From Flavobacteriales bacterium (GTDB lineage: Bacteria; Bacteroidota; Bacteroidia; Flavobacteriales_D; Crocinitomicaceae): a DNA stretch of 64,000 bases. The position numbers and the translations under genes were made by a program. Below the pieces are notes generated by a model, which had not been told where the DNA came from, searched no databases, and saw only the letters and a program-made list of their open reading frames with translations. This document shows positions 1-64,000 of this stretch, one piece after another (positions within the stretch are counted from its first letter, which is position 1; the number at the start of each line of letters is the position of its first letter). Location of the stretch: NCBI GenBank assembly GCA_947470515.1, contig CANITF010000002.1, positions 62,001 through 126,000 on the forward strand, given 5' to 3'.

Positions 1-1974
1 GCCAAATAATTTGGGGATTCCTCTTTCGTATGTTGTATAAAACGTTGGAAAACTTGATCCTAAAAGAACTTTCCTATTTGGCTCGCGCATATACTTTTGT
101 TTAGGTGTATATCTTAACGTCATTTCACCTATTAATGCTTGATATTTTTCAAATTCTGTTGGGTCAGAGTTAGGAATTGCATTGTCAAAAATATTTAAGA
201 ATTTATATCCTTCCAGACTTTTTCTTTGAGCATAAGATAGATCAACTTCACAATAAAAACCATTGAATAATTCATAATCATGATTGATTGAACCTTGTGT
301 GGTTTCAATAAAGTTTTCTCTTTTATAAATCTGAGTTATTGCATCATAACTTCTAATTACATCAAAATCATGCGATAAATCGATACTTACTCTACCAAAA
401 TGAAAGGGATCATAGAGATATCTCCAATAAGTTTGACCTTTAATATCGCTGTTTAATAATCCAATCGACATTTCAGTGTAAGAATCGAGTGTCCGTTGGT
501 CATCCCATTTTTTAAAATAATAAAAACTAGGTGCAATTCTAGGTCCTGCAATATATAGCGGTCTCGATGTTGCAGCGATAGAACTTATTGTCCATTGAGA
601 TTTTTTTGCCCTATTTCTATGATCAACTCCAAACCAAAGTACCTTCAATGCGGTTACTTTATTAAATATTAAATCAATTGAATCAGTATATTCTTTTCTG
701 TTTTGGTAATCACGAATACTGTCTTTTGCTATAATAAAAGCTTTCTCTTTTTCCGTTAATTTAATTGTTCTTGTTTGACTCCAAAAAGTTGAATCTTTAT
801 CATATGCTTCTTTTTCGGTCACAGACAATTCATTTCCGAAAAATTTATTTGAAAATCCTGAATTAAATTTGTAGTTGGAAAAATCTGCGGTCGTTTTACA
901 AGAGGATGTTTGGTCTTTGTATTTCACTCCATAATCTAATTCTTGTTTAACAAGAACACAAAGGCTGTCGCCGGGATGCTCAAAAGTTTGACGAATAGTA
1001 AAATAATCATACATCAACAAATTACCCTTGTTCATTGTCAACTCTAATTTTTGAATGAGCCAAAGAGAATCAACGACCCAGATATAGCCTTCTAAGGTTG
1101 AAGTTGAAGTGCTTCGAGGGATAATTTTTATTCGATTTATGATTTGTCCATTTTCTTCATATTGTTCTTCCAAACGATATTTATAAGATAATATTCCAGG
1201 TCCAGATATGGGTGAACTCACTGGTGATTGATGCAAATCATTTAGTTGCAATAAATTTTCAAAAAAATTAAAATTAGATTTTACTGTTGTTGTGTAATAC
1301 AAATTTTGGTCATTACCTCTTTTTTCGTATGCATTACGCACTTCTTTTACATCATTTGGTGGGGAAAAATAACGTGTGAATTGCACCTCTACAAGATTCA
1401 TACTTTCGGCAAATGCAGCTTGTTTTTTGCGCTCTTCGTCAAATGGATCTTCTATACTGTTTACATCTGTATTTTCTTTCTTATCATCTTTTTTCTTACC
1501 TTCTTTTTCTTTTTTATCAAGAGTTTCTGTTGCTTTTATGTATCCTTCAACACTATGAGGATAATTCCAAGGGTTAATTTGATCTCGTTTCTTAACAACT
1601 TTCAGCATTATTTCACGACCAGGATTTGATTTTTTAGCAGAAACTTCAATGTCTTCTAAATCTTTAACTGCGGCAGGAAACAATTGCACGTCTCGAATGA
1701 TATCTTGGTCATTAATCATCACATATGTTTCTCTTTCAAGATAACCAGTAGAGTTAATTACTAAGAAATATTCCCCAACAAAAAGTCTAAGTTCATAATA
1801 GCCTTTTGCATCAGCAACCGTTCTTAATTCAGCATTATTTTTAGCATAGACCTTGGCGAAGGGTATTGGTATGTTACGTTCATCTAAAATTGTTCCGCTC
1901 AATAATTTTTGACCAAAACTTGCAGTGCAAATAATGGAAATAAAACAAATCATTAAAAACGAACTTAACCTCAT
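1..1974 (-). CDS. DUF5686 / carboxypeptidase-regulatory-like envelope protein (3' end outside window)
   Basis: An open frame runs without a stop from an ATG at 1974 to the window edge, giving 658 codons, so the C-terminus is missing. It opens with a signal peptide (MRLSSFLMICFISIICTASFGQ). A CarboxypepD_reg-like beta-sandwich follows, with the typical GTILDERNIPIPFAKVYAK start and a GYLERETYV segment near residues 65-85. Next comes the DUF5686 pattern: ANPGREI-like 'SNPGREIMLKVVKKRDQINPWNYPHSVEGY', then a 'WVVDSLWLIQKLELTMN' strand region. A Lys/Glu-rich linker lies near residue 145. DUF5686 proteins are Bacteroidota outer-membrane proteins of unknown function, usually around 800 residues with a C-terminal barrel-like part. 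Family assignment is recognition by eye and the role is unknown. Confidence 0.8.
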   Translation of the reverse strand, partial: MRLSSFLMICFISIICTASFGQKLLSGTILDERNIPIPFAKVYAKNNAELRTVADAKGYYELRLFVGEYFLVINSTGYLERETYVMINDQDIIRDVQLFPAAVKDLEDIEVSAKKSNPGREIMLKVVKKRDQINPWNYPHSVEGYIKATETLDKKEKEGKKKDDKKENTDVNSIEDPFDEERKKQAAFAESMNLVEVQFTRYFSPPNDVKEVRNAYEKRGNDQNLYYTTTVKSNFNFFENLLQLNDLHQSPVSSPISGPGILSYKYRLEEQYEENGQIINRIKIIPRSTSTSTLEGYIWVVDSLWLIQKLELTMNKGNLLMYDYFTIRQTFEHPGDSLCVLVKQELDYGVKYKDQTSSCKTTADFSNYKFNSGFSNKFFGNELSVTEKEAYDKDSTFWSQTRTIKLTEKEKAFIIAKDSIRDYQNRKEYTDSIDLIFNKVTALKVLWFGVDHRNRAKKSQWTISSIAATSRPLYIAGPRIAPSFYYFKKWDDQRTLDSYTEMSIGLLNSDIKGQTYWRYLYDPFHFGRVSIDLSHDFDVIRSYDAITQIYKRENFIETTQGSINHDYELFNGFYCEVDLSYAQRKSLEGYKFLNIFDNAIPNSDPTEFEKYQALIGEMTLRYTPKQKYMREPNRKVLLGSSFPTFYTTYERGIPKLFG

Positions 1975-2132
1975 ATAATTATATTGGACAATTTGACCTC
2001 ATTAAAAGTTACAACAATCTCTTAAAATGAGATTTTTATCTAAGATAGAATACCTTACAGTTAGAAAGTAACGAATTGTGTTCAATATTCCATTAGTTAT
2101 ATAAACATTCTTAATCGAGGATAAATGGAATT

Positions 2133-2357
2133 TTACTTTTTATTCTTTTTTTGTTCCTCTAAATAATTTAAATGTTTTGCCATCCTTTTCATCATCCATC
2201 GTTTAACTAAAAACATTAACAATGCTGATGCAACAAAAATGTAATAAAACCCCCATTTCTTAATTCCTTCAGAATAGCTCATGTATGAGGTAATTATAAA
2301 TATAAGTATGGCTGCAGCCAACCAAAAATAGAGCATTACTTTATTATAAAAATTCAT
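2133..2357 (-). CDS. Small two-helix membrane protein, function unknown
   Basis: This 74-residue protein has two predicted membrane segments, around residues 8-26 and 37-50. A strongly basic tail ending in EEQKKNKK probably faces the cytoplasm. It lies 53 bp downstream of lptC on the same strand and could be the last gene of that operon or have its own promoter. A TAACTTTA sequence just upstream resembles a Bacteroidota -7 box. I do not recognise a family. Codon use looks like that of its neighbours, and the hydrophobic pattern makes a real gene likely. Confidence 0.6.
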   Translation of the reverse strand: MNFYNKVMLYFWLAAAILIFIITSYMSYSEGIKKWGFYYIFVASALLMFLVKRWMMKRMAKHLNYLEEQKKNKK

Positions 2358-2410
2358 GATAGTATGTTTTTAAGTATGTAAAGTTACTATGTTAAAAATT
2401 TAAATTATTA

Positions 2411-2965
2411 TCATTTGCCAAAATTGAATTTCCCATAAGGCTTTAAAAATTCGTATTCAGAAAAATCTTGTTTTGTTCGAATGCCATCACCATATAAAAC
2501 ACCTTCTGGAGAGCGAACAACTACATTCGATGTTGTATAAATTGAACTGTCTTTTTGATTCCAATATAAGGCTTCAGTTGACATGCGTTGATGTTTCTCA
2601 TGGTTCACTAACTGCACTGAATCTCGAACTAAAAAGGTTCCATTCGCATAATTAACTTCTCCATACAATGCTGTAAGTGTTGATACAATTTTCCCTTCCG
2701 CACTAAAGAAATTAACTTTTATGCCATCTTTTAACTTAATGATAGCAATTGGTTTGGAATATGTTTCAGCTAAAGAAGCAAAGATTTCGACTCTTGCAAA
2801 CCCTGAATCTGTATAAAAAACTCTGAGATTTTTTGTGACTTCATCTGGTGCTTTTGGATCGTATGTTACTTTTTGAATTGAATCCAAATCATTTACACAT
2901 GAATTAAGAATACTTAACGTCACTAGAACAAGAAATAATGGAGTGATTATATTGATTTTTTTCAT
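2411..2965 (-). CDS. lptC: LPS export ABC transporter periplasmic protein LptC
   Basis: LptC is the bitopic or lipid-anchored periplasmic component that receives lipopolysaccharide from the LptBFG transporter and passes it to LptA. The 184-residue protein starts with a lipoprotein signal ending in the lipobox LNSC (Cys23). Repeating beta-strand segments of the LptC/OstA jellyroll type follow, for example 'GEVNYANGTFLVRDSVQLVN', 'TEALYWNQKDSSIYTTSNVVV' and 'GVLYGDGIRTKQDFSEYEF'. The lipobox in place of a transmembrane anchor is usual in Bacteroidota. The ATG overlaps the stop of the preceding gene by one base (TAATG), so translation is probably coupled. It sits in the coaX - outer membrane protein - lptC arrangement common in flavobacteria. 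Confidence 0.88.
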   Translation of the reverse strand: MKKINIITPLFLVLVTLSILNSCVNDLDSIQKVTYDPKAPDEVTKNLRVFYTDSGFARVEIFASLAETYSKPIAIIKLKDGIKVNFFSAEGKIVSTLTALYGEVNYANGTFLVRDSVQLVNHEKHQRMSTEALYWNQKDSSIYTTSNVVVRSPEGVLYGDGIRTKQDFSEYEFLKPYGKFNFGK

Positions 2966-3252
2966 TATTGTGGTATTAAAACTTTAATTCCCCAACAATT
3001 TAAATTTACATTCTCCTTATTGATTGCTCTAACAAACAAATCGGCCGCTTTTTTATAATCAGGGTTTGTTGATTTTAAAATAAATGAAGCCCGCATAAAA
3101 TCATTCGTTTGATCGTAAAAATCATTATTGGAAAATGCTTTGTCGCCTAACATTTTAAAATAAATACATTTATCAGAATCTGAAGAATGTTCTTGAGAAT
3201 TACCAAATACAGAAACCGCTATAAAAAGAACAAGAAGGATTCTGATTTTCAT
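2965..3252 (-). CDS. Small exported protein of the coaX-lptC operon
   Basis: The product is about 95 residues if translation begins at the ATG at 3252 (MKIRILLVLFIAVSVFGNSQ). That ATG is chosen because it begins the signal peptide directly; a TTG at 3264 would add four residues in front of it. The mature part contains 'DFMRASFILKSTNPDYKKAADLFVRAINKENVNLNCWG', which resembles a single TPR-like helical pair. Flavobacterial coaX-lptC operons often carry a short TPR-type protein at this place, so the gene is probably the equivalent. No catalytic motif is visible. It is translationally coupled to lptC by a TAATG overlap. Confidence 0.65.
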   Translation of the reverse strand: MKIRILLVLFIAVSVFGNSQEHSSDSDKCIYFKMLGDKAFSNNDFYDQTNDFMRASFILKSTNPDYKKAADLFVRAINKENVNLNCWGIKVLIPQ

Positions 3253-3264
3253 GTTTTGACGCAA

Positions 3265-4602
3265 TTAATCTAATTTACGTTTACGGAACCATCTTTCAAA
3301 ATTGGCAGGTGCCAATACAATTCCTAGATTAATTCCAATATATTTTTCATTTAATGACCCAGTTGCACTTGTTTCTCTTTTCCCTGCTGAAAAACCAATG
3401 TTTATACTAGATAATGATTGCTGAGCTAAAATTGGTATCCCAAATCCAAGTGTTGCCCCCATATCAGAAAGCTGCTGACCTCCATAACTATATGGTAATT
3501 TATACTGATAAAACCCAGCTCTATATCTAACAGTGCTTAAAAATGAAGCATTTGCTGATTTCTCTAAAAAATTACGTTCCGGCGTATATTGAATTCCAAC
3601 GGTAAATTTATTGGTTGCTAATAAATTATTAGAAGTGGCAAAACTATTGGTGAATTTTGTCCAATCAGTCGCAGAGTAATTCAGGTGCACTCCAATTTCA
3701 GAATTTCTAGTTGAATTCTTTCTAGTAATATCCTTAAACCAGAAATTATAATTCAATCCTAAAGTTACTGTTGTGGGTAAATATATCTCTCCGCTTTGAT
3801 CTACAGAAGCATTTAACGTGTCATATTGTAACGGGTTTCCTACTGATCCAAAAAACAAATATTCATCTTTCGTAATTTTAATGTTTTGTCCAGGGTCAAC
3901 TGTTGCGGCTATGGTTAGATGATGAACTTTGCGAATTGTCTGGCGAAAATACAATCCTAAATCATAATAAAATGCATTTACTCTTATTGCTTTCCAATCT
4001 ACACCTCCCAAAAGTCCGTCACCTATTAATTGACTTCTTCTTTCATTTGTTGAAGCGCCAAATAGGTAACTTAAATTAGCACCAACTGAAAGTGTTGTAG
4101 TTCTTATCTTAATCAGATTAGAACTTAACCCAAGGAAAACCTGATTTGCCCCACCATTTCCTAAATAAGTATAGTGTATAGAATCTGTTCCTACCGCAAT
4201 TGTTTCTGACATGTTATATCCTTTGCGTGCAAAAGGTTTTAATCCAAAAGCCAATCCAAAATGTTTCTTTATCGTAAATGCCATTGCAAAATGATCAACA
4301 ATTGTATTTCCTTTAAACTCATTTACATTGTTTTGCTCAAGAAAAGATAACCGTGAATTAATACCAAACGAAAAAAGTGGCTGGCCATCTCCTAAAGTGT
4401 TATAGGTTGCTGGATTGAAATAATTAAGAACGGTTGAATCAAAATAAGTAATATTAGATAAGCCTAGACCGGTAAAAGTTGCGTTTTCAAAAGCTCCTCT
4501 TTCTCCTAAACCATAAGAACTATAGGGCGAATTAATTGTTGTTTGAGCATAAAGCTGAGTAACAAATACTATTGAAACAAAAATGATAATTTTAATGCGC
4601 AT
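3265..4602 (-). CDS. Outer-membrane beta-barrel protein (FadL/PorV-like)
   Basis: This 445-residue protein has a clear signal peptide (cleavage after QLYAQ) followed by the 'NSPYSSYGLGERG' opening. That opening is characteristic of a Bacteroidota outer-membrane protein family found next to coaX. The rest alternates hydrophobic and polar residues with many aromatic strand ends, as expected for a beta-barrel. The N-terminal 'NPATYNTLGDGQPLFSFGINSRLS' segment recalls FadL/PorV-type transport barrels. The start overlaps the end of coaX by 11 bp, so the two are co-transcribed. The substrate is unknown. A role in envelope biogenesis is suggested only by the neighbouring lptC. Confidence 0.8.
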   Translation of the reverse strand: MRIKIIIFVSIVFVTQLYAQTTINSPYSSYGLGERGAFENATFTGLGLSNITYFDSTVLNYFNPATYNTLGDGQPLFSFGINSRLSFLEQNNVNEFKGNTIVDHFAMAFTIKKHFGLAFGLKPFARKGYNMSETIAVGTDSIHYTYLGNGGANQVFLGLSSNLIKIRTTTLSVGANLSYLFGASTNERRSQLIGDGLLGGVDWKAIRVNAFYYDLGLYFRQTIRKVHHLTIAATVDPGQNIKITKDEYLFFGSVGNPLQYDTLNASVDQSGEIYLPTTVTLGLNYNFWFKDITRKNSTRNSEIGVHLNYSATDWTKFTNSFATSNNLLATNKFTVGIQYTPERNFLEKSANASFLSTVRYRAGFYQYKLPYSYGGQQLSDMGATLGFGIPILAQQSLSSINIGFSAGKRETSATGSLNEKYIGINLGIVLAPANFERWFRKRKLD

Positions 4603-5326
4603 TGAATAAATATATTTGGTACAAGCCTTTTAAGGTCAAATTTTCGTCTACAAAGATGTTATTTTTATCAGGGAAATCAAAGTAATGAATGTCTCCACCT
4701 GTCATAAAAAACGTTAAGTCCATAAATTCCTCTGAATAACGTCTTATTAATTGATTTATTTCTGACTGAATTCCATTAATCACTCCAGAATGAATACTAC
4801 TCAATGTTGTATTGCCAATTAATGGTGTAACACTTTTTTCATTTATCACCGGAAGGTTTGACGTATAATCGTTTAAAGATTTGTACCTCAATTGAATACC
4901 GGGAGATATAGATCCTCCGAGATATTCATTTTCAGAATTGACAAAATCAAATTTCAAGCATGTTCCAAGATCGATACTTACAACATTTTTGTTTGGCCGT
5001 AAAAATGCAATTGCTACCGCGTTGCAAATTCTGTCAATTCCAAGCGTTTTCGGAGTAGAATAATTTAATTTTATGGGAAGTGGAATTTCATTATTCACAC
5101 TAATATACTGGGAAAACAACATTTCTAATCGTTTTGTAGCTTCGACTGAAAGGACAGAAGACAAAATGCATGGAATAGTTTGATAGTTTTTCAACCACAG
5201 TTCTATTCCGGATATATCATTCACTTCAAACCGTTGTATTTCAACAATTTCAACCTTAAAAAATACTGCAATTTTAACTGAAGTATTTCCTGCATCTACG
5301 ACTAATACTTTGTCTTGATTCATCAT
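4592..5326 (-). CDS. coaX: Type III pantothenate kinase
   Basis: CoaX phosphorylates pantothenate, the first step of coenzyme A synthesis, in the cytoplasm. The 244-residue length is typical. The ASKHA-fold phosphate-1 motif DAGNTSVK is at residues 11-18, 'TLGIDRICNAVA' is near residue 95, 'SIDLGTCLKFDFV' (phosphate-2) near 118 and 'GGSISPGIQLRYKSLNDYT' near 138. Two adjacent ATG codons (MMNQ) make the exact start uncertain by one residue. A TATATTTG box at 5339-5332 on the minus strand lies only a few bases before the ATG, so the transcript may have almost no leader. It is the first gene of the operon running to lptC. Confidence 0.93.
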   Translation of the reverse strand: MMNQDKVLVVDAGNTSVKIAVFFKVEIVEIQRFEVNDISGIELWLKNYQTIPCILSSVLSVEATKRLEMLFSQYISVNNEIPLPIKLNYSTPKTLGIDRICNAVAIAFLRPNKNVVSIDLGTCLKFDFVNSENEYLGGSISPGIQLRYKSLNDYTSNLPVINEKSVTPLIGNTTLSSIHSGVINGIQSEINQLIRRYSEEFMDLTFFMTGGDIHYFDFPDKNNIFVDENLTLKGLYQIYLFNAH

Positions 5327-5373
5327 CAGTACAAATATAATCCAAGAAATCGAAAAAAAATTCTCTTGCTTGC

Positions 5374-5403
5374 TTTGGGGTTAAAATTAAGTTGCTATCT
5401 TTG
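5374..5403 (+). promoter_or_regulatory. Bacteroidota-type promoter of tRNA-Phe
   Basis: A TTTG at 5374-5377 is followed after 18 bases by TATCTTTG at 5396-5403. This fits the known Bacteroidota sigma-A consensus TTTG-N19-TAnnTTTG with one base less in the spacer. The -7 box ends 18 bases before the first tRNA base, leaving room for a short 5' leader. No other gene on this strand is nearby. Confidence 0.8.
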
Positions 5404-5421
5404 CCCCCACAATTACGGTTA

Positions 5422-5494
5422 GGTGATGTAGCTCAGTCGGTAGAGCAAAGGACTGAAAATCCTTGTGTCGGCGGTTCGATTCCGTCCATCACCA
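5422..5494 (+). tRNA. tRNA-Phe (anticodon GAA)
   Basis: A full cloverleaf can be drawn. The acceptor stem GGTGATG pairs with CATCACC, and the D stem GCTC pairs with GAGC. The anticodon stem AAGGA pairs with TCCTT around the loop CTGAAAA, which carries GAA at 5455-5457. The variable loop is GTGTC. The T stem GGCGG pairs with CCGTC around TTCGATT. The discriminator is A at 5494. The next bases are CGA rather than CCA, so the CCA end is presumably added after transcription, as is common in Bacteroidota. Confidence 0.97.
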
Positions 5495-5499
5495 CGAGT

Positions 5500-5529
5500 A
5501 AAAAAGCGAGCAGAAATGTTCGCTTTTTT
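5500..5529 (+). terminator. Intrinsic terminator after tRNA-Phe
   Basis: AAAAAAGCGA at 5500-5509 and TCGCTTTTTT at 5520-5529 can form a 10-bp stem with a 10-nt loop, followed by a T-rich run. It begins six bases after the tRNA end. The stem is weak in GC, but its position and the T tract fit a terminator. Confidence 0.75.
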
Positions 5530-5662
5530 TGGTTTTGTATAAATACTAATTTTGTTTTTTTTCTTGTTTGAATAAATGTAATTTAAAGAATTATTCCTCG
5601 TTTCTAAATAAGAAAACACCATTGATAATATCAATCAGGGCTTTCTTTTATATATTAAACAA

Positions 5663-7105
5663 TTAATACTTCACAAACACATTCTTTGGTTCTGTAAAGA
5701 AACGCAATGCTTCTAACCCACCTTCTCGACCAACACCAGAAGATTTCACTCCGCCAAATGGAGTTCGTAAATCACGTACTAACCATGAGTTGATCCAAAC
5801 AATGCCCGATTCGATTTTATCCGCCATGCGATGCGCTCGTTTCAAATCACTTGTCCATAATGTTGCAGCCAATCCATATTGGGTTGAATTTGCCATCATT
5901 AGCACTTCTTCCTCTGTGTCAAAAGGTGTAATTGTAACAACAGGACCAAAGATTTCTTCTTGATTTGTTCGACAATCGTATGCTAATCCTTCAATGACAG
6001 TTGGACGCAAATAATATCCATTTTCATAAGGAGCATCCAAAATAACGCGTTCGCCTCCAGTTAGAACAGTGCCACCTTCAGTTTTTGCCAATTCTACAAA
6101 GGATAAAACTTTTTCCATGTGAGACTGAGAAACAACTGCACCTAATTTTGCTTTTGGGTCTTCAGGATTGGAAACAATTGTTTTTGACACTTTATCGACA
6201 AATGCTGTTTTGAATTTATCATAGATTGTGCGTTCAATAAAAATTCGTGAACCACAGAGACATATTTGACCTTGATTCGCAAAAGAAGAACGCAAAGTAG
6301 TACTCAACATATCGTCAAAATCACAATCCGCAAAAATGATATTTGGATTCTTCCCTCCTAATTCTAAGGAAAGTTTTTTAAACATTGGAGCAGCTGTTTT
6401 GGCAATATATTCTCCAGTTTTTGTCCCACCCGTAAATGAAATAGCTTTAATTTTTGGATGTTTTACAATTGCATCGCCAACACTTCCTCCTAAACCATGC
6501 AAGATATTTAAAACCCCGTCAGGCATTCCAGCATCTTTTGCAACTTGACCAAGTAAATATGCTGTATAAGGAGTTATTTCTGAAGGCTTTGCAACTACAC
6601 AATTTCCAGCTGCTAGAGCAGGAGCAATTTTCCAAGAAAAGAGATACAAGGGTAAATTCCAAGGTGAAATACAACCTACAATTCCAATAGGTTTGCGAAT
6701 GGTATAATTTACACCAACACCTTCCATATAATGCGATTCAGATGCAAAATGAATGATCCCAGTAGCAAAAAAATGAAAGTTCGAAACTGCACGCGGAATA
6801 TCAACATGAGCAGCTAAAGTAAGTGGCTTACCATTGTCCTTCGATTCAGCAGCCACAAATTCGTCCATCCTTTTTTCAATTCCTTCAGAAAGACGTACAA
6901 GAATTTCACTTCTTTCTTCAACACTCATTCCAGACCAAATGGGAAACGCTTTTTCTGCCGCTTGCACTGCCATTTCAACATCTCTTTCATCTGAATTTGG
7001 AATCAAACTATATACTTTGCCAGTTGCTGGTTCGTAATTGTCAATATAGTGGCCACCAATTGGTTCGCAATATTTTCCGTTGATGAAATTCTGAAGTTTT
7101 TCCAT
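5663..7105 (-). CDS. NAD-dependent aldehyde dehydrogenase, ALDH8 / 2-aminomuconic semialdehyde dehydrogenase type
   Basis: This is a full-length 480-residue ALDH superfamily enzyme. The NAD-binding segment 'PWNLPLYLFSWKIAPALAAGNCVVAKPSE' lies near residue 149, the catalytic glutamate is in 'LELGGKNP', and the catalytic cysteine is in 'NQGQICLCGSR'. The C-terminal 'VRDLRTPFGGVKSSGVGREGG' matches the ALDH8/hydroxymuconic-semialdehyde branch. In Bacteroidota that branch usually oxidises 2-aminomuconate-6-semialdehyde in tryptophan (kynurenine) breakdown. The other kynurenine genes are not beside it, although a RidA protein of the 2-aminomuconate deaminase type lies at 16.4 kb. The exact substrate is inferred. 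The gene is monocistronic and divergent from the histidine kinase. Confidence 0.85.
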   Translation of the reverse strand: MEKLQNFINGKYCEPIGGHYIDNYEPATGKVYSLIPNSDERDVEMAVQAAEKAFPIWSGMSVEERSEILVRLSEGIEKRMDEFVAAESKDNGKPLTLAAHVDIPRAVSNFHFFATGIIHFASESHYMEGVGVNYTIRKPIGIVGCISPWNLPLYLFSWKIAPALAAGNCVVAKPSEITPYTAYLLGQVAKDAGMPDGVLNILHGLGGSVGDAIVKHPKIKAISFTGGTKTGEYIAKTAAPMFKKLSLELGGKNPNIIFADCDFDDMLSTTLRSSFANQGQICLCGSRIFIERTIYDKFKTAFVDKVSKTIVSNPEDPKAKLGAVVSQSHMEKVLSFVELAKTEGGTVLTGGERVILDAPYENGYYLRPTVIEGLAYDCRTNQEEIFGPVVTITPFDTEEEVLMMANSTQYGLAATLWTSDLKRAHRMADKIESGIVWINSWLVRDLRTPFGGVKSSGVGREGGLEALRFFTEPKNVFVKY

Positions 7106-7238
7106 TTTTTACTTTTTGCTTCACGAATTTACATTGATTTTTATTCAAAACGAGTGTATTCCACGTTTAAAAACGTTAATTGAACTAAAATAAGTTGACA
7201 AATAGTAAAATATTATCCATGCATAGAGAATTTCTCTT

Positions 7239-7275
7239 TTTCCCATTTTTGGAATACAACCCCAAAAATGGGAAA
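7239..7275. promoter_or_regulatory. Long inverted repeat upstream of the histidine kinase gene
   Basis: Two perfect 14-base arms lie 9 bases apart, about 80 bases before the likely kinase start: TTTCCCATTTTTGG at 7239-7252 and CCAAAAATGGGAAA at 7262-7275. No T tract follows, so a simple terminator is unlikely. The symmetry and position suggest an operator or an RNA hairpin in the leader. It could bind the cognate LuxR-type regulator, which is not in this window. Function is inference. Confidence 0.6.
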
Positions 7276-7353
7276 CAAACCAAACAACAGATAATTCAAA
7301 ATATTGATTATCACACGTTTATATATATAGCACTGTTTTTGAGTAATAAAAAT

Positions 7354-8772
7354 ATGTTTTCTAACCATCAAGCTGAATCCGCCAATAATCTATCAGATGA
7401 CATATTCTATTTGAATAAGGTTATTAGGCATCCTGATTCTGATGATTCATTTAAAAAACTCGACACGTATTTTGGAGATTTAAAAAGTGGAATTATTGTC
7501 GTTAATAGCGAACTTAAAATAATTTATTTTAATTCAACCACAAAATTACTTTTTACAGAGGGGAAAGAAATTAACGCTGAAAAAATGCCAATTTTAGAGG
7601 CGATAAAACATCTTTTAGAGGATAAATCAAAACTTCTTCTTTACGAAAGCTTACTAAATAAAAAGCAATTAAAATTAGACACTGGATTAAATTTAAAAAG
7701 CATTCAGCAACTGCACGTCAATCCAATTGGCGAAGATGGTTTCATTTTCAAATTTATTCTAGACGAACTTTTCACCGTTTCAGCATCTAATTTATTTAAA
7801 TATTTTCCTGAATTACCTGTTTCTTATTTTGGGTTTGATTTATTAGCAGGAAAAAGAATTTCAATTCGATTTGTTTCTGATAATTTTGATAAAGTATTTC
7901 CTTTTTTAGACCAGAAAAATGTTCTCGAAAACGAAAATTATTTTCTTTCGCATATCGCTCATGAAGATTTGCCAAAATTCGTTTCCAAATTACAACACCT
8001 AAAGCGGGGTAAAAATTCATTCACGTTTGAATTTAGAATGAATATTAACGAAACAGAACATCGCTGGTTCAAATTAATTGCAGGACGTTTTCATGAGAAA
8101 ACAGAAAAGAATTTTTGGCTTGCCTATTTAGAAGATATTCACGAAAAGAAAACAATCTTACTTGAACGAGAAAAGCTAGTATATGAAACGTTGGATGAAG
8201 AGCAATCGCGTTTCGCAATGGAACTGCACGACGGATTAGGTCAAAATCTAGTTGGTGTGAATCTTTACTTAAGTATGGTAAATGAAGATTCAGAAAGTGA
8301 AAATAACATTGCAGTTTGTAAACAACTGATTCAAGATAGTATTCTTCAAATGAAATCCATTTGTTATAATCTTACACCACCTGAATTAGACAAAGGTTTA
8401 CTTTATGCGCTTGATGTTTATTTTGGTAAGCAAAATGAGCTCTCAAAATCGATTGAGTTCAATTTTATCGCTAAGCAAGTTCCAATGAATCATTTAGATT
8501 TAAAAAGTAAATATAATATCTTTAGAATTGTACAAGAATTTGTTACAAATTCAATTAAATATGCAAACTGTAGTCAAATTGATTGCAACATTTACAGCAA
8601 AGAAAATACAATCTATCTTGAAATTAAAGACAACGGAATTGGCTTTGATTTAGAAAGTGTAAAGAAAGGAATGGGTCTGAAAAATATGCACAAACGTGCT
8701 TTCTTATGTGGTGCAAAACTTGAGCTTGAAACTTCTATAGAGCAGGGGACTAAACTAGCAGTACTTTTTTAA
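7354..8772 (+). CDS. Soluble PAS-domain sensor histidine kinase (HisKA_3 type)
   Basis: The 472-residue protein lacks transmembrane segments and is probably cytoplasmic. A first PAS domain ('SGIIVVNSELKIIYFNSTTKLLF') occupies about residues 30-110. A second PAS/PAC domain ending in 'EHRWFKLIAGRFHEKTEKNFWLAYLEDIHEKK' spans about 150-265. The HisKA_3 phosphoacceptor is His292 in ELHDGLGQNL. The HATPase_c domain has its N box 'VQEFVTNSIKYA' near 395, DNGIGFD near 425 and GMGLKNM. Kinases of this NarX/DesK-like class pair with LuxR-type response regulators, and none is adjacent, so this is an orphan. The ATG at 7354 is preferred over a TTG at 7195. The longer start would place the 14-bp inverted repeat inside the coding region. 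Confidence 0.85.
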   Translation: MFSNHQAESANNLSDDIFYLNKVIRHPDSDDSFKKLDTYFGDLKSGIIVVNSELKIIYFNSTTKLLFTEGKEINAEKMPILEAIKHLLEDKSKLLLYESLLNKKQLKLDTGLNLKSIQQLHVNPIGEDGFIFKFILDELFTVSASNLFKYFPELPVSYFGFDLLAGKRISIRFVSDNFDKVFPFLDQKNVLENENYFLSHIAHEDLPKFVSKLQHLKRGKNSFTFEFRMNINETEHRWFKLIAGRFHEKTEKNFWLAYLEDIHEKKTILLEREKLVYETLDEEQSRFAMELHDGLGQNLVGVNLYLSMVNEDSESENNIAVCKQLIQDSILQMKSICYNLTPPELDKGLLYALDVYFGKQNELSKSIEFNFIAKQVPMNHLDLKSKYNIFRIVQEFVTNSIKYANCSQIDCNIYSKENTIYLEIKDNGIGFDLESVKKGMGLKNMHKRAFLCGAKLELETSIEQGTKLAVLF

Positions 8773-8817
8773 AGTGGATTAAAAATCACCTTCCTTCAAA
8801 ATTACTTTTTTATAACG

Positions 8818-11637
8818 TTAGTAACCCAATTCTTTTCCTTTTAAGGTAGCCGGAATTCCATCAGTTAACCATTTCGGTGCTGGCTTATCCAACAAATAAT
8901 AATCAAAGAATTGACGCATTCGAATACTTAAATCAATTCGATTGGCATTTTCCATTAAATTATGATCGTCACCATTGTAATTTAACATCCAACACGGTTT
9001 CCCTAAACGTTTCATGCCTGTAAACATTTCAATTCCTTGGTACCACGGAACAGCGCCATCTTTGTCATTGCTCATAATTAAAAGAGGAGTTGTAATATTT
9101 GGAATGTGAAACAATGGTGAATTTTCCATATACAATTCCGGCGCTTCCCAAATCGTTTTTCCTATTCTACTTTGTGTACGTTCATATTGAAACTGCCGAT
9201 TTACACCACTTCCCCATCTTATTCCTCCATAAGCGGAAAACATATTTGAAACAGGTGCGCCAGCCATAGCAGCAGCATATCGCTTTGTCATTGTGATCAA
9301 TTGTGCTGTTTGATAACCACCCCAACTTTGTCCTTGCAAGCCCATTTTCGTTGAATCAACATTTGGTACAAGTTTTAAAACACGGTCTGTTCCACTCATG
9401 ATGCAATCGTAAGCAGATTTTGCTGGATGACCAATTTTATAGCGTACATCTGGAATAAAAACAACATAACCAGCCGATGCATATTCTGTTGGATAAATAA
9501 CCGATGCAGTTGGTTTTGGTATATAATGATTGTGTAAGTCATCCGAATACAATTCGTAATAATAAATCAACAAAGGGTATTTTTTACTTGGATCAAAATT
9601 TTCAGGTTTGTATAATAATCCTTCCAATGGAATTCCATCGTAGCTTGTCCAATTAATTAATTCCACACTTGCCCAATTGAATGCACTTTGCTGCGGATTG
9701 GTGGATGAAATTACTTTTTCTGATTCAAAAAACGACTTGGAAAAACGTACTTCTGGATACTCTTGAAGGGACATTTTTCTAAATAAAATCGTTTCTTTGT
9801 TTTCAGATCGTGTGATGAATGAAATCGTATGATCCGTATAATATTTCTCTACTAAATCCATGTGGTCTCCATGGTCTGAGAAGTTGAACAAATGGGTTCC
9901 TTTGGTTTTTTCATCAAACCCTTCGATATACAAATTTTCATAATCGACAAATAAACTGTCGGTTGACCATAATTTTGGTTGCATTCGAATTTTCTTTTGA
10001 GCCCCTTCCCCATTTGTAATGGATTCCAATCTATTCTCACCGATTGAATAATTCCAAACATCATATTGCGATTGAATAAAAATCGATTTTTCATCGGTTG
10101 AATAACCAAATACTCCGAATGGACTTGCTGTCATTGGCATTCCATTTACATCTGTTTGCCAATTCACCTTATCATTTGAACAAGTCATACAAACTTCCTT
10201 TTTGGTCTGCAAATCAATTAAATAATAATTTGCTTTTTTACCATCAAAATAAGAGTAATAAGATCCTCTAGGAGATAAAATACCATCGAAACCACATGCT
10301 GTTTTGATAATTTCAAGTGAGCCATCAATTAGGGATATGCGATAATGGTCTTCCAGATTGGGAACTTCCCATTGATTTTCTAATTGATAACGCTCATCAG
10401 AACTGGCAAAAAGATAATCACCAAGTTGTTTCTCCGTTGGACGAACGTTCAATGTATCTGTTGAAAGTTTCAAAATTTTTCCATCCAACAAATGATACAC
10501 ATACAAATCCGTTTTTTTCTGGTCCCGCTTCAATTCTATTAGCTGCTGTGATTGTAAACGGGTATCCCGATAATGCCAAATGTCTAAATCAACTTTTTCA
10601 GATTCTAATAAGGAATCTTTTATCTCTTTTTCTGGACGTTCTGCGACCCCAAAATAAAGAAATCTATTGTCTTCCGTAAAGAGTAATGTTCTGTTTTCAG
10701 AAACGGCCTCTTCTTTAGAAAAAGCTGTGGTAGTTGAATCCACGAGCACATTATTTATTTTCGAATCAAGTTGATACAAATTCAAATTATAGGATTTCAG
10801 CTTAGTTGTGTCGGTGCTTGTTAGGAATGCCAATTGCTTTCCTTCTTCATCAAAAGTTAAGGATTTTATTGCAGAAAATTTTGGTTCTATTTTGGCTATT
10901 GTTCCACTTTTTAAGTCCAATGTTACGAGTTGAAAAGAATCAACTTTATCCTTTTTATGTTCAATGAATGCCATGAACGTTCCTTTATCCGAAAGATTAA
11001 AATCAGTCACATCTTTGTATTGATATTTGATCTCTGAAATGGGATTGTAAACGGTTAAAACTTTACCATCCGATTTATATTCAACTTCAGACTTCTTCTT
11101 GGACCCTGAGCTTCTCGAATGGTTCTTTTTCTTTGAGATTATACAATGCTTCTTTTTATTTTTCGAAGCAGGACTTTTAATTTCATTTTCATCCACTAAA
11201 TAAGTCATCCAATTATTATCTTCTTCTATCGAAAAAGACTTCAATGATGACGCTTTAATCAATGAGTCTTTTGCTATTAAATAAATCCCAAGCGAATCTT
11301 TTGGCCATTTCTTTTTGTCGACTTTATTCAACTCACAATTTCTCAATGTATCGAACACAGGCTGAATTTTAAAAACCAAATAATCGCTATCGAATGAAAA
11401 TTTTGCTTCTTTTGAGCGTGGAAAAGAATCCAATTTCCCAGTTTCAGTGTTGTATAAATACATAAAACCGTCGCCACGATGCGGATTTATTTCATACGAG
11501 ATGTATTTTCCATCGTTAGAAACTTGTTGGTTTTCATTCTTTTTCCAATCATTATACGCGGTATAATCGATGATTTTTTTCTGTCCGAAACCGAATGAAA
11601 ATGTAAAAACAAGAAGTGATAATAAGAAAAATCTCAT
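8818..11637 (-). CDS. Exported S9 family prolyl oligopeptidase-like serine peptidase
   Basis: The product has about 939 residues from the ATG at 11637, which starts a signal peptide (MRFFLLSLLVFTFSFGFGQ). An upstream in-frame extension of 42 residues carries a -7-like TATATTTG box and is rejected. The N-terminal two-thirds resemble a dipeptidyl-peptidase beta-propeller. The C-terminal alpha/beta hydrolase has the serine in GQSWGG near residue 770, the aspartate in 'SNDKDGAVPWYQG' near 859 and the histidine in GDDHNLM near 890. The protein probably degrades peptides in the periplasm. A Ser/Lys-rich stretch at about residues 161-182 (KNKKKHC...SGSKKKSE) is an unusual basic insert. The gene is monocistronic. 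Confidence 0.9.
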   Translation of the reverse strand: MRFFLLSLLVFTFSFGFGQKKIIDYTAYNDWKKNENQQVSNDGKYISYEINPHRGDGFMYLYNTETGKLDSFPRSKEAKFSFDSDYLVFKIQPVFDTLRNCELNKVDKKKWPKDSLGIYLIAKDSLIKASSLKSFSIEEDNNWMTYLVDENEIKSPASKNKKKHCIISKKKNHSRSSGSKKKSEVEYKSDGKVLTVYNPISEIKYQYKDVTDFNLSDKGTFMAFIEHKKDKVDSFQLVTLDLKSGTIAKIEPKFSAIKSLTFDEEGKQLAFLTSTDTTKLKSYNLNLYQLDSKINNVLVDSTTTAFSKEEAVSENRTLLFTEDNRFLYFGVAERPEKEIKDSLLESEKVDLDIWHYRDTRLQSQQLIELKRDQKKTDLYVYHLLDGKILKLSTDTLNVRPTEKQLGDYLFASSDERYQLENQWEVPNLEDHYRISLIDGSLEIIKTACGFDGILSPRGSYYSYFDGKKANYYLIDLQTKKEVCMTCSNDKVNWQTDVNGMPMTASPFGVFGYSTDEKSIFIQSQYDVWNYSIGENRLESITNGEGAQKKIRMQPKLWSTDSLFVDYENLYIEGFDEKTKGTHLFNFSDHGDHMDLVEKYYTDHTISFITRSENKETILFRKMSLQEYPEVRFSKSFFESEKVISSTNPQQSAFNWASVELINWTSYDGIPLEGLLYKPENFDPSKKYPLLIYYYELYSDDLHNHYIPKPTASVIYPTEYASAGYVVFIPDVRYKIGHPAKSAYDCIMSGTDRVLKLVPNVDSTKMGLQGQSWGGYQTAQLITMTKRYAAAMAGAPVSNMFSAYGGIRWGSGVNRQFQYERTQSRIGKTIWEAPELYMENSPLFHIPNITTPLLIMSNDKDGAVPWYQGIEMFTGMKRLGKPCWMLNYNGDDHNLMENANRIDLSIRMRQFFDYYLLDKPAPKWLTDGIPATLKGKELGY

Positions 11638-11726
11638 GATGCATTTTAAAATTTGAATTGTAAAACTAATAGCAAATATAATTTTGTCTAATGTGATTTT
11701 AAGTTTTATGCCGATGTAGTTTGAAA

Positions 11727-11750
11727 ATAGTTCAATCTTTATTGAACTAT
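11727..11750. repeat. Perfect 10-bp hairpin between hemW and the S9 peptidase
   Basis: ATAGTTCAAT at 11727-11736 and ATTGAACTAT at 11741-11750 form a perfect stem around the loop CTTT. It lies downstream of the hemW stop and about 90 bases upstream of the peptidase start, both on the minus strand. No T run follows on the minus strand, so it may be a regulator site or an RNA processing hairpin rather than a classic terminator. Confidence 0.5.
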
Positions 11751-11774
11751 ATTGAAAACACAATCGGTGTAAAT

Positions 11775-12899
11775 TTAATCAATAAATAATTCGGAAGCGA
11801 TATGATCGGCTTTCAATCGACCTTCATCGCTTAAGAATAGTTTGTTAGAATCTGTCAAGACCCAACCATTCGCAGTAAAAAGATTAACTTTTTCATTAAA
11901 CGATTTTGTAATTGGGGAAATTACTGCTAATTGCTCTAAGTCAACGCCGAATGATGTTCGTAAACCTGTCATGACAAGTTCATTCCATCGTTCTTTTGGT
12001 GTTAAAATTTCCATTTCAAACCATTCGTCATTTATTCCAAAACGCTTTATGTACGCCGAATTATTAGCAACACTCCATTGACGAGATATCCCATTGAACG
12101 AATGAGCGGAAGGTCCGATTCCCAAATAGGCTTTTCCTCTCCAGTAGTTTGAATTGTGCAAAGCTTCAAAACCTGAAAGACCAAAATTCGAGATTTCATA
12201 ATGTAAAAAACCTACATCTTTCAACCGTTTTGATAAGTATAAAAAATGTTCACTTTGAGCGTCTTCTCCAACTGGGTTTATCTTTTTTGTTTCAACCAAA
12301 TGGTGTAAAACCGTCTTCTCTTCCACCGTTAAACAATATGCCGAAACATGTTGAACCTTCATATTTAAAACACGTTCAATGTGGTTTTCCCATTCTTCTT
12401 GCGTTAAATCTGGTAAACCATAAATCAAATCAACGCTAATGTTGGTGAAACCATTTTTTTGGGCCAATTCAACACAATTTTGCGCTTCAGAAACAGTATG
12501 CGCACGATTCATCCATTTCAAATCCTCTTCTTTAAACGATTGTAAACCGATTGAGAGTCGATTGAACCCCATTTTCTTCCAAATAGCCAAATTTTCAATT
12601 GTTATATCATCTGGATTTGCTTCAATTGTAATTTCTGTATCTACGGAAAGTGTGAAATGAGTCTTTATGGAATCGAAGAGCAACTCAAATTCTTCTTCTT
12701 TTAACAAACTCGGTGTTCCTCCCCCGAAATAAACACTGTTTAACTGTTTGTCAGTAAGATAATCTTTTCTTAAAAGCAGTTCATCTTGCATTGTTTCAAT
12801 CATTTTCTCCCGATAACCATGAAAGGAAGTACTGAAATGGAAATCACAATACGTGCATTTTTGCTTACAAAAAGGGATATGAAGATAGATTCCTGACAT
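11775..12899 (-). CDS. hemW: Radical SAM heme chaperone HemW
   Basis: HemW is a radical SAM protein related to oxygen-independent coproporphyrinogen oxidase HemN, and is thought to deliver heme to target proteins. The 374-residue length and the start MSGIYLHIPFCKQKCTYCDF are typical. The [4Fe-4S] cysteines are Cys11, Cys15 and Cys18 (CxxxCxxC). 'VYFGGGTPSLL' and 'EITIEANPD' follow as in the family. HemN proper has an extra N-terminal part that is absent here, and HemW proteins are often misannotated as HemN. A TACATTTG -7 box at 12912-12905 (minus strand) abuts the ATG, suggesting a very short or absent leader. Confidence 0.92.
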   Translation of the reverse strand: MSGIYLHIPFCKQKCTYCDFHFSTSFHGYREKMIETMQDELLLRKDYLTDKQLNSVYFGGGTPSLLKEEEFELLFDSIKTHFTLSVDTEITIEANPDDITIENLAIWKKMGFNRLSIGLQSFKEEDLKWMNRAHTVSEAQNCVELAQKNGFTNISVDLIYGLPDLTQEEWENHIERVLNMKVQHVSAYCLTVEEKTVLHHLVETKKINPVGEDAQSEHFLYLSKRLKDVGFLHYEISNFGLSGFEALHNSNYWRGKAYLGIGPSAHSFNGISRQWSVANNSAYIKRFGINDEWFEMEILTPKERWNELVMTGLRTSFGVDLEQLAVISPITKSFNEKVNLFTANGWVLTDSNKLFLSDEGRLKADHIASELFID

Positions 12900-13005
12900 A
12901 GTAACAAATGTACATAACGGTTTATTGAATTACCAATTTGTTAATTTATTATATAAAAAATTGGACTTTCAAATTAATCTGTATATTGCGTTAACCGTTT
13001 ATAAA

Positions 13006-13359
13006 ATGAAAGATTTTAAACAAAGTAAAGAAGCCTTAAACAAGGAATTAGAGCAATTTATCTCCATCTTGGACGAATTGCTTCCTCGTTATTCTTTGTT
13101 GTTGCGAAAGAAAGAAATTTCAAAAGAAGAATTAACGGAACTAGGCGAGGTTGAACATTATTTAATTGAAGTCAACGCCAAAATCACCGCAATTAAAAAT
13201 ATGCTTGAACAAGATTTGTTTGGTCATTCATTGGACATTTATTACAAATTGAAAGAAAAAGCGAAAAACGGTGACGCCGTTGCAAAAGCCAAATTAGATC
13301 GCATGCGCGATTCATTTGAAGAATCAATCAAAGGTGGTATGCTCTATAATTGGAATTGA
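13006..13359 (+). CDS. Small charged helical protein, function unknown
   Basis: The product is 117 residues from ATG 13006 (MKDFKQSKEALNKELEQF). The in-frame TTG at 12925 would add a hydrophobic lead with no support. It is almost entirely helical and charged, with coiled-coil-like heptads in 'ELTELGEVEHYLIEVNAKITAIKNML'. It ends 'DRMRDSFEESIKGGMLYNWN'. No signal peptide, membrane segment or catalytic motif is seen. The gene stands alone between hemW (divergent) and an array of palindromic repeats. I do not recognise the family. Confidence 0.65.
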   Translation: MKDFKQSKEALNKELEQFISILDELLPRYSLLLRKKEISKEELTELGEVEHYLIEVNAKITAIKNMLEQDLFGHSLDIYYKLKEKAKNGDAVAKAKLDRMRDSFEESIKGGMLYNWN

Positions 13360-13380
13360 AATTCATTCACGACAAAAAAG

Positions 13381-13507
13381 GTATAGTCCCTAAGGGACAA
13401 AAAAAATGCCAAATTAAAATTTGCTAGAGATATATAGTCCCTACGGGACATTAAACGCACATGGAAAACATTTGCTAGCGATGTATAGTCCCTTCGGGAC
13501 ATTAAAC
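13381..13507. repeat. Three copies of a 51-bp repeat carrying GTCCCTNCGGGAC palindromes
   Basis: Palindromes GTCCCTAAGGGAC (13386-13398), GTCCCTACGGGAC (13437-13449) and GTCCCTTCGGGAC (13488-13500) lie exactly 51 bases apart. All are preceded by TATA, and the second and third are followed by ATTAAAC. The spacer also repeats, with TTTGCTAGNGAT before copies 2 and 3. Only the central bases of each hairpin vary. This fits a REP-type or other small palindromic repeat. The rest of the 13360-13723 gap holds no convincing gene; reading frames through the repeat give only repeated peptide. Confidence 0.8.
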
Positions 13508-13631
13508 TATAGACATCCCCATTTTCGAATGAACGAAATAAGTTAAAATCTTCGAATTTAATTCGTATAAATTTGTACAATTCGTTGACAAAACAAATAT
13601 ATCGCTCCTTTATGGTCGAACTTTCAGTTAT

Positions 13632-13650
13632 AAACTTTAAACTATCAGTT
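13632..13650 (-). repeat. Copy of a dispersed AACTGATAGTTTAAAGTTT repeat
   Basis: The minus strand here reads AACTGATAGTTTAAAGTTT (19 bases). The same 19 bases occur twice on the plus strand at about 35.25 kb and 35.31 kb. Three identical copies within 64 kb suggest a dispersed intergenic element. Confidence 0.6.
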
Positions 13651-13723
13651 CCATTTTAATAATTATTTTCACTTCTTCAAAAAAACGCTTGTTGAAATCA
13701 ACTTTTTGCGTATCTTCAATACA

Positions 13724-16024
13724 ATGATGACAAAAAACACCACCGAGATTAGTAATCCGGCAGAATTTACAGAACGATTTATCAACCAAACCAATCAGTC
13801 GATTTTTTTAACCGGAAAAGCGGGTACTGGAAAAACAACGTTACTTCGGAAAATTATATCTTCCACTCACAAAAATGCTGTTACAGTTGCACCTACTGGA
13901 ATTGCGGCATTAAACGCTGGTGGTGTAACCATTCATTCCTTTTTTCAATTGCCTTTTGGTGGGTTTATTCCTGAATTTGGCAGAGCTCCACAATTTTCTA
14001 GCTCTATTAAATTAGAAACGAAGGAAACATTATTGCATCATTTTAAAATGAACAAACAGCGCCAGAATTTGATGCGCAACTTAGAATTGCTCATTATCGA
14101 TGAAGTAAGTATGTTGCGAGCTGACATGCTAGATGCAATTGATTGGACCTTAAGAAATGTTCGAAAAATCAATGAACCATTTGGAGGAGTTCAAGTGCTG
14201 TTTATTGGAGATTTATTGCAATTACCCCCAGTTGTAAAACAAGAAGAATGGGGCGTTTTAAGAAATTACTATCCTGGAATGTTCTTTTTTAATGCTCGTG
14301 TTTTACAAGAACAGAAACCATTGTACATTGAACTTTCAACGATTTATCGTCAACAAGACCAAAATTTTATTCAAGTACTGAATCACTTACGCGACAATAA
14401 AATTACTGAAAGTGATGTTACCATTTTGAATCATTTTGTAAAACCAGACTTCAATTCAATTGATGCTGAAGGATATATTACATTAACAACACACAATGCC
14501 AAAGCAGATGACATGAATGCCAAGGCATTGAAAACGTTAAGTGCTAAATCGTATAAATATCCGGCTGAAATAACGGGCGAATATCCACCTCATTTGTTTC
14601 CAATTGAACAAGAAATGGAATTGAAAGTTGGAGCGCAAGTGATGTTCATTAAAAACGACCTTTCCTTTGATAAAAGTTTTTATAATGGGAAAATGGGAAA
14701 GATTGCTTCTTTGAATGACGGAGAAATCATTGTTTCCTTTCCAGAAGAAAAAAGAAAAATCGTCGTTGAGAAATACGAATGGAACAATATTCGCTTTTCG
14801 TTGAATGAAAAAACAGGTGAAATCACAGAACAAATACTTGGCACTTTTGTCCATTATCCGCTGAAATTAGCTTGGGCGATCACCGTTCATAAAAGTCAAG
14901 GATTAACATTTGATAAAGCGGTTTTAGATGTATCTGACGTTTTTGCGCCTGGTCAAGCGTATGTTGCTTTATCTCGTTTACGTTCATTAGACGGATTGGT
15001 ATTATTGAAACCTATGCGCATGAATGGTTTAACGAATGATCAAAATGTTGTTGCCTATTCGGAGAACAAAGCCAATGAAAATTCACTTTCAACGCATTTG
15101 GAATATGGTACCAAAAAATTCTTATTGGAGACATTATCAGCAGCATTTGATTGGCACGAACTCAACTCTCAATGGGCAATTCATGAGGCGAGTTATAAAA
15201 ATGCAAGTTCTAAAAGTGAGAAAGGGAAAAACAAATCGTGGGTCACTTTACAAGCACAATCAATTCAATCAAGTATTGATCCAGCAAAAAAATTCCAGAA
15301 TCAACTCGCTACGATTTTTAGGTCAGGGAAATTAGATCTTGAATTCGTGAATGAGCGTGTCCAAGCTGCTTACTCTTATTTTTTTAAAACATTGGATGGC
15401 GTTCTAACATCTAATATTAAAAAGATGGATGAATTATTCCGGGTTAAAAAAACAAAGCAGTACGCCGAAGAATTGGAAGAGTTGGATGAATTATTGACCG
15501 CAGCAATTCTCAAACTTAAAAAAGCGCGCATTTTAATTGAATCAATTGCCGGTGGAAGAGAAATTACGAAAGAAGTTGTTTGGAACACTGAATTGAAAAA
15601 TTACAAAGTCGCCAAACTTGCCGCAATTCAGCAAGAACAAAGACAAAATCCTTCTTTGATGGATATGGCTTACGATGATGAAAACGAAACACGTGTTAAA
15701 ATCAGTAAAAAGGCTCCTAAAGAAAAAACAGATAAACGATCAACACAAGATCAAACTTTGGCCTTGTTACATGATGGTCAAACTGTGGAAGAAATTGCAC
15801 AAACCAGACAATTATCGAAAACAACAATTTACGGCCATTTTGCTTACCTCATCAAAGCTGAAAAAATTGAGTTGGAAGATGTAATGGAACAGAAACGCAT
15901 AAGGGAATTGGCGGATTTGTTTGACAATTATCAAGGTGCTTCATTGACTCCATTAAAAGAAAAGTTAGGAGATAAAGTCACTTGGGATGAATTGAAATTG
16001 TATCAAGCTTCGACATTGAGATAG
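13724..16024 (+). CDS. PIF1-like SF1 helicase with C-terminal helix-turn-helix
   Basis: The 766-residue protein starts at the tandem ATG codons at 13724/13727. Walker A is GKAGTGKTT (residues 31-39), Walker B is LLIIDEVSML near 126, then 'GGVQVLFIGDLLQLPPV' (motif III) and 'TVHKSQGLTFD' with 'YVALSRLRSLDGL' (motifs V and VI), as in PIF1/RecD-like 5'-3' helicases. The C-terminus carries a wHTH-like segment, 'HDGQTVEEIAQTRQLSKTTIYGHFAYLI', near residues 685-712. Many Bacteroidota carry this helicase fused to an HTH_40-type domain. A CTTG-N19-TATCTTCA promoter-like pair (13688-13718) lies just upstream, with the palindrome GTTGAAATCAAC in its spacer. A role in genome maintenance is inferred. Confidence 0.88.
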   Translation: MMTKNTTEISNPAEFTERFINQTNQSIFLTGKAGTGKTTLLRKIISSTHKNAVTVAPTGIAALNAGGVTIHSFFQLPFGGFIPEFGRAPQFSSSIKLETKETLLHHFKMNKQRQNLMRNLELLIIDEVSMLRADMLDAIDWTLRNVRKINEPFGGVQVLFIGDLLQLPPVVKQEEWGVLRNYYPGMFFFNARVLQEQKPLYIELSTIYRQQDQNFIQVLNHLRDNKITESDVTILNHFVKPDFNSIDAEGYITLTTHNAKADDMNAKALKTLSAKSYKYPAEITGEYPPHLFPIEQEMELKVGAQVMFIKNDLSFDKSFYNGKMGKIASLNDGEIIVSFPEEKRKIVVEKYEWNNIRFSLNEKTGEITEQILGTFVHYPLKLAWAITVHKSQGLTFDKAVLDVSDVFAPGQAYVALSRLRSLDGLVLLKPMRMNGLTNDQNVVAYSENKANENSLSTHLEYGTKKFLLETLSAAFDWHELNSQWAIHEASYKNASSKSEKGKNKSWVTLQAQSIQSSIDPAKKFQNQLATIFRSGKLDLEFVNERVQAAYSYFFKTLDGVLTSNIKKMDELFRVKKTKQYAEELEELDELLTAAILKLKKARILIESIAGGREITKEVVWNTELKNYKVAKLAAIQQEQRQNPSLMDMAYDDENETRVKISKKAPKEKTDKRSTQDQTLALLHDGQTVEEIAQTRQLSKTTIYGHFAYLIKAEKIELEDVMEQKRIRELADLFDNYQGASLTPLKEKLGDKVTWDELKLYQASTLR

Positions 16025-16050
16025 AGATAGAAGTTAGAGATGGAGAAAGA

Positions 16051-16074
16051 GACCCATTCGACAAGCTTAGGGTC
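16051..16074. repeat. REP-like hairpin with TCGACAAGCT core
   Basis: GACCC (16051-16055) and GGGTC (16070-16074) enclose ATTCGACAAGCTTA. The core TCGACAAGCT matches the loop of the two hairpins at 48.94-49.03 kb, although the stems differ. It lies 27 bases after the helicase stop. Confidence 0.6.
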
Positions 16075-16117
16075 CAAGAAGATAGATGGAGTTTATGAAA
16101 ATGAATCCCCAAGATCT

Positions 16118-16277
16118 GCTGCAGTTGCACTGCTGCGGCAAAAAAAATATTATTAATTATAATCTATTATCCAAAAAACAAGAAATCCATGACCTTTACA
16201 CAGCTGTAAAACTGCAGCATAACCAAACAAGTAGTAAAACTGAATCGAAATTTAGGTCGCAGCAGTGCAACTGCAGC
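16118..16277. repeat. 20-bp inverted repeat pair with GCAGTTGCACTGC hairpins
   Basis: GCTGCAGTTGCACTGCTGCG at 16118-16137 is exactly the reverse complement of 16258-16277. Each arm is itself a small hairpin (GCAGT-TGC-ACTGC). A decayed third copy (CAGCTG...AACTGCAGC) lies at about 16201-16218. The 341-base gap between the helicase and the RidA gene is otherwise empty of convincing genes. The arrangement resembles paired REP elements. The total unit is about 160 bp. Confidence 0.75.
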
Positions 16278-16365
16278 GTAGCCGTGAGGATTTCTCAACT
16301 TTTACTAATGAATCTTCATAACGCATTCGTTTAATATTCCCTATATTTGCACAAAAAATTAGCAC

Positions 16366-16797
16366 ATGTCAGATCAATCTCGTATTTCGACCGATAAAGC
16401 ACCAAAACCAGTTGGTTTATATCCGCACGCTCGTAAGGTTGGTAACTTATTGTTTTTATCCGGTGTTGGTCCGCGTCTTGCTGGATCCAATGCTTCAGAT
16501 TCAGAAGTTCCAGGATTGAAATTGGACAAAAACGGAAATTTTATTGAGTTTGATTTCGAAGCGCAATGCAGAACGGTTTTTGACAATGTTCGTGTAATTT
16601 TAGAAGAATCAGGTTCTAGCTGGGATCAGTTAGTTGATGTCACTGTTTTTTTAGTGAATATGAAACGTGATTTTCATACATACAACCGTGTTTACGCTGA
16701 GTATTTTAAAGACAATTTACCCTGTCGTACAACAGTTGAAATCAACTCACTTCCTACTCCAATTGCTATTGAACTTAAATGTATCGCAACAATTTAA
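16366..16797 (+). CDS. RidA family deaminase, 2-aminomuconate deaminase-like
   Basis: The 143-residue protein has the RidA/YjgF fold signature 'FLSGVGPR...' and the C-terminal 'PCRTTVEINSLP...IELKCIATI'. That segment includes the conserved substrate-binding Arg121 and Glu136. RidA proteins hydrolyse reactive enamines and imines. The 'GLYPHARKVGNLLFLSG' start and the longer loop (residues 38-60) are closer to the 2-aminomuconate deaminase subgroup than to classic RidA. That would agree with the ALDH8-type enzyme at 5.7 kb, but it is an inference. A TATATTTG -7 box sits at 16342-16349. The gene leads a tight three-gene operon. Confidence 0.85.
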   Translation: MSDQSRISTDKAPKPVGLYPHARKVGNLLFLSGVGPRLAGSNASDSEVPGLKLDKNGNFIEFDFEAQCRTVFDNVRVILEESGSSWDQLVDVTVFLVNMKRDFHTYNRVYAEYFKDNLPCRTTVEINSLPTPIAIELKCIATI

Positions 16798-16800
16798 ACT

Positions 16801-17382
16801 ATGACTAGATTTATTATCCGTTGCATTATCGCAACAATCGCATTAGGCTTTAACGTCTTTTTATTTATCAATGGAAACTGGGGATGGGGAATTACCTTCC
16901 TTTTTGTTACTGCCATTGTAATCCTTTCTTTCTTTAGAAATGAAAGTATGATTTTAGCATTGAATCAAATGCGTTTGGGAAATACCGACAAAGCAAAAAT
17001 GTATATCAACCGCATTACACATCCAAATTTGTTGCCGAGAAAACAACATGCATATGTTTTGTTTCTTCAAGCAGTAATGAACACACAAGAATTTGGTTTT
17101 TCTAAAAGTGAGCAATACTTGCGTAAAGCAATTGGTTTAGGTTTAAGAACAGGCCAAGATAACGCAGTTGCGAGAATGCACTTGGCTGGAATTTGTTTGC
17201 AAACAGGACGCAAAAGTGAAGCTGAAAAATTATTAGCTGAAGCGAAAAAATTGGATAACACTGGAATGATGAGAGAACAAATCAATTCCATGTTGAATCA
17301 AATGAAAATGGCGCCTTCAAAAAATCAAATGCGCATGGCACAAATGATGGGTGGACGTAAAAAAACACCTCGTGCTCGTTAA
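16801..17382 (+). CDS. Membrane-anchored tetratricopeptide-repeat protein
   Basis: The 193-residue protein begins with two adjacent membrane segments (about residues 5-23 and 28-44). Two or three TPR-like helical pairs follow, for example 'AKMYINRITHPNLLPRKQHAYVLFLQAVM' and 'ARMHLAGICLQTGRKSEAEKLLAEAKKLD'. It ends in a basic Met-rich tail (MAQMMGGRKKTPRAR). It starts three bases after the RidA stop and overlaps the next start by one base (TAATG), so all three are translated together. The function is unknown; TPRs suggest a scaffold at the inner membrane. Confidence 0.75.
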   Translation: MTRFIIRCIIATIALGFNVFLFINGNWGWGITFLFVTAIVILSFFRNESMILALNQMRLGNTDKAKMYINRITHPNLLPRKQHAYVLFLQAVMNTQEFGFSKSEQYLRKAIGLGLRTGQDNAVARMHLAGICLQTGRKSEAEKLLAEAKKLDNTGMMREQINSMLNQMKMAPSKNQMRMAQMMGGRKKTPRAR

Positions 17383-18239
17383 TGGCTAGTTCATTAGAAG
17401 ACCGTATTTATTCTTCCGCGTGGAATGAGTATGAACTCATAGATGCCGGTGGTGGAAAAAAATTAGAACGCTGGGGTAAAATCATTACGATTCGTCCGGA
17501 AGTTCAAGCCTATTTCAAAACAGAAAAAACATTCAAAGAATGGGAGTTAATGGCCCATTGGGAATTCGTTGTGAAAGGAAACAAACCTGGAAGCTGGAAA
17601 GCGTTGAAAAAGGATGTTCCAAAAGAATGGGTTATTCCATTTGGGAAACTCAAATTTCACATTGAATTAACCAAATTCAAACATGTAGGACTTTTTCCTG
17701 AACAACGCACGAATTGGGATTTCATTCGCAACCACGTTAAAAACAGAGATAAATTCTTGAATCTTTTTGCATACACTGGTGCAGCTTCATGTGTTGCCCG
17801 TTATACAGGAGCAGAAACCTACCATGTAGACTCTGTCAAACAATTGATTGCTTGGGCAAAAAATAACATGGAATTAAGCGAATTAGGTGATATCAAATGG
17901 GTACTAGATGATGCGTTGAAATTTGCTTCACGCGAGCAGAAAAGAGGAAACAAATACAAAGGTATTTTGATGGATCCGCCAGCTTGGGGCTTAGGTGCAA
18001 ATGGGGAAAAGTGGAAATTGGAAGAAAAACTGGATGAATTGATGGAAACTGCTGTCGCTCTTTTAGAACCAAATGGTTTTCTTATCATGAATACGTATTC
18101 CCCAACAGTTGATTTAAAAATGATCAAAAAATTAGCTGAAAAACATTTCCCAAACCGTAAAACAGACATCAAGGAATTGTGGATGAGAACCAGTACAAAA
18201 AAGGATTTGTATTATGGGAATTTGTTGAGGGTTTTTTGA
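17382..18239 (+). CDS. Class I SAM-dependent methyltransferase (RlmI/PF10672-like)
   Basis: The 285-residue protein carries the SAM-binding motif 'LNLFAYTGAASCVARYTGAE' near residue 125, the acidic loop 'YHVDSVKQLIAWAKNN' and the catalytic-type motif 'GILMDPPAWGLG' near 191. This is the pattern of the 23S rRNA methyltransferase RlmI/RlmK family (Methyltrans_SAM), without the N-terminal PUA domain. An RNA target is likely but not shown. The start ATG overlaps the TPR gene stop, making it the last gene of the RidA operon. The downstream 120 bases hold short GAGAACTGA repeats and no clear terminator. Confidence 0.82.
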   Translation: MASSLEDRIYSSAWNEYELIDAGGGKKLERWGKIITIRPEVQAYFKTEKTFKEWELMAHWEFVVKGNKPGSWKALKKDVPKEWVIPFGKLKFHIELTKFKHVGLFPEQRTNWDFIRNHVKNRDKFLNLFAYTGAASCVARYTGAETYHVDSVKQLIAWAKNNMELSELGDIKWVLDDALKFASREQKRGNKYKGILMDPPAWGLGANGEKWKLEEKLDELMETAVALLEPNGFLIMNTYSPTVDLKMIKKLAEKHFPNRKTDIKELWMRTSTKKDLYYGNLLRVF

Positions 18240-18358
18240 AGAATTGAGACCTCTCCGCTGTGAGAACTGAGAACTGAGAGCTGAGATAGTTTTTTATGAA
18301 TGCTGATGAATTTTCGATACATTTGATTGTTCTTGAATCATTTTGATATATATAATTC

Positions 18359-19747
18359 ATGAAGCAATCAAAAAGTACTTTTATCGATTTAAAACTTAGA
18401 CTGGTTATTGCATTCCTTTTTTTATCTATAAATGCAGTATTTTCCCAATCATTCATATTAAAAGGAAACGCCATTCATAAGGATGACAAACCAATATCTG
18501 GTGCCATCGTCTATAAAAACAAATTAGACACTAAAGTATTAACCAATAATGAAGGCATTTTCTTTCTTAGTGTTACGAGTTTAGATACGATAAACATTAT
18601 TTCTAAAGAGTCAAATGACTATTTCATAGTTCCAGACAGAAGTTCTGATACCCTAGAATATACTTTTGTTTTAACTACGAAATCCTATCTCATCGATGAA
18701 GTGGTTGTTTCATCCAAACGTGTAGAAAAAATATCTGGGGATTATAACGAATACATGCTCGACTATTACGTTTTTGAAAATGGTAGTATTGTCATGTTAA
18801 AGAATCTAAAGAACATTCACTATCTAACTTTTCAAAATGAATTAAAGGAAAAAGTTGATTACGAACTTCCATTTGTTCCAGTGGAATTCTATTTAGATTG
18901 TGTAGGAAACATGCACATTGTAGGTCGAGACTCCACCTATCAATTTTGGATTGACTCTAATTTTCATATTATAGAAACGCTCTCAAATAAATTTGTAGAG
19001 ACAAAATTGAAATCTCTTATTTATTGCGGTGAAAAAGAAGTGTTTTCTGTAGAATATTCCGATTACAACCAAAAATATAGGTTGAATTACAACGATGAGG
19101 AAACGTCACGTACAATTTTGGAAGTATTTGATACGGTTGCCTATAATAATATTTGGGAGCAAGTGGCAAGAATGAATGTGTCAACTTGTCCTGAAGGACA
19201 ATCTTGTTCTCTCCCTTCAACTAATAAGCTAATTATAAGAGGAGTTCCTTTAAAATATCAACATCTCAGTAATTCTCAAAACTCGGGTGGATTTGATGTT
19301 CAAGGTTCCTTAACACCAATAAGCTCAAAACGATTTAACGAAGTTTCATTCATTAATTTCCAAATTCATCGGCTAATAAATATTCAGTCTTTTAGTATTA
19401 ATGAAAACGTCATAGCAATAGATATTTTAAACGATAAAATCAACGTATACAATAATCAGGGTAAGGAAATTCACAAAACAAAAATGACATTGACAGATGA
19501 ATCTAAGACTTTAGCAATAAAAGATCCTTATTCCAAAAAATTCTATTTAAGTAATGATTTATATAGTCCAACACTTGAGATTTCTTCGTTAAACGTCCAA
19601 AATGGAGAACACACTGCAATTTTATCCCTTAAAGAGGTGCGTTTCCCTGAAAAAGTCAAAATTTTTAACGATCAACTCTATTTCATAGCAGCAAATGAAA
19701 ATGGATTTCATAAACTCTATTCTTTGCATTTGAATTTGGACGATTAA
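18359..19747 (+). CDS. Exported protein with carboxypeptidase-regulatory-like domain and probable propeller
   Basis: The 462-residue protein has a signal-like segment (residues 12-30, ending NAVFSQ). A CarboxypepD_reg-like beta-sandwich ('LKGNAIHKDDKPISGAIVYKNKLDTKVLTNNEGIF') spans about residues 33-110. The remaining 350 residues form repeated beta-rich stretches such as 'VPVEFYLDCVGNMHIVGRDSTYQFWID' that look like a six-bladed propeller. It belongs to a broad group of Bacteroidota envelope proteins without known function. There is no C-terminal T9SS sorting domain. The gene ends at a strong terminator shared with the convergent ALDH gene. Confidence 0.75.
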   Translation: MKQSKSTFIDLKLRLVIAFLFLSINAVFSQSFILKGNAIHKDDKPISGAIVYKNKLDTKVLTNNEGIFFLSVTSLDTINIISKESNDYFIVPDRSSDTLEYTFVLTTKSYLIDEVVVSSKRVEKISGDYNEYMLDYYVFENGSIVMLKNLKNIHYLTFQNELKEKVDYELPFVPVEFYLDCVGNMHIVGRDSTYQFWIDSNFHIIETLSNKFVETKLKSLIYCGEKEVFSVEYSDYNQKYRLNYNDEETSRTILEVFDTVAYNNIWEQVARMNVSTCPEGQSCSLPSTNKLIIRGVPLKYQHLSNSQNSGGFDVQGSLTPISSKRFNEVSFINFQIHRLINIQSFSINENVIAIDILNDKINVYNNQGKEIHKTKMTLTDESKTLAIKDPYSKKFYLSNDLYSPTLEISSLNVQNGEHTAILSLKEVRFPEKVKIFNDQLYFIAANENGFHKLYSLHLNLDD

Positions 19748-19774
19748 TATTGAAAATAGATTTTAATAACACAC

Positions 19775-19804
19775 AAAAATGCCGAGCTTTCACTCGGCAT
19801 TTTT
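19775..19804. terminator. Bidirectional intrinsic terminator
   Basis: AAAAATGCCGAG (19775-19786), loop CTTTCA, and CTCGGCATTTTT (19793-19804) form a perfect 12-bp stem with A/T tracts on both sides. It sits between two convergent genes and can stop transcription from both. Confidence 0.9.
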
Positions 19805-19824
19805 TACTAAAAGTTATTTATTTC

Positions 19825-21381
19825 TTACAATTCAAACTTAATTCCTTGGGCCAATGTTAAGCTATCAGAATAATTGATTGTATTTGTTTGTCTTCTCATG
19901 TAAACTTTCCAAGCATCAGAACCTGATTCACGTCCACCACCTGTTTCTTTTTCACCACCAAATGCTCCACCGATTTCAGCACCTGAAGTTCCGATGTTTA
20001 CGTTAGCGATTCCACAATCTGAACCTGCTTGAGATAAGAATGCTTCAGATTCTTTTAAACTACTTGTCATGATTGCAGACGATAAACCTTGAGGAACACC
20101 ATTCTGTAATTTGATTGCATTTTCAACACCACCTGTATATTTCATGATGTAAAGAATCGGAGCGAATGTTTCGTGTTGTACAATTTTCATGTGGTTTTGT
20201 GCCTCAACAATTGCTGGTTTCACATAACAACCTGATTCATACCCAGCACCAGTTAAAACTCCACCTTCAACAAGAATGTTGCAACCTTCATCAACAGCTT
20301 TGTCCAACGCTTCTAAATATGTTTTCACCGCATCTTGATCGATCAATGGTCCAACATGGTTACTTTGATCTAATGGATTTCCAATTTTTAATTGACCATA
20401 AGCTTTCACCAATGATTCTTTTACTTTATCGTATAAATCTTCGTGAATAATCAAACGACGCGTTGAAGTACAGCGCTGTCCTGCCGTTCCAACAGCACCA
20501 AATACAGCACCAGGAACAACCATTTTCAATTCAGCAGAAGGAGTAATAATGATTGCATTGTTTCCTCCTAACTCCAATAACGAGCGACCTAAGCGAGCTC
20601 CAACTGTTGCTCCAACAGATTTACCCATTCGAGTAGACCCAGTTGCAGAAATCAAAGGAACACGTGTGTCTTCAGCCATTAATTTTCCAATTTCAGCACC
20701 TCCGATAACCAAACTTGAAACTCCTTCAGGAACTCCATTTGCATCGAAAACTTCTTTTGCTATTTGTTGACAAGCGATTGCTGTGATTGGTGTTTTTTCA
20801 GATGGTTTCCAAACGCAAACATCTCCACATACCCAAGCCAAAGCCGTGTTCCAGTTCCAAACTGCAACAGGAAAATTGAATGCAGAAATAATTCCAACAA
20901 TTCCTAGTGGGTGATATTGCTCATACATTCTGTGTCCTGGACGCTCTGAATGCATTGTAAGTCCATATAATTGACGAGATAGACCAACAGCAAAATCACA
21001 GATATCGATCATTTCTTGCACTTCACCTAAACCTTCTTGTAATGATTTTCCCATTTCATAAGAAACCAATTTACCAAGTGGCTCTTTGTAAAAGCGGATT
21101 CGTTCAGCTAATTGACGTACAATTTCTCCTCTTTTTGGAGCAGGAATCATTCTCCATTCCTTAAACGCTTCTTGAGCTTTTAAAATTACTGCTTCATAAT
21201 CTGCTTCAGTTGCAGAATTAACAGAGGCAATTAATCGTCCGTCTACTGGAGAAATTGAATCAATTCGTTCACCACGAGTTTTGAACCATTTTCCGCCTGT
21301 TGAGGCACCGTTATTTACTTCTTCAATACCTAATTGAGAAAGAATCTCTTGAATTCCTAGGTCTGTTATTACTTCAGCCAT
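19825..21381 (-). CDS. ALDH7-type aldehyde dehydrogenase (alpha-aminoadipic semialdehyde / piperideine-6-carboxylate dehydrogenase)
   Basis: The 518-residue enzyme has the ALDH7 hallmarks: 'SAFNFPVAVWNWNTALAWVCGD' near residue 165, 'LELGGNNAIII' with the catalytic glutamate, and 'GAVGTAGQRCTSTRRL' with the catalytic cysteine. ALDH7 enzymes (ALDH7A1, AmaB/Pcd) oxidise alpha-aminoadipic semialdehyde to alpha-aminoadipate in lysine catabolism. That substrate is inferred from the subfamily. A TAATTTTG -7-like box lies at 21419-21412 on the minus strand. The gene appears monocistronic. Confidence 0.88.
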   Translation of the reverse strand: MAEVITDLGIQEILSQLGIEEVNNGASTGGKWFKTRGERIDSISPVDGRLIASVNSATEADYEAVILKAQEAFKEWRMIPAPKRGEIVRQLAERIRFYKEPLGKLVSYEMGKSLQEGLGEVQEMIDICDFAVGLSRQLYGLTMHSERPGHRMYEQYHPLGIVGIISAFNFPVAVWNWNTALAWVCGDVCVWKPSEKTPITAIACQQIAKEVFDANGVPEGVSSLVIGGAEIGKLMAEDTRVPLISATGSTRMGKSVGATVGARLGRSLLELGGNNAIIITPSAELKMVVPGAVFGAVGTAGQRCTSTRRLIIHEDLYDKVKESLVKAYGQLKIGNPLDQSNHVGPLIDQDAVKTYLEALDKAVDEGCNILVEGGVLTGAGYESGCYVKPAIVEAQNHMKIVQHETFAPILYIMKYTGGVENAIKLQNGVPQGLSSAIMTSSLKESEAFLSQAGSDCGIANVNIGTSGAEIGGAFGGEKETGGGRESGSDAWKVYMRRQTNTINYSDSLTLAQGIKFEL

Positions 21382-21511
21382 TGGTTGTTTTTTTTTAGAT
21401 TAAATGTGGTGCAAAATTAAGGTAAAATTTCGGGTTAAGCGTAAATTAACTCACATAGAAAATTAAGTAATCTTAAAAATAAAAATCAGAATTTAACCTA
21501 TTCTATTTCTT

Positions 21512-21619
21512 TTGCCACAGATGCACAGATTATTGTTTGAATTAATATTTAGTCAATTTAGAAGTAAGAACAACTAGTCAAACCACTTATTGAGTATAGA
21601 AATCAGTGAATCTGTGGCG
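21512..21619. repeat. Degenerate inverted repeat of CACAGATGCACAGAT type
   Basis: GCCACAGATGCACAGATT (21514-21531) reappears in reverse orientation as AATCAGTGAATCTGTGGC (21601-21618), with about four mismatches. The pair brackets 70 bases without a gene. It sits in the 303-base gap between the ALDH7 and lipoprotein genes; the rest of that gap holds only their promoters. Short CACAG/CACATAG-type repeats also surround the GxxExxY gene at 43 kb, so this may be a remnant of a similar unit. Confidence 0.45.
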
Positions 21620-21684
21620 AAAAACTAAAAACAAACTCGAATTTACTTCTTGTTTTCATATCTTTGTCACATAAAACATCCTTT

Positions 21685-22218
21685 ATGATCCTGAGAAACA
21701 TCTTTATAGCTCTACTTTTAATTACAACAAGTTGTGGCTTAGTAACTAAAAAAAATACTGATCCAAATCTTCGAACGGTAAGTTTTAATGGAACTGTGCA
21801 CAAACCATATTGTGGTGGAGCAAAACCATCTCCAGATGTCGCTGCTGGATACTATGAATCCATGAAATTTGAAAAATTCAAGATCATAAAAGGCGCAGAA
21901 TTCAATGAAGGCTTAACTGTTTATGAAGAGGTCACATTAGATGTTGAAGGAAATGCAACGTTTCATTTGGAGAAAGGACCTTATATGCTTGTACGAGCAG
22001 ATAAATTTTTACCCTTGGATGAATTCATGAAAAAAAATGGATTGATTGAAGAGAAGAATTATGAATTAAAAGGAAATGAATGTTTTAAAACTTGGCAAAA
22101 TACGGTTGATTTATATTTTAACATTGAAAACGATACAATTTTAGAGTTACGTCAAAATGCTAAATGTTGGGTTGGAACAAATCCATGTATGGAATATGTT
22201 GGTCCGCCGGTACCATAG
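21685..22218 (+). CDS. Lipoprotein, function unknown
   Basis: The 177-residue product starts at ATG 21685 with the lipoprotein signal MILRNIFIALLLITTSC (Cys17). The mature part includes 'HKPYCGGAKPSPDVAAGYYESMKFEKFKI', a beta-rich segment and four more cysteines, including 'KCWVGTNPCMEY'. These could form disulfides or bind metal. The overall pattern resembles small Bacteroidota periplasmic carboxypeptidase-regulatory-like lipoproteins. I cannot name a family. A TATCTTTG -7 box is at 21659-21666, so it has its own promoter. Confidence 0.75.
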   Translation: MILRNIFIALLLITTSCGLVTKKNTDPNLRTVSFNGTVHKPYCGGAKPSPDVAAGYYESMKFEKFKIIKGAEFNEGLTVYEEVTLDVEGNATFHLEKGPYMLVRADKFLPLDEFMKKNGLIEEKNYELKGNECFKTWQNTVDLYFNIENDTILELRQNAKCWVGTNPCMEYVGPPVP

Positions 22219-22219
22219 T

Positions 22220-22338
22220 TAGTTGCGAGTTACAAATTGCTAGTTATTAGTTAATAGTTGCAAATTACTAATTGCGAGTTATAAACGACGAATCAACCTG
22301 GCTCAAAAACTTGTAATTAGCAACTTAATAACTTGTAA
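22220..22338. repeat. AT-rich imperfect repeats (TTGCGAGTTA / TTGCAAATTA units)
   Basis: The gap between convergent genes is filled with variants of GTTGCGAGTTACAAATT, GTTGCAAATTACTAATT and GCGAGTTATAA. Near the end come inverted variants (ACTTGTAATTAGCAACTTAA). No gene or terminator of standard form is visible. The structure could fold into long imperfect hairpins that also serve to end transcription. Confidence 0.55.
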
Positions 22339-23379
22339 TTACCCGACCCATTTCACACTCAGTTTCCCTGTTGTTTTTCCGCTTTCAAGTGCGGCATGAG
22401 CTTCGGCAATCTGATCAACAGTATAAACTCCTCCAACTTGTGGAATTAATTCTCCTTTTAGATAAAGTTGTACTACTTCATTTAGGCATTCAGAAAGCAC
22501 CATTGGTCGGTTGTCTGCAATCTTAAGCATATTGACACCAAGAACATTTTTGGAACGCATCATTAAACCAATTGGTAAGATCAATCCCATTTTGCGCACG
22601 AAATTCAGTTGAGAAAAGAATCCCCATTTCCCACCTGATAATTCTGATCCACCAAATAATATTATGCGTCCCCCAGAACCAAGTAAAGCCATGTCTTTTT
22701 TGAAAGTAGACCCAGCAATTGGATTAAAACTAGCGTCCAATCGGTCTTCTTTTAAAATTTCGGAAATTTGTGCTGAATATTCTGATTGATTATAATTAAT
22801 CACATGATCAGCACCCAATTTCAGGACTAAATCCCGTTTACTTTCATTTCCGATTTTAGCAAAAACAATTGCACCTTTTCGTTTTGCCAATTGGATTAGG
22901 ATTGTCCCTACTCCTCCAGCGGCAGCATGAATCAATACTTTTTCACCTTTATGAATTGGTGTTAAATATTCCGCCATGTAATAGGCCGTTACAGCTTGTG
23001 TGCAGAGAACTAACGCTTCTTCAGCTGGCATTTCATTGATTTCAACAACAGCGTAATCTTGTGTCACAACGTGTTTTGCATAACCACCAAATCTGCAAAA
23101 GCCAAGAACACGTTTACCAATTACATCTGGCGAGACATCCTTTCCAATTTTAATGATTTTTCCAACAACTTCATAGCCAACAACACAAGGTAATGGTGGA
23201 GCTTCACGATACAACCCATTTCGCGCCATGACATCGGCATAATTCAAACCGAAAGCTTCACTTTCGATTACAACTTCATTGTCTTTTGGGCCTACAATTT
23301 TAATATTTCTGCGTTCAAAAGCTTTTTCGGCTGAACCATTTTTTATTAAAACAATTGCTTCTGTGTCTATTTCACTCAT
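22339..23379 (-). CDS. Zinc-independent quinone oxidoreductase-like MDR dehydrogenase
   Basis: The 346-residue medium-chain reductase has an N-terminal GroES-like domain ('EAFGLNYADVMARNGLYREAPPLPCVVGYEVVGKI'). The NADPH-binding motif 'HAAAGGVGTILIQLAKRKGA' lies near residue 153. The cysteine-rich zinc lobe of alcohol dehydrogenases is missing, as in quinone oxidoreductases and VAT-1 homologues. It should reduce quinones or enones with NADPH in the cytoplasm. The start overlaps the end of rsmI by four bases (ATGA), so the two genes form one translation-coupled unit. The precise substrate is unknown. Confidence 0.82.
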   Translation of the reverse strand: MSEIDTEAIVLIKNGSAEKAFERRNIKIVGPKDNEVVIESEAFGLNYADVMARNGLYREAPPLPCVVGYEVVGKIIKIGKDVSPDVIGKRVLGFCRFGGYAKHVVTQDYAVVEINEMPAEEALVLCTQAVTAYYMAEYLTPIHKGEKVLIHAAAGGVGTILIQLAKRKGAIVFAKIGNESKRDLVLKLGADHVINYNQSEYSAQISEILKEDRLDASFNPIAGSTFKKDMALLGSGGRIILFGGSELSGGKWGFFSQLNFVRKMGLILPIGLMMRSKNVLGVNMLKIADNRPMVLSECLNEVVQLYLKGELIPQVGGVYTVDQIAEAHAALESGKTTGKLSVKWVG

Positions 23380-24047
23380 GGTTTTCCTTCAATCAAAATA
23401 ACTATTTCACCTTTTGGTGGATGCGCTTCGTAATACGCTTTCACTTCATTAGCTGTTCCACGTTTGTATTCTTCGAACATTTTACTGATTTCACGCACAA
23501 CACATACTTTTCGTTCGCCACCCATGAATTCTTCAATTTGTCCCAAACATTTCACTAACCGATGCGGCGACTCATACAAAACAATCGTTCGTTCTTCTTC
23601 AGTTAGAATTTTTAAGCGAGTTTGTCTGCCTTTTTTGTGTGGAAGAAATCCTTCAAACACAAATTTATCACAAGGGAATCCACTTGCAACGAGCGCTGGT
23701 ACAAAAGCTGTTGGACCGGGCAAACATTCAATGACAATTCCAGCGCTTACACATTCACGCGCCAATAAGAATCCCGGATCAGAAATACCAGGAGTTCCAG
23801 CATCAGAAACCAAAACAGTTAACGTATTTGATTTTATTCTATCAATTGCAGCTTGTAATGATTTGTGTTCATTGTGCGCATGAAAAGGAATTACTTGTTT
23901 TGTAATTTCAAATTTGTTCAATAACTTTTTAGTGACACGCGTGTCTTCAGCAAAAATCACATCACATTCTTTCAACATTCGAATTGAACGTAATGTAATA
24001 TCTTCTAAATTTCCAATCGGAGTTGGAACAATACATAATTTTGACAT
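23376..24047 (-). CDS. rsmI: 16S rRNA (cytidine(1402)-2'-O)-methyltransferase
   Basis: RsmI adds the ribose methyl group at C1402 in the decoding centre. The 223-residue protein has the tetrapyrrole-methylase-fold signatures 'CIVPTPIGNLEDITLRSIRML', 'FAEDTRVTKKLLNKF', 'VSDAGTPGISDPG' near residue 82 and 'ECLPGPTAFVPALVASGFP'. It is shorter than E. coli RsmI (about 286) because it lacks the C-terminal extra domain, as is usual in Bacteroidota. It lies 9 bp downstream of the RDD-protein gene and overlaps the next gene by 4 bp. Confidence 0.92.
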   Translation of the reverse strand: MSKLCIVPTPIGNLEDITLRSIRMLKECDVIFAEDTRVTKKLLNKFEITKQVIPFHAHNEHKSLQAAIDRIKSNTLTVLVSDAGTPGISDPGFLLARECVSAGIVIECLPGPTAFVPALVASGFPCDKFVFEGFLPHKKGRQTRLKILTEEERTIVLYESPHRLVKCLGQIEEFMGGERKVCVVREISKMFEEYKRGTANEVKAYYEAHPPKGEIVILIEGKP

Positions 24048-24056
24048 AAATAATTT

Positions 24057-24824
24057 TTAGCGTGTCAGCACGACATAATCCTGTAACAAAGTTTGTAAAA
24101 ATTCCATTCGTTTTGCGGGTGTTTCAGATAATCCTAATAAAACAGCTGTTTCATCTGCCAATTCAACTGCGAATTTTTTCGTTTCAGGATTCGGATATTT
24201 TTGAACGCGTTGAATGGTATTTTTAATTAGTAACATATCTTCGTCTGTAAATCGTGTAACATTCGGATAGGTCGGCTGGTGATTATCTTGGTTTTTTATA
24301 GATAAAATATCCTTTAAGGTGTAATTCAAGCTAGATCTATTTTTGATAATAACCGTGTTTGCAATTACATCTCCTAATCGTTGATTTCTGTCTGCTGTTG
24401 CAGAGAAAATAATCCCAAGCAAACCAAAACCAACCCATAAAAGGACAAAAATATCCGCGCTAATCCAAATGAAATCACCTTTAAAAAGCCATCTAGTGAA
24501 TACTTCTTTTAAACCTGGACGCTCACCAGAAACTTTCACGACTCTGATTCCAAGTGCGTATTTTCCTAAACTTTGACCACGCGTTATATATTCAATTAAA
24601 GGATTATAGAAAATCCAAGGCAATTTTATGATAAGTAATGTCAGAAATAAATCTGTTCCAAAATCTGAAAATACATTCTTAAGTTCCAATGAAAAAGAAA
24701 CGATAATAAAATAAATAACGAACGCAATCAAATCGATCAATGCTGCAGCCGTTCTTTGACCAGTAGAAGCCAACTCGTACTCCACTTTTACATGCTGTGC
24801 AGATTCAAATTCAATCGTTTTCAT
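24057..24824 (-). CDS. RDD family membrane protein
   Basis: The 255-residue protein has the RDD-domain layout. A first membrane helix contains 'TAAALIDLIAFVIYFIIV', a second lies near residues 55-72, and a third near 125-143 follows the conserved 'GQSLGKYALGIRVV' loop. The C-terminal 80 residues are soluble and helical ('DEDMLLIKNTIQRVQKYPNPETKKFAVELADETAVLLGL'). RDD proteins are thought to be small transporters or assembly factors, and in Bacteroidota this long form is typical. It begins the operon with rsmI and the reductase. Confidence 0.82.
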   Translation of the reverse strand: MKTIEFESAQHVKVEYELASTGQRTAAALIDLIAFVIYFIIVSFSLELKNVFSDFGTDLFLTLLIIKLPWIFYNPLIEYITRGQSLGKYALGIRVVKVSGERPGLKEVFTRWLFKGDFIWISADIFVLLWVGFGLLGIIFSATADRNQRLGDVIANTVIIKNRSSLNYTLKDILSIKNQDNHQPTYPNVTRFTDEDMLLIKNTIQRVQKYPNPETKKFAVELADETAVLLGLSETPAKRMEFLQTLLQDYVVLTR

Positions 24825-25025
24825 TCCTTATTTCTTCAGAGAATAAAGGTAACTTTTTTCCTTTAAAAAAAAATACCTCTGATGTGACTAACTGAATTTT
24901 AGAAAATTAAGTCAAACCTGAGTAGCATCAAGTATTTAAACCCATTCTAAATAAGATGTTATGACATTATTATGACAATATTCCTCCAATGTTTTCGCAA
25001 ATTTGCAGGACAAAAAAACAATTAA

Positions 25026-26252
25026 GTGTTAGAACAATTTCATATTATTGCTTTTACTCACAGAAACCTAGACGTTAGTGACATTGGTAAACTTCATATT
25101 GAAGAAACCAAGCAACAAAATCGTTTACAGAATTTAAAGGAATTATTGGGTTTAACGGAATTGATGTTTCTATCAACGTGTAATCGCGTTGAATTTGTTT
25201 TTTGCACTGAAAAAGAAGTTGAGTTTCATTTCTTAATGAAATTTTTTCAAACATTATATCCAGAATTTACCAACGAACAGATTGGTCATTTTGCTCACCG
25301 TGGTGATACGTATAATGGAATTAATGGCGTTGAACATTTATTAGCAGTCGCTTCATCGATTGATTCAATGATTGTTGGAGAACGTGAAATCATCACACAA
25401 GTTAGAAATGCATTTGAATCATCCAAAAAACATGGTTTAACTGGAGATTTCATTCGTTTAGTGATTCGTCACACGATTGAAACTGCAAAATCTGTATACA
25501 CAGAAACAAGTATCGCTACAAAACCAGTTTCAGTTGTTTCTTTAGCTTATCACAAATTACGTGAGATGAATATTGCATTGGATGCCCGTATTTTGATCAT
25601 AGGAGCTGGGGCAACGAATACGAACATGAGTCGATTCTTGAGAAAACATGGATATAAGAAATTTATCGTTTTTAATCGTACTTTATCTAAAGCAGAAAGT
25701 TTAGCAAAAGATTTGAATGGGACAGGATTTCCGTTAAGTAATTTAGAAACATATGATGAAGGCTTCGATATAATAATCGCATGCACAGGAGCCGATACAC
25801 ATGTTATTACACCTGAAATTTATAGTAATCTTTTACAAGGAGAAATTGGGAAAAAAGTTGTTATTGATATCTCATTACCACAAGATTTAGATCCTCAAAT
25901 TGTTGCAAATCATAATGTGTCGCATATTTCTGTTGACTTGCTTCAAAAAATTTCAAACGAGAATTTAAAAGAACGTTCCAAAGAAATTCAACATGTTGAA
26001 GAGATAATTGCTGAAGCATTGTTTAATTTCAAGCAAATTCAAAAAATCAGAACAGTTGAACTTGCCATGCGAGATGTTCCTCAAAAAGTAAAAGAAATTA
26101 GAGCTACTGCGATGAATGAAGTATTCAAAAATGACCTTGCAGAATTAGACGAACACTCCAAAGAAGTATTAGATAAAATTATAGGCTACATGGAAAAGAA
26201 ATACATGAGCATGCCGATGATTATGGCGAAAGAAATTCTATTAAAAAAATAA
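25026..26252 (+). CDS. hemA: Glutamyl-tRNA reductase
   Basis: HemA reduces glutamyl-tRNA to glutamate-1-semialdehyde, the first committed step of heme synthesis. The 408-residue protein has the active-site Cys52 in STCNRVEF, 'GEREIITQVRNAF', and the NADPH motif 'ILIIGAGATNTNMSRFL' near residue 190. Translation appears to start at GTG 25026, since no earlier in-frame ATG exists and the 'LEQFHIIAFTHRNLDV' start fits the family. The gene is followed 2 bp later by hemC. The C-terminal dimerisation helix is present. Confidence 0.93.
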   Translation: MLEQFHIIAFTHRNLDVSDIGKLHIEETKQQNRLQNLKELLGLTELMFLSTCNRVEFVFCTEKEVEFHFLMKFFQTLYPEFTNEQIGHFAHRGDTYNGINGVEHLLAVASSIDSMIVGEREIITQVRNAFESSKKHGLTGDFIRLVIRHTIETAKSVYTETSIATKPVSVVSLAYHKLREMNIALDARILIIGAGATNTNMSRFLRKHGYKKFIVFNRTLSKAESLAKDLNGTGFPLSNLETYDEGFDIIIACTGADTHVITPEIYSNLLQGEIGKKVVIDISLPQDLDPQIVANHNVSHISVDLLQKISNENLKERSKEIQHVEEIIAEALFNFKQIQKIRTVELAMRDVPQKVKEIRATAMNEVFKNDLAELDEHSKEVLDKIIGYMEKKYMSMPMIMAKEILLKK

Positions 26253-26254
26253 AC

Positions 26255-27157
26255 ATGCAACACATTCAAATTGGTTCTAGAGGAAGTGATTTAGCTTTAT
26301 GGCAAGCTAATCATGTGAAAAATCAATTAGAACAATTAGGATATAGTGTTGATATTACCATTATCACAACTCAAGGAGATGCAATCCAGGATTTGAGTTT
26401 CGACAAATTGGAAGGAAAAGGATTTTTCACAAAGGAAATTGAACTTGCATTGCTAGAGAAATCAATTGATTTGGCAGTTCATTCGCACAAAGATTTAGAA
26501 ACCAACCAACCGGAAGGATTAATCATTGCTTGTGTTTCAGAACGTGAAGATCCAGCTGATTTACTATTGGTTGCAAAAAGTGCTGTTGATTCAGCTTGCT
26601 TGTGGGACTTAAAAGAAAATGCAGTTATTGGAACTTCATCTGCGCGAAGAAAATCGCAAGTCGTAGGTTTTAGAGAAGACGTTTCTATCAAAGATTTACG
26701 CGGAAATGTACCAACGAGAATTCAGAAATTACGAGAAGGACAATACGACGCTATATTATTAGCAAAAGCTGGTGTTGATCGTTTGAAAATTGACCTTTCC
26801 GAATTTCATGTTGTTGTTTTAGATCCAACAGAATTTATTCCTGCTCCAGCGCAAGGAGTTTTGGCATTACAAATTCGTGAAGAAGATGAAGCGTTATTTA
26901 CACTCCTTCAAAAAATGAATCATTCGACCGTTCAAAATCAAATTGCAATTGAACGTAAAGTTTTGAATTTAATGCAAGGTGGTTGCCAATTGCCTTTAGG
27001 CGTGTATTGTGATGATAACAATGTTGTATTTGTTTCCTATACTGCCAATTGGGAAGATGGAGCAAACTGGTATGAATATGCAACAGATGACCTTTCAAAT
27101 CTCGCTGAAATAATTGTAGAAGACCTAGTTGCAGCGGCAAACGAAGAACTTGAATAA
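26255..27157 (+). CDS. hemC: Porphobilinogen deaminase (hydroxymethylbilane synthase)
   Basis: HemC joins four porphobilinogen units into hydroxymethylbilane. The 300-residue enzyme starts 'QHIQIGSRGSDLALWQANHV' and shows 'HSHKDLET' and 'GTSSARRKSQV'. The dipyrromethane cofactor cysteine is Cys244 in MQGGCQLPLG. The start is 2 bp after hemA, and its 3' end overlaps the probable hemD start. The C-terminal domain 3 is somewhat short (about 50 residues after the cysteine), but this is normal in the group. Confidence 0.93.
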   Translation: MQHIQIGSRGSDLALWQANHVKNQLEQLGYSVDITIITTQGDAIQDLSFDKLEGKGFFTKEIELALLEKSIDLAVHSHKDLETNQPEGLIIACVSEREDPADLLLVAKSAVDSACLWDLKENAVIGTSSARRKSQVVGFREDVSIKDLRGNVPTRIQKLREGQYDAILLAKAGVDRLKIDLSEFHVVVLDPTEFIPAPAQGVLALQIREEDEALFTLLQKMNHSTVQNQIAIERKVLNLMQGGCQLPLGVYCDDNNVVFVSYTANWEDGANWYEYATDDLSNLAEIIVEDLVAAANEELE

Positions 27158-27797
27158 GTCCATTTTTATATCAAAAGACATAAGTGAGGTAGCAATCCTT
27201 CAACAATTCTGTTTAGCGAATAATATCAATCTAATTGCCCATTCGTTAATTCGGTTTGAAGCCGTTTCATTTGACGTTAATCAAACGTACGATGTGCTTT
27301 TTATTTCTAGTATCAGAGCAGCTGAATTTTTCTTAAAAACTGAGAAGATTAAACCTGAAACAGTTATTGCCTGTATAGGTCAAACAACAGCAAGCAAACT
27401 AGAAGATTTAGGAATAAAAATATCTTTCGTTGGAGAGAAATCTGGTAATCCTATTGAAGTTGCTGAAGCCTTCAAAAAATGGTTAGGGAATCGAACGGTG
27501 CTAATTCCTCAATCTAATATCTCAAAACGAACTATCGGGTCGCTTCTTCCTTCCAATCAATGTATTGAACCTATTGTTTATAAGACAGTATCGGATTGCA
27601 AAATAATTGCAGTCTGCAACACCTACATTTTTACAAGCCCATCCAACGTTGTCAGCTTTTTGAAATGCAATAAACTGCCACTAGGTAAAATCATTGCTTG
27701 GGGAGAAACAACAAGAAAACAGATCGAAGCAAAAGGAATTACTGTCTCGATTACACTTCAAAAAGCAGAAGTTGGAGAGTTGATAAAACTTCTTTAA
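27150..27797 (+). CDS. hemD: Uroporphyrinogen-III synthase
   Basis: HemD closes and inverts hydroxymethylbilane to uroporphyrinogen III. The 215-residue product is weakly conserved, as always in this family. It shows 'NKSIFISKDISEVAILQQFC', 'DVLFISSIRAAEFFL', 'VIACIGQTTASKLEDLG' and 'TYIFTSPSNVVSFL', which match the two-domain HemD pattern. No ATG is available, so TTG at 27150 (giving MNKSIFISK) is preferred. TTG 27129 is an alternative that would add seven residues. Position directly after hemA and hemC supports the call. The next pathway gene hemE is not in the window. Confidence 0.82.
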   Translation: MNKSIFISKDISEVAILQQFCLANNINLIAHSLIRFEAVSFDVNQTYDVLFISSIRAAEFFLKTEKIKPETVIACIGQTTASKLEDLGIKISFVGEKSGNPIEVAEAFKKWLGNRTVLIPQSNISKRTIGSLLPSNQCIEPIVYKTVSDCKIIAVCNTYIFTSPSNVVSFLKCNKLPLGKIIAWGETTRKQIEAKGITVSITLQKAEVGELIKLL

Positions 27798-27822
27798 ATT
27801 CTCGGAAGTAAATTATCAAAAC

Positions 27823-29988
27823 TTACTTTTTCACAAACTGCATTGTCTTCGTAATTTCCCCTGCTTTTATTGTAACAAAATATACACCTGCTGCTATATT
27901 TTCCGTGTCCATTATCACATTGTTGGACCCACTTGCTGCATTTATAACATATTTTGAGGCTGTTTTCCCAGTGATATCCATAATAGTCAATTGCGTAATT
28001 TGGTTTGAACTCAATGTAAATCTCACGTTCAATTCAGCATCAGTCGGATTTGGATATACAGATAATTCAGCTATGTCTCCTTCTTCAGCTATTCCTAAAA
28101 CTACCGTGTTCGACGGTGATCCTAGATAAAGATTAATGTCATCCAAATAAAAATTATTTCCTCCTTGCCCCTCAAATTGAAATTTCACACGAAATTTATC
28201 CACAAAATAATTTGATGTGATATTGGTCATGTGAACTGTTGTCCAATCGGCAGAAGAACTCGGTGTCCATGGCGTATATTCGACCAAAGGCGATAATTGA
28301 ACACCATGAATTGTTTTCCTTTGAGTCCAAGTATCACTGCAATCATTTGTAACAAATACCCTTAACCACTCATCAGTTGCATCATATCTTTTGCGGTAAG
28401 CGTATTTAAAGCTTAAAGTAACATTTTCGGTAAATGGATCAACCACTGAAAGATCTATTGCTGTTGAAATGAGTGCGTCAGTATTCACTCCTATTTGACC
28501 AAAGTTTGCTAATTTAACACAATGGCTCCCTGATGAACCAGTAGTTTGATCAATTTGATAAGTAGCATTGCTTTGTTCATTTTCGTTAGACCAATATGTT
28601 GCACCAGCAAGTGTTGTCAATCCTTCAAAACCTTCCCAATAAGGCAAAGAATGTGCGAAAGGCAGAATTGTAATATATTGATTTTTAATCTCCGTATCAT
28701 TGTTTGTGCCATCGGAAGCGAGCAATGAAATTTGATAATTTCCAGGTGTAAAAAATTGGACCACTGGATTTTGAGAATTTGAACTAGATCCATTGATAAA
28801 AACCCAATCAACATTCATTACCCCTGGACTTATTGACCAATTCCAATTTATTGGATTTTGAAAACTACGGTCAATAAAATTGATTGAATCTCCAACGCAT
28901 ACACTTGTTTTAAAGGATTCAAAATCAGATTTACATAAGATCAAGGGATTAAAAACACCTGTTTCAATTAGATTTTGTGGGCTAACCATGTTTACAAGGA
29001 AATTAATTGAATTCACATTGTTCAGCATCAGGGCTGCTTGATCTCTTGAGAACATGTTTTGACATTCATTGTAACTCATATAGTTTTCAATTTGATCAAG
29101 AGCATTAAAACCATAATCATCGTTTATTGGCACATCCGGACAACTATTCCATGTTTGAGAACAACTCCAGTTTGGTGCAGCTTGGGGAGGCGTATCGCAG
29201 CAATAATCTCCGTTTTGATTGCAATCATCTGAATGACATCCTTGGTCAAAAATATGTGCTAAGCCAAATGCATGGCCCATTTCGTGAGTCAATGTTCTCC
29301 CGTCTGAATTGTTTGCCGTTTCAATTGTACCAAAAGTATCGTGACGAATCAAAATTCCATATTCGGTTCCAACGCCTCCATAAGGATAATAAGCATAGCC
29401 AAGGATCATTCCAGGAGCACCATCATTATTAATAGAATTAACGACCCAAATATTAAAGTATTTATCCAAAGGCCATTGATCTGAACCTCCATTTACATCA
29501 TATTTACAGTCCTCACCAGCATCATAAGTTAAATTAGGCGCATTTACACGTACAATACCATTGGTACAATTACCATCTGGATCTATTTTTGCCAATATAA
29601 ACTCACAATTCATGACTCCAGCCTGGGGCTTAAAAGGTGCATTCATTGTGTTTCTGGTAATATTCGTGTCTGGATTTTGACGGTTGTAATCTTGATTCAA
29701 AATATCCAAAGCACTTTGAATTTGCTCATCTGAAATGTCTCCAATTCCATTATCATGTATTACGTGAACTACAACTGGAATTGTCATTGCGGACTTTGGA
29801 ATTTGTCCATTTTGATAAGTTCCTCCATTCGCTGCTTTAGACATCGCTTTATGCAATAATTCTGCATAATTAGGGTCATTATTTTTCATTTGTTGAACAA
29901 TTCTATCGGTACCACACCAATTCGAGAACTGCTGTGTATAGCCTGAAAAACTAATAAAAAGAAGAATGTAGAGTAATTTTAATTTCAT
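27823..29988 (-). CDS. Secreted M43 metalloprotease with PKD and T9SS sorting domains
   Basis: The 721-residue protein has a signal peptide (MKLKLLYILLFISFSGYTQ) and a pappalysin-like M43 catalytic domain. The zinc motif HEMGHAFGLAH has His235, Glu236, His239 and His245, and a Met-turn-like 'IENYMSYNECQNMFS' follows. Paired cysteine motifs (HSDDCNQNGDYCCDTPPQ) come next. A PKD-like domain follows 'CKSDFESFKTSVCVGDSINF' near residue 352, then a jelly-roll-like module ('WEGFEGLT...NFYLDDINLYLG'). The C-terminal type A sorting domain 'LSVYPNPTDAELNVRF...MQFVKK' directs type IX secretion. It is convergent with hemD. Confidence 0.9.
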   Translation of the reverse strand: MKLKLLYILLFISFSGYTQQFSNWCGTDRIVQQMKNNDPNYAELLHKAMSKAANGGTYQNGQIPKSAMTIPVVVHVIHDNGIGDISDEQIQSALDILNQDYNRQNPDTNITRNTMNAPFKPQAGVMNCEFILAKIDPDGNCTNGIVRVNAPNLTYDAGEDCKYDVNGGSDQWPLDKYFNIWVVNSINNDGAPGMILGYAYYPYGGVGTEYGILIRHDTFGTIETANNSDGRTLTHEMGHAFGLAHIFDQGCHSDDCNQNGDYCCDTPPQAAPNWSCSQTWNSCPDVPINDDYGFNALDQIENYMSYNECQNMFSRDQAALMLNNVNSINFLVNMVSPQNLIETGVFNPLILCKSDFESFKTSVCVGDSINFIDRSFQNPINWNWSISPGVMNVDWVFINGSSSNSQNPVVQFFTPGNYQISLLASDGTNNDTEIKNQYITILPFAHSLPYWEGFEGLTTLAGATYWSNENEQSNATYQIDQTTGSSGSHCVKLANFGQIGVNTDALISTAIDLSVVDPFTENVTLSFKYAYRKRYDATDEWLRVFVTNDCSDTWTQRKTIHGVQLSPLVEYTPWTPSSSADWTTVHMTNITSNYFVDKFRVKFQFEGQGGNNFYLDDINLYLGSPSNTVVLGIAEEGDIAELSVYPNPTDAELNVRFTLSSNQITQLTIMDITGKTASKYVINAASGSNNVIMDTENIAAGVYFVTIKAGEITKTMQFVKK

Positions 29989-30008
29989 AATATATTTTCT
30001 TTAAAACA

Positions 30009-30038
30009 AAAAAAGGTCTTTACGAAAAGACCTTTTTT
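30009..30038 (-). terminator. Intrinsic terminator after the M43 pair
   Basis: AAAAAAGGTCTTT (30009-30021), loop ACGA, and AAAGACCTTTTTT (30026-30038) form a 13-bp stem. Read on the minus strand it lies 16 bases after the stop of the M43 gene at 30054 and ends in a T run. It separates this gene from the third protease. Confidence 0.85.
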
Positions 30039-30053
30039 ATAAATGTGTGGGTT

Positions 30054-32201
30054 TTATTTTATAACAAACTGTAATACTTTTTGAGCATCACCAGATTTTA
30101 TAGCAATAAAATAAGATCCAGCTGACAAAGATTGCGTGTCTATCATTACAAGATTGCTTCCTATCGCAGCATATACATTATGATTTTGGACAATTTTGCC
30201 AGTAACATCTTGTATTTGAATTTGAACAGTTTTTGCATCCTGCACTGTGAACTCTATATTCACTTCATTTTCTGCTGGATTCGGGTACAATGATAATCCT
30301 TCAATTTCACCTTGCTCAGATACTGTCAAAACGATATTATCAGAAGGACCGCCAGAATAGATATTAATATCATCTAGGAAAATATTATTCCCGTTTGCGC
30401 CTTCAAAATTGAATTTATAGTTAAAATTTTCAACCCAATAATCACTTGTTACATTCGTCATATGAACAGTTGTCCAATCAGCAATACTTGTCGGAGTCCA
30501 AGAAGAACTAACAGTAGTATTTGACAGTGAAGCACCACAAAGTGTTTTACGTTGAGCCCAAGTTGTTCCGCAATTAGAAGTTAAAAACACTTTCAAGCAT
30601 TCATTATCCGCTGCCAATCGTTTACGATAAGCATATCTAAAACTTAATGTTACTCCACCATTACCCGCCGTAACACCTGAAAGATCTACAGGAGAAGCAA
30701 TTAACTCATCTAGATTTGCACCAGATTGACCAAAATTTATCAATTTAACAGATTTAGTTCCTGAATGCCCTACTGTGTTTTCTAAAACAAATGCATTGTT
30801 ACTTCCAGGATTTACAACTTGCCAATTGTTTGTTGCACTGAGAGAAGAATACAATTCAAATCCTTCAAAGAAAGGTAATGAACTAGAATTTTCTAACACT
30901 TTAATATATTGTGTTTTGGTTTCAGAATCACTCACAGAACCATCAGTTGCTGTCAAAGTAACCTCATATATACCGGGAGTTGAATAGGTAATTAATGGAT
31001 TTTGACTAGTTGATGTTGATGGTGTTCCTGATGGAAAATTCCATGTCCAACCATTGGCTGCATTGTATGAATCGTCTGTAAATTGAATTTGATCTCCAAC
31101 GCAAACTGTTGTTTTATTGGAGATAAAATCTGCTTTACACATCGCTGCTGGTAAATTAATACCCGTTGCTGCTGCATTAGCAGAAGAAGCTAAACTCGTT
31201 AAATAACTTAAACTAGTAAATTCAGATTCCATTATCGTTGCTTGATCATATGAAAACATATTTTGACAAGCATTGTAACTCATATAATTCTCAATTTGAT
31301 CTAATGCATCAAATCCATAAGCATCATTTGTAGGCGTTTGGGTACAACTATTTAATGTTGAGGAACATGAATAAAAAGCCTCTGATTGAGGCGGAGTATC
31401 ACAGCAATAATCTCCGTTGTTGTTACAATTATTTGAATGACACCCTCCTTGAAAAGTGTGCAATAAACCAAAGCAATGGCCTACTTCATGAGTTATCGTT
31501 CTTCCATCTTCGCCTGCAGCAGTGCCAACAGTTCCAGTATAATCCTGTCTCATAGTCAAACCATAAGTATTTGCAGGCCCACCCCAAGTATCTGGAAATT
31601 GTGCATAACCTAAAATAATTGAACCATCTGGATTTGGCACATCAATCGAGTTTACAATCCAAACGTTGAAATATTTGTTTCTTGGCCACGCATTTAAACC
31701 TCCGCTTGAAGTAAATTTGTGCGGTTCTGAATTCATATCAATTTCATATGTGATATTTGAAGCAACATCTTTCCGTTCGATTCCATTGGTGCAATTACCG
31801 TTAGGGTCTATTTTCGCCAAAATAAATTGAATTTGCATTGAAGCTGCATTCGTTTTAAATGGCGCTGTTGGTGTTAACCGTGTGTTTACAGTATCTAAAT
31901 TTAATCTATTGAAATCTCTGTTTAAAACATCTAAAGTAGACTGAATTTGAGCAACTGAAATATTCCCAATACCATTATCATGTAAAATATGAAATACAAC
32001 AGGAATTGTTTTAATTACTTTTTCATGTCCCGATTGAGAAGCCGCAGCTTCACTCATACTCTGATGGATCTCTTCTGCCATTCCTGGAGAATTATCAATT
32101 CGCTGTTGGAGTTTTTTATCTGTTCCACACCAATTAGCAGTTTTCTGAGAAAACCCTAGAAAACTTAATGAGCATATGGATATTAATATTATTTTCTTCA
32201 T
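30054..32201 (-). CDS. Secreted M43 metalloprotease with PKD and T9SS sorting domains (mosaic paralogue)
   Basis: The 715-residue protein starts at ATG 32201 (MKKIILISICSLSFLGFSQ), seven bases after the upstream paralogue stop. The catalytic motif is HEVGHCFGLLH (His238, Glu239, His242, His248). The Cys-rich 'HSNNCNNNGDYCCDTPPQ' and 'IENYMSYNACQNMFS' resemble the gene at 27.8 kb. From 'MCKADFISNKTTVCVGDQIQF' onward, including the PKD domain, the jelly-roll module and the sorting domain 'LSLYPNPAENEVNIEF...LQFVIK', it is nearly the same as the gene at 32.2 kb. It is probably co-transcribed with that gene and ends at a strong terminator. Substrate unknown. Confidence 0.9.
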   Translation of the reverse strand: MKKIILISICSLSFLGFSQKTANWCGTDKKLQQRIDNSPGMAEEIHQSMSEAAASQSGHEKVIKTIPVVFHILHDNGIGNISVAQIQSTLDVLNRDFNRLNLDTVNTRLTPTAPFKTNAASMQIQFILAKIDPNGNCTNGIERKDVASNITYEIDMNSEPHKFTSSGGLNAWPRNKYFNVWIVNSIDVPNPDGSIILGYAQFPDTWGGPANTYGLTMRQDYTGTVGTAAGEDGRTITHEVGHCFGLLHTFQGGCHSNNCNNNGDYCCDTPPQSEAFYSCSSTLNSCTQTPTNDAYGFDALDQIENYMSYNACQNMFSYDQATIMESEFTSLSYLTSLASSANAAATGINLPAAMCKADFISNKTTVCVGDQIQFTDDSYNAANGWTWNFPSGTPSTSTSQNPLITYSTPGIYEVTLTATDGSVSDSETKTQYIKVLENSSSLPFFEGFELYSSLSATNNWQVVNPGSNNAFVLENTVGHSGTKSVKLINFGQSGANLDELIASPVDLSGVTAGNGGVTLSFRYAYRKRLAADNECLKVFLTSNCGTTWAQRKTLCGASLSNTTVSSSWTPTSIADWTTVHMTNVTSDYWVENFNYKFNFEGANGNNIFLDDINIYSGGPSDNIVLTVSEQGEIEGLSLYPNPAENEVNIEFTVQDAKTVQIQIQDVTGKIVQNHNVYAAIGSNLVMIDTQSLSAGSYFIAIKSGDAQKVLQFVIK

Positions 32202-32208
32202 TAAATTT

Positions 32209-34377
32209 TTATTTAATAACAAATTGTAACACTTTTTGAGAATCTCCTGATTTTATTGCTACAAAATAAACGCCAGATGACAATGTTTGAGTATCCATCA
32301 TCACTAAATTTGCCCCAACAGCTGCATTCACATTATGGTATTGTATGATTTTACCCGATACATCTTGAATTTGAACTTGAACTGTTTTTGCATCCTTAAC
32401 ACTAAATTGAAGGTTTACTTCATTTTCTGCCGGATTAGGATACAGAGATAAACCATCAATTTCATCTAATTCTGCAACATTCACAACAATATTATCAGAA
32501 GGTCCACCAGAATAGATATTTATGTCGTCTAAATATAAATTATTCCCATTTGCCCCATCGAATCTAAATTTATAATTAAAATTATCAACCCAATATTCAC
32601 TGGTGATATTTGTCATGTGAATTGTTGTCCAATCTGACGCACTAGAAGGCGCCCAAGAAGTTGAGATTGCAGTTGAAGACAAAACGGTACCACAAATAGT
32701 TTTTCGTTGAGCCCAAGTGTCTCCGCAATTAGATGTTATGAATACTTTCAAACATTCACTATCAGCAGATAAACGTTTACGATGTGCATATCTAAAACTT
32801 AATGTTACTCCTCCTGAACCAGCAGTAACTCCAGATAAATCGACAGGATAAGCAATTAATTCGTCTAAGTTCGTACCACTTTGTCCAAAGTTCGCCAATT
32901 TAGCACATTTCATTCCTGAATGGCTAACTGCATTATCAATTACAAAAGTAGTGTTGTTGTTTAAGTTGTACGTTTGCCAATTATTGGTACCCGCAAAAGA
33001 AGTATATGATTCAAATCCATCAAAAAATGGAATAGTTGATGACGACGCATATACTTTAATATACTGAGTTTTAACTTCTGCATCTGAGATAGTGCCATCC
33101 GTTGCAGTTAGCGTTACTTGATAGATCCCAGGGGTTGAATAAGTCACAACAGGATTTTGGCTATTCGATGATGATGGTGTTCCTGAAGGAAAACTCCAAG
33201 TCCAACCTGTCACAGCGTTATATGAATCATCTGTAAATTGTACAACTTCTCCAACGCAAACCGTTGTTTTACTTGCCGAAAAATCTGCTTTACATAAAGA
33301 AGTCGTTCCCGTTGCACCTGTTGCTGCTAAATTAGCTGGCTGCCAAAGATTTCTTCTTCCTGTGGAATTAACTTCTAAAGCTGCTCTCATTCGACTAACC
33401 TGTCCTGCTGTAAACATTTTTGAACAGTATGAATAGTCCATATAGTTCTCCACATTATCTCGCATAGGAAACCCCCAATAAGCATCGTCTGAATTACACG
33501 TATTCGAATTTATAGCACATGAAGTAACACCAATACAGTTTGGAGTGTCTTGAACATTATCATCTGTTCCACAACTAGAAGTATTTCCGGGATTGTTATT
33601 TCCACCCCATGTATGAGACAAGTTCAACCAATGACCAACCTCATGAGTAAAAGCGCGGCTTGTGCCAATTGAACTTGTACCAATAGATCCAACATAATTG
33701 TGTAAAATCCAGATTCCGTTTGTCATATCATTATTTGACCAATTTGAAGGATTTGTTGTGTAACCAGCAGCACCACCTGCTTCAGCAACAATAAATACAT
33801 TCAAATAATCATCTCCTGGCCATTGTCCGTTGTAAACATCGTTTCCAGAAACAATCGCACTAACTTGATCTCCTCCATCGGCTCCATTAAACGCCAAAGA
33901 AGAAACTGTTCGTGTGATTCCAGTAAAACAAGCTCCATTTGGTGCAATGGTTGCTAAAACAAATTCAATTTCAGAATCAGCTGGCATTCCTTGGAAATCT
34001 GCATGAACATTATTCGCGTCTGCATTTTGAAGTCGGAAATCACGGTTTAAGATAGCAACTTGATCCAAAATTTGCTCATCACTTATATTTTCCGCACCAT
34101 CGTTGTGCAATACGTGAAAAACAACCGGAATTTTATATACGAATGCCTTTTCCGTCCCACCTTTTTTTAATTGAGCAGTTGTTTCCTCTTGCTCCTTAAT
34201 CCATGCTTTTAAGTATTCTGGATTCGATTTAAGCTCATTCATTTTTTTGTGCGTAATGCAATATTCCACATTCTCACCGTCACGCGCATTATTTTGATTA
34301 AAAGTAGTTGTTTGAGCATTTCCTAAAAGGGCAGTAAAAATGGAGAACCCAATTAGGATTAAAGTATTTTTTTTCAT
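32209..34377 (-). CDS. Secreted M43 metalloprotease with PKD and T9SS sorting domains (divergent catalytic domain)
   Basis: The 722-residue protein has a signal peptide (MKKNTLILIGFSIFTALLGNAQ). An N-terminal helical part ('CITHKKMNELKSNPEYLKAWIKEQEE') is followed by the zinc motif HEVGHWLNLSH (His245, Glu246, His249, His255). 'WGGNNNPGNTSSCGTDDNVQDTPNC' is the classic M43 cysteine arrangement with the TPNC motif. 'VENYMDYSYCSKMFTAGQVSRM' forms the Met-turn. A PKD domain, a jelly-roll-like module and a type A sorting domain ending 'VLQFVIK' follow. It heads the two-gene protease operon. The catalytic half is distant from the other two proteases although the C-terminal half is almost shared with the middle one. 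Confidence 0.9.
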   Translation of the reverse strand: MKKNTLILIGFSIFTALLGNAQTTTFNQNNARDGENVEYCITHKKMNELKSNPEYLKAWIKEQEETTAQLKKGGTEKAFVYKIPVVFHVLHNDGAENISDEQILDQVAILNRDFRLQNADANNVHADFQGMPADSEIEFVLATIAPNGACFTGITRTVSSLAFNGADGGDQVSAIVSGNDVYNGQWPGDDYLNVFIVAEAGGAAGYTTNPSNWSNNDMTNGIWILHNYVGSIGTSSIGTSRAFTHEVGHWLNLSHTWGGNNNPGNTSSCGTDDNVQDTPNCIGVTSCAINSNTCNSDDAYWGFPMRDNVENYMDYSYCSKMFTAGQVSRMRAALEVNSTGRRNLWQPANLAATGATGTTSLCKADFSASKTTVCVGEVVQFTDDSYNAVTGWTWSFPSGTPSSSNSQNPVVTYSTPGIYQVTLTATDGTISDAEVKTQYIKVYASSSTIPFFDGFESYTSFAGTNNWQTYNLNNNTTFVIDNAVSHSGMKCAKLANFGQSGTNLDELIAYPVDLSGVTAGSGGVTLSFRYAHRKRLSADSECLKVFITSNCGDTWAQRKTICGTVLSSTAISTSWAPSSASDWTTIHMTNITSEYWVDNFNYKFRFDGANGNNLYLDDINIYSGGPSDNIVVNVAELDEIDGLSLYPNPAENEVNLQFSVKDAKTVQVQIQDVSGKIIQYHNVNAAVGANLVMMDTQTLSSGVYFVAIKSGDSQKVLQFVIK

Positions 34378-34498
34378 AGTTATAACAGTTTGTCCTTATT
34401 AAAAAACGTTCTAAAGTACAAAAGGTTTAATGCACTACAAAAATAAAAATTACCAAACGGTAAATATAAATGTCGAAAGGTTTGATTCCTAAGATTTA

Positions 34499-35197
34499 TT
34501 ATAGGTTATTCAAATTGCAAATTACCGGATTCGATTCCTTTTTTTGAATCAATTTAACTAGTTTATTTACAGCATCATTAGTACTAGTTAATTCCCCATT
34601 TTCATGTAAACTTCTAAAATTATCAAGGCTTGAAAAGTCAACTTTGTTGGTTGCCCTAATTTTTTCCTGCATAGGCGTATCAATTACACCTGGAGCAACC
34701 GCAAATACCTTAATATTTCTACCTTTTTCTTGCTCTTCAAGATAAATTGTTTCAGAAAAGCGATCCATTGCAATTTTTGAAGAACAATATGCAGCCCAAG
34801 AAGGAATAGGTCTATTGGCAGCTCCTGAACTAATATTTATTATCGTTAATTTATTATCATAAGTTGTTTGACGCAGAAATTCTTGACATAGAATCATAGG
34901 GGAAATTGCATTTACAGTCATTACTTCTTCAATATCAGATTCATTTTGCTCACTAATTCGCTTGATGTTTCCAATTACACCGGCGTTGTTTATAAGTACA
35001 AGTTCATTTTCCTTGCTATTAAATTTGATTGATTTTACTTCATTCACATTGGATAAATCGCATTGAATAAAAGTAAAATTTGGATGGTCAAAAGAATGTG
35101 ATCTTCCTATTCCTGTTACTTGATGTCCAGCAGTAAGAAAATAATCGACAAATTCTTTACCTAATCCTTTTGAAATACCAGTTATAAAAATGTGCAT
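34499..35197 (-). CDS. SDR family NAD(P)-dependent oxidoreductase
   Basis: The 232-residue short-chain dehydrogenase has the cofactor motif TGISKGLG (residues 6-13), 'LINNAGVIG' near residue 75, and the catalytic Ser, Tyr and Lys in 'NISSGAANRPIPSWAAYCSSK'. 'VAPGVIDTPMQ' follows as in the family. The layout resembles sepiapterin-reductase-like SDRs (YciK/benzil reductase type), but the substrate cannot be read from sequence. It is probably monocistronic, since the downstream gap contains no related gene. Confidence 0.85.
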   Translation of the reverse strand: MHIFITGISKGLGKEFVDYFLTAGHQVTGIGRSHSFDHPNFTFIQCDLSNVNEVKSIKFNSKENELVLINNAGVIGNIKRISEQNESDIEEVMTVNAISPMILCQEFLRQTTYDNKLTIINISSGAANRPIPSWAAYCSSKIAMDRFSETIYLEEQEKGRNIKVFAVAPGVIDTPMQEKIRATNKVDFSSLDNFRSLHENGELTSTNDAVNKLVKLIQKKESNPVICNLNNL

Positions 35198-35215
35198 AGT
35201 GATATAAAACTTATT

Positions 35216-35331
35216 AAAAAGGAACGATGAGTGATGAATGATTAGTTTAAAACTGATAGTTTAAAGTTTAAAAAACAAAGACTTATAAAAAAGGAACGAT
35301 GAGTTTAAAACTGATAGTTTAAAGTTTAAAA
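35216..35331. repeat. Two direct copies of a 58-bp repeat
   Basis: AAAAAGGAACGATGAG followed by GTTTAAAACTGATAGTTT and AAAGTTTAAAA appears twice (at about 35216-35273 and 35287-35331). The second copy lacks a short GTGATGAATGATTA insert. The 19-base core is also found at 13632-13650. The repeat fills the gap between the SDR and cystathionine gamma-synthase genes. Confidence 0.75.
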
Positions 35332-36471
35332 TTAAGCTAAAGCTTGTTCTAAATCTTCTATTAAGTCTTCAACATCTTCTACACCAACACTCAAACGCAA
35401 TAAATTATCTACCACTCCGGCTTTTTCACGTTCCTCTTTTGGAATTGAAGCATGTGTCATAGTTGCTGGATGATTGATCAACGATTCGACTCCTCCTAAT
35501 GATTCAGCCAATGAAAATACTTTAAAAGAAGATGCAACTTTGAAGGTATTCTCAATTGCTTTGTCTTTTAAAACAATTGAAATCATTCCACCAAAATCAC
35601 GCATTTGCTTTTTAGCAATTTCATGGTTGTGATGTTCAGGAAAACCTGGCCAATAAACTTTTTCTATTTTTGGATGATTCTTAAGGTATTCAGCAATCTT
35701 TCGTCCATTAAAACAATGTCTCTCCATTCTTAAATGAAGTGTTTTAATTCCTCTTAATACTAAGAATGAATCCATAGGGCCAGGATTTGCACCCGAGCTA
35801 TTCAAAATGAAATATAGCTTCTCATGGATTTCAGGATCATTCGTTATTAAAGCTCCCATCACAACATCCGAGTGACCTCCTAAATATTTTGTTACCGAAT
35901 GCATCACGATATGTGCACCCAAGTCAAGCGGATTTTGTAAATAAGGTGATGCAAACGTATTATCTGCAACCAATATAATATTATTAGCAGAAGCAATTTT
36001 AGCACACGCTTCAATATCGATGATTTGCATTGTAGGATTTGTAGGTGTTTCAGCCCAAATTACCTTAGTATTACTGTTGATATAGTTGTGTAAATTTTCA
36101 GCATTTGTAAGGTCGATAAAGTGAAATTTAATTCCAAATTTTTCGTAAATCTTGGTAAACAAACGATACGTGCCACCATATAAATCGTCTCCTGTAATTA
36201 CTTCATCACCAGGTTGCAACATTTTCAAAACAGCATCTGTCGCAGCAACACCACTACTAAATGCAACGCAATGTTTTCCGTTTTCTAAAGCAGCCAATGC
36301 ATCTTGTAATGCTTCTCTTGTTGGATTTTTTCCACGAGCATAACCATAACCCTTGTTCACACCAGGTGACTCTTGAACGTATGTAGAAGTTTGATAAATA
36401 GGAGTCATTATCGCTCCCGTTGTTGGGTCTGCATGTACGCCTGCGTGGATTGCTTTTGTGCCGAATTTCAT
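35332..36471 (-). CDS. metB: Cystathionine gamma-synthase (PLP-dependent)
   Basis: The enzyme joins an activated homoserine ester with cysteine to cystathionine on the way to methionine; some family members act as cystathionine gamma-lyase instead. The 379-residue protein has 'GYGYARGKNPTREALQDALAALENG', 'FSSGVAATDAVL', 'DDLYGGTYRLF' and the PLP lysine Lys195 in SVTKYLGGHSD. 'LAESLGGVESLINHPATMTH' near the C-terminus is typical for this class. Motifs alone do not separate the synthase from the lyase. The gene is divergent from the large helicase at 36.6 kb. Confidence 0.85.
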   Translation of the reverse strand: MKFGTKAIHAGVHADPTTGAIMTPIYQTSTYVQESPGVNKGYGYARGKNPTREALQDALAALENGKHCVAFSSGVAATDAVLKMLQPGDEVITGDDLYGGTYRLFTKIYEKFGIKFHFIDLTNAENLHNYINSNTKVIWAETPTNPTMQIIDIEACAKIASANNIILVADNTFASPYLQNPLDLGAHIVMHSVTKYLGGHSDVVMGALITNDPEIHEKLYFILNSSGANPGPMDSFLVLRGIKTLHLRMERHCFNGRKIAEYLKNHPKIEKVYWPGFPEHHNHEIAKKQMRDFGGMISIVLKDKAIENTFKVASSFKVFSLAESLGGVESLINHPATMTHASIPKEEREKAGVVDNLLRLSVGVEDVEDLIEDLEQALA

Positions 36472-36557
36472 ACTTTAACTGATTTATTTTGTAAGTAAGG
36501 GTAAAGTTAATTCTTAAATCGACAATTATTCGATTGCCCTTTGACAATTTTTAAGGC

Positions 36558-39500
36558 GTGAAAAGTTTTAGTAATTTTAGCACGGTGAGTGAAAGTGTGA
36601 AACATAGAATAATTCAATTATTGCAGGATGTAAGTCAATTCAATACGAATGATGTATTGGTGAATATTGAGCATTCCTCGTTGTTACCAATTCTAGATTT
36701 ATCTAAATTTAATCAGACTCAAGATTACCTTCCGTTTAAATCAATCGTTTCTAGCGCAAAAAAAACTGAAAAGGAACAAGGAATTTTTCCTTTGTGTATT
36801 TCACAGGGAATAATTGAATGGGAATACAAACAATCAGTTGTTAGAACACCACTATTTTTAAATCCAGTCGAAATAGAACTAAAAAAAGTTGACAACACCA
36901 TTCGTTTTTCACTAGATGAAGATTTGTCTTTCATCAATCCTTTTTTAATTAATCGTTTACAACGGGAATTTGAACTAAAACTACCTACTGAAATTTTAAC
37001 CTTAGAACAATTAATTGACTTTCTTGAAAACAATAATTTCAAAAACATTCAGTCAGATGATCACTATTTAGGAAATTTTCATCACCACAGATTTGAAATA
37101 ATCAAAGAATTAGAAGAATTAAGAAATGAAGTTCCAAATGCGGCAATTTCTAACCTTTTTGGAGACGAAAGCAGCGATGAATCTTATCAAATAAAACTTA
37201 ATTCCAATCTTTTATTTCCAGCTGACACAGATCAATATGCTGTTTTTGAAACTGTAGAAAAAGAACATACGGTTATTCAAGGACCACCGGGAACAGGAAA
37301 ATCTCAAGTATTATCGAATCTTATAGCAAAACTTCTGCTTGACAACAAATCTGCTCTCGTCATTTCTGAAAAAAGAGTTGCTTTAGAAGTACTTCAAAAG
37401 AAACTCGGTCAATTTAATTTGGGCCATTTATGTTTTATTGCAACTTCGGAAACCATTTCAAAAGATGTTTTAAATTCATTAAAAGATTCATGGACACGAT
37501 TAGAAAAATTCGATTTAAAGAGCACTTCTAATCTCCAATTGTCTGAACAATATATAGCTCAATTGCAAATGCAATTAGATTTATTGAATCAAAAAGAATT
37601 AATTGGTGGAATCAGTTATTCTCAATTTCATGAATTAGCAAAAGAACGTGATTTCGAAAGCTCAAATTTCTCATCCGATTTACCTTCACTTGATCTATGG
37701 CTTGAAGCAAAAAACAACGTTTCCACTTTTTTCAAGGAAGGAATAAATACGTTCATCAGTAGAATTTCCTTTGGTGTTATTAAACAAGATTCATTCAAAC
37801 AATTTGATCAAAGTATCCATTTTTGGTTGAATGAGTTAATCAAATTAAAAGGTCAATTTCAAATTGAAACGTGGTTGGACCTTCAAAAGGCGATGAAAAA
37901 AGCGGCAATTTGCCAAAGCTTTGACAACCCTAGTTTCAGAAGGCACCATGCAATTCTAACACCTGAATCGAAGGAGCAAAAGAAATTTTTAAAGCTCAGA
38001 AAAAAGTACATGCAGCTGCAGATACTGCAAAGTAATTTAGATTTTGAAAAATCAAATTGGAAAATTTTCCCATCGTTATCAGAGACAGAAAACTTCTTGA
38101 ATCTTTCGAAAGAAACAGGTTTTTTCGGGAAATTGAAATTCAAAAAATCGTGGTCAACCGTTTCAAAAACATCCGTCAATCAGGCTGAAATAAATCTTTA
38201 TAAATGGAAGCAGTTTTTGGTTAATTCAGAAGATATTTCTCAAGTAAAAATTGAATTATGCGAAATTGGAATCGATGATGTGCAAACTGAATTAGAATTA
38301 ATTTTCCAACAAATACATTTTTACACAGCAAGCGACCGGGAAGAATGGATGCAAATTCCGACAGCTCTTCAAAAAATATATGCCAATACGAATCATGCTT
38401 TAAACCAACTTTATTCTCAATTGAAGTTGAATTTTAATTGGGATGATGAAATCAATATTCAACTTTTCCTTGAGGGAATTAAAAGCAACTTTGGACTAAT
38501 TCTTCAGTATCAAAATTCAATTAACGAAATAAATGAATCGTGTTTGAGAAACATGAAAAATTATTTGACCTTTGAACAAATGGAAGCTGCAGTATTAAAA
38601 AGTAATTGGACTAAATTCACAGCACAATTTCCAGTTTTTTCAAAATTCACGACTGCGGATTTATTGAATAAATGCCATACAATTATTTCTGAACAAGAAA
38701 AGGAAGCAATTGGTACGGGTCAAGAAATAGTGCTCAATCAGCACAAGCATTTTCAATATTATCATAAAATATTACAAACCGCTTCAACCAAATTAAATTC
38801 GGAAGAAAAAGCGTTAAAAGCAACCTTGAAAAAAGGGAAAGCTATTTTGGTTAAAGAATTCGCCAAGACCAAGAATTTTCCAAGTTTAAGGGAATTGTTT
38901 GCTTCTGAAGCACGAATTTGGATTCAATTATTTAAACCTATCTGGCTAAGTAATCCGACCCAAATTGCCAAGTGCTTTCCAATGCAAAATCAGCTTTTTG
39001 ATGTCGCCATTTTTGATGAAGCGAGTCAAATTCCATTACAAAATGCTTTGGGTGCGATTCAACGTTCCAAACGAATTGTAGTCGCCGGTGACCATCAACA
39101 AATGGGACCAAGTTCGTTTTTTAAAGCGCAAAGTGAAGAGACAATTGATTTACTGCATCAAGCAAGTTTCTATTGGAAGAATGTTGGACTCAAACACCAT
39201 TACAGAAGCGAGCATCCAGAACTTTTAAGATTTTCAAATTATCATTTTTATAATAACGAGTTAATTACGTTCCCTTCGTTTAAACAAGAAAAAACGCCTG
39301 TTAATTGGCATTTTTCTGAAAACGGAATTTTTGATGAACGTAAAAATGAAATAGAGGCAAAGGCAGTTGCACTTTACATTGAAAAGGTCATTGAATCAAA
39401 AGAAATGATTGGAATAGTTGCATTTTCAGAAACACAATTAGCTGAAATTTATACGCAATTATCTCCTCAAACAAAGGATAAACTCGAAGTGCGTCTTGAC

Positions 39501-39941
39501 TCAGATACTGCCTTTTTCAAAGCATTAGAAAATGTTCAAGGAGAAGAATGTGATCAGTTGATTATAAGTTTAGGATACGGGAAAAATGAAAACGGCGAAT
39601 TTCACATGCGTTTTGGTCCTTTGAATACTAAAAATGGATCTAAACGATTGAATGTATTGTTAACGAGAGCGCGTAAGAAAATAGAGTTCTTTTCTTCCGT
39701 AAAAGGGAGCGATTTCAAAATTAGCAGTAATGAAGCAATTGATTTATTACGCTTGTATTTATTACAATTAGAATCAGTTTCCAACGAAGTAATTCCCCAT
39801 CAATTCCCTTATTCTTTGTCGCCAAGTATAAACGGAAATTCCTTAGCATTCGATTCAATTTATACAAAAATTCAGAATGCCAACGAATTGGTAACGTTGG
39901 TTAACGTAATGGAAAACAGGGGTTGGAAAGTTAGTTTTTAG
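36558..39941 (+). CDS. Large SF1 helicase (UPF1/DUF4011-like)
   Basis: The 1127-residue protein has Walker A 'QGPPGTGKSQV' near residue 241 and Walker B with motif III 'FDVAIFDEASQIPLQNALGA...VVAGDHQQMGP' near 815. Motif IV-like 'LKHHYRSEHPELLRFSN' and motif VI 'SKRLNVLLTRARKKIEFFSS' follow. About 560 residues, rich in coiled-coil-like sequence, separate Walker A from Walker B, as in DUF4011-type helicases. Such proteins often end in a Vsr- or REase-like nuclease domain; here only about 65 residues follow motif VI. Start is probably GTG 36558, with a GTG at 36585 as an alternative. The 3' end overlaps the convergent polA by 4 bp. The role, DNA repair or defence, is unknown. Confidence 0.8.
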   Translation: MKSFSNFSTVSESVKHRIIQLLQDVSQFNTNDVLVNIEHSSLLPILDLSKFNQTQDYLPFKSIVSSAKKTEKEQGIFPLCISQGIIEWEYKQSVVRTPLFLNPVEIELKKVDNTIRFSLDEDLSFINPFLINRLQREFELKLPTEILTLEQLIDFLENNNFKNIQSDDHYLGNFHHHRFEIIKELEELRNEVPNAAISNLFGDESSDESYQIKLNSNLLFPADTDQYAVFETVEKEHTVIQGPPGTGKSQVLSNLIAKLLLDNKSALVISEKRVALEVLQKKLGQFNLGHLCFIATSETISKDVLNSLKDSWTRLEKFDLKSTSNLQLSEQYIAQLQMQLDLLNQKELIGGISYSQFHELAKERDFESSNFSSDLPSLDLWLEAKNNVSTFFKEGINTFISRISFGVIKQDSFKQFDQSIHFWLNELIKLKGQFQIETWLDLQKAMKKAAICQSFDNPSFRRHHAILTPESKEQKKFLKLRKKYMQLQILQSNLDFEKSNWKIFPSLSETENFLNLSKETGFFGKLKFKKSWSTVSKTSVNQAEINLYKWKQFLVNSEDISQVKIELCEIGIDDVQTELELIFQQIHFYTASDREEWMQIPTALQKIYANTNHALNQLYSQLKLNFNWDDEINIQLFLEGIKSNFGLILQYQNSINEINESCLRNMKNYLTFEQMEAAVLKSNWTKFTAQFPVFSKFTTADLLNKCHTIISEQEKEAIGTGQEIVLNQHKHFQYYHKILQTASTKLNSEEKALKATLKKGKAILVKEFAKTKNFPSLRELFASEARIWIQLFKPIWLSNPTQIAKCFPMQNQLFDVAIFDEASQIPLQNALGAIQRSKRIVVAGDHQQMGPSSFFKAQSEETIDLLHQASFYWKNVGLKHHYRSEHPELLRFSNYHFYNNELITFPSFKQEKTPVNWHFSENGIFDERKNEIEAKAVALYIEKVIESKEMIGIVAFSETQLAEIYTQLSPQTKDKLEVRLDSDTAFFKALENVQGEECDQLIISLGYGKNENGEFHMRFGPLNTKNGSKRLNVLLTRARKKIEFFSSVKGSDFKISSNEAIDLLRLYLLQLESVSNEVIPHQFPYSLSPSINGNSLAFDSIYTKIQNANELVTLVNVMENRGWKVSF

Positions 39942-42763
39942 TGTGCGTCTAACCAATTCTCGCCCATTCCAACTTCAACTTCCATTGGAACAACTAAATC
40001 AACAGCAGACTCCATAGCTTCTTTGATGAGCTTTTTCATCACATCAATTTCAGATTTTTCAACATCAAAGACCAATTCATCATGCACTTGTAAAATCATT
40101 TTAGATTTTACGTTTTGCTTTTTCATCGCATTATAAACAGAAATCATTGCCATTTTAATGACATCAGCAGCTGAACCTTGTATCGGGGCATTGATAGCAT
40201 TTCGTTCTGCAAATCCACGAACCACTGCATTGGCGGAATTAATATCTGACAAATAACGTCTGCGTTGCATGATTGTTTCAACATACCCTTTTTCTCTAGC
40301 CAATGCGATTGTGCTGTCCATGTATGTTTTAATCGTAGAATATTGCTCGAAATAGCTATCAATAATTGATTTTGCTTCTGTTCTAGAAATATTCAAATTT
40401 TGAGATAATCCAAAGGCTGATTGACCATAAATTATTCCAAAATTAACGGCTTTCGCAGCGCTACGTTGTTCACGAGTAACCTCATCAATTGGAACATGAA
40501 ATACTTTTGAAGCCGTTGCAATGTGAATATCTTGACCACTTTTAAACGCTTCAATCATATTTTTATCACCACTCAAAGCAGCAATTATTCGCAATTCAAT
40601 TTGAGAATAATCTGCTGCCATCAAAGTAAAATCTTCACTACGAGCAATAAATGCTTTACGTATTTCTCTTCCTTTTTCTGTGCGAATAGGAATGTTTTGA
40701 AGGTTAGGATTATTTGAACTTAAACGACCAGTTGACGTAACAGTTTGCATGAAATTCGTATGAATTCTTCCGTCAATTTTATCTGTTAACAAAGGTAACG
40801 GATCTACATACGTGCTTTTCAATTTTCTCAATTGACGGTACTCCAAAATCATTGGGATAATTGGATGATCTTTTTCATGCTTTTGAAGAATATCTTCGCC
40901 CGTTGCATATTGACCAGTTTTTGTCTTTTTTGCTTTAGCAGAAATTTTCAGATGGTCAAAAAGAACCTCGCCCAATTGTTTTGGAGAATCCAAATTAAAT
41001 GGCACTCCTGCTGCTTCTTTTATCTTCGTTTCTAAATCGAGCAATGTAATTTCTAATTGCTTTGAATATTCTTGTAATCCTTGAACATCAATTGCAATTC
41101 CTTCTTGTTCAATTGCTTTTAACACTTCGACCAAAGGCATTTCCATTCCATAAAACAACTCTTTCAAATGCTCCTTTTGAATTTCAGGTTCGAATAATTG
41201 TTTTAATTGAAACGTAATATCTGCATCTTCACAAGCATAATCAGAAATTTCTTCTGGTTTCAAATCACGCATATTTCCTTGCGATTTTCCCTTTTTTCCA
41301 ATTAACGCTTCAATAGAAACAGGCTTGTATTTTAGGTAAAATTCCGCTAAGAAATCCATGCTTTGCTTCGACTCCGGATTAATCAAATAATGCGCAATCA
41401 TTGTATCAAAAGTTGGACTTGCTACTTGAATTCCATAACGGTTCAAGACTTTTAAATCGTATTTAATATTGTGTGCAATTTTTTCAATCGTCGGTGAAGT
41501 GAAAAATGGATTGAATTCCTCTACAATCGCTTTTGCTTCTTCAAAATCAGCTGGAATTGCAACATAAAATGCTTCACGTTCTTTATAAGAAAAAGACATT
41601 CCCACTAAATCAGCATGTAATGCATCCAAATCAGTCGTTTCAGTATCGAAACACACTTGTTTTTGGTTCATTAAAATTTCTAACAATTCCTTTCTTTCGT
41701 CCGCCTTTGTTATTAAGTGATAAGAGGGTTTTTCAGTTGCGATCGTTTTATAATCAGCTGTTTCAGTTGGATTCTGTTCAACTATTAAACTTTGCATTCC
41801 AAACAAATCTAATTGATTTGAACCGTTGGAATTATTTTCATTGCTTGATGAAGGAGTTGACGTTAATTCAATATCTTCTCCAATAACCCTTCTCGCTAAA
41901 TTTCTAAATTCCAATTCTGTAAAAATGTCTTTTACCTTTTCGACATCCACATCACACATGACCAAATGATCTTCGTTGAATTCAACTTCTAAATCAATCG
42001 TAATTGTGGCAAGCATTTTTGAAACACGTCCTTGTTCCGCAAAATTTATAACGTTTTCTTGTTGTTTGCCTTTTAATTCATGAGCATGTTCAATAATTCC
42101 TTCTAAAGAACCATATTTCTGAATCAATAGTTTCGCAGTTTTCTCTCCAATTCCTGGAATTCCTGGGATATTATCAGAAGCATCACCCCAAAGACCAAGG
42201 ATATCAATTACTTGCAAAGGGTGTTCAATTTCAAATTTCTCACATACTTCTTTTACACCCATGATTTCAGGTGGATTACCACCTCTACCCGGTTTGAACA
42301 TGAAGATGTTTTCTGAAACCAGTTGACCGTAATCTTTATCTGGCGTCATCATATAAGTTGTATAACCTCTTTTTTCAGCAACTTTAGCCATAGCACCAAT
42401 CACGTCGTCTGCTTCGTGACCAGCCATTTCAATCATCGGGACATTGAATGCTTCAACAATTTTTTTTATTGGTAAAATCATTGAACGAATATCTTCAGGC
42501 ATTGCTTCACGCTGCCCTTTATATGCTTCAAATTGTTCAATTCTATGCGTTGAACCACCTGGAGGATCAAAAACAACAGCTAAATGCGTTGGTTTTTCAT
42601 TTTTTATCACATCGATTAAAACATTCGTAAATCCAAATGCTGCAGAAGTATTTTGACCTTTCGAATTTACACGAGGATTCTTCGCAAACGCAAAATAAGC
42701 ACGGTATATCAGTGCATAAGCGTCAAGAAGAAAAAGTTTTTTATCAATGTTCGGTGTAAGCAT
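39938..42763 (-). CDS. polA: DNA polymerase I
   Basis: The 941-residue protein carries all three PolA activities. The N-terminal 5'-3' exonuclease has 'LFLLDAYALIYRAYFAF', 'EADDVIGAMA' and 'GIPGIGEKTA'. The 3'-5' proofreading domain has the intact acidic motif 'CFDTETTDLDALHADLVGM' near residue 370. The polymerase domain has motif A 'MAADYSQIELRIIAALSGD', motif B 'RSAAKAVNFGIIYGQSAFGLS' and motif C 'LQVHDELVFDV'. Length is typical for Bacteroidota. It fills Okazaki gaps and acts in repair. The gene is monocistronic and starts beside the CACATAGG repeat region. Confidence 0.96.
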   Translation of the reverse strand: MLTPNIDKKLFLLDAYALIYRAYFAFAKNPRVNSKGQNTSAAFGFTNVLIDVIKNEKPTHLAVVFDPPGGSTHRIEQFEAYKGQREAMPEDIRSMILPIKKIVEAFNVPMIEMAGHEADDVIGAMAKVAEKRGYTTYMMTPDKDYGQLVSENIFMFKPGRGGNPPEIMGVKEVCEKFEIEHPLQVIDILGLWGDASDNIPGIPGIGEKTAKLLIQKYGSLEGIIEHAHELKGKQQENVINFAEQGRVSKMLATITIDLEVEFNEDHLVMCDVDVEKVKDIFTELEFRNLARRVIGEDIELTSTPSSSNENNSNGSNQLDLFGMQSLIVEQNPTETADYKTIATEKPSYHLITKADERKELLEILMNQKQVCFDTETTDLDALHADLVGMSFSYKEREAFYVAIPADFEEAKAIVEEFNPFFTSPTIEKIAHNIKYDLKVLNRYGIQVASPTFDTMIAHYLINPESKQSMDFLAEFYLKYKPVSIEALIGKKGKSQGNMRDLKPEEISDYACEDADITFQLKQLFEPEIQKEHLKELFYGMEMPLVEVLKAIEQEGIAIDVQGLQEYSKQLEITLLDLETKIKEAAGVPFNLDSPKQLGEVLFDHLKISAKAKKTKTGQYATGEDILQKHEKDHPIIPMILEYRQLRKLKSTYVDPLPLLTDKIDGRIHTNFMQTVTSTGRLSSNNPNLQNIPIRTEKGREIRKAFIARSEDFTLMAADYSQIELRIIAALSGDKNMIEAFKSGQDIHIATASKVFHVPIDEVTREQRSAAKAVNFGIIYGQSAFGLSQNLNISRTEAKSIIDSYFEQYSTIKTYMDSTIALAREKGYVETIMQRRRYLSDINSANAVVRGFAERNAINAPIQGSAADVIKMAMISVYNAMKKQNVKSKMILQVHDELVFDVEKSEIDVMKKLIKEAMESAVDLVVPMEVEVGMGENWLDAH

Positions 42764-42810
42764 TTTTTATAACAATTAGTAATTAGAGTTTAAAGCTAGG
42801 ATATTTTTTT

Positions 42811-43080
42811 TAACCACATAGGAACAAAGAGAACATAGTTGTTTTTTAAAAACACAATAGAAATAAAATGAAACACATAGGAACATAGGACACATAGTTT
42901 TTATTTAAAAACACAATAGAAATAAAATGAAACACATAGGAACAAATAAAACATAGTTGTTATTTAAAAACACAATAGAAATAAAATGAAACACATAGGA
43001 CACATAGGACACATAGTTATTTAAAAAAAGGAAAAGTCTAAATAGTTTTTTAACACCTAGGAACAAAGAGAATATAGATT
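42811..43080. repeat. Tandem ~59-bp repeat array (CACATAGGAACA units) upstream of the GxxExxY gene
   Basis: The blocks AACACAATAGAAATAAAATG start at about 42850, 42910 and 42969, so the period is 59-60 bases. Each is followed by AAACACATAGGAACATAGG-like sequence with small indels. A partial unit precedes them at 42813 and a degraded one (AACACCTAGGAACAAAGAG) follows at about 43052. The arrays are rich in short CATAG steps. The 370-base gap between polA and the GxxExxY gene contains nothing else. Confidence 0.85.
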
Positions 43081-43133
43081 TTGAGATTGCATTTTTAAAA
43101 TAATTGTGTTAACTTCAAGTAAATTAAAATTTT

Positions 43134-43550
43134 ATGGTGTTTTATACAAAGACAGATATTAATGAATTAACTTATCAAATTTTAGGAGCATCGATGGAGG
43201 TGCATAAATCTCTGGGTCCTGGCTTACTTGAAAGTGTTTATCATAAATGTCTTAAACACGAATTAGAACTCCGAAAAATCATGTTTGAATCAGAATTCAA
43301 TGTTCCTGTTTATTACAAAGGAGAAACACTAAATACAGATTTAAAGTGTGATTTACTGATTGAAAATAGAATTGTTATTGAACTCAAATCAGTTGAGAAA
43401 ATTCATCCGATACATGAAGCACAACTTCTAACATATATGAAATTGCTAGAAATCCCAAAAGGGATATTAATAAATTTCAATTGCACAAATGTTTTTAAGG
43501 ATGGACAAAAGACTTTTGTTAATCATCTTTTCAATGAATTAGATGATTGA
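43134..43550 (+). CDS. GxxExxY family protein (PD-(D/E)XK-like)
   Basis: The 138-residue protein shows the defining motif GPGLLESVYH, with Gly30, Glu33 and Tyr36. A nuclease-like core follows: Asp72 in 'KCDLLIEN', then Glu82 and Lys84 in 'IVIELKSV', then Gln96 in 'HEAQLLTYMKLL'. This D-ExK-Q order is the PD-(D/E)XK pattern, and the family is regarded as nuclease-related, but its biological role is not established. It stands alone, flanked on the left by direct and on the right by inverted CACATAGG repeats. The flanking DNA is unlike the rest of the window, hinting at a mobile or repeat-linked unit. Confidence 0.88.
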   Translation: MVFYTKTDINELTYQILGASMEVHKSLGPGLLESVYHKCLKHELELRKIMFESEFNVPVYYKGETLNTDLKCDLLIENRIVIELKSVEKIHPIHEAQLLTYMKLLEIPKGILINFNCTNVFKDGQKTFVNHLFNELDD

Positions 43551-43592
43551 AACATATAGTATTCTCTAAGTGCTTTAGTGCCGAATAAAATA

Positions 43593-43760
43593 TTAACCAC
43601 ATAGGAACATAGAAAACATAGGATTGACAAGGTGAAAAAAAATCAATCAGAGATGAATGTCAGTAAAACATCTATGTGCCTATGTGTTTCAAAATTTGCA
43701 CTAATACTCTGAAACATTTGGATCAACCGACTATGTGACCTATGTGTCTATGTGTTTCAA
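43593..43760. repeat. Direct and inverted CACATAGG repeats downstream of the GxxExxY gene
   Basis: One direct copy, TTAACCACATAGGAACATAG, is at 43593-43612. Two inverted copies follow: ATCTATGTGCCTATGTGTTT at about 43670-43689, and CTATGTGACCTATGTGTCTA at 43731-43750 followed by TGTGTTTC. The inverted copies mirror the left-hand array, so the GxxExxY gene lies between opposite repeat orientations. The stretch up to the ileS stop contains no other gene. Confidence 0.8.
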
Positions 43761-43774
43761 AAACCTCCCAATCT

Positions 43775-46700
43775 CTATTGTTTCACAAGTCCAATTTTAG
43801 AATCACCTTCTAACTCTAAATCAGTTAATAAAGCATCCGTTCCAAGATTCGCAAAAAGTATTTCATTTGCCAAAACTTCATTGCACACATATTCATGATT
43901 TGCTTGAATCGCATGCTGAATAAATTCAGTTGTATCAACAGTTAACACAATACGATCTGTTACATCTAAACCTGAATCTTTTCTTAAATTTTGAACCCTA
44001 TTGATCAATTCACGAGCAATTCCTTCCGCTTTTAATTGCTCAGAAATTGTAATATCCAACGCGACAGTTAAACCACCTTCTGTAGCAACTAGCCATCCTG
44101 GAATATCTTGCGCTGCAATTTCGAAATCAGCTAAATCCAACGCAATAACTTCTCCGTCAATTTCTCCTTTCCAACCGTTATTCTCTTCCACTTTTGAAAT
44201 ATCTTCGCTTGTCATTTGACCAACCATAGCCGCAATTGATTTCATTTGCTTGCCATATTTCGGTCCTATTGTTTTGAAATTTGCTTTGATACTTTTCACT
44301 AAAACACTGTTGTCTTCATCCAATAATTCCAATTCTTTGACATTGACTTCTGATAAAATCAAATCCTTTACGTGCATGATGTTATCTGAAAACGTTTTAT
44401 TCAAAGTAGGAACCATTATTTTTTGTAACGGCTGTCTAACTCTGATTTTTTCTTTCTTGCGTAATCCCAATACCAATGATGACGTTCGCTGTGCAATCTC
44501 CATTTGAGCTTCTAACTCTTCGTTGATAAATGCCTTGTTCACTTTTGGGAAATCAACTAAATGCACAGATGAAACGGCGAATCTTTTACTCACAGAATTC
44601 AAATCCGAAAATAATTGATCCATAAAGAAAGGTGCAATTGGAGATCCTAAAATTGAAACCGTTTCTAAACAGGTATACAATGTTTGATAGGCTGACAATT
44701 TATCTTTTGAATCGTCACTTTTCCAGAAACGACGACGACATAATCTCACATACCAATTAGATAACTGATCACTTACAAAATCTTGAATTAATCGACCCGC
44801 CTTAGTTGGCTCGTATTCATCGAAAGATCCATCAACTTCTTGAATCAAAGAATGTAATTTGGAAAGTACCCAACGGTCAATTTCTGGTCGCTCGTTTAAC
44901 GGAATATCTTGAGCAGAATAATCAAATCCATCAATATTTGCGTACAAAGTGAAGAACGAATACGTATTGTACAAAGTTCCGAAGAATTTACGTTGAACTT
45001 CCGTTATTCCGTCTAAATCAAATTTTAAATTATCCCAAGGTTGCGCATTGGTAATCATATACCAACGAGCAGCATCAGCGCCATACGTTTCTAAGGTTGA
45101 AAATGGATCAATTGCATTGCCCAAACGTTTAGACATTTTCTGACCATTTTTATCTAAAACTAAACCATTAGAAACAACATTTTTATATGCCACAGAATCA
45201 AAAACCATCGTCGCAATTGCATGCAATGTATAGAACCAACCTCTTGTTTGATCTACCCCTTCTGCAATGAAATCACCAGGATAACCTTCGTGATTATCAA
45301 TCAAACTTTTGTTTTCAAATGGATAATGCCACTGCGCATAAGGCATTGCGCCTGAATCAAACCAAACATCAATCAAATCTGATTCACGCTTCATCGGTTT
45401 TCCTGTTGGAGAAACCAAAACAATTTGATCTACATAGTTTTTATGCAAATCAATTTTTGCATAATTTTCTTTTGACATGTCCGTTGCATCAAAGTCCGCT
45501 ATAGGATTTGAAGTCATTAAACCAGCAGAAATTGCTTTATCACATTCATTTTTCAGTTGACCCGCAGATGAAATACAAATGCGCTCATCACCTTCTTCTG
45601 TCGACCAAATTGGAATTGGAATTCCCCAATAACGTGAACGAGAAAGGTTCCAATCATTTACATTTTCCAACCATTTCCCGAAACGTCCAGAGCCAGTTGA
45701 TTCTGGTTTCCAATTGATGGTATTGTTCAATTGCATCATGCGTTCTTTAACATCAGTTACTTTGATGAACCAAGAATCCAACGGATAATACAATACTGGT
45801 TTGTCCGTTCTCCAACAATGCGGATAACTGTGGACATATTTCTCAACCTTAAAGGCTTTGTTTTCTGTTTTTAATTGAATTGCAATTTGAACATCAGCTG
45901 ATCTTTCTGGTGCTTGACCGTCGTCATAATATTCATTTTTGACATACATTCCGGCATAATCTCCCATTTCTGGTCTGAATTTCCCTTGAAGATCAACAAG
46001 TGGAACCAAATTTCCTTTATCGTCAATCACAAGTAATCCTGGCACACCAGCATCTTTTGCAACACGTGCATCATCTGCACCAAACGTTGGGGCGATATGC
46101 ACAATTCCTGTTCCATCTTCTGTTGTTACAAAATCACCACCAATCACTTTAAATGCATTTTCAGGATTTTCGGCAGGTAAAGCAAATGGCAATAGTTGTT
46201 CGTAAGAGATTCCGATCAAGTCTTTTCCTAAACATTCTCCAGCAATGAAATATGGGATAGTTTTATCTCCAGAATTAAAATTTGTTAATTCACTTGCGGT
46301 TTCAACGTTTTGAAATCCTTTGGCAAACTGATATCCAACAAGATTCTTTGCAAGAATTACATTGATGGGTTCAAACGTATATTGGTTAAAAGATTGAACT
46401 AAAACGTATTCTATTTTTGGTCCAACGCACAATGCGGTATTAGAAGACAACGTCCAAGGTGTGGTTGTCCATGCCAAAAAATGTAGGTTCAGGTCGCGAC
46501 CTGACCCTACATTTTTGGCAAACGGTAATTTTTCGCCATCAACAATTTTAAACTGCGCAACAACTGTCGTATCAGTTACATCTCTGTAACAACCCGGTTG
46601 ATTCAATTCGTGTGACGACAATCCTGTTCCAGCTTTTGGCGAATACGGTTGAATTGTGTATCCTTTATACATGAGATTTTTCTCGTACAATTGACCCAAT

Positions 46701-47191
46701 AACCACCAAACTGATTCCATGTATTTTGGTTCATAGGTGATGTATGGATCTTCCATATCCACCCAATATCCCATTTTCAATGTAAGGTCATTCCAAATAT
46801 CTGTGTAACGCATTACTGCTTCTTTACACGCTTTGTTGTAATCTTCTACTGAAATTTTTGTTCCAATATCTTCTTTGGTGATTCCAAGTTCCTTTTCAAC
46901 CCCTAATTCAACAGGTAAACCATGTGTATCCCAACCAGCTTTCCGTTTAACTTGAAAACCTTTTAATGTTTTGTAGCGACAAAAAATATCTTTGATAGCG
47001 CGTCCCATAACGTGGTGAATACCAGGTAAACCATTCGCTGATGGCGGTCCTTCAAAGAAAATAAAAGGCGTTTGACCTTCACGTGTAGCAATAGATTGCT
47101 CGAAAACCTTCTCGTTCTGCCATTTTTCTAACACTGTTTTCGCCACGTTTGGCAAATTCAACCCTTTGTATTCTGGATAATTCTTCGTCAT
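43775..47191 (-). CDS. ileS: Isoleucyl-tRNA synthetase
   Basis: The 1138-residue class I synthetase charges tRNA-Ile. Start is taken at ATG 47191 (MTKNYPEYKG); 23 further upstream codons lack support. The HIGH-type motif is 'GLPGIHHVMG' (His59-His60). The editing-domain threonine-rich motif 'LAWTTTPWTLSSNTAL' lies near residue 240. 'DVWFDSGAMPYAQWHYP' and KMSKR ('NGQKMSKRLGNA') near residue 684 complete the catalytic site. The long C-terminal domain without zinc cysteines fits the eukaryote-like type 2 IleS found in many Bacteroidota. An in-frame palindromic insertion lies at about residues 224-240, just before the editing motif. Confidence 0.95.
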   Translation of the reverse strand: MTKNYPEYKGLNLPNVAKTVLEKWQNEKVFEQSIATREGQTPFIFFEGPPSANGLPGIHHVMGRAIKDIFCRYKTLKGFQVKRKAGWDTHGLPVELGVEKELGITKEDIGTKISVEDYNKACKEAVMRYTDIWNDLTLKMGYWVDMEDPYITYEPKYMESVWWLLGQLYEKNLMYKGYTIQPYSPKAGTGLSSHELNQPGCYRDVTDTTVVAQFKIVDGEKLPFAKNVGSGRDLNLHFLAWTTTPWTLSSNTALCVGPKIEYVLVQSFNQYTFEPINVILAKNLVGYQFAKGFQNVETASELTNFNSGDKTIPYFIAGECLGKDLIGISYEQLLPFALPAENPENAFKVIGGDFVTTEDGTGIVHIAPTFGADDARVAKDAGVPGLLVIDDKGNLVPLVDLQGKFRPEMGDYAGMYVKNEYYDDGQAPERSADVQIAIQLKTENKAFKVEKYVHSYPHCWRTDKPVLYYPLDSWFIKVTDVKERMMQLNNTINWKPESTGSGRFGKWLENVNDWNLSRSRYWGIPIPIWSTEEGDERICISSAGQLKNECDKAISAGLMTSNPIADFDATDMSKENYAKIDLHKNYVDQIVLVSPTGKPMKRESDLIDVWFDSGAMPYAQWHYPFENKSLIDNHEGYPGDFIAEGVDQTRGWFYTLHAIATMVFDSVAYKNVVSNGLVLDKNGQKMSKRLGNAIDPFSTLETYGADAARWYMITNAQPWDNLKFDLDGITEVQRKFFGTLYNTYSFFTLYANIDGFDYSAQDIPLNERPEIDRWVLSKLHSLIQEVDGSFDEYEPTKAGRLIQDFVSDQLSNWYVRLCRRRFWKSDDSKDKLSAYQTLYTCLETVSILGSPIAPFFMDQLFSDLNSVSKRFAVSSVHLVDFPKVNKAFINEELEAQMEIAQRTSSLVLGLRKKEKIRVRQPLQKIMVPTLNKTFSDNIMHVKDLILSEVNVKELELLDEDNSVLVKSIKANFKTIGPKYGKQMKSIAAMVGQMTSEDISKVEENNGWKGEIDGEVIALDLADFEIAAQDIPGWLVATEGGLTVALDITISEQLKAEGIARELINRVQNLRKDSGLDVTDRIVLTVDTTEFIQHAIQANHEYVCNEVLANEILFANLGTDALLTDLELEGDSKIGLVKQ
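46472..46520. repeat. REP-like palindrome inserted in frame within ileS
   Basis: Around the centre CGCG (46495-46498), the left arm TGTAGGTTCAGGTCGC and the right arm GCGACCTGACCCTACA are almost complementary. They are flanked by TGCCAAAAAA and TTTTTGGCA, which extend the symmetry to about 49 bases. On the coding strand it reads AKNVGSGRDLNLHF. The insert keeps the reading frame and is flanked by conserved ileS sequence. Confidence 0.85.
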
Positions 47192-47340
47192 TGTACCTTG
47201 AAAATATGAATGTGCGAAGATAGTAAATTTGGATGAAAGACGAAAGTCCAAGATGTCCAATAATTTCTTATATAAGTATTATATAAATGTCATTTGAAAT
47301 TCAATATTATTACCTTTGTTTTTGAATCAATCAAACCATC

Positions 47341-48945
47341 ATGGCAGAATTTTTTTACCAAGATCCATATCCGATCATACAAGACAAAACTGAATACCGC
47401 AAGATTTCATCTGACTTCGTTGAAGTAGTAAAAGTTGGAAATCGAGAAATACTAAATATTGAACCAAAAGCATTAGAAGTTCTAGCGCAAGAAGCAATGA
47501 AAGATGTTTCTTTCTTTTTGAGAAAAACGCATCTTCAGATGTTAACCAATATTTTAAAAGATCCCGAAGCAACAGATAACGATCGATTTGTAGCGCATAA
47601 TTTATTGCAAAATGCCGTAGTAGCGGCTGTTGGACAATTACCTTCTTGTCAAGATACTGGAACGGCAATCGTGATGGCGAAAAAAGGAGAAGATGTTTAT
47701 ACAGGTGTTGATGATGCGGAATATTTATCAAAAGGAATTTTCAATACCTATCAAGAAGAAAATTTACGTTTCTCTCAAGTTGTTGCTTTAAGCATGTTTG
47801 ATGAGAAGAACTCTGGTTCAAACCTTCCAGCACAAATTGACATTTATTCGAAAAAAGGAAATTATTACGAGTTTCTTTTTCTAGCAAAAGGTGGTGGTTC
47901 TGCCAATAAAACGTTCTTATATCAGAAGACAAAATCCATGCTGAATGATAAGTCGTTGGAAGAATTTGTCAAAGAGAAAATTATGGACTTAGGGACATCA
48001 GCTTGTCCTCCATATCACTTAGCACTTGTTATTGGTGGCACTTCTGCTGAAGCAAATTTAGCGACAGTTAAAAAAGCCTCTGCAGGTTATTTCGATGAAT
48101 TACCAACTGAAGGGAATATGGCTGGTCAAGCATTCAGAGATTTAGAATGGGAGAAACGAGTACAATTAATTTGTCAGGAGAGTCAAATTGGCGCACAATT
48201 CGGAGGGAAATATTTCACCCATGATGTTCGTGTAATTCGTTTACCTCGACACGCTGCTTCTTGTCCTGTTGGATTAGGCGTTTCTTGTTCTGCTGATAGA
48301 AATATCAAAGCAAAAATCACGAAAGACGGTTTGTTTTTAGAGCAATTAGAAAAAAATCCTATTGACTTTTTACCTGCACTTCCTCCTCATTTGGAACCCG
48401 CAGTTGAAATCAATTTGGACCGTCCAATGAATGAAGTTTTGGCTGAATTGAGTAAATATCCAATTAAAACACGTTTAAAACTGAACGGTACATTGATTGT
48501 TGCACGTGACGCTGCTCACGCGAAAATTAAAGAAATTATTGATTCTGGAAAACCAATGCCAGATTACTTTAAGAACCATCCTGTCTATTACGCAGGACCT
48601 GCAAAAACGCCTCAAGGAATGCCTTCTGGAAGTTTTGGTCCAACAACGGCTGGAAGAATGGATTCATACGTTGACTTATTCCAAAGTTTGGGAGGAAGTA
48701 TGATTATGCTTGCAAAAGGAAATCGCTCGAAAGATGTTACAAATGCGTGTAAAAAATACGGTGGTTTTTATTTAGGATCTGTTGGTGGACCAGCTGCAAT
48801 TTTAGCAAAAGAAAACATCACTTCTGTTGAAGTTGTTGATTTCGAAGAAATGGGCATGGAAGCAGTGAGAAAAATAACTATTAAGGATTTCCCAGCGTTT
48901 ATAATTACGGATGATAAAGGAAACGACTTTTTTGAGAACCTATAG
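47341..48945 (+). CDS. Class I fumarate hydratase (iron-sulfur)
   Basis: The 534-residue enzyme interconverts fumarate and malate in the TCA cycle using a [4Fe-4S] cluster. The cluster cysteines are in '[17 protein letters not shown]' near residue 105, 'GTSACPPYH' near 222 and '[13 protein letters not shown]' near 310. '[10 protein letters not shown]' and '[17 protein letters not shown]' also match the single-chain FumA/FumB type, with the alpha part first and the beta part C-terminal. A TACCTTTG -7-like box is at 47311-47318. The stop codon TAG is the first triplet of a REP-like hairpin. Confidence 0.93.
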
Positions 48946-49027
48946 TTTCGACAGGCTCAACTACCTTATTCTCAAAAAGTATTTAAATTTTAGAAAAGCC
49001 GCTCCCCGAGCTTGTCGAGGGGCGGGC
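48943..49027. repeat. Two TCGACARGCTC hairpins between convergent genes
   Basis: The first hairpin has TAGTT (48943-48947) pairing with AACTA (48959-48963) around TCGACAGGCTC. The second has CCCC (49004-49007) pairing with GGGG (49019-49022) around GAGCTTGTCGA, the reverse complement of TCGACAAGCTC, with outer GCCGCT/GCGGGC partly complementary. The loop is conserved while the stems differ yet stay complementary. They may act as terminators for the fumarase and FGE-domain genes. Confidence 0.75.
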
Positions 49028-49039
49028 TTATTTTTTACT

Positions 49040-50359
49040 TTATTTTTTTACAGTCATTACAACCCTGAAACCAATACAAACATTTGGTGCAGTTATACCA
49101 GAATAGATATCTGGCGCAAGAATTTTTATTTCTTCAATATTATTCTTCCATCCACCACCTGCTGTACCAACTGAATTTGTTAGTATATCATTGCACACCA
49201 TTTCAGCCGCATTTCCACTCATATTATAGAGACCATAATCATTTGGTAAATAGGCTGTAACTAAAGATGTAACATCTTGTTTATTAACCGTTTCGCTATT
49301 AATGCTTTTCGCATGTGCATAGTTTGCATTTACTTGAGCATTTGCAATTAATCTATCAGGTTCGTCACCCCAAGGATAAGGATATTTGGTTCCACCACTT
49401 GAAGCAGCCATTACCCATTCTTCTCGAACGGGAATTCTTATATCGTTGTATTGTGATTTTTTATTATCATCAACTGTGTTTATCATCTCTTTTGTCAACC
49501 AAACACAATACATTTCAGCACCCTTTCGGCTAACGTTCACAACAGGGAAATTGTCATAAGCAGGATGTGAAAAATAATGTTGTTCATATGCGCTATTTTC
49601 TAGTTTTTGAATAATTGACCATTGTTTTTGATCAGGCCGAGCTATTAGAAACTCATCTTTTCTTCCTTGAATGAGTAAATCGAATAGAAACGTTCTGTAT
49701 TCGAGATTCGAAATTTCTGTTTTTTGCATGTAAAAAGATTGCACAGACACTTGTTTTCTTTGGTAATCAAATGTTCCAGTAGGAATGTAAGCATATACTT
49801 TTTTATCAAACTTCTCCAAATTTTTCAGCATGAGCTTTTTCTGTTTGTTGTTTGCCTTAATTTCCTCCTCCGTTAATTTTGGAAATACATATTCATCACT
49901 AAATATTGGGATATTTGACTTTATCAAATTCAAATTTTCTTGCACTTTCAACGTGTCAATTGAAGTTGTAGGAAATTGATTTACTTCAGAAAAAATTTGT
50001 GTGAAGATTGGAAGAGATTCAAACAATTTAAAGGGAACTTTCGTTGATTGAACTTCATGATTTTTTATCGTTTCTGAATTATTGTTCGCTGCAAATGGAA
50101 CATTTGTAGAAATCTTAGGAGTTGATTTATTTTCTACTTTGCTATTCGTCAAGAATAACGAAATTATTAACGTACTTACTGTTACTAACATAATGATCAA
50201 TTTTTTAGTTAAAAAATTAGAACCAATTTTTACTTTCTTTTTCAAATTATTCGTTTGGGAAGAAGTCAAAAAACGTTCCTTTGTCTCACCAAAAGTGACT
50301 ACAGGATTTTGCTCCTTTGCATGACGAAATAAATTGTCGAGATGTTTTTGCTTATCCAT
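49040..50359 (-). CDS. Membrane-anchored FGE-sulfatase (SUMF1-like) domain protein, probable partner of the sigma factor
   Basis: The 439-residue protein has a short cytoplasmic N-terminus (about residues 1-51), one transmembrane helix ('KKLIIMLVTVSTLIISLFLT'), and a linker to about residue 180. A formylglycine-generating-enzyme-like domain follows: 'FYMQKTEISNLEYRTFLFDLL', 'PVVNVSRKGAEMYCVWLTKEM', 'RIPVREEWVMAASSGG', 'NMSGNAAEMVCNDI' and 'GFRVVMTVKK'. The domain resembles the GldJ/GldK group of gliding proteins but lacks a lipobox. It overlaps the upstream ECF sigma gene by 8 bp, the position and topology usual for an anti-sigma factor. That role is inference. Confidence 0.8.
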   Translation of the reverse strand: MDKQKHLDNLFRHAKEQNPVVTFGETKERFLTSSQTNNLKKKVKIGSNFLTKKLIIMLVTVSTLIISLFLTNSKVENKSTPKISTNVPFAANNNSETIKNHEVQSTKVPFKLFESLPIFTQIFSEVNQFPTTSIDTLKVQENLNLIKSNIPIFSDEYVFPKLTEEEIKANNKQKKLMLKNLEKFDKKVYAYIPTGTFDYQRKQVSVQSFYMQKTEISNLEYRTFLFDLLIQGRKDEFLIARPDQKQWSIIQKLENSAYEQHYFSHPAYDNFPVVNVSRKGAEMYCVWLTKEMINTVDDNKKSQYNDIRIPVREEWVMAASSGGTKYPYPWGDEPDRLIANAQVNANYAHAKSINSETVNKQDVTSLVTAYLPNDYGLYNMSGNAAEMVCNDILTNSVGTAGGGWKNNIEEIKILAPDIYSGITAPNVCIGFRVVMTVKK

Positions 50360-50876
50360 GTCCTACTTCTGTTTTAATGGAAGAATCGTATGTTAGAATT
50401 TCAATAAGTTTTTCTCTTCCACGCTTGAGTCGCTGTTTTACTGCTGATTCAGATGCGTTTTGAATTTGCATGATTTCCTTAATACTGAAGCCCGATATTT
50501 CGAATAAGATGATACATTCTCTTTGATCTTCGGACAATTGTGCCAATGCTTGATGTAAAAAATGAACATCTGCATCCTCTTGAGGGTTGGCATTCACATC
50601 TTGAATCAATTGAATATTATCTTCTTTCTGATAACGCGTTTCTTTCTTCTTTTTGTGTTGATTACTTAATAAGCGAACACTTATTCCGAAAAGAAATGAT
50701 AAAAAAGCATCTTTAGACTTGAGTGTTTCGAATTTTTCAAACGCAACAAGAAGGGTTTCATTCATTAAATCCCTAAAGTCCATTTCTCCATAAACTCTTG
50801 CCCTGCAGAAGCGTTCGAACCTATCATGAATAGGTTCGTATAGTTTTAGAAATTCTGTTTGTTTTGTTTTATCCAT
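50352..50876 (-). CDS. ECF-type RNA polymerase sigma factor
   Basis: The 174-residue protein has sigma region 2 ('FRDLMNETLLVAFEKFETLKSKDAFLSFLFGISVRLLSNQHKKKK', about residues 35-85). Region 4 carries the helix-turn-helix 'EDQRECIILFEISGFSIKEIMQIQNASESAVKQRLKRGREKL' (about 118-162). It has no region 3, as in ECF factors. It is translationally coupled to the FGE-domain membrane protein, which probably controls it. The stress or envelope signal is unknown. Start at 50876 gives a normal length. Confidence 0.9.
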   Translation of the reverse strand: MDKTKQTEFLKLYEPIHDRFERFCRARVYGEMDFRDLMNETLLVAFEKFETLKSKDAFLSFLFGISVRLLSNQHKKKKETRYQKEDNIQLIQDVNANPQEDADVHFLHQALAQLSEDQRECIILFEISGFSIKEIMQIQNASESAVKQRLKRGREKLIEILTYDSSIKTEVGHG

Positions 50877-51036
50877 TCTTACACTGCAAAATACGTGTTC
50901 TTCTTGTAAGTGTAATAAGTTGGGGAAAAGTTACATTCATTTATATTCTTTCATTTATAGTTTAAAATTTAGAACTCTTAAATAACCTTAAAAAAATCAA
51001 ATTAAGATTTTGTGAACAAAATAAAACCATTGATTG

Positions 51037-51067
51037 TTTGTTTAAAGAACAATAAGCCATAAATTTG
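51037..51067 (+). promoter_or_regulatory. Consensus Bacteroidota promoter of dxs
   Basis: TTTG at 51037-51040 and TAAATTTG at 51060-51067 are separated by exactly 19 bases, a full match to TTTG-N19-TAnnTTTG. The dxs ATG follows 15 bases later, so the TTG inside the -7 box cannot be the start. Confidence 0.85.
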
Positions 51068-51082
51068 CTTGAGTTAAATTTT

Positions 51083-53038
51083 ATGATAGAATATAAAGCA
51101 GGACCAAAATTAGAGCAGATTCAGATACCTTCTGATATGCGTTCAAAATTCACTATTGATGACCTACCTGAAATTTCAGATGAAGTCCGTCAATATATTG
51201 TGGATGTTATTTCTGAAATTGGTAATAGCCATTTTGGTGCTAGCTTAGGTGTTGTAGAATTAACTGTAGCCTTGCATTATGTATTTAATACTCCTTATGA
51301 TCAGTTAGTTTGGGACGTAGGACATCAAGCTTATGGACACAAAATATTAACCGGACGAAGAGAACTTTTTCATACGAATCGCTTGAAAGGTGGAATATCT
51401 GGTTTTCCAAAGCGTTCAGAAAGCGAGTTTGATGCTTTTGGTGTCGGACATTCTTCGACTTCAATTTCTGCTGCTTTAGGAATGGCAGTTGCAAGTAAAT
51501 TTAAAGGAGAAAAAGACCGTCAGCACATTGCTGTAATCGGCGATGGCGCTATGACTGCGGGACTTGCTTTTGAAGGAATGAACCACGCTGGTTTTGAAAA
51601 AGATGCTAATTTATTGGTTATTCTGAATGACAATTGTATGTCAATCGACCCGAATGTTGGCGCGTTAAAAGAATATTTAACAGATATCACAACATCTCAC
51701 ACCTATAATAAGGTTAAAGATGAAGTTTGGAAATTATTAGGAAAAGTTTCCAAATTTGGTCCAGATGCACAATCCGTTGCATCAAAAATATCAAGTGCTT
51801 TAAAAGGATCATTATTGAATCAAAGTAATTTGTTTGAAGCGTTGAACTTTCGTTATTTCGGTCCAGTTGATGGACATGATGTAATTGGTTTAGCAAAAGT
51901 TTTAGAAGATTTAAAAGATATTCCCGGTCCTAAGATCTTACATTGCATTACTCGAAAAGGAGCGAAATATAAATATTCTGAAGAAGGAAATCCAACGAAA
52001 TGGCATGCTCCAGGGGTTTTTAATAAAGAAACTGGTGAAATTGTTAAGATTGTTCCAAAATCACCTCAACCACCAAAATATCAAGATGTTTTTGGTCATA
52101 CTATCGTAGAACTAGCCGAAAAGAATGAAAAAATAATGGGCGTAACACCAGCTATGCCTTCTGGTTGCTCTTTGAATATTATGATGCAAGCAATGCCAGA
52201 TCGCGCTTTTGATGTTGGAATTGCAGAACAACATGCTGTTACTTTTTCGGCAGGTTTGGCAACACAAGGTTTAGTTCCTTTTTGCAATATCTATTCTTCT
52301 TTCATGCAACGTGCCTACGATCAAGTTTTGCACGATGTTGCAATTCAAAATCTAAATGTCGTTTTTTGTTTAGATCGAGGTGGCTTAGTTGGCGCTGATG
52401 GTGCTACTCATCATGGTGCTTATGATTTAGCATACATGCGAAGCATTCCAAACATGATTGTTGCCGCACCAATGAACGAGGCAGAATTGCGTAATATAAT
52501 GTTTACTGCTCAACAAGAAAATATGGGGCCTTTCTCTATCCGCTATCCTCGTGGTAATGGTGTCATGACAGAATGGAAAACTGCAATGAAGCCGATAAAA
52601 GTTGGAACGGGAAGGAAAGTTACAAATGGTCACGACATTGCAATATTAACAATAGGACATCCTGGAAATTTCGCACAAGAAGCAATTAACAAACTGAGCG
52701 ATACAGGCGCTTCTATTGCTCATTATGACATGCGTTTTGTCAAACCACTAGATGAAGTAATGTTGCATGAGGTATTCTCAAAATTCAAAAAGGTTATTAC
52801 TGTTGAAGATGGATGTTTGATGGGTGGATTTGGATCTGCAGTTATAGAATTTATGGTTGATCAGAAATATTCATCTGAAGTTGTTCGTCTGGGGATTCCA
52901 GATCAATATATTCATCATGGTACACAAGAAGAACTATGGGCTGATTGTGGTTTTGATGCAAATTCCATTGCAAAAACAGTAAAAAAATTGTTATCAATAG
53001 CTGACAGTTCAAAGAATATCTCAGTAAAAGCTGTTTAA
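51083..53038 (+). CDS. dxs: 1-deoxy-D-xylulose-5-phosphate synthase
   Basis: DXS condenses pyruvate and glyceraldehyde-3-phosphate using thiamine diphosphate, the entry step of the MEP isoprenoid pathway. The 651-residue enzyme has '[22 protein letters not shown]', '[16 protein letters not shown]', the TPP motif '[20 protein letters not shown]...NDN' near residue 150, and '[20 protein letters not shown]' near 435. The start at ATG 51083 follows from the consensus promoter. It is followed 40 bp later by a sugar transporter, which may share the transcript. Confidence 0.95.
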
Positions 53039-53078
53039 TCTTTATTTTTCATTTAATTTGGTCATTCAAAACCAATTT

Positions 53079-54860
53079 ATGTCTGAACTTAAAAAAACAA
53101 ATAACGGAGCGCTTTTTACATTAACAACTGTATTTTTCTTTTGGGGATTTATCGCTGCAGGGAATAGTGTTTTTATTCCTTTTTGCAAAAACTATTTCCA
53201 TTTAGATCAATTTCAAAGTCAGTTAATTGATTTTGCCTTTTATGGTGCATATTACTTGGGGGCTCTTGGACTTTTTGCTGTTGGAACAATTAAAGGAAAA
53301 GACCTCGTTGGACATTGGGGATACAAGAAAAGTATTGTTTTTGGATTGCTATTTTCAGCACTAGGAGCACTAACAATGATCGTTTCAGTATACGCAAATG
53401 TTTTTGCAGGAATGCTTTTTGGATTATTTATCGTTGCTTTAGGATTTTCACTTCAACAAACATCTGCTAACCCATTCATGATTTCTTTAGGGGATGAATC
53501 AACTGGAAGTAGTAGAATTAATCTTGGCGGAGCCGTTAATAGTTTGGGAACGACCATAGGCCCCTTGATTGTTGCGTTGGCACTCTTTGGAACAGCGTCA
53601 TCGATAAGTGATGATATGATTAAGTCTTTATCATTGACAAAAGTTATAATTCTATATGCATTTGTAGGAGCGTTATTTTTAGGAATTGCTGCCTTGTTTG
53701 GATTTTCGAAGAGTGTTCCTTCAGGAAAAATAATACACGAAGAAGAAAATACAAATGACGCTGCAGACAAAGCAAAGAAAGCACTTGTTACCTTATTTGT
53801 TATCACAGGTCTTTTGGCGGCTTGTTTCGCTCCAGTTTTTAGCAGTTATAGAAGTGGTGAAGCAAAAGATTTAGTTCAATTGCAACAAGATTTAGAAATG
53901 GTTTCTTTGGATGAAAAAGGAGCAACAATCACCCAGCTAAATTCTATACAAATTGCAACCCAAAAATTAATTACAAGAGAAATCGATACTATTAAAAAAC
54001 CATTAGAACAAAAGAGAATTTATTGGTTAACAGGTGGATTAATTGTGATTATTGGAGGATTACTATTTGCTTTTGCTGCGGGCAAGAAACAAAAAGTTGG
54101 TTGGGGTGCAATGCAATATCCTCAATTAACACTTGGGATGTTAGCCATCTTTGTATATGTTGGAGTAGAAGTTGCAATAGGCAGTAATCTTGGTGAATTA
54201 CTAAAACAAAAACAATTTGGCGGTTATACTTCATCAGAAATAGCACCTTTTATAGCAATGTTTTGGGGGAGTTTAATGATTGGAAGATGGGCTGGAGCCA
54301 TAAATGCTTTTGATTTGAGTCAAAACATAAAAAACATTTTACGTTTTATTGTTCCTTTAATTGCTTTCGGATTAGTATTAGGATTTACGAAATTAGCAGG
54401 CTATAATATCGATGCATTATATTGGTATATACTCTGTGTTTGTGTTCAAATAGTAGCATTTTTTATTACGAATGATAAACCTGCTTTGACATTAGGCGTT
54501 TTTAGTGCTCTTGGTGTAACAGCTTTAATTATTGGCTTAACAAGTTCTGGAACAATTGCGGTATATGCTTTTCTAAGTGGTGGCCTATTTTGCTCTATCA
54601 TGTGGCCTGCAATATTTTCTCTTTCACTCGCTGGTCTTGGAAAATTCCAATCTCAAGGCTCAGCCTTTTTAGTGATGATGATTCTAGGCGGGGCAATTAT
54701 CCCACCAATTCAAGGAAAATTAGCTGATGTTATCGGAATTCAATCGTCGTTTATTGTTGGGGCAATTTGCTTTGCTTATTTAGCTTTCTTCGCAATTTAT
54801 GTAAGATTGTTGTTGAAAAAACAAGGGATTTCTTTTGATGAAAAAGCTGGAGGACATTAG
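53079..54860 (+). CDS. MFS sugar transporter (FucP/FHS family) with a large loop insert
   Basis: The 593-residue protein starts at ATG 53079 ([10 protein letters not shown]). It shows the fucose-permease-like opening '[48 protein letters not shown]' and '[15 protein letters not shown]'. Twelve canonical membrane helices are expected; here two extra hydrophobic segments bracket a polar coiled stretch of roughly 75 residues ('[25 protein letters not shown]...[12 protein letters not shown]', about residues 258-315). FucP-type carriers usually have about 400-440 residues, so the protein is long. Substrate is probably a sugar taken up with protons. It lies downstream of dxs. Confidence 0.85.
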
Positions 54861-54887
54861 TGTTTAAATTTGAATGGATATGTAAAT

Positions 54888-54918
54888 ATTTCGTAAATTA
54901 ATATGAAAAATACGAAAT
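54888..54918. promoter_or_regulatory. Inverted repeat overlapping the RAYT start codon
   Basis: ATTTCGTA (54888-54895) and TACGAAAT (54911-54918) form a perfect 8-base inverted repeat 15 bases apart. The second arm includes the first bases of the transposase ATG. It could hide the start in an RNA hairpin or serve as a binding site for the transposase itself. Confidence 0.5.
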
Positions 54919-55540
54919 GTCATTATTATCAAACCTAACAAACAGGCAATCAACACGTCTAAAAACCTATGATTATTCTTTAGAAGGAAGCTATTTTATT
55001 ACAATTGTGACTCAAGACCGACTCCATCTATTTGGAAAAATAGCAAACAGTCAAATGATTTTAAATGCAGTAGGGGAAATTGTTAAGCAGGAATGGGAAA
55101 ATTCAATTCAACTGAGATCAAATATATCACTAGGAGAATTTATAATCATGCCAGACCATATGCACATGATTTTGACAATTGATCATCAAATAACTAATGA
55201 TAAAGAATCTAAGGAATGGGAGCATTCAACTCCTAAAAGCCCATCTCAAACAATTGGAGCAATAATCAGAGGATTTAAAGGGGCATGCACAAAGAAAATA
55301 AATCTTTTCTTTAATAGTACGGGCGAATTGCAATTTGCCCCCACTGATGAATTGCAATTCGCCCCCATTGATGAATTACAACTTGCCCCCACATTTTATA
55401 AAAATAAAATATGGCAAAGAAATTATTATGACCAAATAATAAGAAATCAAGCTGACTACAATCGAATTGAGCAATATATCATAGACAATCCTTTAAACTG
55501 GAAAAAGAAAAGAATTAACCCTCAGAATGCTCCTTCATAG
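54917..55540 (+). CDS. REP-associated tyrosine transposase (RAYT, IS200-like Y1 family)
   Basis: The 207-residue protein has the Y1/HUH nuclease core: 'YDYSLEGSYFITIVTQDRLHLFGKI', then 'GEFIIMPDHMHMILTI' with the metal-binding His81 and His83 (HMH). The C-terminal part holds the catalytic tyrosine, Tyr170 or Tyr171, in 'WQRNYYDQIIRNQADYNRIEQYI'. RAYTs are single-copy domesticated relatives of IS200/IS605 transposases that recognise REP hairpins. No IS ends or second orf are seen, so it is not an insertion sequence. Residues about 137-160 are three in-frame copies of ELQFAPTD, a repeat inserted between the core and the tyrosine helix. The 3' end overlaps a small convergent gene by 26 bases. 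Confidence 0.9.
   Translation: MSLLSNLTNRQSTRLKTYDYSLEGSYFITIVTQDRLHLFGKIANSQMILNAVGEIVKQEWENSIQLRSNISLGEFIIMPDHMHMILTIDHQITNDKESKEWEHSTPKSPSQTIGAIIRGFKGACTKKINLFFNSTGELQFAPTDELQFAPIDELQLAPTFYKNKIWQRNYYDQIIRNQADYNRIEQYIIDNPLNWKKKRINPQNAPS
55325..55396 (+). repeat. Three 24-bp tandem repeats inside the RAYT gene
   Basis: Units start at 55325, 55349 and 55373 (GAATTGCAATTTGCCCCCAC, GAATTGCAATTCGCCCCCAT, GAATTACAACTTGCCCCCAC). The GGGCGAATTGCAATT stretch at 55321-55335 can pair with the CAATTCGCCC of the second unit. The repeats keep the frame and code for ELQFAPTD, ELQFAPID and ELQLAPTF. Confidence 0.85.
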
Positions 55541-55646
55541 CACATCCATCGCACTTTGCATCCTTTTTAAAAAATCGCTTATACGATTTTCGACCTAAAT
55601 AAATAAGTGCCAATGAAATCGTGATTATGACAAGTATCAATTGCAT
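55515..55646 (-). CDS. FeoB-associated Cys-rich membrane protein (43 aa)
   Basis: A 43-residue reading frame starts at ATG 55646, four bases after the feoB stop. It encodes one membrane helix (MQLILVIITISLALIYLG), a basic stretch (RKSYKRFFKK) and the cysteine pair CDGC followed by AMKEHSEG. This matches the small Cys-rich proteins that commonly replace FeoC beside feoB in Bacteroidota and Firmicutes. It probably works with FeoB at the inner membrane, perhaps in metal or redox sensing. It overlaps the end of the convergent RAYT gene by 26 bases. Confidence 0.82.
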   Translation of the reverse strand: MQLILVIITISLALIYLGRKSYKRFFKKDAKCDGCAMKEHSEG

Positions 55647-55650
55647 AATT

Positions 55651-57606
55651 CTAACTTAAAATTTGATACGCAATCCAAGCACCAATATAAGCTAAAACAG
55701 CCATGAATCCCATTTGAATGAAAGGCCATTTCCAGCTCTTAGTTTCACGTTTTACAACTGCTAGTGTTGCCATACACTGCATTGCGAAAACATAAAAAAT
55801 CATTAATGAGACACCAGATGCTAGATTATACACAGGTTTCCCATCTGATCTTTTTTCATCTTTTAAACGTTCAATTAATCGTCTATTCGCCCCTCCATCT
55901 TCCTGAACAGCGTAGATTGTTGCCAATGATCCAACAAAAACTTCGCGTGCTGCAAAAGAAGTAATCAAAGAAATACCTATTTTCCAATCATATCCTAAAG
56001 GTTGAATAACAGGTTCAATTGTTTTTCCCAAAATACCAATATAGGATTGCTCTAATCTTGCCGAGGCGATTATCCTTTCCTTTTCATCGACTCTCAGTTT
56101 TAAACTTTCTGCTTCAATTTTAGCAGAATTTGCAGCTTGTTCCATTTTACCATTAGGACCAAAAGTGGCCATCGCCCATAAAACGATTGAAATAGCTAAA
56201 ATTATTTTTCCTGCACTTAATGTGAAAACCTTAACTTTTTCCCAAACTGTTATTCCAACATTTCCCCATCTTGGAGCTTTATACGAAGGCAGTTCCAAAA
56301 GTAAAAATCCTTTCTCTTTTGAGTTCATTAGCATTTTTAAGATTGCGGCTATTATCAATGAGGAAATCAATCCGAGGGCATACAAACCAAATAATACTAA
56401 TCCTTGAAGATTAATAAAACCAAGTACTTTCTCATTTGGAATTACTAATGCGATTAATAAAGTATAAACTGGAATCCTAGCACTACAACTCATTAATGGA
56501 GCAACTAAAATTGTTATCATTCTCTCTTTCCAGTCCGAAATAGTTCGAGTAGCCATTACACCTGGAATAGCACAAGCAACACTAGACATTAAAGGGACTA
56601 CACTCTTGCCGCTCAATCCTAATGGACGCATAAGTCGATCCATAATAAAAACTACTCTTGCCAAATAACCACTCTCCTCTAGGATTGAAATAAAGAAAAA
56701 TAACAGTGCTATTTGAGGTATAAACACAACCACTCCTCCAATTCCCGGCACAATTCCTTGACTTAACAAGTCTGAAAACAAACCTTCTGGCAATGTATTT
56801 CCAAGCCAACTGCTGAAATTTGCAAAAACACTATCAATGAAATCCATTGGATAAGTTGCGAACGCAAAAATAAATTGAAAAATTAAAAGTAAGATCCCAG
56901 TAAAAATCAAATAGCCAAATATCGGATGAACTAAAATTCTATCTAATCGATTAGATTGTGATTCTTTCTTTTGATTTTTTTCTACTTCAATTTGTTCAAT
57001 TAATTCTCGGATTAAAATATACCGTTCATTTGCTTCATGCTCTTGACCTTTCAAATCTTCAACTTCACATAAATGAGCATTCAATTGAAAAGTTTCATAC
57101 TCCTTTTTGCTTGAATTTAATTGAATAGCACGTGTCAATCTATCTTTTCCTAATCCAATTCGAGCAGTTGTTTCAACAACAACAGATCCCTCAAATCGCT
57201 TTTGTAGTTTTTCTATATCAACTATTTTTCCCTTCTTTCGCGCAATATCAGCCATATTCAACACTAATATTGAAGGGATTTTCAAATCATAAATCTGCGT
57301 AAAAAGAAAAAGGTTTCTTTCTAGGTTTGATTCGTCGGCAACAACAATAACAAGATCGGGAAAGTCAACATGATGAGGGTTTGAAAGCACATCATAAACT
57401 ACCTGTTCATCTTTAGATCTTGGATAAATACTGTACGTTCCTGGAAAATCAATGAGCGTATGTTCCTCTTTTTCAATGGAAAAAACACCAAATTTTTTAT
57501 CTACAGTAACACCCGGGAAATTCCCAATTTGCTGACGTAAACCTGTCAACATATTGAACACAGAACTTTTTCCTGTATTTGGATTTCCTAAAAGTGCTAT
57601 TCTCAT
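55651..57606 (-). CDS. feoB: Ferrous iron transport protein B
   Basis: FeoB is the inner-membrane GTPase-linked Fe(II) importer. The 651-residue protein has G1 GNPNTGKS (residues 7-14), G3 'DFPGTYSIYP' near 54 and G4 'VLNMADIARKKG' near 115. A membrane domain of about eight helices follows, with the typical Gate motifs 'GIGGVVVFIPQIALLFFFISILEESGYLARV', 'PLMSCSARIPVYTLLIALV' and 'FAAREVFVGSLATIY'. FeoB of E. coli is longer (773), and this shorter form is normal in Bacteroidota. It lies 114 bp downstream of feoA and is followed by the Cys-rich partner. Confidence 0.94.
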   Translation of the reverse strand: MRIALLGNPNTGKSSVFNMLTGLRQQIGNFPGVTVDKKFGVFSIEKEEHTLIDFPGTYSIYPRSKDEQVVYDVLSNPHHVDFPDLVIVVADESNLERNLFLFTQIYDLKIPSILVLNMADIARKKGKIVDIEKLQKRFEGSVVVETTARIGLGKDRLTRAIQLNSSKKEYETFQLNAHLCEVEDLKGQEHEANERYILIRELIEQIEVEKNQKKESQSNRLDRILVHPIFGYLIFTGILLLIFQFIFAFATYPMDFIDSVFANFSSWLGNTLPEGLFSDLLSQGIVPGIGGVVVFIPQIALLFFFISILEESGYLARVVFIMDRLMRPLGLSGKSVVPLMSSVACAIPGVMATRTISDWKERMITILVAPLMSCSARIPVYTLLIALVIPNEKVLGFINLQGLVLFGLYALGLISSLIIAAILKMLMNSKEKGFLLLELPSYKAPRWGNVGITVWEKVKVFTLSAGKIILAISIVLWAMATFGPNGKMEQAANSAKIEAESLKLRVDEKERIIASARLEQSYIGILGKTIEPVIQPLGYDWKIGISLITSFAAREVFVGSLATIYAVQEDGGANRRLIERLKDEKRSDGKPVYNLASGVSLMIFYVFAMQCMATLAVVKRETKSWKWPFIQMGFMAVLAYIGAWIAYQILS

Positions 57607-57720
57607 TTGTTAAATTAGATCGTTATTGCTCAAGTATCAGTATTAAAATTTCAGTTTTGAAGGTGAAAAACACTATTTGCAACAATTTAGTTGAAGAACA
57701 AACTTAGGCAAAACATTCTA

Positions 57721-57951
57721 TTATTTAGAGTCTTCTACTTCAATTAAACTAGCTTCATCTAAACGAAGAGACAAAACATAACCATGAACATCGATTGCAA
57801 TTGGGTCTCCAAAAGGCGCTTTGAAAAGAACGCGTAATTCTTTGCCAATAATCAACCCCATTTCCATCAATTTCGGCTTTAAAGCAGAATCTTTGATAAA
57901 GGAAACCTTAACAAGTTGACCAGGAATAATTGAAGATAACGATTTACTCAT
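57721..57951 (-). CDS. feoA: Ferrous iron transport protein A
   Basis: The 76-residue SH3-fold protein is a cytoplasmic accessory of FeoB. It shows the FeoA pattern 'LSSIIPGQLVKVSFI...KLMEMGLIIGKELRVLFKAPFGDPIAIDVHGYVLSLRLDEASLIEVE'. It is the first gene of the feoA-feoB-small-protein operon and has a good promoter just upstream (57999-57970). Confidence 0.93.
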   Translation of the reverse strand: MSKSLSSIIPGQLVKVSFIKDSALKPKLMEMGLIIGKELRVLFKAPFGDPIAIDVHGYVLSLRLDEASLIEVEDSK

Positions 57952-57969
57952 TTAATTTATTACTTGAAA

Positions 57970-57999
57970 CAAAGTTACCCATTTGTCATGGGGTTCAAA
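57970..57999 (-). promoter_or_regulatory. feo operon promoter with a palindromic spacer
   Basis: Read on the minus strand, TTTG (57999-57996), an 18-base spacer and TAACTTTG (57977-57970) match the Bacteroidota promoter consensus. The spacer contains CCCAT-GACAA-ATGGG, a 5-bp inverted repeat. A site between the promoter boxes could hold a metal-responsive repressor, but this is inferred from position alone. Confidence 0.7.
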
Positions 58000-58039
58000 G
58001 TACCACTTTTAAGGTATATTTATAAAAACCCACTTAATT

Positions 58040-59314
58040 TTATCCCTTTTCTTTCATAACCAAACGAGCCGTTTGTCTTGTTTTTTGTTCCAATAAAATA
58101 TCCTTGTTTTCAGTAACACGCGCTAATGTTTCATCGTCATAATGTCTGATCGTCACTAATTCCAATCCTTCATTATATCTTACTTCGTATATATCGTTAA
58201 ACATTTCCAAAATTTGATCTGGATTCACTTTATTTCTATCAAGCAAAATTGAAAAATCCAAAGCTGAATTTTGCATCAAATTAATTTTAGCATTGACTTT
58301 GGCTAATCGATTAAAAATATCACTTAAATTTTCTTCAACGATAAACGAAAAATCCTTAGTTGTGAATGAAAAAAGAATTTGATCCATCTTAAAAATAAAA
58401 GAAGGAACTAAATGGTCATTTGCGCTTGATGCTTGAATAACTGTTCCTTCAGCTTGTGGATTCAAAAACGATTTTACATATAACGGAATTCCTTTATTCT
58501 GAAGTGGCTTAATTGTTTTAGGGTGAATTACAGATGCGCCGTAATATGAAAGTTCGATTGCCTCTTTGAATGAAATACTATCTAATTTTATTGTATTATC
58601 AAACCATTTTGGATCAGCATTCAACATTCCTGGAACATCTTTCCAAATAGTTACACTTTCAGCATTCGTACAATAAGCATAAATTCCAGCTGTATAATCT
58701 GAGCCTTCACGTCCTAAAGTTGTTGTAAAACCTTCTGGTGTATGCCCAATAAATCCTTGAGTAACCTGTATATCAACTTGTTTGAATTGAGGAATAAAAT
58801 TAAAGGCTATTAACTCCTCCGTTTTTTTCCAATCAACTTCTCCTTCTTGGTAATTATTATTGGTTCGGATCAACTTTCTAGAATCTGCCCAGGAAGCGGA
58901 ATGTCCTTGCTCTAAAAGAAATGCTGCTACTATTTGAGAAGAAAGTAATTCACCAAGTGAAACTATTTGATCATATTCAAAACTATAACTATCTGGTAAA
59001 GCTTCATTATATCTTTCTCTTAATTTCTCAAAAACATCTTCTACTTGATTGTAAATTGCAAAATGTTTTTCCAAAAATAATTCGCCTAAAATGTTCATGT
59101 GAAATTCATAAACATCATCCAAAAGTGCCATGTAAATTTTACGGTCACGGTCAAAAGATGCTTTCACCAATAATTCCAACTTATTGGTTGTTTTGCCCAT
59201 TGCCGAAACAATAACAGTTAATTTTTGACCTCCAAATAATGAAAGGATATTTGAAACATTTCTTACCGCCTCAGTATTTTTAACTGAGGCTCCACCAAAT
59301 TTGAAAACTTTCAT
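58040..59314 (-). CDS. Aspartate kinase (monofunctional)
   Basis: Aspartate kinase phosphorylates aspartate, the first step toward lysine, threonine and methionine. The 424-residue protein has the start signature KFGGAS (residues 4-9), 'VIVSAMGKTTNKLELLV', 'TLGREGSDYTAGIYAYC' near residue 201 and 'WKDVPGMLNADPKWF'. The C-terminal regulatory ACT region is recognisable in 'NLSDIFNRLAKVNAKINLMQNSALDFSILLDRN', so feedback control is likely. The lysine-, threonine- or methionine-specific type cannot be told from sequence. It lies 88 bp from the feo promoter region but reads the same way, with its own start. Confidence 0.9.
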   Translation of the reverse strand: MKVFKFGGASVKNTEAVRNVSNILSLFGGQKLTVIVSAMGKTTNKLELLVKASFDRDRKIYMALLDDVYEFHMNILGELFLEKHFAIYNQVEDVFEKLRERYNEALPDSYSFEYDQIVSLGELLSSQIVAAFLLEQGHSASWADSRKLIRTNNNYQEGEVDWKKTEELIAFNFIPQFKQVDIQVTQGFIGHTPEGFTTTLGREGSDYTAGIYAYCTNAESVTIWKDVPGMLNADPKWFDNTIKLDSISFKEAIELSYYGASVIHPKTIKPLQNKGIPLYVKSFLNPQAEGTVIQASSANDHLVPSFIFKMDQILFSFTTKDFSFIVEENLSDIFNRLAKVNAKINLMQNSALDFSILLDRNKVNPDQILEMFNDIYEVRYNEGLELVTIRHYDDETLARVTENKDILLEQKTRQTARLVMKEKG

Positions 59315-59470
59315 GATGTGAATTTTATAGCGTAAAATTAGTTAAAAAATAGAATTCAACTTTATTCAAAAAACATTTCAATTCGTAAAAGTTTAACTAT
59401 TCACTTTTAATTGTTACTTCAATTTTCTTGGTATTGTTTTTGCAAAATGCGAAATGCTTAATTTTACTTT

Positions 59471-60151
59471 ATGAAAATTACTTCTTTTATCGGATTGCTG
59501 GTTATTCTTTTAAGTTTCAACTCTTGCATTGAAATTATAGATGACATTTCTATTAAAAACGATGGAAGTGGGACCCTAAAATACACTATAAATTTAAGCT
59601 CAAGCAAGATTAAAATAAATTCAATTTTAGCATTGGATAGTTTGGACGGGAGAAAGATTCCAACGATTGCTGAGATTGAAGAAAAAATTCTTTCCTTTAA
59701 ACGGAAACTAGAAGCAAAGCCAGGAATATCTAATGTGACTTTTGAATATAGCTTTACAGATTTTATTTTTAAATTACAATGTGATTTTACAAATGTCACA
59801 GCACTTCAAACAGCATTAAAAGAAGTTATTCAGGAAGAAAGTAAGGAGAAAAACATCCCTGAACTAGAGGAAGCATGGTTGAACTGGGATGGAACAAAAA
59901 TGATCCGTTCAATTCCAGAAATAACTGTTAAAAAAACAAAAGATTTTAAACAAGAAGACATTGAATTAATGAAGCTAGGAAACTATACTTCTATCTCTCG
60001 ATTTGAGCGAACAGTAGATAAATTCGACAATGCAACCGCTACCCTTTCTAAAAATAAGATGGCTGTTATGGTCCGAACGAATCCATATGCTTTGACTCAA
60101 AATTCAAAAATATTAGAAAACACTATTTATCTAACTCCTATCAAGAATTAG
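59471..60151 (+). CDS. Lipoprotein of unknown function
   Basis: The 226-residue protein has a lipoprotein signal with lipobox SFNSC (Cys19). The mature part begins 'IEIIDDISIKNDGSGTLKYTINLSSSKIKI', a beta-rich segment. A helical stretch ('EIEEKILSFKRKLEAKPGISNVTFEYSFTDFIFKLQCDF') and a C-terminal beta region follow. The profile resembles periplasmic proteins with a DUF-type two-layer fold, but I do not recognise the family. It is the first of three consecutive plus-strand envelope genes (with 60.2 and 62.1 kb) and may be co-regulated with them. Confidence 0.75.
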   Translation: MKITSFIGLLVILLSFNSCIEIIDDISIKNDGSGTLKYTINLSSSKIKINSILALDSLDGRKIPTIAEIEEKILSFKRKLEAKPGISNVTFEYSFTDFIFKLQCDFTNVTALQTALKEVIQEESKEKNIPELEEAWLNWDGTKMIRSIPEITVKKTKDFKQEDIELMKLGNYTSISRFERTVDKFDNATATLSKNKMAVMVRTNPYALTQNSKILENTIYLTPIKN

Positions 60152-60213
60152 CGCCATTTTTTTCTTAAATTTGCTTGACAATTTATTATAAACGAGTGAT
60201 TTCACACTTCCAC

Positions 60214-62079
60214 ATGAAGCTAAAAAATATTATAGCATTTCTATTATTCTCAGTAGTAGCAAATGCACAAAAATCTGAAGACCTAATTCCAAAAGATGCA
60301 GTCACAGTTTTTAGCATTAATAATTTCAATTTACTTCAAAAAATTTCGTTGGATGAACTTGTGAAGTATGAATTCATGGAAGAAGTTCAACAAGAATTAT
60401 TTGACGGTTCTACTTCAGGTAAGACCTTAAAGGATTCTGGAATTGATTTTGATCAAAAATTAAATGTGTTTTATGGGCGGGGCGAAGATCACGAAGTTTC
60501 AGGTTTTACTTTCGGCGTAAAAAACAAGGCAGATTTGTTCATGGTATTTGACGATTTCGAGCGTATTGAAAGTCCTTATCCAGGAGTTGAATTTTATAGC
60601 TCTTACTTCAATAATTTAATTATTCAGGGTAATTCAGCATTATTGATTCGAGTAGATCCAACTATGGAAAAAGTTGATGAAATGACTGATTCTATTTGGT
60701 ATTCTAGAGGAAATGAAAACCCATGGTACATGGATGATTTTATGGATCCAAATGTTATTAATGACGAGGAGGTTTTTGAAGAAGAAATTTTTGAAGAAAT
60801 GGCCCCCGAAGAAAAACCTGATTCAAATTATGAATTTCCAGAGGCAGAAGAGGATCCCAATCAAAAAAATTATTATGAATTACGTGATAGTGTTCAATTA
60901 ATCATGCAAACGAAGTATTTAAAAGAAATTTGTGATGAATTATTACTTGAAAAAACAAACCTTTTAACATATGACATACGATTTGCTGAACAATTGACAC
61001 ATACATCGGAAGGGATCTTTTATTTAGACAATTCTAGAAATGTTCAAAAATCTCAAGGACTATGGTATTTCCAAACGATGTTCCCTTCTCTCTATAATGA
61101 TATGAAAGAATTGTATACTGGGAATGTTCTGTTAGGAGATTTACTACTTCACGATAATTCTGTGGAATTTAAAATGGAAGCACGTTATGGTGAGAAAATT
61201 GGGTCGATTTATGAAAAAATGAATGATTCAAAGTTTGATAAAAACGTGTTAAAATATATTCGTGAAGACAACACTGCTTATTTTACATATAACGTAAACC
61301 TGCGTGAGGCCTACGAACAAGCTTATAAAGTGGTAATGCCAATTCTTACGGACGAAAAAAACGCTCAAATTTCAGCAAATGTTTTAACGATTGAACTGCT
61401 AAATGAGTTCGTTAACAAAGACGCATTATTTGGAACATATAAAGGAAGTATGTTCGGAACATTTAATGGAATTAAAAAAATTAAAACAACCAAAATTGAG
61501 TTTACCTACGACGAAGTTACGTTTGAGTATATTGAAAATGAAGTTGAGGCTGAGGAAGATATGCCTATTTTCACAATTGGGTTCACCACAGATAGAGGTG
61601 ATGTCCCAGAAAAGGTATTAAACCATTTGAGCCGATTAACATCACGCTTCCAAAACATGGGTAATTATTGGATTTACGAAGATGCAATTTTGGATGCAGC
61701 ACCTTTGTATATGATAAATAAAAATGGCTTATTTATTTTCACGAATGATGAAGATTTAGCTGTAAATCATACGAATGGATTTGGATCAGTAGCCTTGTCT
61801 AAAAAGGAGGCTAAAAAATCAAAGAAAAGTGGTTTCATGTATGCACATATTGATTGGGCACAAGCTATTGACCGTTTCCCAAGAGACTTTTTTAGTGCAC
61901 AGCAAAATGAAATTATCGATGCAATGCGCGGTAAAACTGGAATTATGGAATTGAGATCCTCAAAAACAACAAAGGAGAAAACAAATTTTGAACTTGTTTA
62001 TAATTTCGGAGGCACCTATGATAATTCTGGAAAATATCTATTAGATATGTTGAATAGCCTTTATGTTATTTCAAAATAG
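60214..62079 (+). CDS. Exported protein of unknown function with acidic linker
   Basis: The 621-residue protein starts at ATG 60214 with a signal peptide (MKLKNIIAFLLFSVVANAQ). The opening 'EDLIPKDAVTVFSINNFNLLQKISLDEL' loosely recalls DUF3352/DUF4836-type proteins of Bacteroidota, a similarity I cannot confirm. A very acidic stretch near residues 178-211 ('NDEEVFEEEIFEEMAPEE') divides the protein. The C-terminal half is beta-rich with 'NKDALFGTYKGSMFGTFNGIKK'. The next gene begins 11 bases later, so both are probably expressed together. A TAAATTTG -7 box is at 60166-60173. Confidence 0.75.
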   Translation: MKLKNIIAFLLFSVVANAQKSEDLIPKDAVTVFSINNFNLLQKISLDELVKYEFMEEVQQELFDGSTSGKTLKDSGIDFDQKLNVFYGRGEDHEVSGFTFGVKNKADLFMVFDDFERIESPYPGVEFYSSYFNNLIIQGNSALLIRVDPTMEKVDEMTDSIWYSRGNENPWYMDDFMDPNVINDEEVFEEEIFEEMAPEEKPDSNYEFPEAEEDPNQKNYYELRDSVQLIMQTKYLKEICDELLLEKTNLLTYDIRFAEQLTHTSEGIFYLDNSRNVQKSQGLWYFQTMFPSLYNDMKELYTGNVLLGDLLLHDNSVEFKMEARYGEKIGSIYEKMNDSKFDKNVLKYIREDNTAYFTYNVNLREAYEQAYKVVMPILTDEKNAQISANVLTIELLNEFVNKDALFGTYKGSMFGTFNGIKKIKTTKIEFTYDEVTFEYIENEVEAEEDMPIFTIGFTTDRGDVPEKVLNHLSRLTSRFQNMGNYWIYEDAILDAAPLYMINKNGLFIFTNDEDLAVNHTNGFGSVALSKKEAKKSKKSGFMYAHIDWAQAIDRFPRDFFSAQQNEIIDAMRGKTGIMELRSSKTTKEKTNFELVYNFGGTYDNSGKYLLDMLNSLYVISK

Positions 62080-62090
62080 GTTAACCCGAA

Positions 62091-63419
62091 ATGTTTAAAA
62101 AAATATCCCTTATTATAATTCTTGCTATTGGTCTTGGTACCTTTTTAGTCCTTCGACCATTTTTGTTTAAAAAACATGAGATCCCAAGAATTATTGATCG
62201 TTTGCCAGATGGAGATTTTATCGGCCGCGCATATGTTCTAGACGTAGCTCGGGAAACAAGTGGAATGATGTATTATAATAAAATTCCATTTCGTGACCTT
62301 TTTTCACATGAATTCATTTTGAGTCAAGGTAAACTTTATGGTTTGAATCTGCAAAATCCAGTTTACTTTTTTGCAAATGAAAAAGGAGATTGGGGAGCAA
62401 TAATTGAAGTTACCGATAGCAGTAAGATAAGGGAAGGAATAGAACGATTAAAAACCTTTATAAAAATTGAAGATGAAATAATTAAAGAAAATCGTGTTTA
62501 TCGTTTCAAAAAGGAAAAAGGCTATTTAACATATAGTAAAAATTACATGTTCATCTACAAAGGAGATGATTTTGAAACAAAATTAGATAAAGTTTCTAGT
62601 GCCAAATATCTTGATATTACTACTACTTGGAGAACATTTTTAAGAGAAAAACAATTCAGAGAAGAGAAATTGGTCATCTATTCCAATTGGAGTAAACTAA
62701 AAGAAAATGGCGTTGAAACAGCAATATTTGCCCATAATAGTGATTCTGTTAGTTTCAGCTTATTAACATACATTAGAAACAAAAAGCCCTTGAATATCTC
62801 TCTTAAAAAGGATGGTTTGAATTTACGCGATGGAGGCTTTACTAGTAAAATGCTAAATATTCACATGGATATTTCAAAATTGAGAAATGACCCAACTGAC
62901 CCTTTGTATATGTGGTTAGTGAAAATCGGAAAAAAGGTAAGCTTTCCAACAACTGAATTCCTTGATGCTTGGGAAGGAGATTTATCTTTTCGTCAAGGTG
63001 GTTTTCAAACAGTTAAAGAAACCTATATTGAATCTGTTTTAGATGACGACTTTAATGTTACAGAAGTAGAAATGGAAAAAGAAGTGAAAGTTCCAGGTTT
63101 TTCATTGATGTTCTCCGTAAATAAAAAAGCAAGAAGCTTAATAAGTCGCTTATTAGCTAAAGGAATTTTAACAAAAGAAGATGAATACTACCGTTTTTTA
63201 TTCTCTCCTCAATTGAAAATGAAAAGTAATTCAAATTATTTCATTTTTCACAGCGGTGAATACACACCAAAAACTGAAAAAACTGAAAAAAATAGTGGGA
63301 TTTGGACTAAAAACGGAACTAAAATAGAATTTAGTTTGGATTCATTAAGCAAGTATGAGGCGTTTGGTTCAATTTACATTCCTGTCAATCGTTTAATTAG
63401 TAGAAATCGATTTTTCTAA
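62091..63419 (+). CDS. Inner-membrane-anchored protein of unknown function
   Basis: The 442-residue protein has one N-terminal membrane helix (about residues 5-23) without a clear cleavage site, so it is probably anchored with its bulk in the periplasm. The soluble part starts 'PRIIDRLPDGDFIGRAYVLDVARETSGMMYYNKIPF' and is beta-rich. It seems distantly like its upstream neighbour in layout (a domain starting with a short 'PDGDFIGRAYV' strand followed by a helix). No catalytic motif is visible. It lies 11 bp after that neighbour. Function unknown. Confidence 0.75.
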   Translation: MFKKISLIIILAIGLGTFLVLRPFLFKKHEIPRIIDRLPDGDFIGRAYVLDVARETSGMMYYNKIPFRDLFSHEFILSQGKLYGLNLQNPVYFFANEKGDWGAIIEVTDSSKIREGIERLKTFIKIEDEIIKENRVYRFKKEKGYLTYSKNYMFIYKGDDFETKLDKVSSAKYLDITTTWRTFLREKQFREEKLVIYSNWSKLKENGVETAIFAHNSDSVSFSLLTYIRNKKPLNISLKKDGLNLRDGGFTSKMLNIHMDISKLRNDPTDPLYMWLVKIGKKVSFPTTEFLDAWEGDLSFRQGGFQTVKETYIESVLDDDFNVTEVEMEKEVKVPGFSLMFSVNKKARSLISRLLAKGILTKEDEYYRFLFSPQLKMKSNSNYFIFHSGEYTPKTEKTEKNSGIWTKNGTKIEFSLDSLSKYEAFGSIYIPVNRLISRNRFF

Positions 63420-63577
63420 AATTTAATTCACTTTTCTTCTCAACTCTATGCGATTCTCAGCAAAAGTAGATGTTTAGACAATTGCATGAAAAAGCTAACA
63501 AGTTTGTGTAAATAACTATGTATTTATTTCTCATACCTTGAGATAGATTTCGAGTATATTCATTAAAAAATCTCACC

Positions 63578-64000
63578 ATGTCCAAAAAGCAAAAGATTTA
63601 CGTTCTTGATACTTCTGTACTTTTACACGACCATCAAGCTATCACTAATTTCAAAACAAATCATGTAGCGATACCGATAACTGTTTTAGAAGAACTAGAT
63701 AAATTTAAGATCGGAAACGACACCAAGAATTTTTCGGCAAGAGAAGTTATTCGATTTATTGATAAACTTTCAGGAAATGGAAGTTTGCAAGAATGGGTTT
63801 CTTTGGGTAAAGGAATGGGCAATTTCAAAGTCGTAATGGAAAGTAATCCCCGCGAGGTTAATGCCGAATATATTTATTCCGTTGGAAAAAATGATCACAA
63901 AATCATTAATGCTGCACTCTATTTAAAGGAAGTTGAAACAAAAAAAGATGTTACGCTCATTACAAAAGATATCAATTTAAGAATCAAAGCAAAAGCACTT
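63578..64000 (+). CDS. PhoH family protein, N-terminal PIN domain (3' end outside window)
   Basis: The frame opens with ATG 63578 and runs 141 codons to the window edge. It begins 'KIYVLDTSVLLHDHQAI', the PIN-domain start with catalytic-type Asp and Thr-Ser. 'AIPITVLEELDKFKIGN' and 'NDHKIINAALYLKE...VTLITKDINLRIKAKAL' follow, with the other conserved acidic residues. Such proteins fuse a PIN ribonuclease domain to a PhoH ATPase (PhoH2-type) and act on RNA. The ATPase half is not in the window. Family call from the N-terminus only. Confidence 0.85.
   Translation, partial: MSKKQKIYVLDTSVLLHDHQAITNFKTNHVAIPITVLEELDKFKIGNDTKNFSAREVIRFIDKLSGNGSLQEWVSLGKGMGNFKVVMESNPREVNAEYIYSVGKNDHKIINAALYLKEVETKKDVTLITKDINLRIKAKAL

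Follow-up and report, generated by a model that had tools for sequence, protein, structure and literature searches.

A GxxExxY nuclease-like gene bracketed by direct and inverted heptamer repeats between polA and ileS: a candidate nuclease-repeat pair

The analyzed window, a 64-kb stretch of a Flavobacteriales genome, contains a GxxExxY (PDDEXK_3) gene of 138 aa (43134-43550, plus strand) located between polA (39938-42763) and ileS (43775-47260), both of which are encoded on the minus strand. To the left of the gene lies a tandem array of 59-bp units on the plus strand (42812-43018), each unit carrying the pattern CACATAG-N-(C/A)ACATAG-NN-(C/A)ACATAG or a degenerate form of it; TRF delimits this array at 42815-43018, with 3.4 copies and 89% matches. 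A single degenerate heptamer triple (43054-43077, plus strand) adjoins the gene. To the right, a direct copy of the triple (43598-43621, plus strand) is followed by two inverted copies on the minus strand, one with two heptamers (43672-43691) and one with three (43730-43759), the latter being 90% complementary to 42869-42898. This arrangement, an CACATAGG array on the left and direct plus inverted copies on the right, had been described in an earlier note on this DNA, and its coordinates were confirmed. The further statement that no other gene lies between polA and ileS was borne out, save for a 53-aa frame that overlaps the array and is the sole other ORF of at least 50 aa in the interval. 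All 7 window matches to CACATAGGNACATAG (up to two mismatches) fall at the GxxExxY locus, as compared with a mean of 0.19 and a maximum of 2 matches in the shuffled window. Only chance-level Rfam matches were obtained for the locus (best E 0.14). The ileS gene was found in 24 congeneric genomes, in three of which it is adjacent to polA, and all three have the GxxExxY gene. In one more genome (G025) the ileS contig ends 161 bases after ileS, inside repeats, and the other 20 contain no polA within the stretch examined beside ileS.

The GxxExxY protein scores well above the cut-offs of both PF13366 (140.9 bits, cut-off 22) and TIGR04256 (145.5 bits, cut-off 35), the entries of which, as shown, give no function; across Pfam and NCBIfam, the only matches are to the PDDEXK_3/GxxExxY families and, weakly, to Cas4. 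In an alignment of 102 sequences, L27, G28, G30, E33, Y36, D73, K85, N114, and F115 are invariant, and E83 (90% or more), Q97, and Y101 are nearly so. The structure model built from these 102 sequences (pLDDT 96.7, pTM 0.90) replaced a single-sequence prediction that was useless (pLDDT 44.6). No PDB chain was found by sequence at E up to 10, and Foldseek returned no match at E ≤0.001 (best 4ic1, 1.4e-2), so that the fold link rests on the VIA list, with one match at Z ≥8. This best match is the Cas4 protein SSO0001 (PDB 4ic1; Z 9.3, rmsd 3.8, 99 residues), whereas the matches at Z <8 include restriction enzymes, Holliday junction resolvases, Cas4, and other PD-(D/E)XK enzymes, as well as some unrelated chains. 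The conserved D (D73) and (D/E)xK (E83-x-K85) catalytic residues by which the PD-(D/E)XK superfamily is recognized are present on the modeled fold. The GxxExxY protein is predicted to be a PD-(D/E)XK nuclease of the Cas4-like type, its active-site residues being conserved. The gene is under purifying selection, with dN/dS between 0.03 and 0.12 in ten pairs (12 were taken and two skipped for unequal length; three were near or past silent-site saturation).

The repeat is by no means restricted to the locus. In the whole genome (2.99 Mb, 58 contigs), CACATAGGNNCATAG is matched 50 times when up to one mismatch is allowed, as compared with 1 for the reversed control, and 45 of these matches lie away from the gene; CACATAGG is a dispersed, genome-wide repeat. 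At the 18 loci inspected, it occurs as single units or arrays of AAC-CACATAG-N-CACATAG-NN-CACATAG, and the dispersed units lie outside genes, as far as can be judged by eye. Among 84 distinct windows selected by the motif from loci of four genomes (up to two substitutions), the information is confined to approximately 32 bp. The first gap between the heptamers (one base) was fixed by the search pattern, and the second, which was left free, is two bases long in 99 of 99 cases, with overlapping loci kept in the counts, and no other gap from 0 to 6 was found. The consensus of the CACATAG triple shows, on inspection, no self-complementarity. A mobile unit of 59-60 bp, suggested by the period of the array and by an indel at one locus (L046), was considered and dropped, because the information falls to background beyond about 32 bp. 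Other repeats share these surroundings. In the CACATAG units of several loci (L193 against L192; L038, L043, L047, L053, and L026), a 24-bp TTCGACAAGCTCAG-type repeat occupies precisely the position between the first and second heptamers; at one site it is present in G025 and missing from G018. The intergenic regions of this genome (L037-L053) hold further short-period repeats, namely AATTACG, CTCATCA, TAAACTATCAG, and TTTTTAC.

The genome contains three GxxExxY genes, and the other two are flanked, by eye, by CCCGCAGA-type and TGATT-type repeats. A tie between GxxExxY genes and CACATAGG as such, which the earlier note had proposed, did not hold, given that it applies to one of these three genes and that 45 of the 50 CACATAGG matches lie elsewhere. 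The TGATT-type flanks of the third gene (L003/L036, G000:C3:115364), AACTGTGATTC...TTTGATTAGTTTGATTTT, are far from the CANNNAG form. Elsewhere in the same genome, a small GIY-YIG nuclease gene (L231, G000:C15:58103-58321) is bracketed by a hairpin repeat, CGTTCTCGATACG...CTACTCGAACTGACGG, and its inverse, and is perhaps a second nuclease-repeat pair.

Twenty-nine GxxExxY genes were found in 16 of the 26 congeneric genomes, and their flanks display, by eye, the heptamers CACAGAG, CGCAAAG, CACAAAG, CGCAGAG, CACGAAT, and CACAGAT. For a wider set, named genomes were scanned with a 16-sequence alignment, which matched at least 590 stretches, at least 575 of them relatives, and the best 80 were kept. 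Judging by record titles, these 80 represent Bacteroidota, Planctomycetes, Chloroflexota, Acidobacteria, Spirochaetota, Omnitrophota, several proteobacterial classes, Cyanobacteria, Verrucomicrobia, a Methanothrix archaeon, and others. Across the genes beyond the polA-ileS locus, the heptamers (CACAGAG, CACGAAG, CGCAGAG, CATTAAG, CACAGAT, etc.) are usually inverted across the gene, and many flanks of the wide set consist of ACC followed by two to three heptamers, which recur in inverted form beyond the stop codon. The right flank of L124, as well as G045 and G005, contains dispersed CACAGAG/CGCAGA units arranged as outward-facing hairpin pairs or as regular alternating arrays, in a BIME-like manner.

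The inverted arrangement was quantified as the left-right match score of 200-bp flanks. A score of at least 12 was reached by 47 of 76 wide loci vs. 5 of 157 control ORFs drawn from the same contigs, in support of the earlier suggestion that the inverted copies provide terminal-repeat-like ends. With 350-bp flanks, the respective numbers are 51/76 and 7/123. This test excludes four of the 80 loci, three because of interrupted frames (L085, L111, and L159) and L112 because of its short flank. About two-thirds of the wide-set genes (50/76) beat all 25 dinucleotide shuffles, and in the genus set 6 of 29 genes reach a score of 12 and 7 of 29 beat all shuffles. An ACC-heptamer is present on both sides at 44 of 77 loci (L112 being retained here) vs. 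8 of 77 when the flanks are reversed and 18 of 77 when the heptamers are sought in the opposite orientation. Recurrence of a 7-mer in at least 4 copies was observed for 15/29 genes vs. 4/60 controls in the genus, and for 42/76 vs. 23/161 in the wide set. It might be supposed that repeats and gene merely gather in permissive intergenic places with no functional tie, since several other repeat families occupy the same intergenic regions and relatedness inflates the copy-number tests described below. We regard this as highly improbable in view of the low rate at control ORFs, the gene-matched copy numbers, and the locus-specific pairing of left and right flanks: when the flanks of the wide and genus sets were pooled and mispaired, only 3.5% of 624 combinations reached a score of 12.

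The sequence of the repeat tends to follow the lineage of the gene. In the wide set, proteins whose flanks have the same repeat core are more alike than others (0.60 vs. 0.51; 43 loci, 0 of 2000 permutations), and the nearest-neighbor protein has the same repeat in 21 of 43 cases, 3.6 being expected; this analysis drew on the 54 loci with a clear core that are present in alignment A2. Gene lineages thus tend to have their own repeat sequence. Copy numbers point in the same direction: for each of four repeat families, the genome with the most copies among the 26 congeneric ones also has the gene type that belongs to that family, and genomes with the gene contain between 4 and 77 hits. The three genomes with the CACATAG gene type contain 50, 46, and 77 copies of this repeat, and 22 others contain 0-5; the remaining one, G025, has 52 CACATAG and 17 CGCAGA copies and no detected GxxExxY gene, its ileS contig ending inside repeats as noted above. 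CACGAAT-type copies are restricted to the three genomes with that gene type (4, 7, and 13). For CCCGC..CGCAGA, the four genomes with the gene contain 66, 25, 14, and 5 copies, and those without it contain 17 (G025), 5 (G013), or 0-2. For CACAGATG, there are 58 and 7 copies in the two genomes with the gene, 41, 14, 13, and 9 in four genomes without a detected matching gene, and 0 in the other 20.

Asymptotic p-values are too small for so few genomes, and therefore exact one-sided rank p-values were used; ignoring relatedness, these amount to 0.0015 (4/2600) for CACATAG, 0.0004 (1/2600) for CACGAAT, 0.0003 (5/14950) for CCCGC..CGCAGA, and 0.028 (9/325) for CACAGATG. A joint permutation over the four families, with related genomes treated as independent, reached the observed value in 0 of 20000 cases, and upon swapping of family labels the observed rank sum was reached in 2 of 24 arrangements, the true one included. 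Since G000 (the genome studied here), G002, G018, and G025 are close to one another, as are the three CACGAAT genomes G003, G008, and G024, there are few independent contrasts, and each repeat family rests on one or two at the level of clades. In 40 of the 80 wide genomes, hand-picked before counting, CACAGAG copies are more common where the gene flank has CACAGAG (median 4.5, n = 18) than where it does not (median 0, n = 22; p 7.5e-4), with at least five copies in 9/18 vs. 5/22 genomes. The abundance of the cognate repeat tends to go with the presence of the gene, clearly for CACATAG and CACGAAT, with G025 and CACAGATG as exceptions and over a small number of independent clades. A small PD-(D/E)XK nuclease with a lineage-variable partner repeat would also suit a defense or toxin-like system, in which the nuclease polices or exploits the repeats. 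There is little to recommend this reading, as the repeats are not purged but build up in the presence of the gene, and no relative was found at E 1e-5 among 50,697 phage records; at the same threshold, 8 of 72,556 plasmid records hold one.

Evidence of movement comes from comparisons between related genomes. The gene at L054 is 89.6% identical to that of L055, located at another site, and only 67-69% identical to L059-L061 at its own site. Likewise, L058 shares 70-71% identity with L055 and L056, which occupy the same site as it does, and 76-79% with L059, L060, L061, and L063, with which it has no neighbor in common save for a 48-aa match to L061. Gene types have thus been exchanged between two sites, and the repeats, by eye, track the type and not the site. 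L072 and L077 have the same two neighbors, with the cassette inverted between them. The cassette L079 of G018 spans 500 bp with perfect 21-bp terminal inverted repeats; between aligned flanks, its site measures 637 bp in G018 vs. 65 bp in G000. Of the 26 genomes, 23 have an identifiable copy of the downstream gene, and the site is empty in all seven relatives inspected (G000, G002, G025, G023, G007, G005, and G013). The spacer is too diverged to yield clean junctions, so that the insertion is not base-clean. The presence or absence of this comparable unit at an orthologous site supports the earlier proposal that gene and repeats form one unit. Since many genes occupy the same sites across species, movement is rare.

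Smaller units vary as well. Eight of 12 queried single-unit sites could be aligned. Units are missing or fewer in at least one relative at L046, L037, and L039, although a deletion between short repeats might account for the L046 indel; those of L048, L049, L050, and L051 are common to relatives, and the alignment of L052 is poor. The CACAGAT family comprises 45 inverted mini-units of 40-147 bp in five genomes, some of them orthologous, which carry the same ends as the L079 cassette and mostly dissimilar interiors, as judged by eye. Almost all are bounded by G...C (44/45). The outer base is the same on both sides in 31/45 and two bases are the same in 10/45, which gives no clear sign of a target-site duplication of at least 2 bp. 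As the loci were chosen via the repeat pattern, no empty site for a mini-unit was found among those examined. For eight orthologous mini-unit pairs selected in this way, and thus subject to its bias, identical positions number 269/272 in the ends, 557/646 internally, and 1706/1906 in the flanks; the higher identity of the ends was for this reason set aside as evidence. One mini-unit of this family, GCCACAGATGCACAGATTA...AATCTGTGGC, is located in the window itself (21514-21618), and the L079 nuclease gene, present in G018, was undetected in this genome.

The patterns of variation bear on two other explanations. The repeats might be binding sites of a host-tamed protein, serving chromosome organization or regulation or its own expression, with their spread being incidental. 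The fixed spacing of the heptamers, the strong purifying selection, the sites common to several species, and the intergenic location of dispersed units at the sites inspected would all agree with such a role, which we nevertheless consider improbable, because units and arrays are present or absent between close relatives, the inverted mini-units have mostly dissimilar interiors, and the nuclease residues are conserved. Alternatively, the inverted repeats could act at the RNA level, forming a long stem at the gene, with the transcript being processed by the GxxExxY protein or by a host RNase; processing of stem transcripts is known for the intervening sequences of 23S rRNA. Five mini-units chosen from the 45 and folded as single-stranded DNA do give strong hairpins (z from -3.8 to -7.6). 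Many units, however, are single or in direct arrays and unable to form a stem, and the closest fold is that of a DNA nuclease, all of which makes an RNA-based system very unlikely.

On balance, we favor the explanation that the locus is one copy of a nuclease-repeat pair, in which the nuclease recognizes and spreads its cognate repeat. With inverted copies of the repeat on either side of the gene and further copies scattered through the genome, the two have the appearance of a mobile pair. The GxxExxY nuclease would recognize the heptamer-repeat unit that brackets its own gene and cut or nick at it; repair or replication would then carry copies of the repeat units, and on occasion of the complete cassette, into other intergenic positions. 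The non-autonomous progeny would comprise the dispersed single units, the arrays, and the inverted mini-units, and gene lineages would tend to retain their own repeat sequence. We infer that the GxxExxY protein carries out the recognition, cleavage, and transposition of the repeats, and that it is this protein, and not another factor, that spreads them. A nuclease that lacks a strand-transfer domain would not readily be taken for a transposase. Since no known strand-transfer enzyme is encoded in the cassette and some genomes have repeats without a detected gene, an unrelated transposase encoded elsewhere might mobilize the inverted repeats, the GxxExxY gene being a passenger or an accessory nuclease. 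The involvement of such a third party is, in our estimation, unlikely: members of the family are bracketed at 47 of 76 loci, which come from many phyla and differ in their repeat sequences, the repeat type goes with the gene lineage, and, with repeat-to-gene distances not exceeding about 250 bp, a further enzyme would hardly fit.

A broader version of the nuclease-repeat reading, which we put forward tentatively and with less confidence, is that GxxExxY cassettes constitute a very widespread and hitherto undescribed class of minimal mobile elements, in which the nuclease alone mobilizes and seeds REP- or MITE-like repeats across bacteria. Such an element would measure about 0.5 kb and consist of one Cas4-like nuclease of 125-140 aa and terminal inverted repeats of two to three heptamers. 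If true, the nuclease-repeat reading would assign a function to a small and widespread protein and account for the origin of the scattered CACAGAG/CACGAAG/CATTAAG-type repeats of many genomes. The specificity code would be directly testable, as gene lineages combine a single small protein with a single short repeat. In the literature covered, which lies outside most subscription journals and preprints, no description of a GxxExxY-repeat pairing was found. The passages found on GxxExxY or PF13366 treat neither function nor repeats; no papers match the long repeat strings, and those listed for shorter strings look unrelated by title. The repeat partnership of the GxxExxY family is what the present analysis adds.

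Among known systems, Cas4 is the closest to the protein itself. Its active site has the layout D...ExK...QxxxY, and the GxxExxY protein resembles it both in this layout and as the best fold match. Cas4 also possesses four conserved cysteines that bind an Fe-S cluster; the GxxExxY protein differs in lacking conserved Fe-S cysteines, as there are none among the invariant or nearly invariant columns of the 102 sequences. With insertion sequences and MITEs, the cassettes have in common terminal inverted repeats, which in L079 are perfect over 21 bp, the occurrence of short units that end in the same way, and presence or absence at one site. They differ from them in that the unit holds one gene, matching nuclease families, and has neither a known transposase domain nor a clear target-site duplication of at least 2 bp; the mostly dissimilar interiors of the mini-units, as judged by eye, are a further difference.

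The likeness to the REP-RAYT system is of another kind. Its marks are a gene between two inverted repeats, co-evolution of gene and repeat, and a repeat abundance tied to the gene (PMC2817692). All of them have full or partial counterparts here: the gene lies between two inverted repeats, the repeats are dispersed in intergenic regions, their abundance tends to go with the gene, here with exceptions, and repeat and gene lineages go together. The inverted doublets that form hairpins are, in turn, similar to REPINs as these are described in PMC3116915. A single REP, however, is an imperfect palindrome, whereas the GxxExxY unit is a row of heptamers and not itself a palindrome. RAYTs are HuH/Y1 tyrosine enzymes, whereas the GxxExxY protein is a predicted PD-(D/E)XK nuclease in which Pfam and NCBIfam detect no HuH/Y1 tyrosine transposase domain. 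The enzymes being unrelated, the GxxExxY protein is not a RAYT, yet it would work like one, and repeat-and-nuclease partnerships would then have arisen from an enzyme unrelated to RAYTs.
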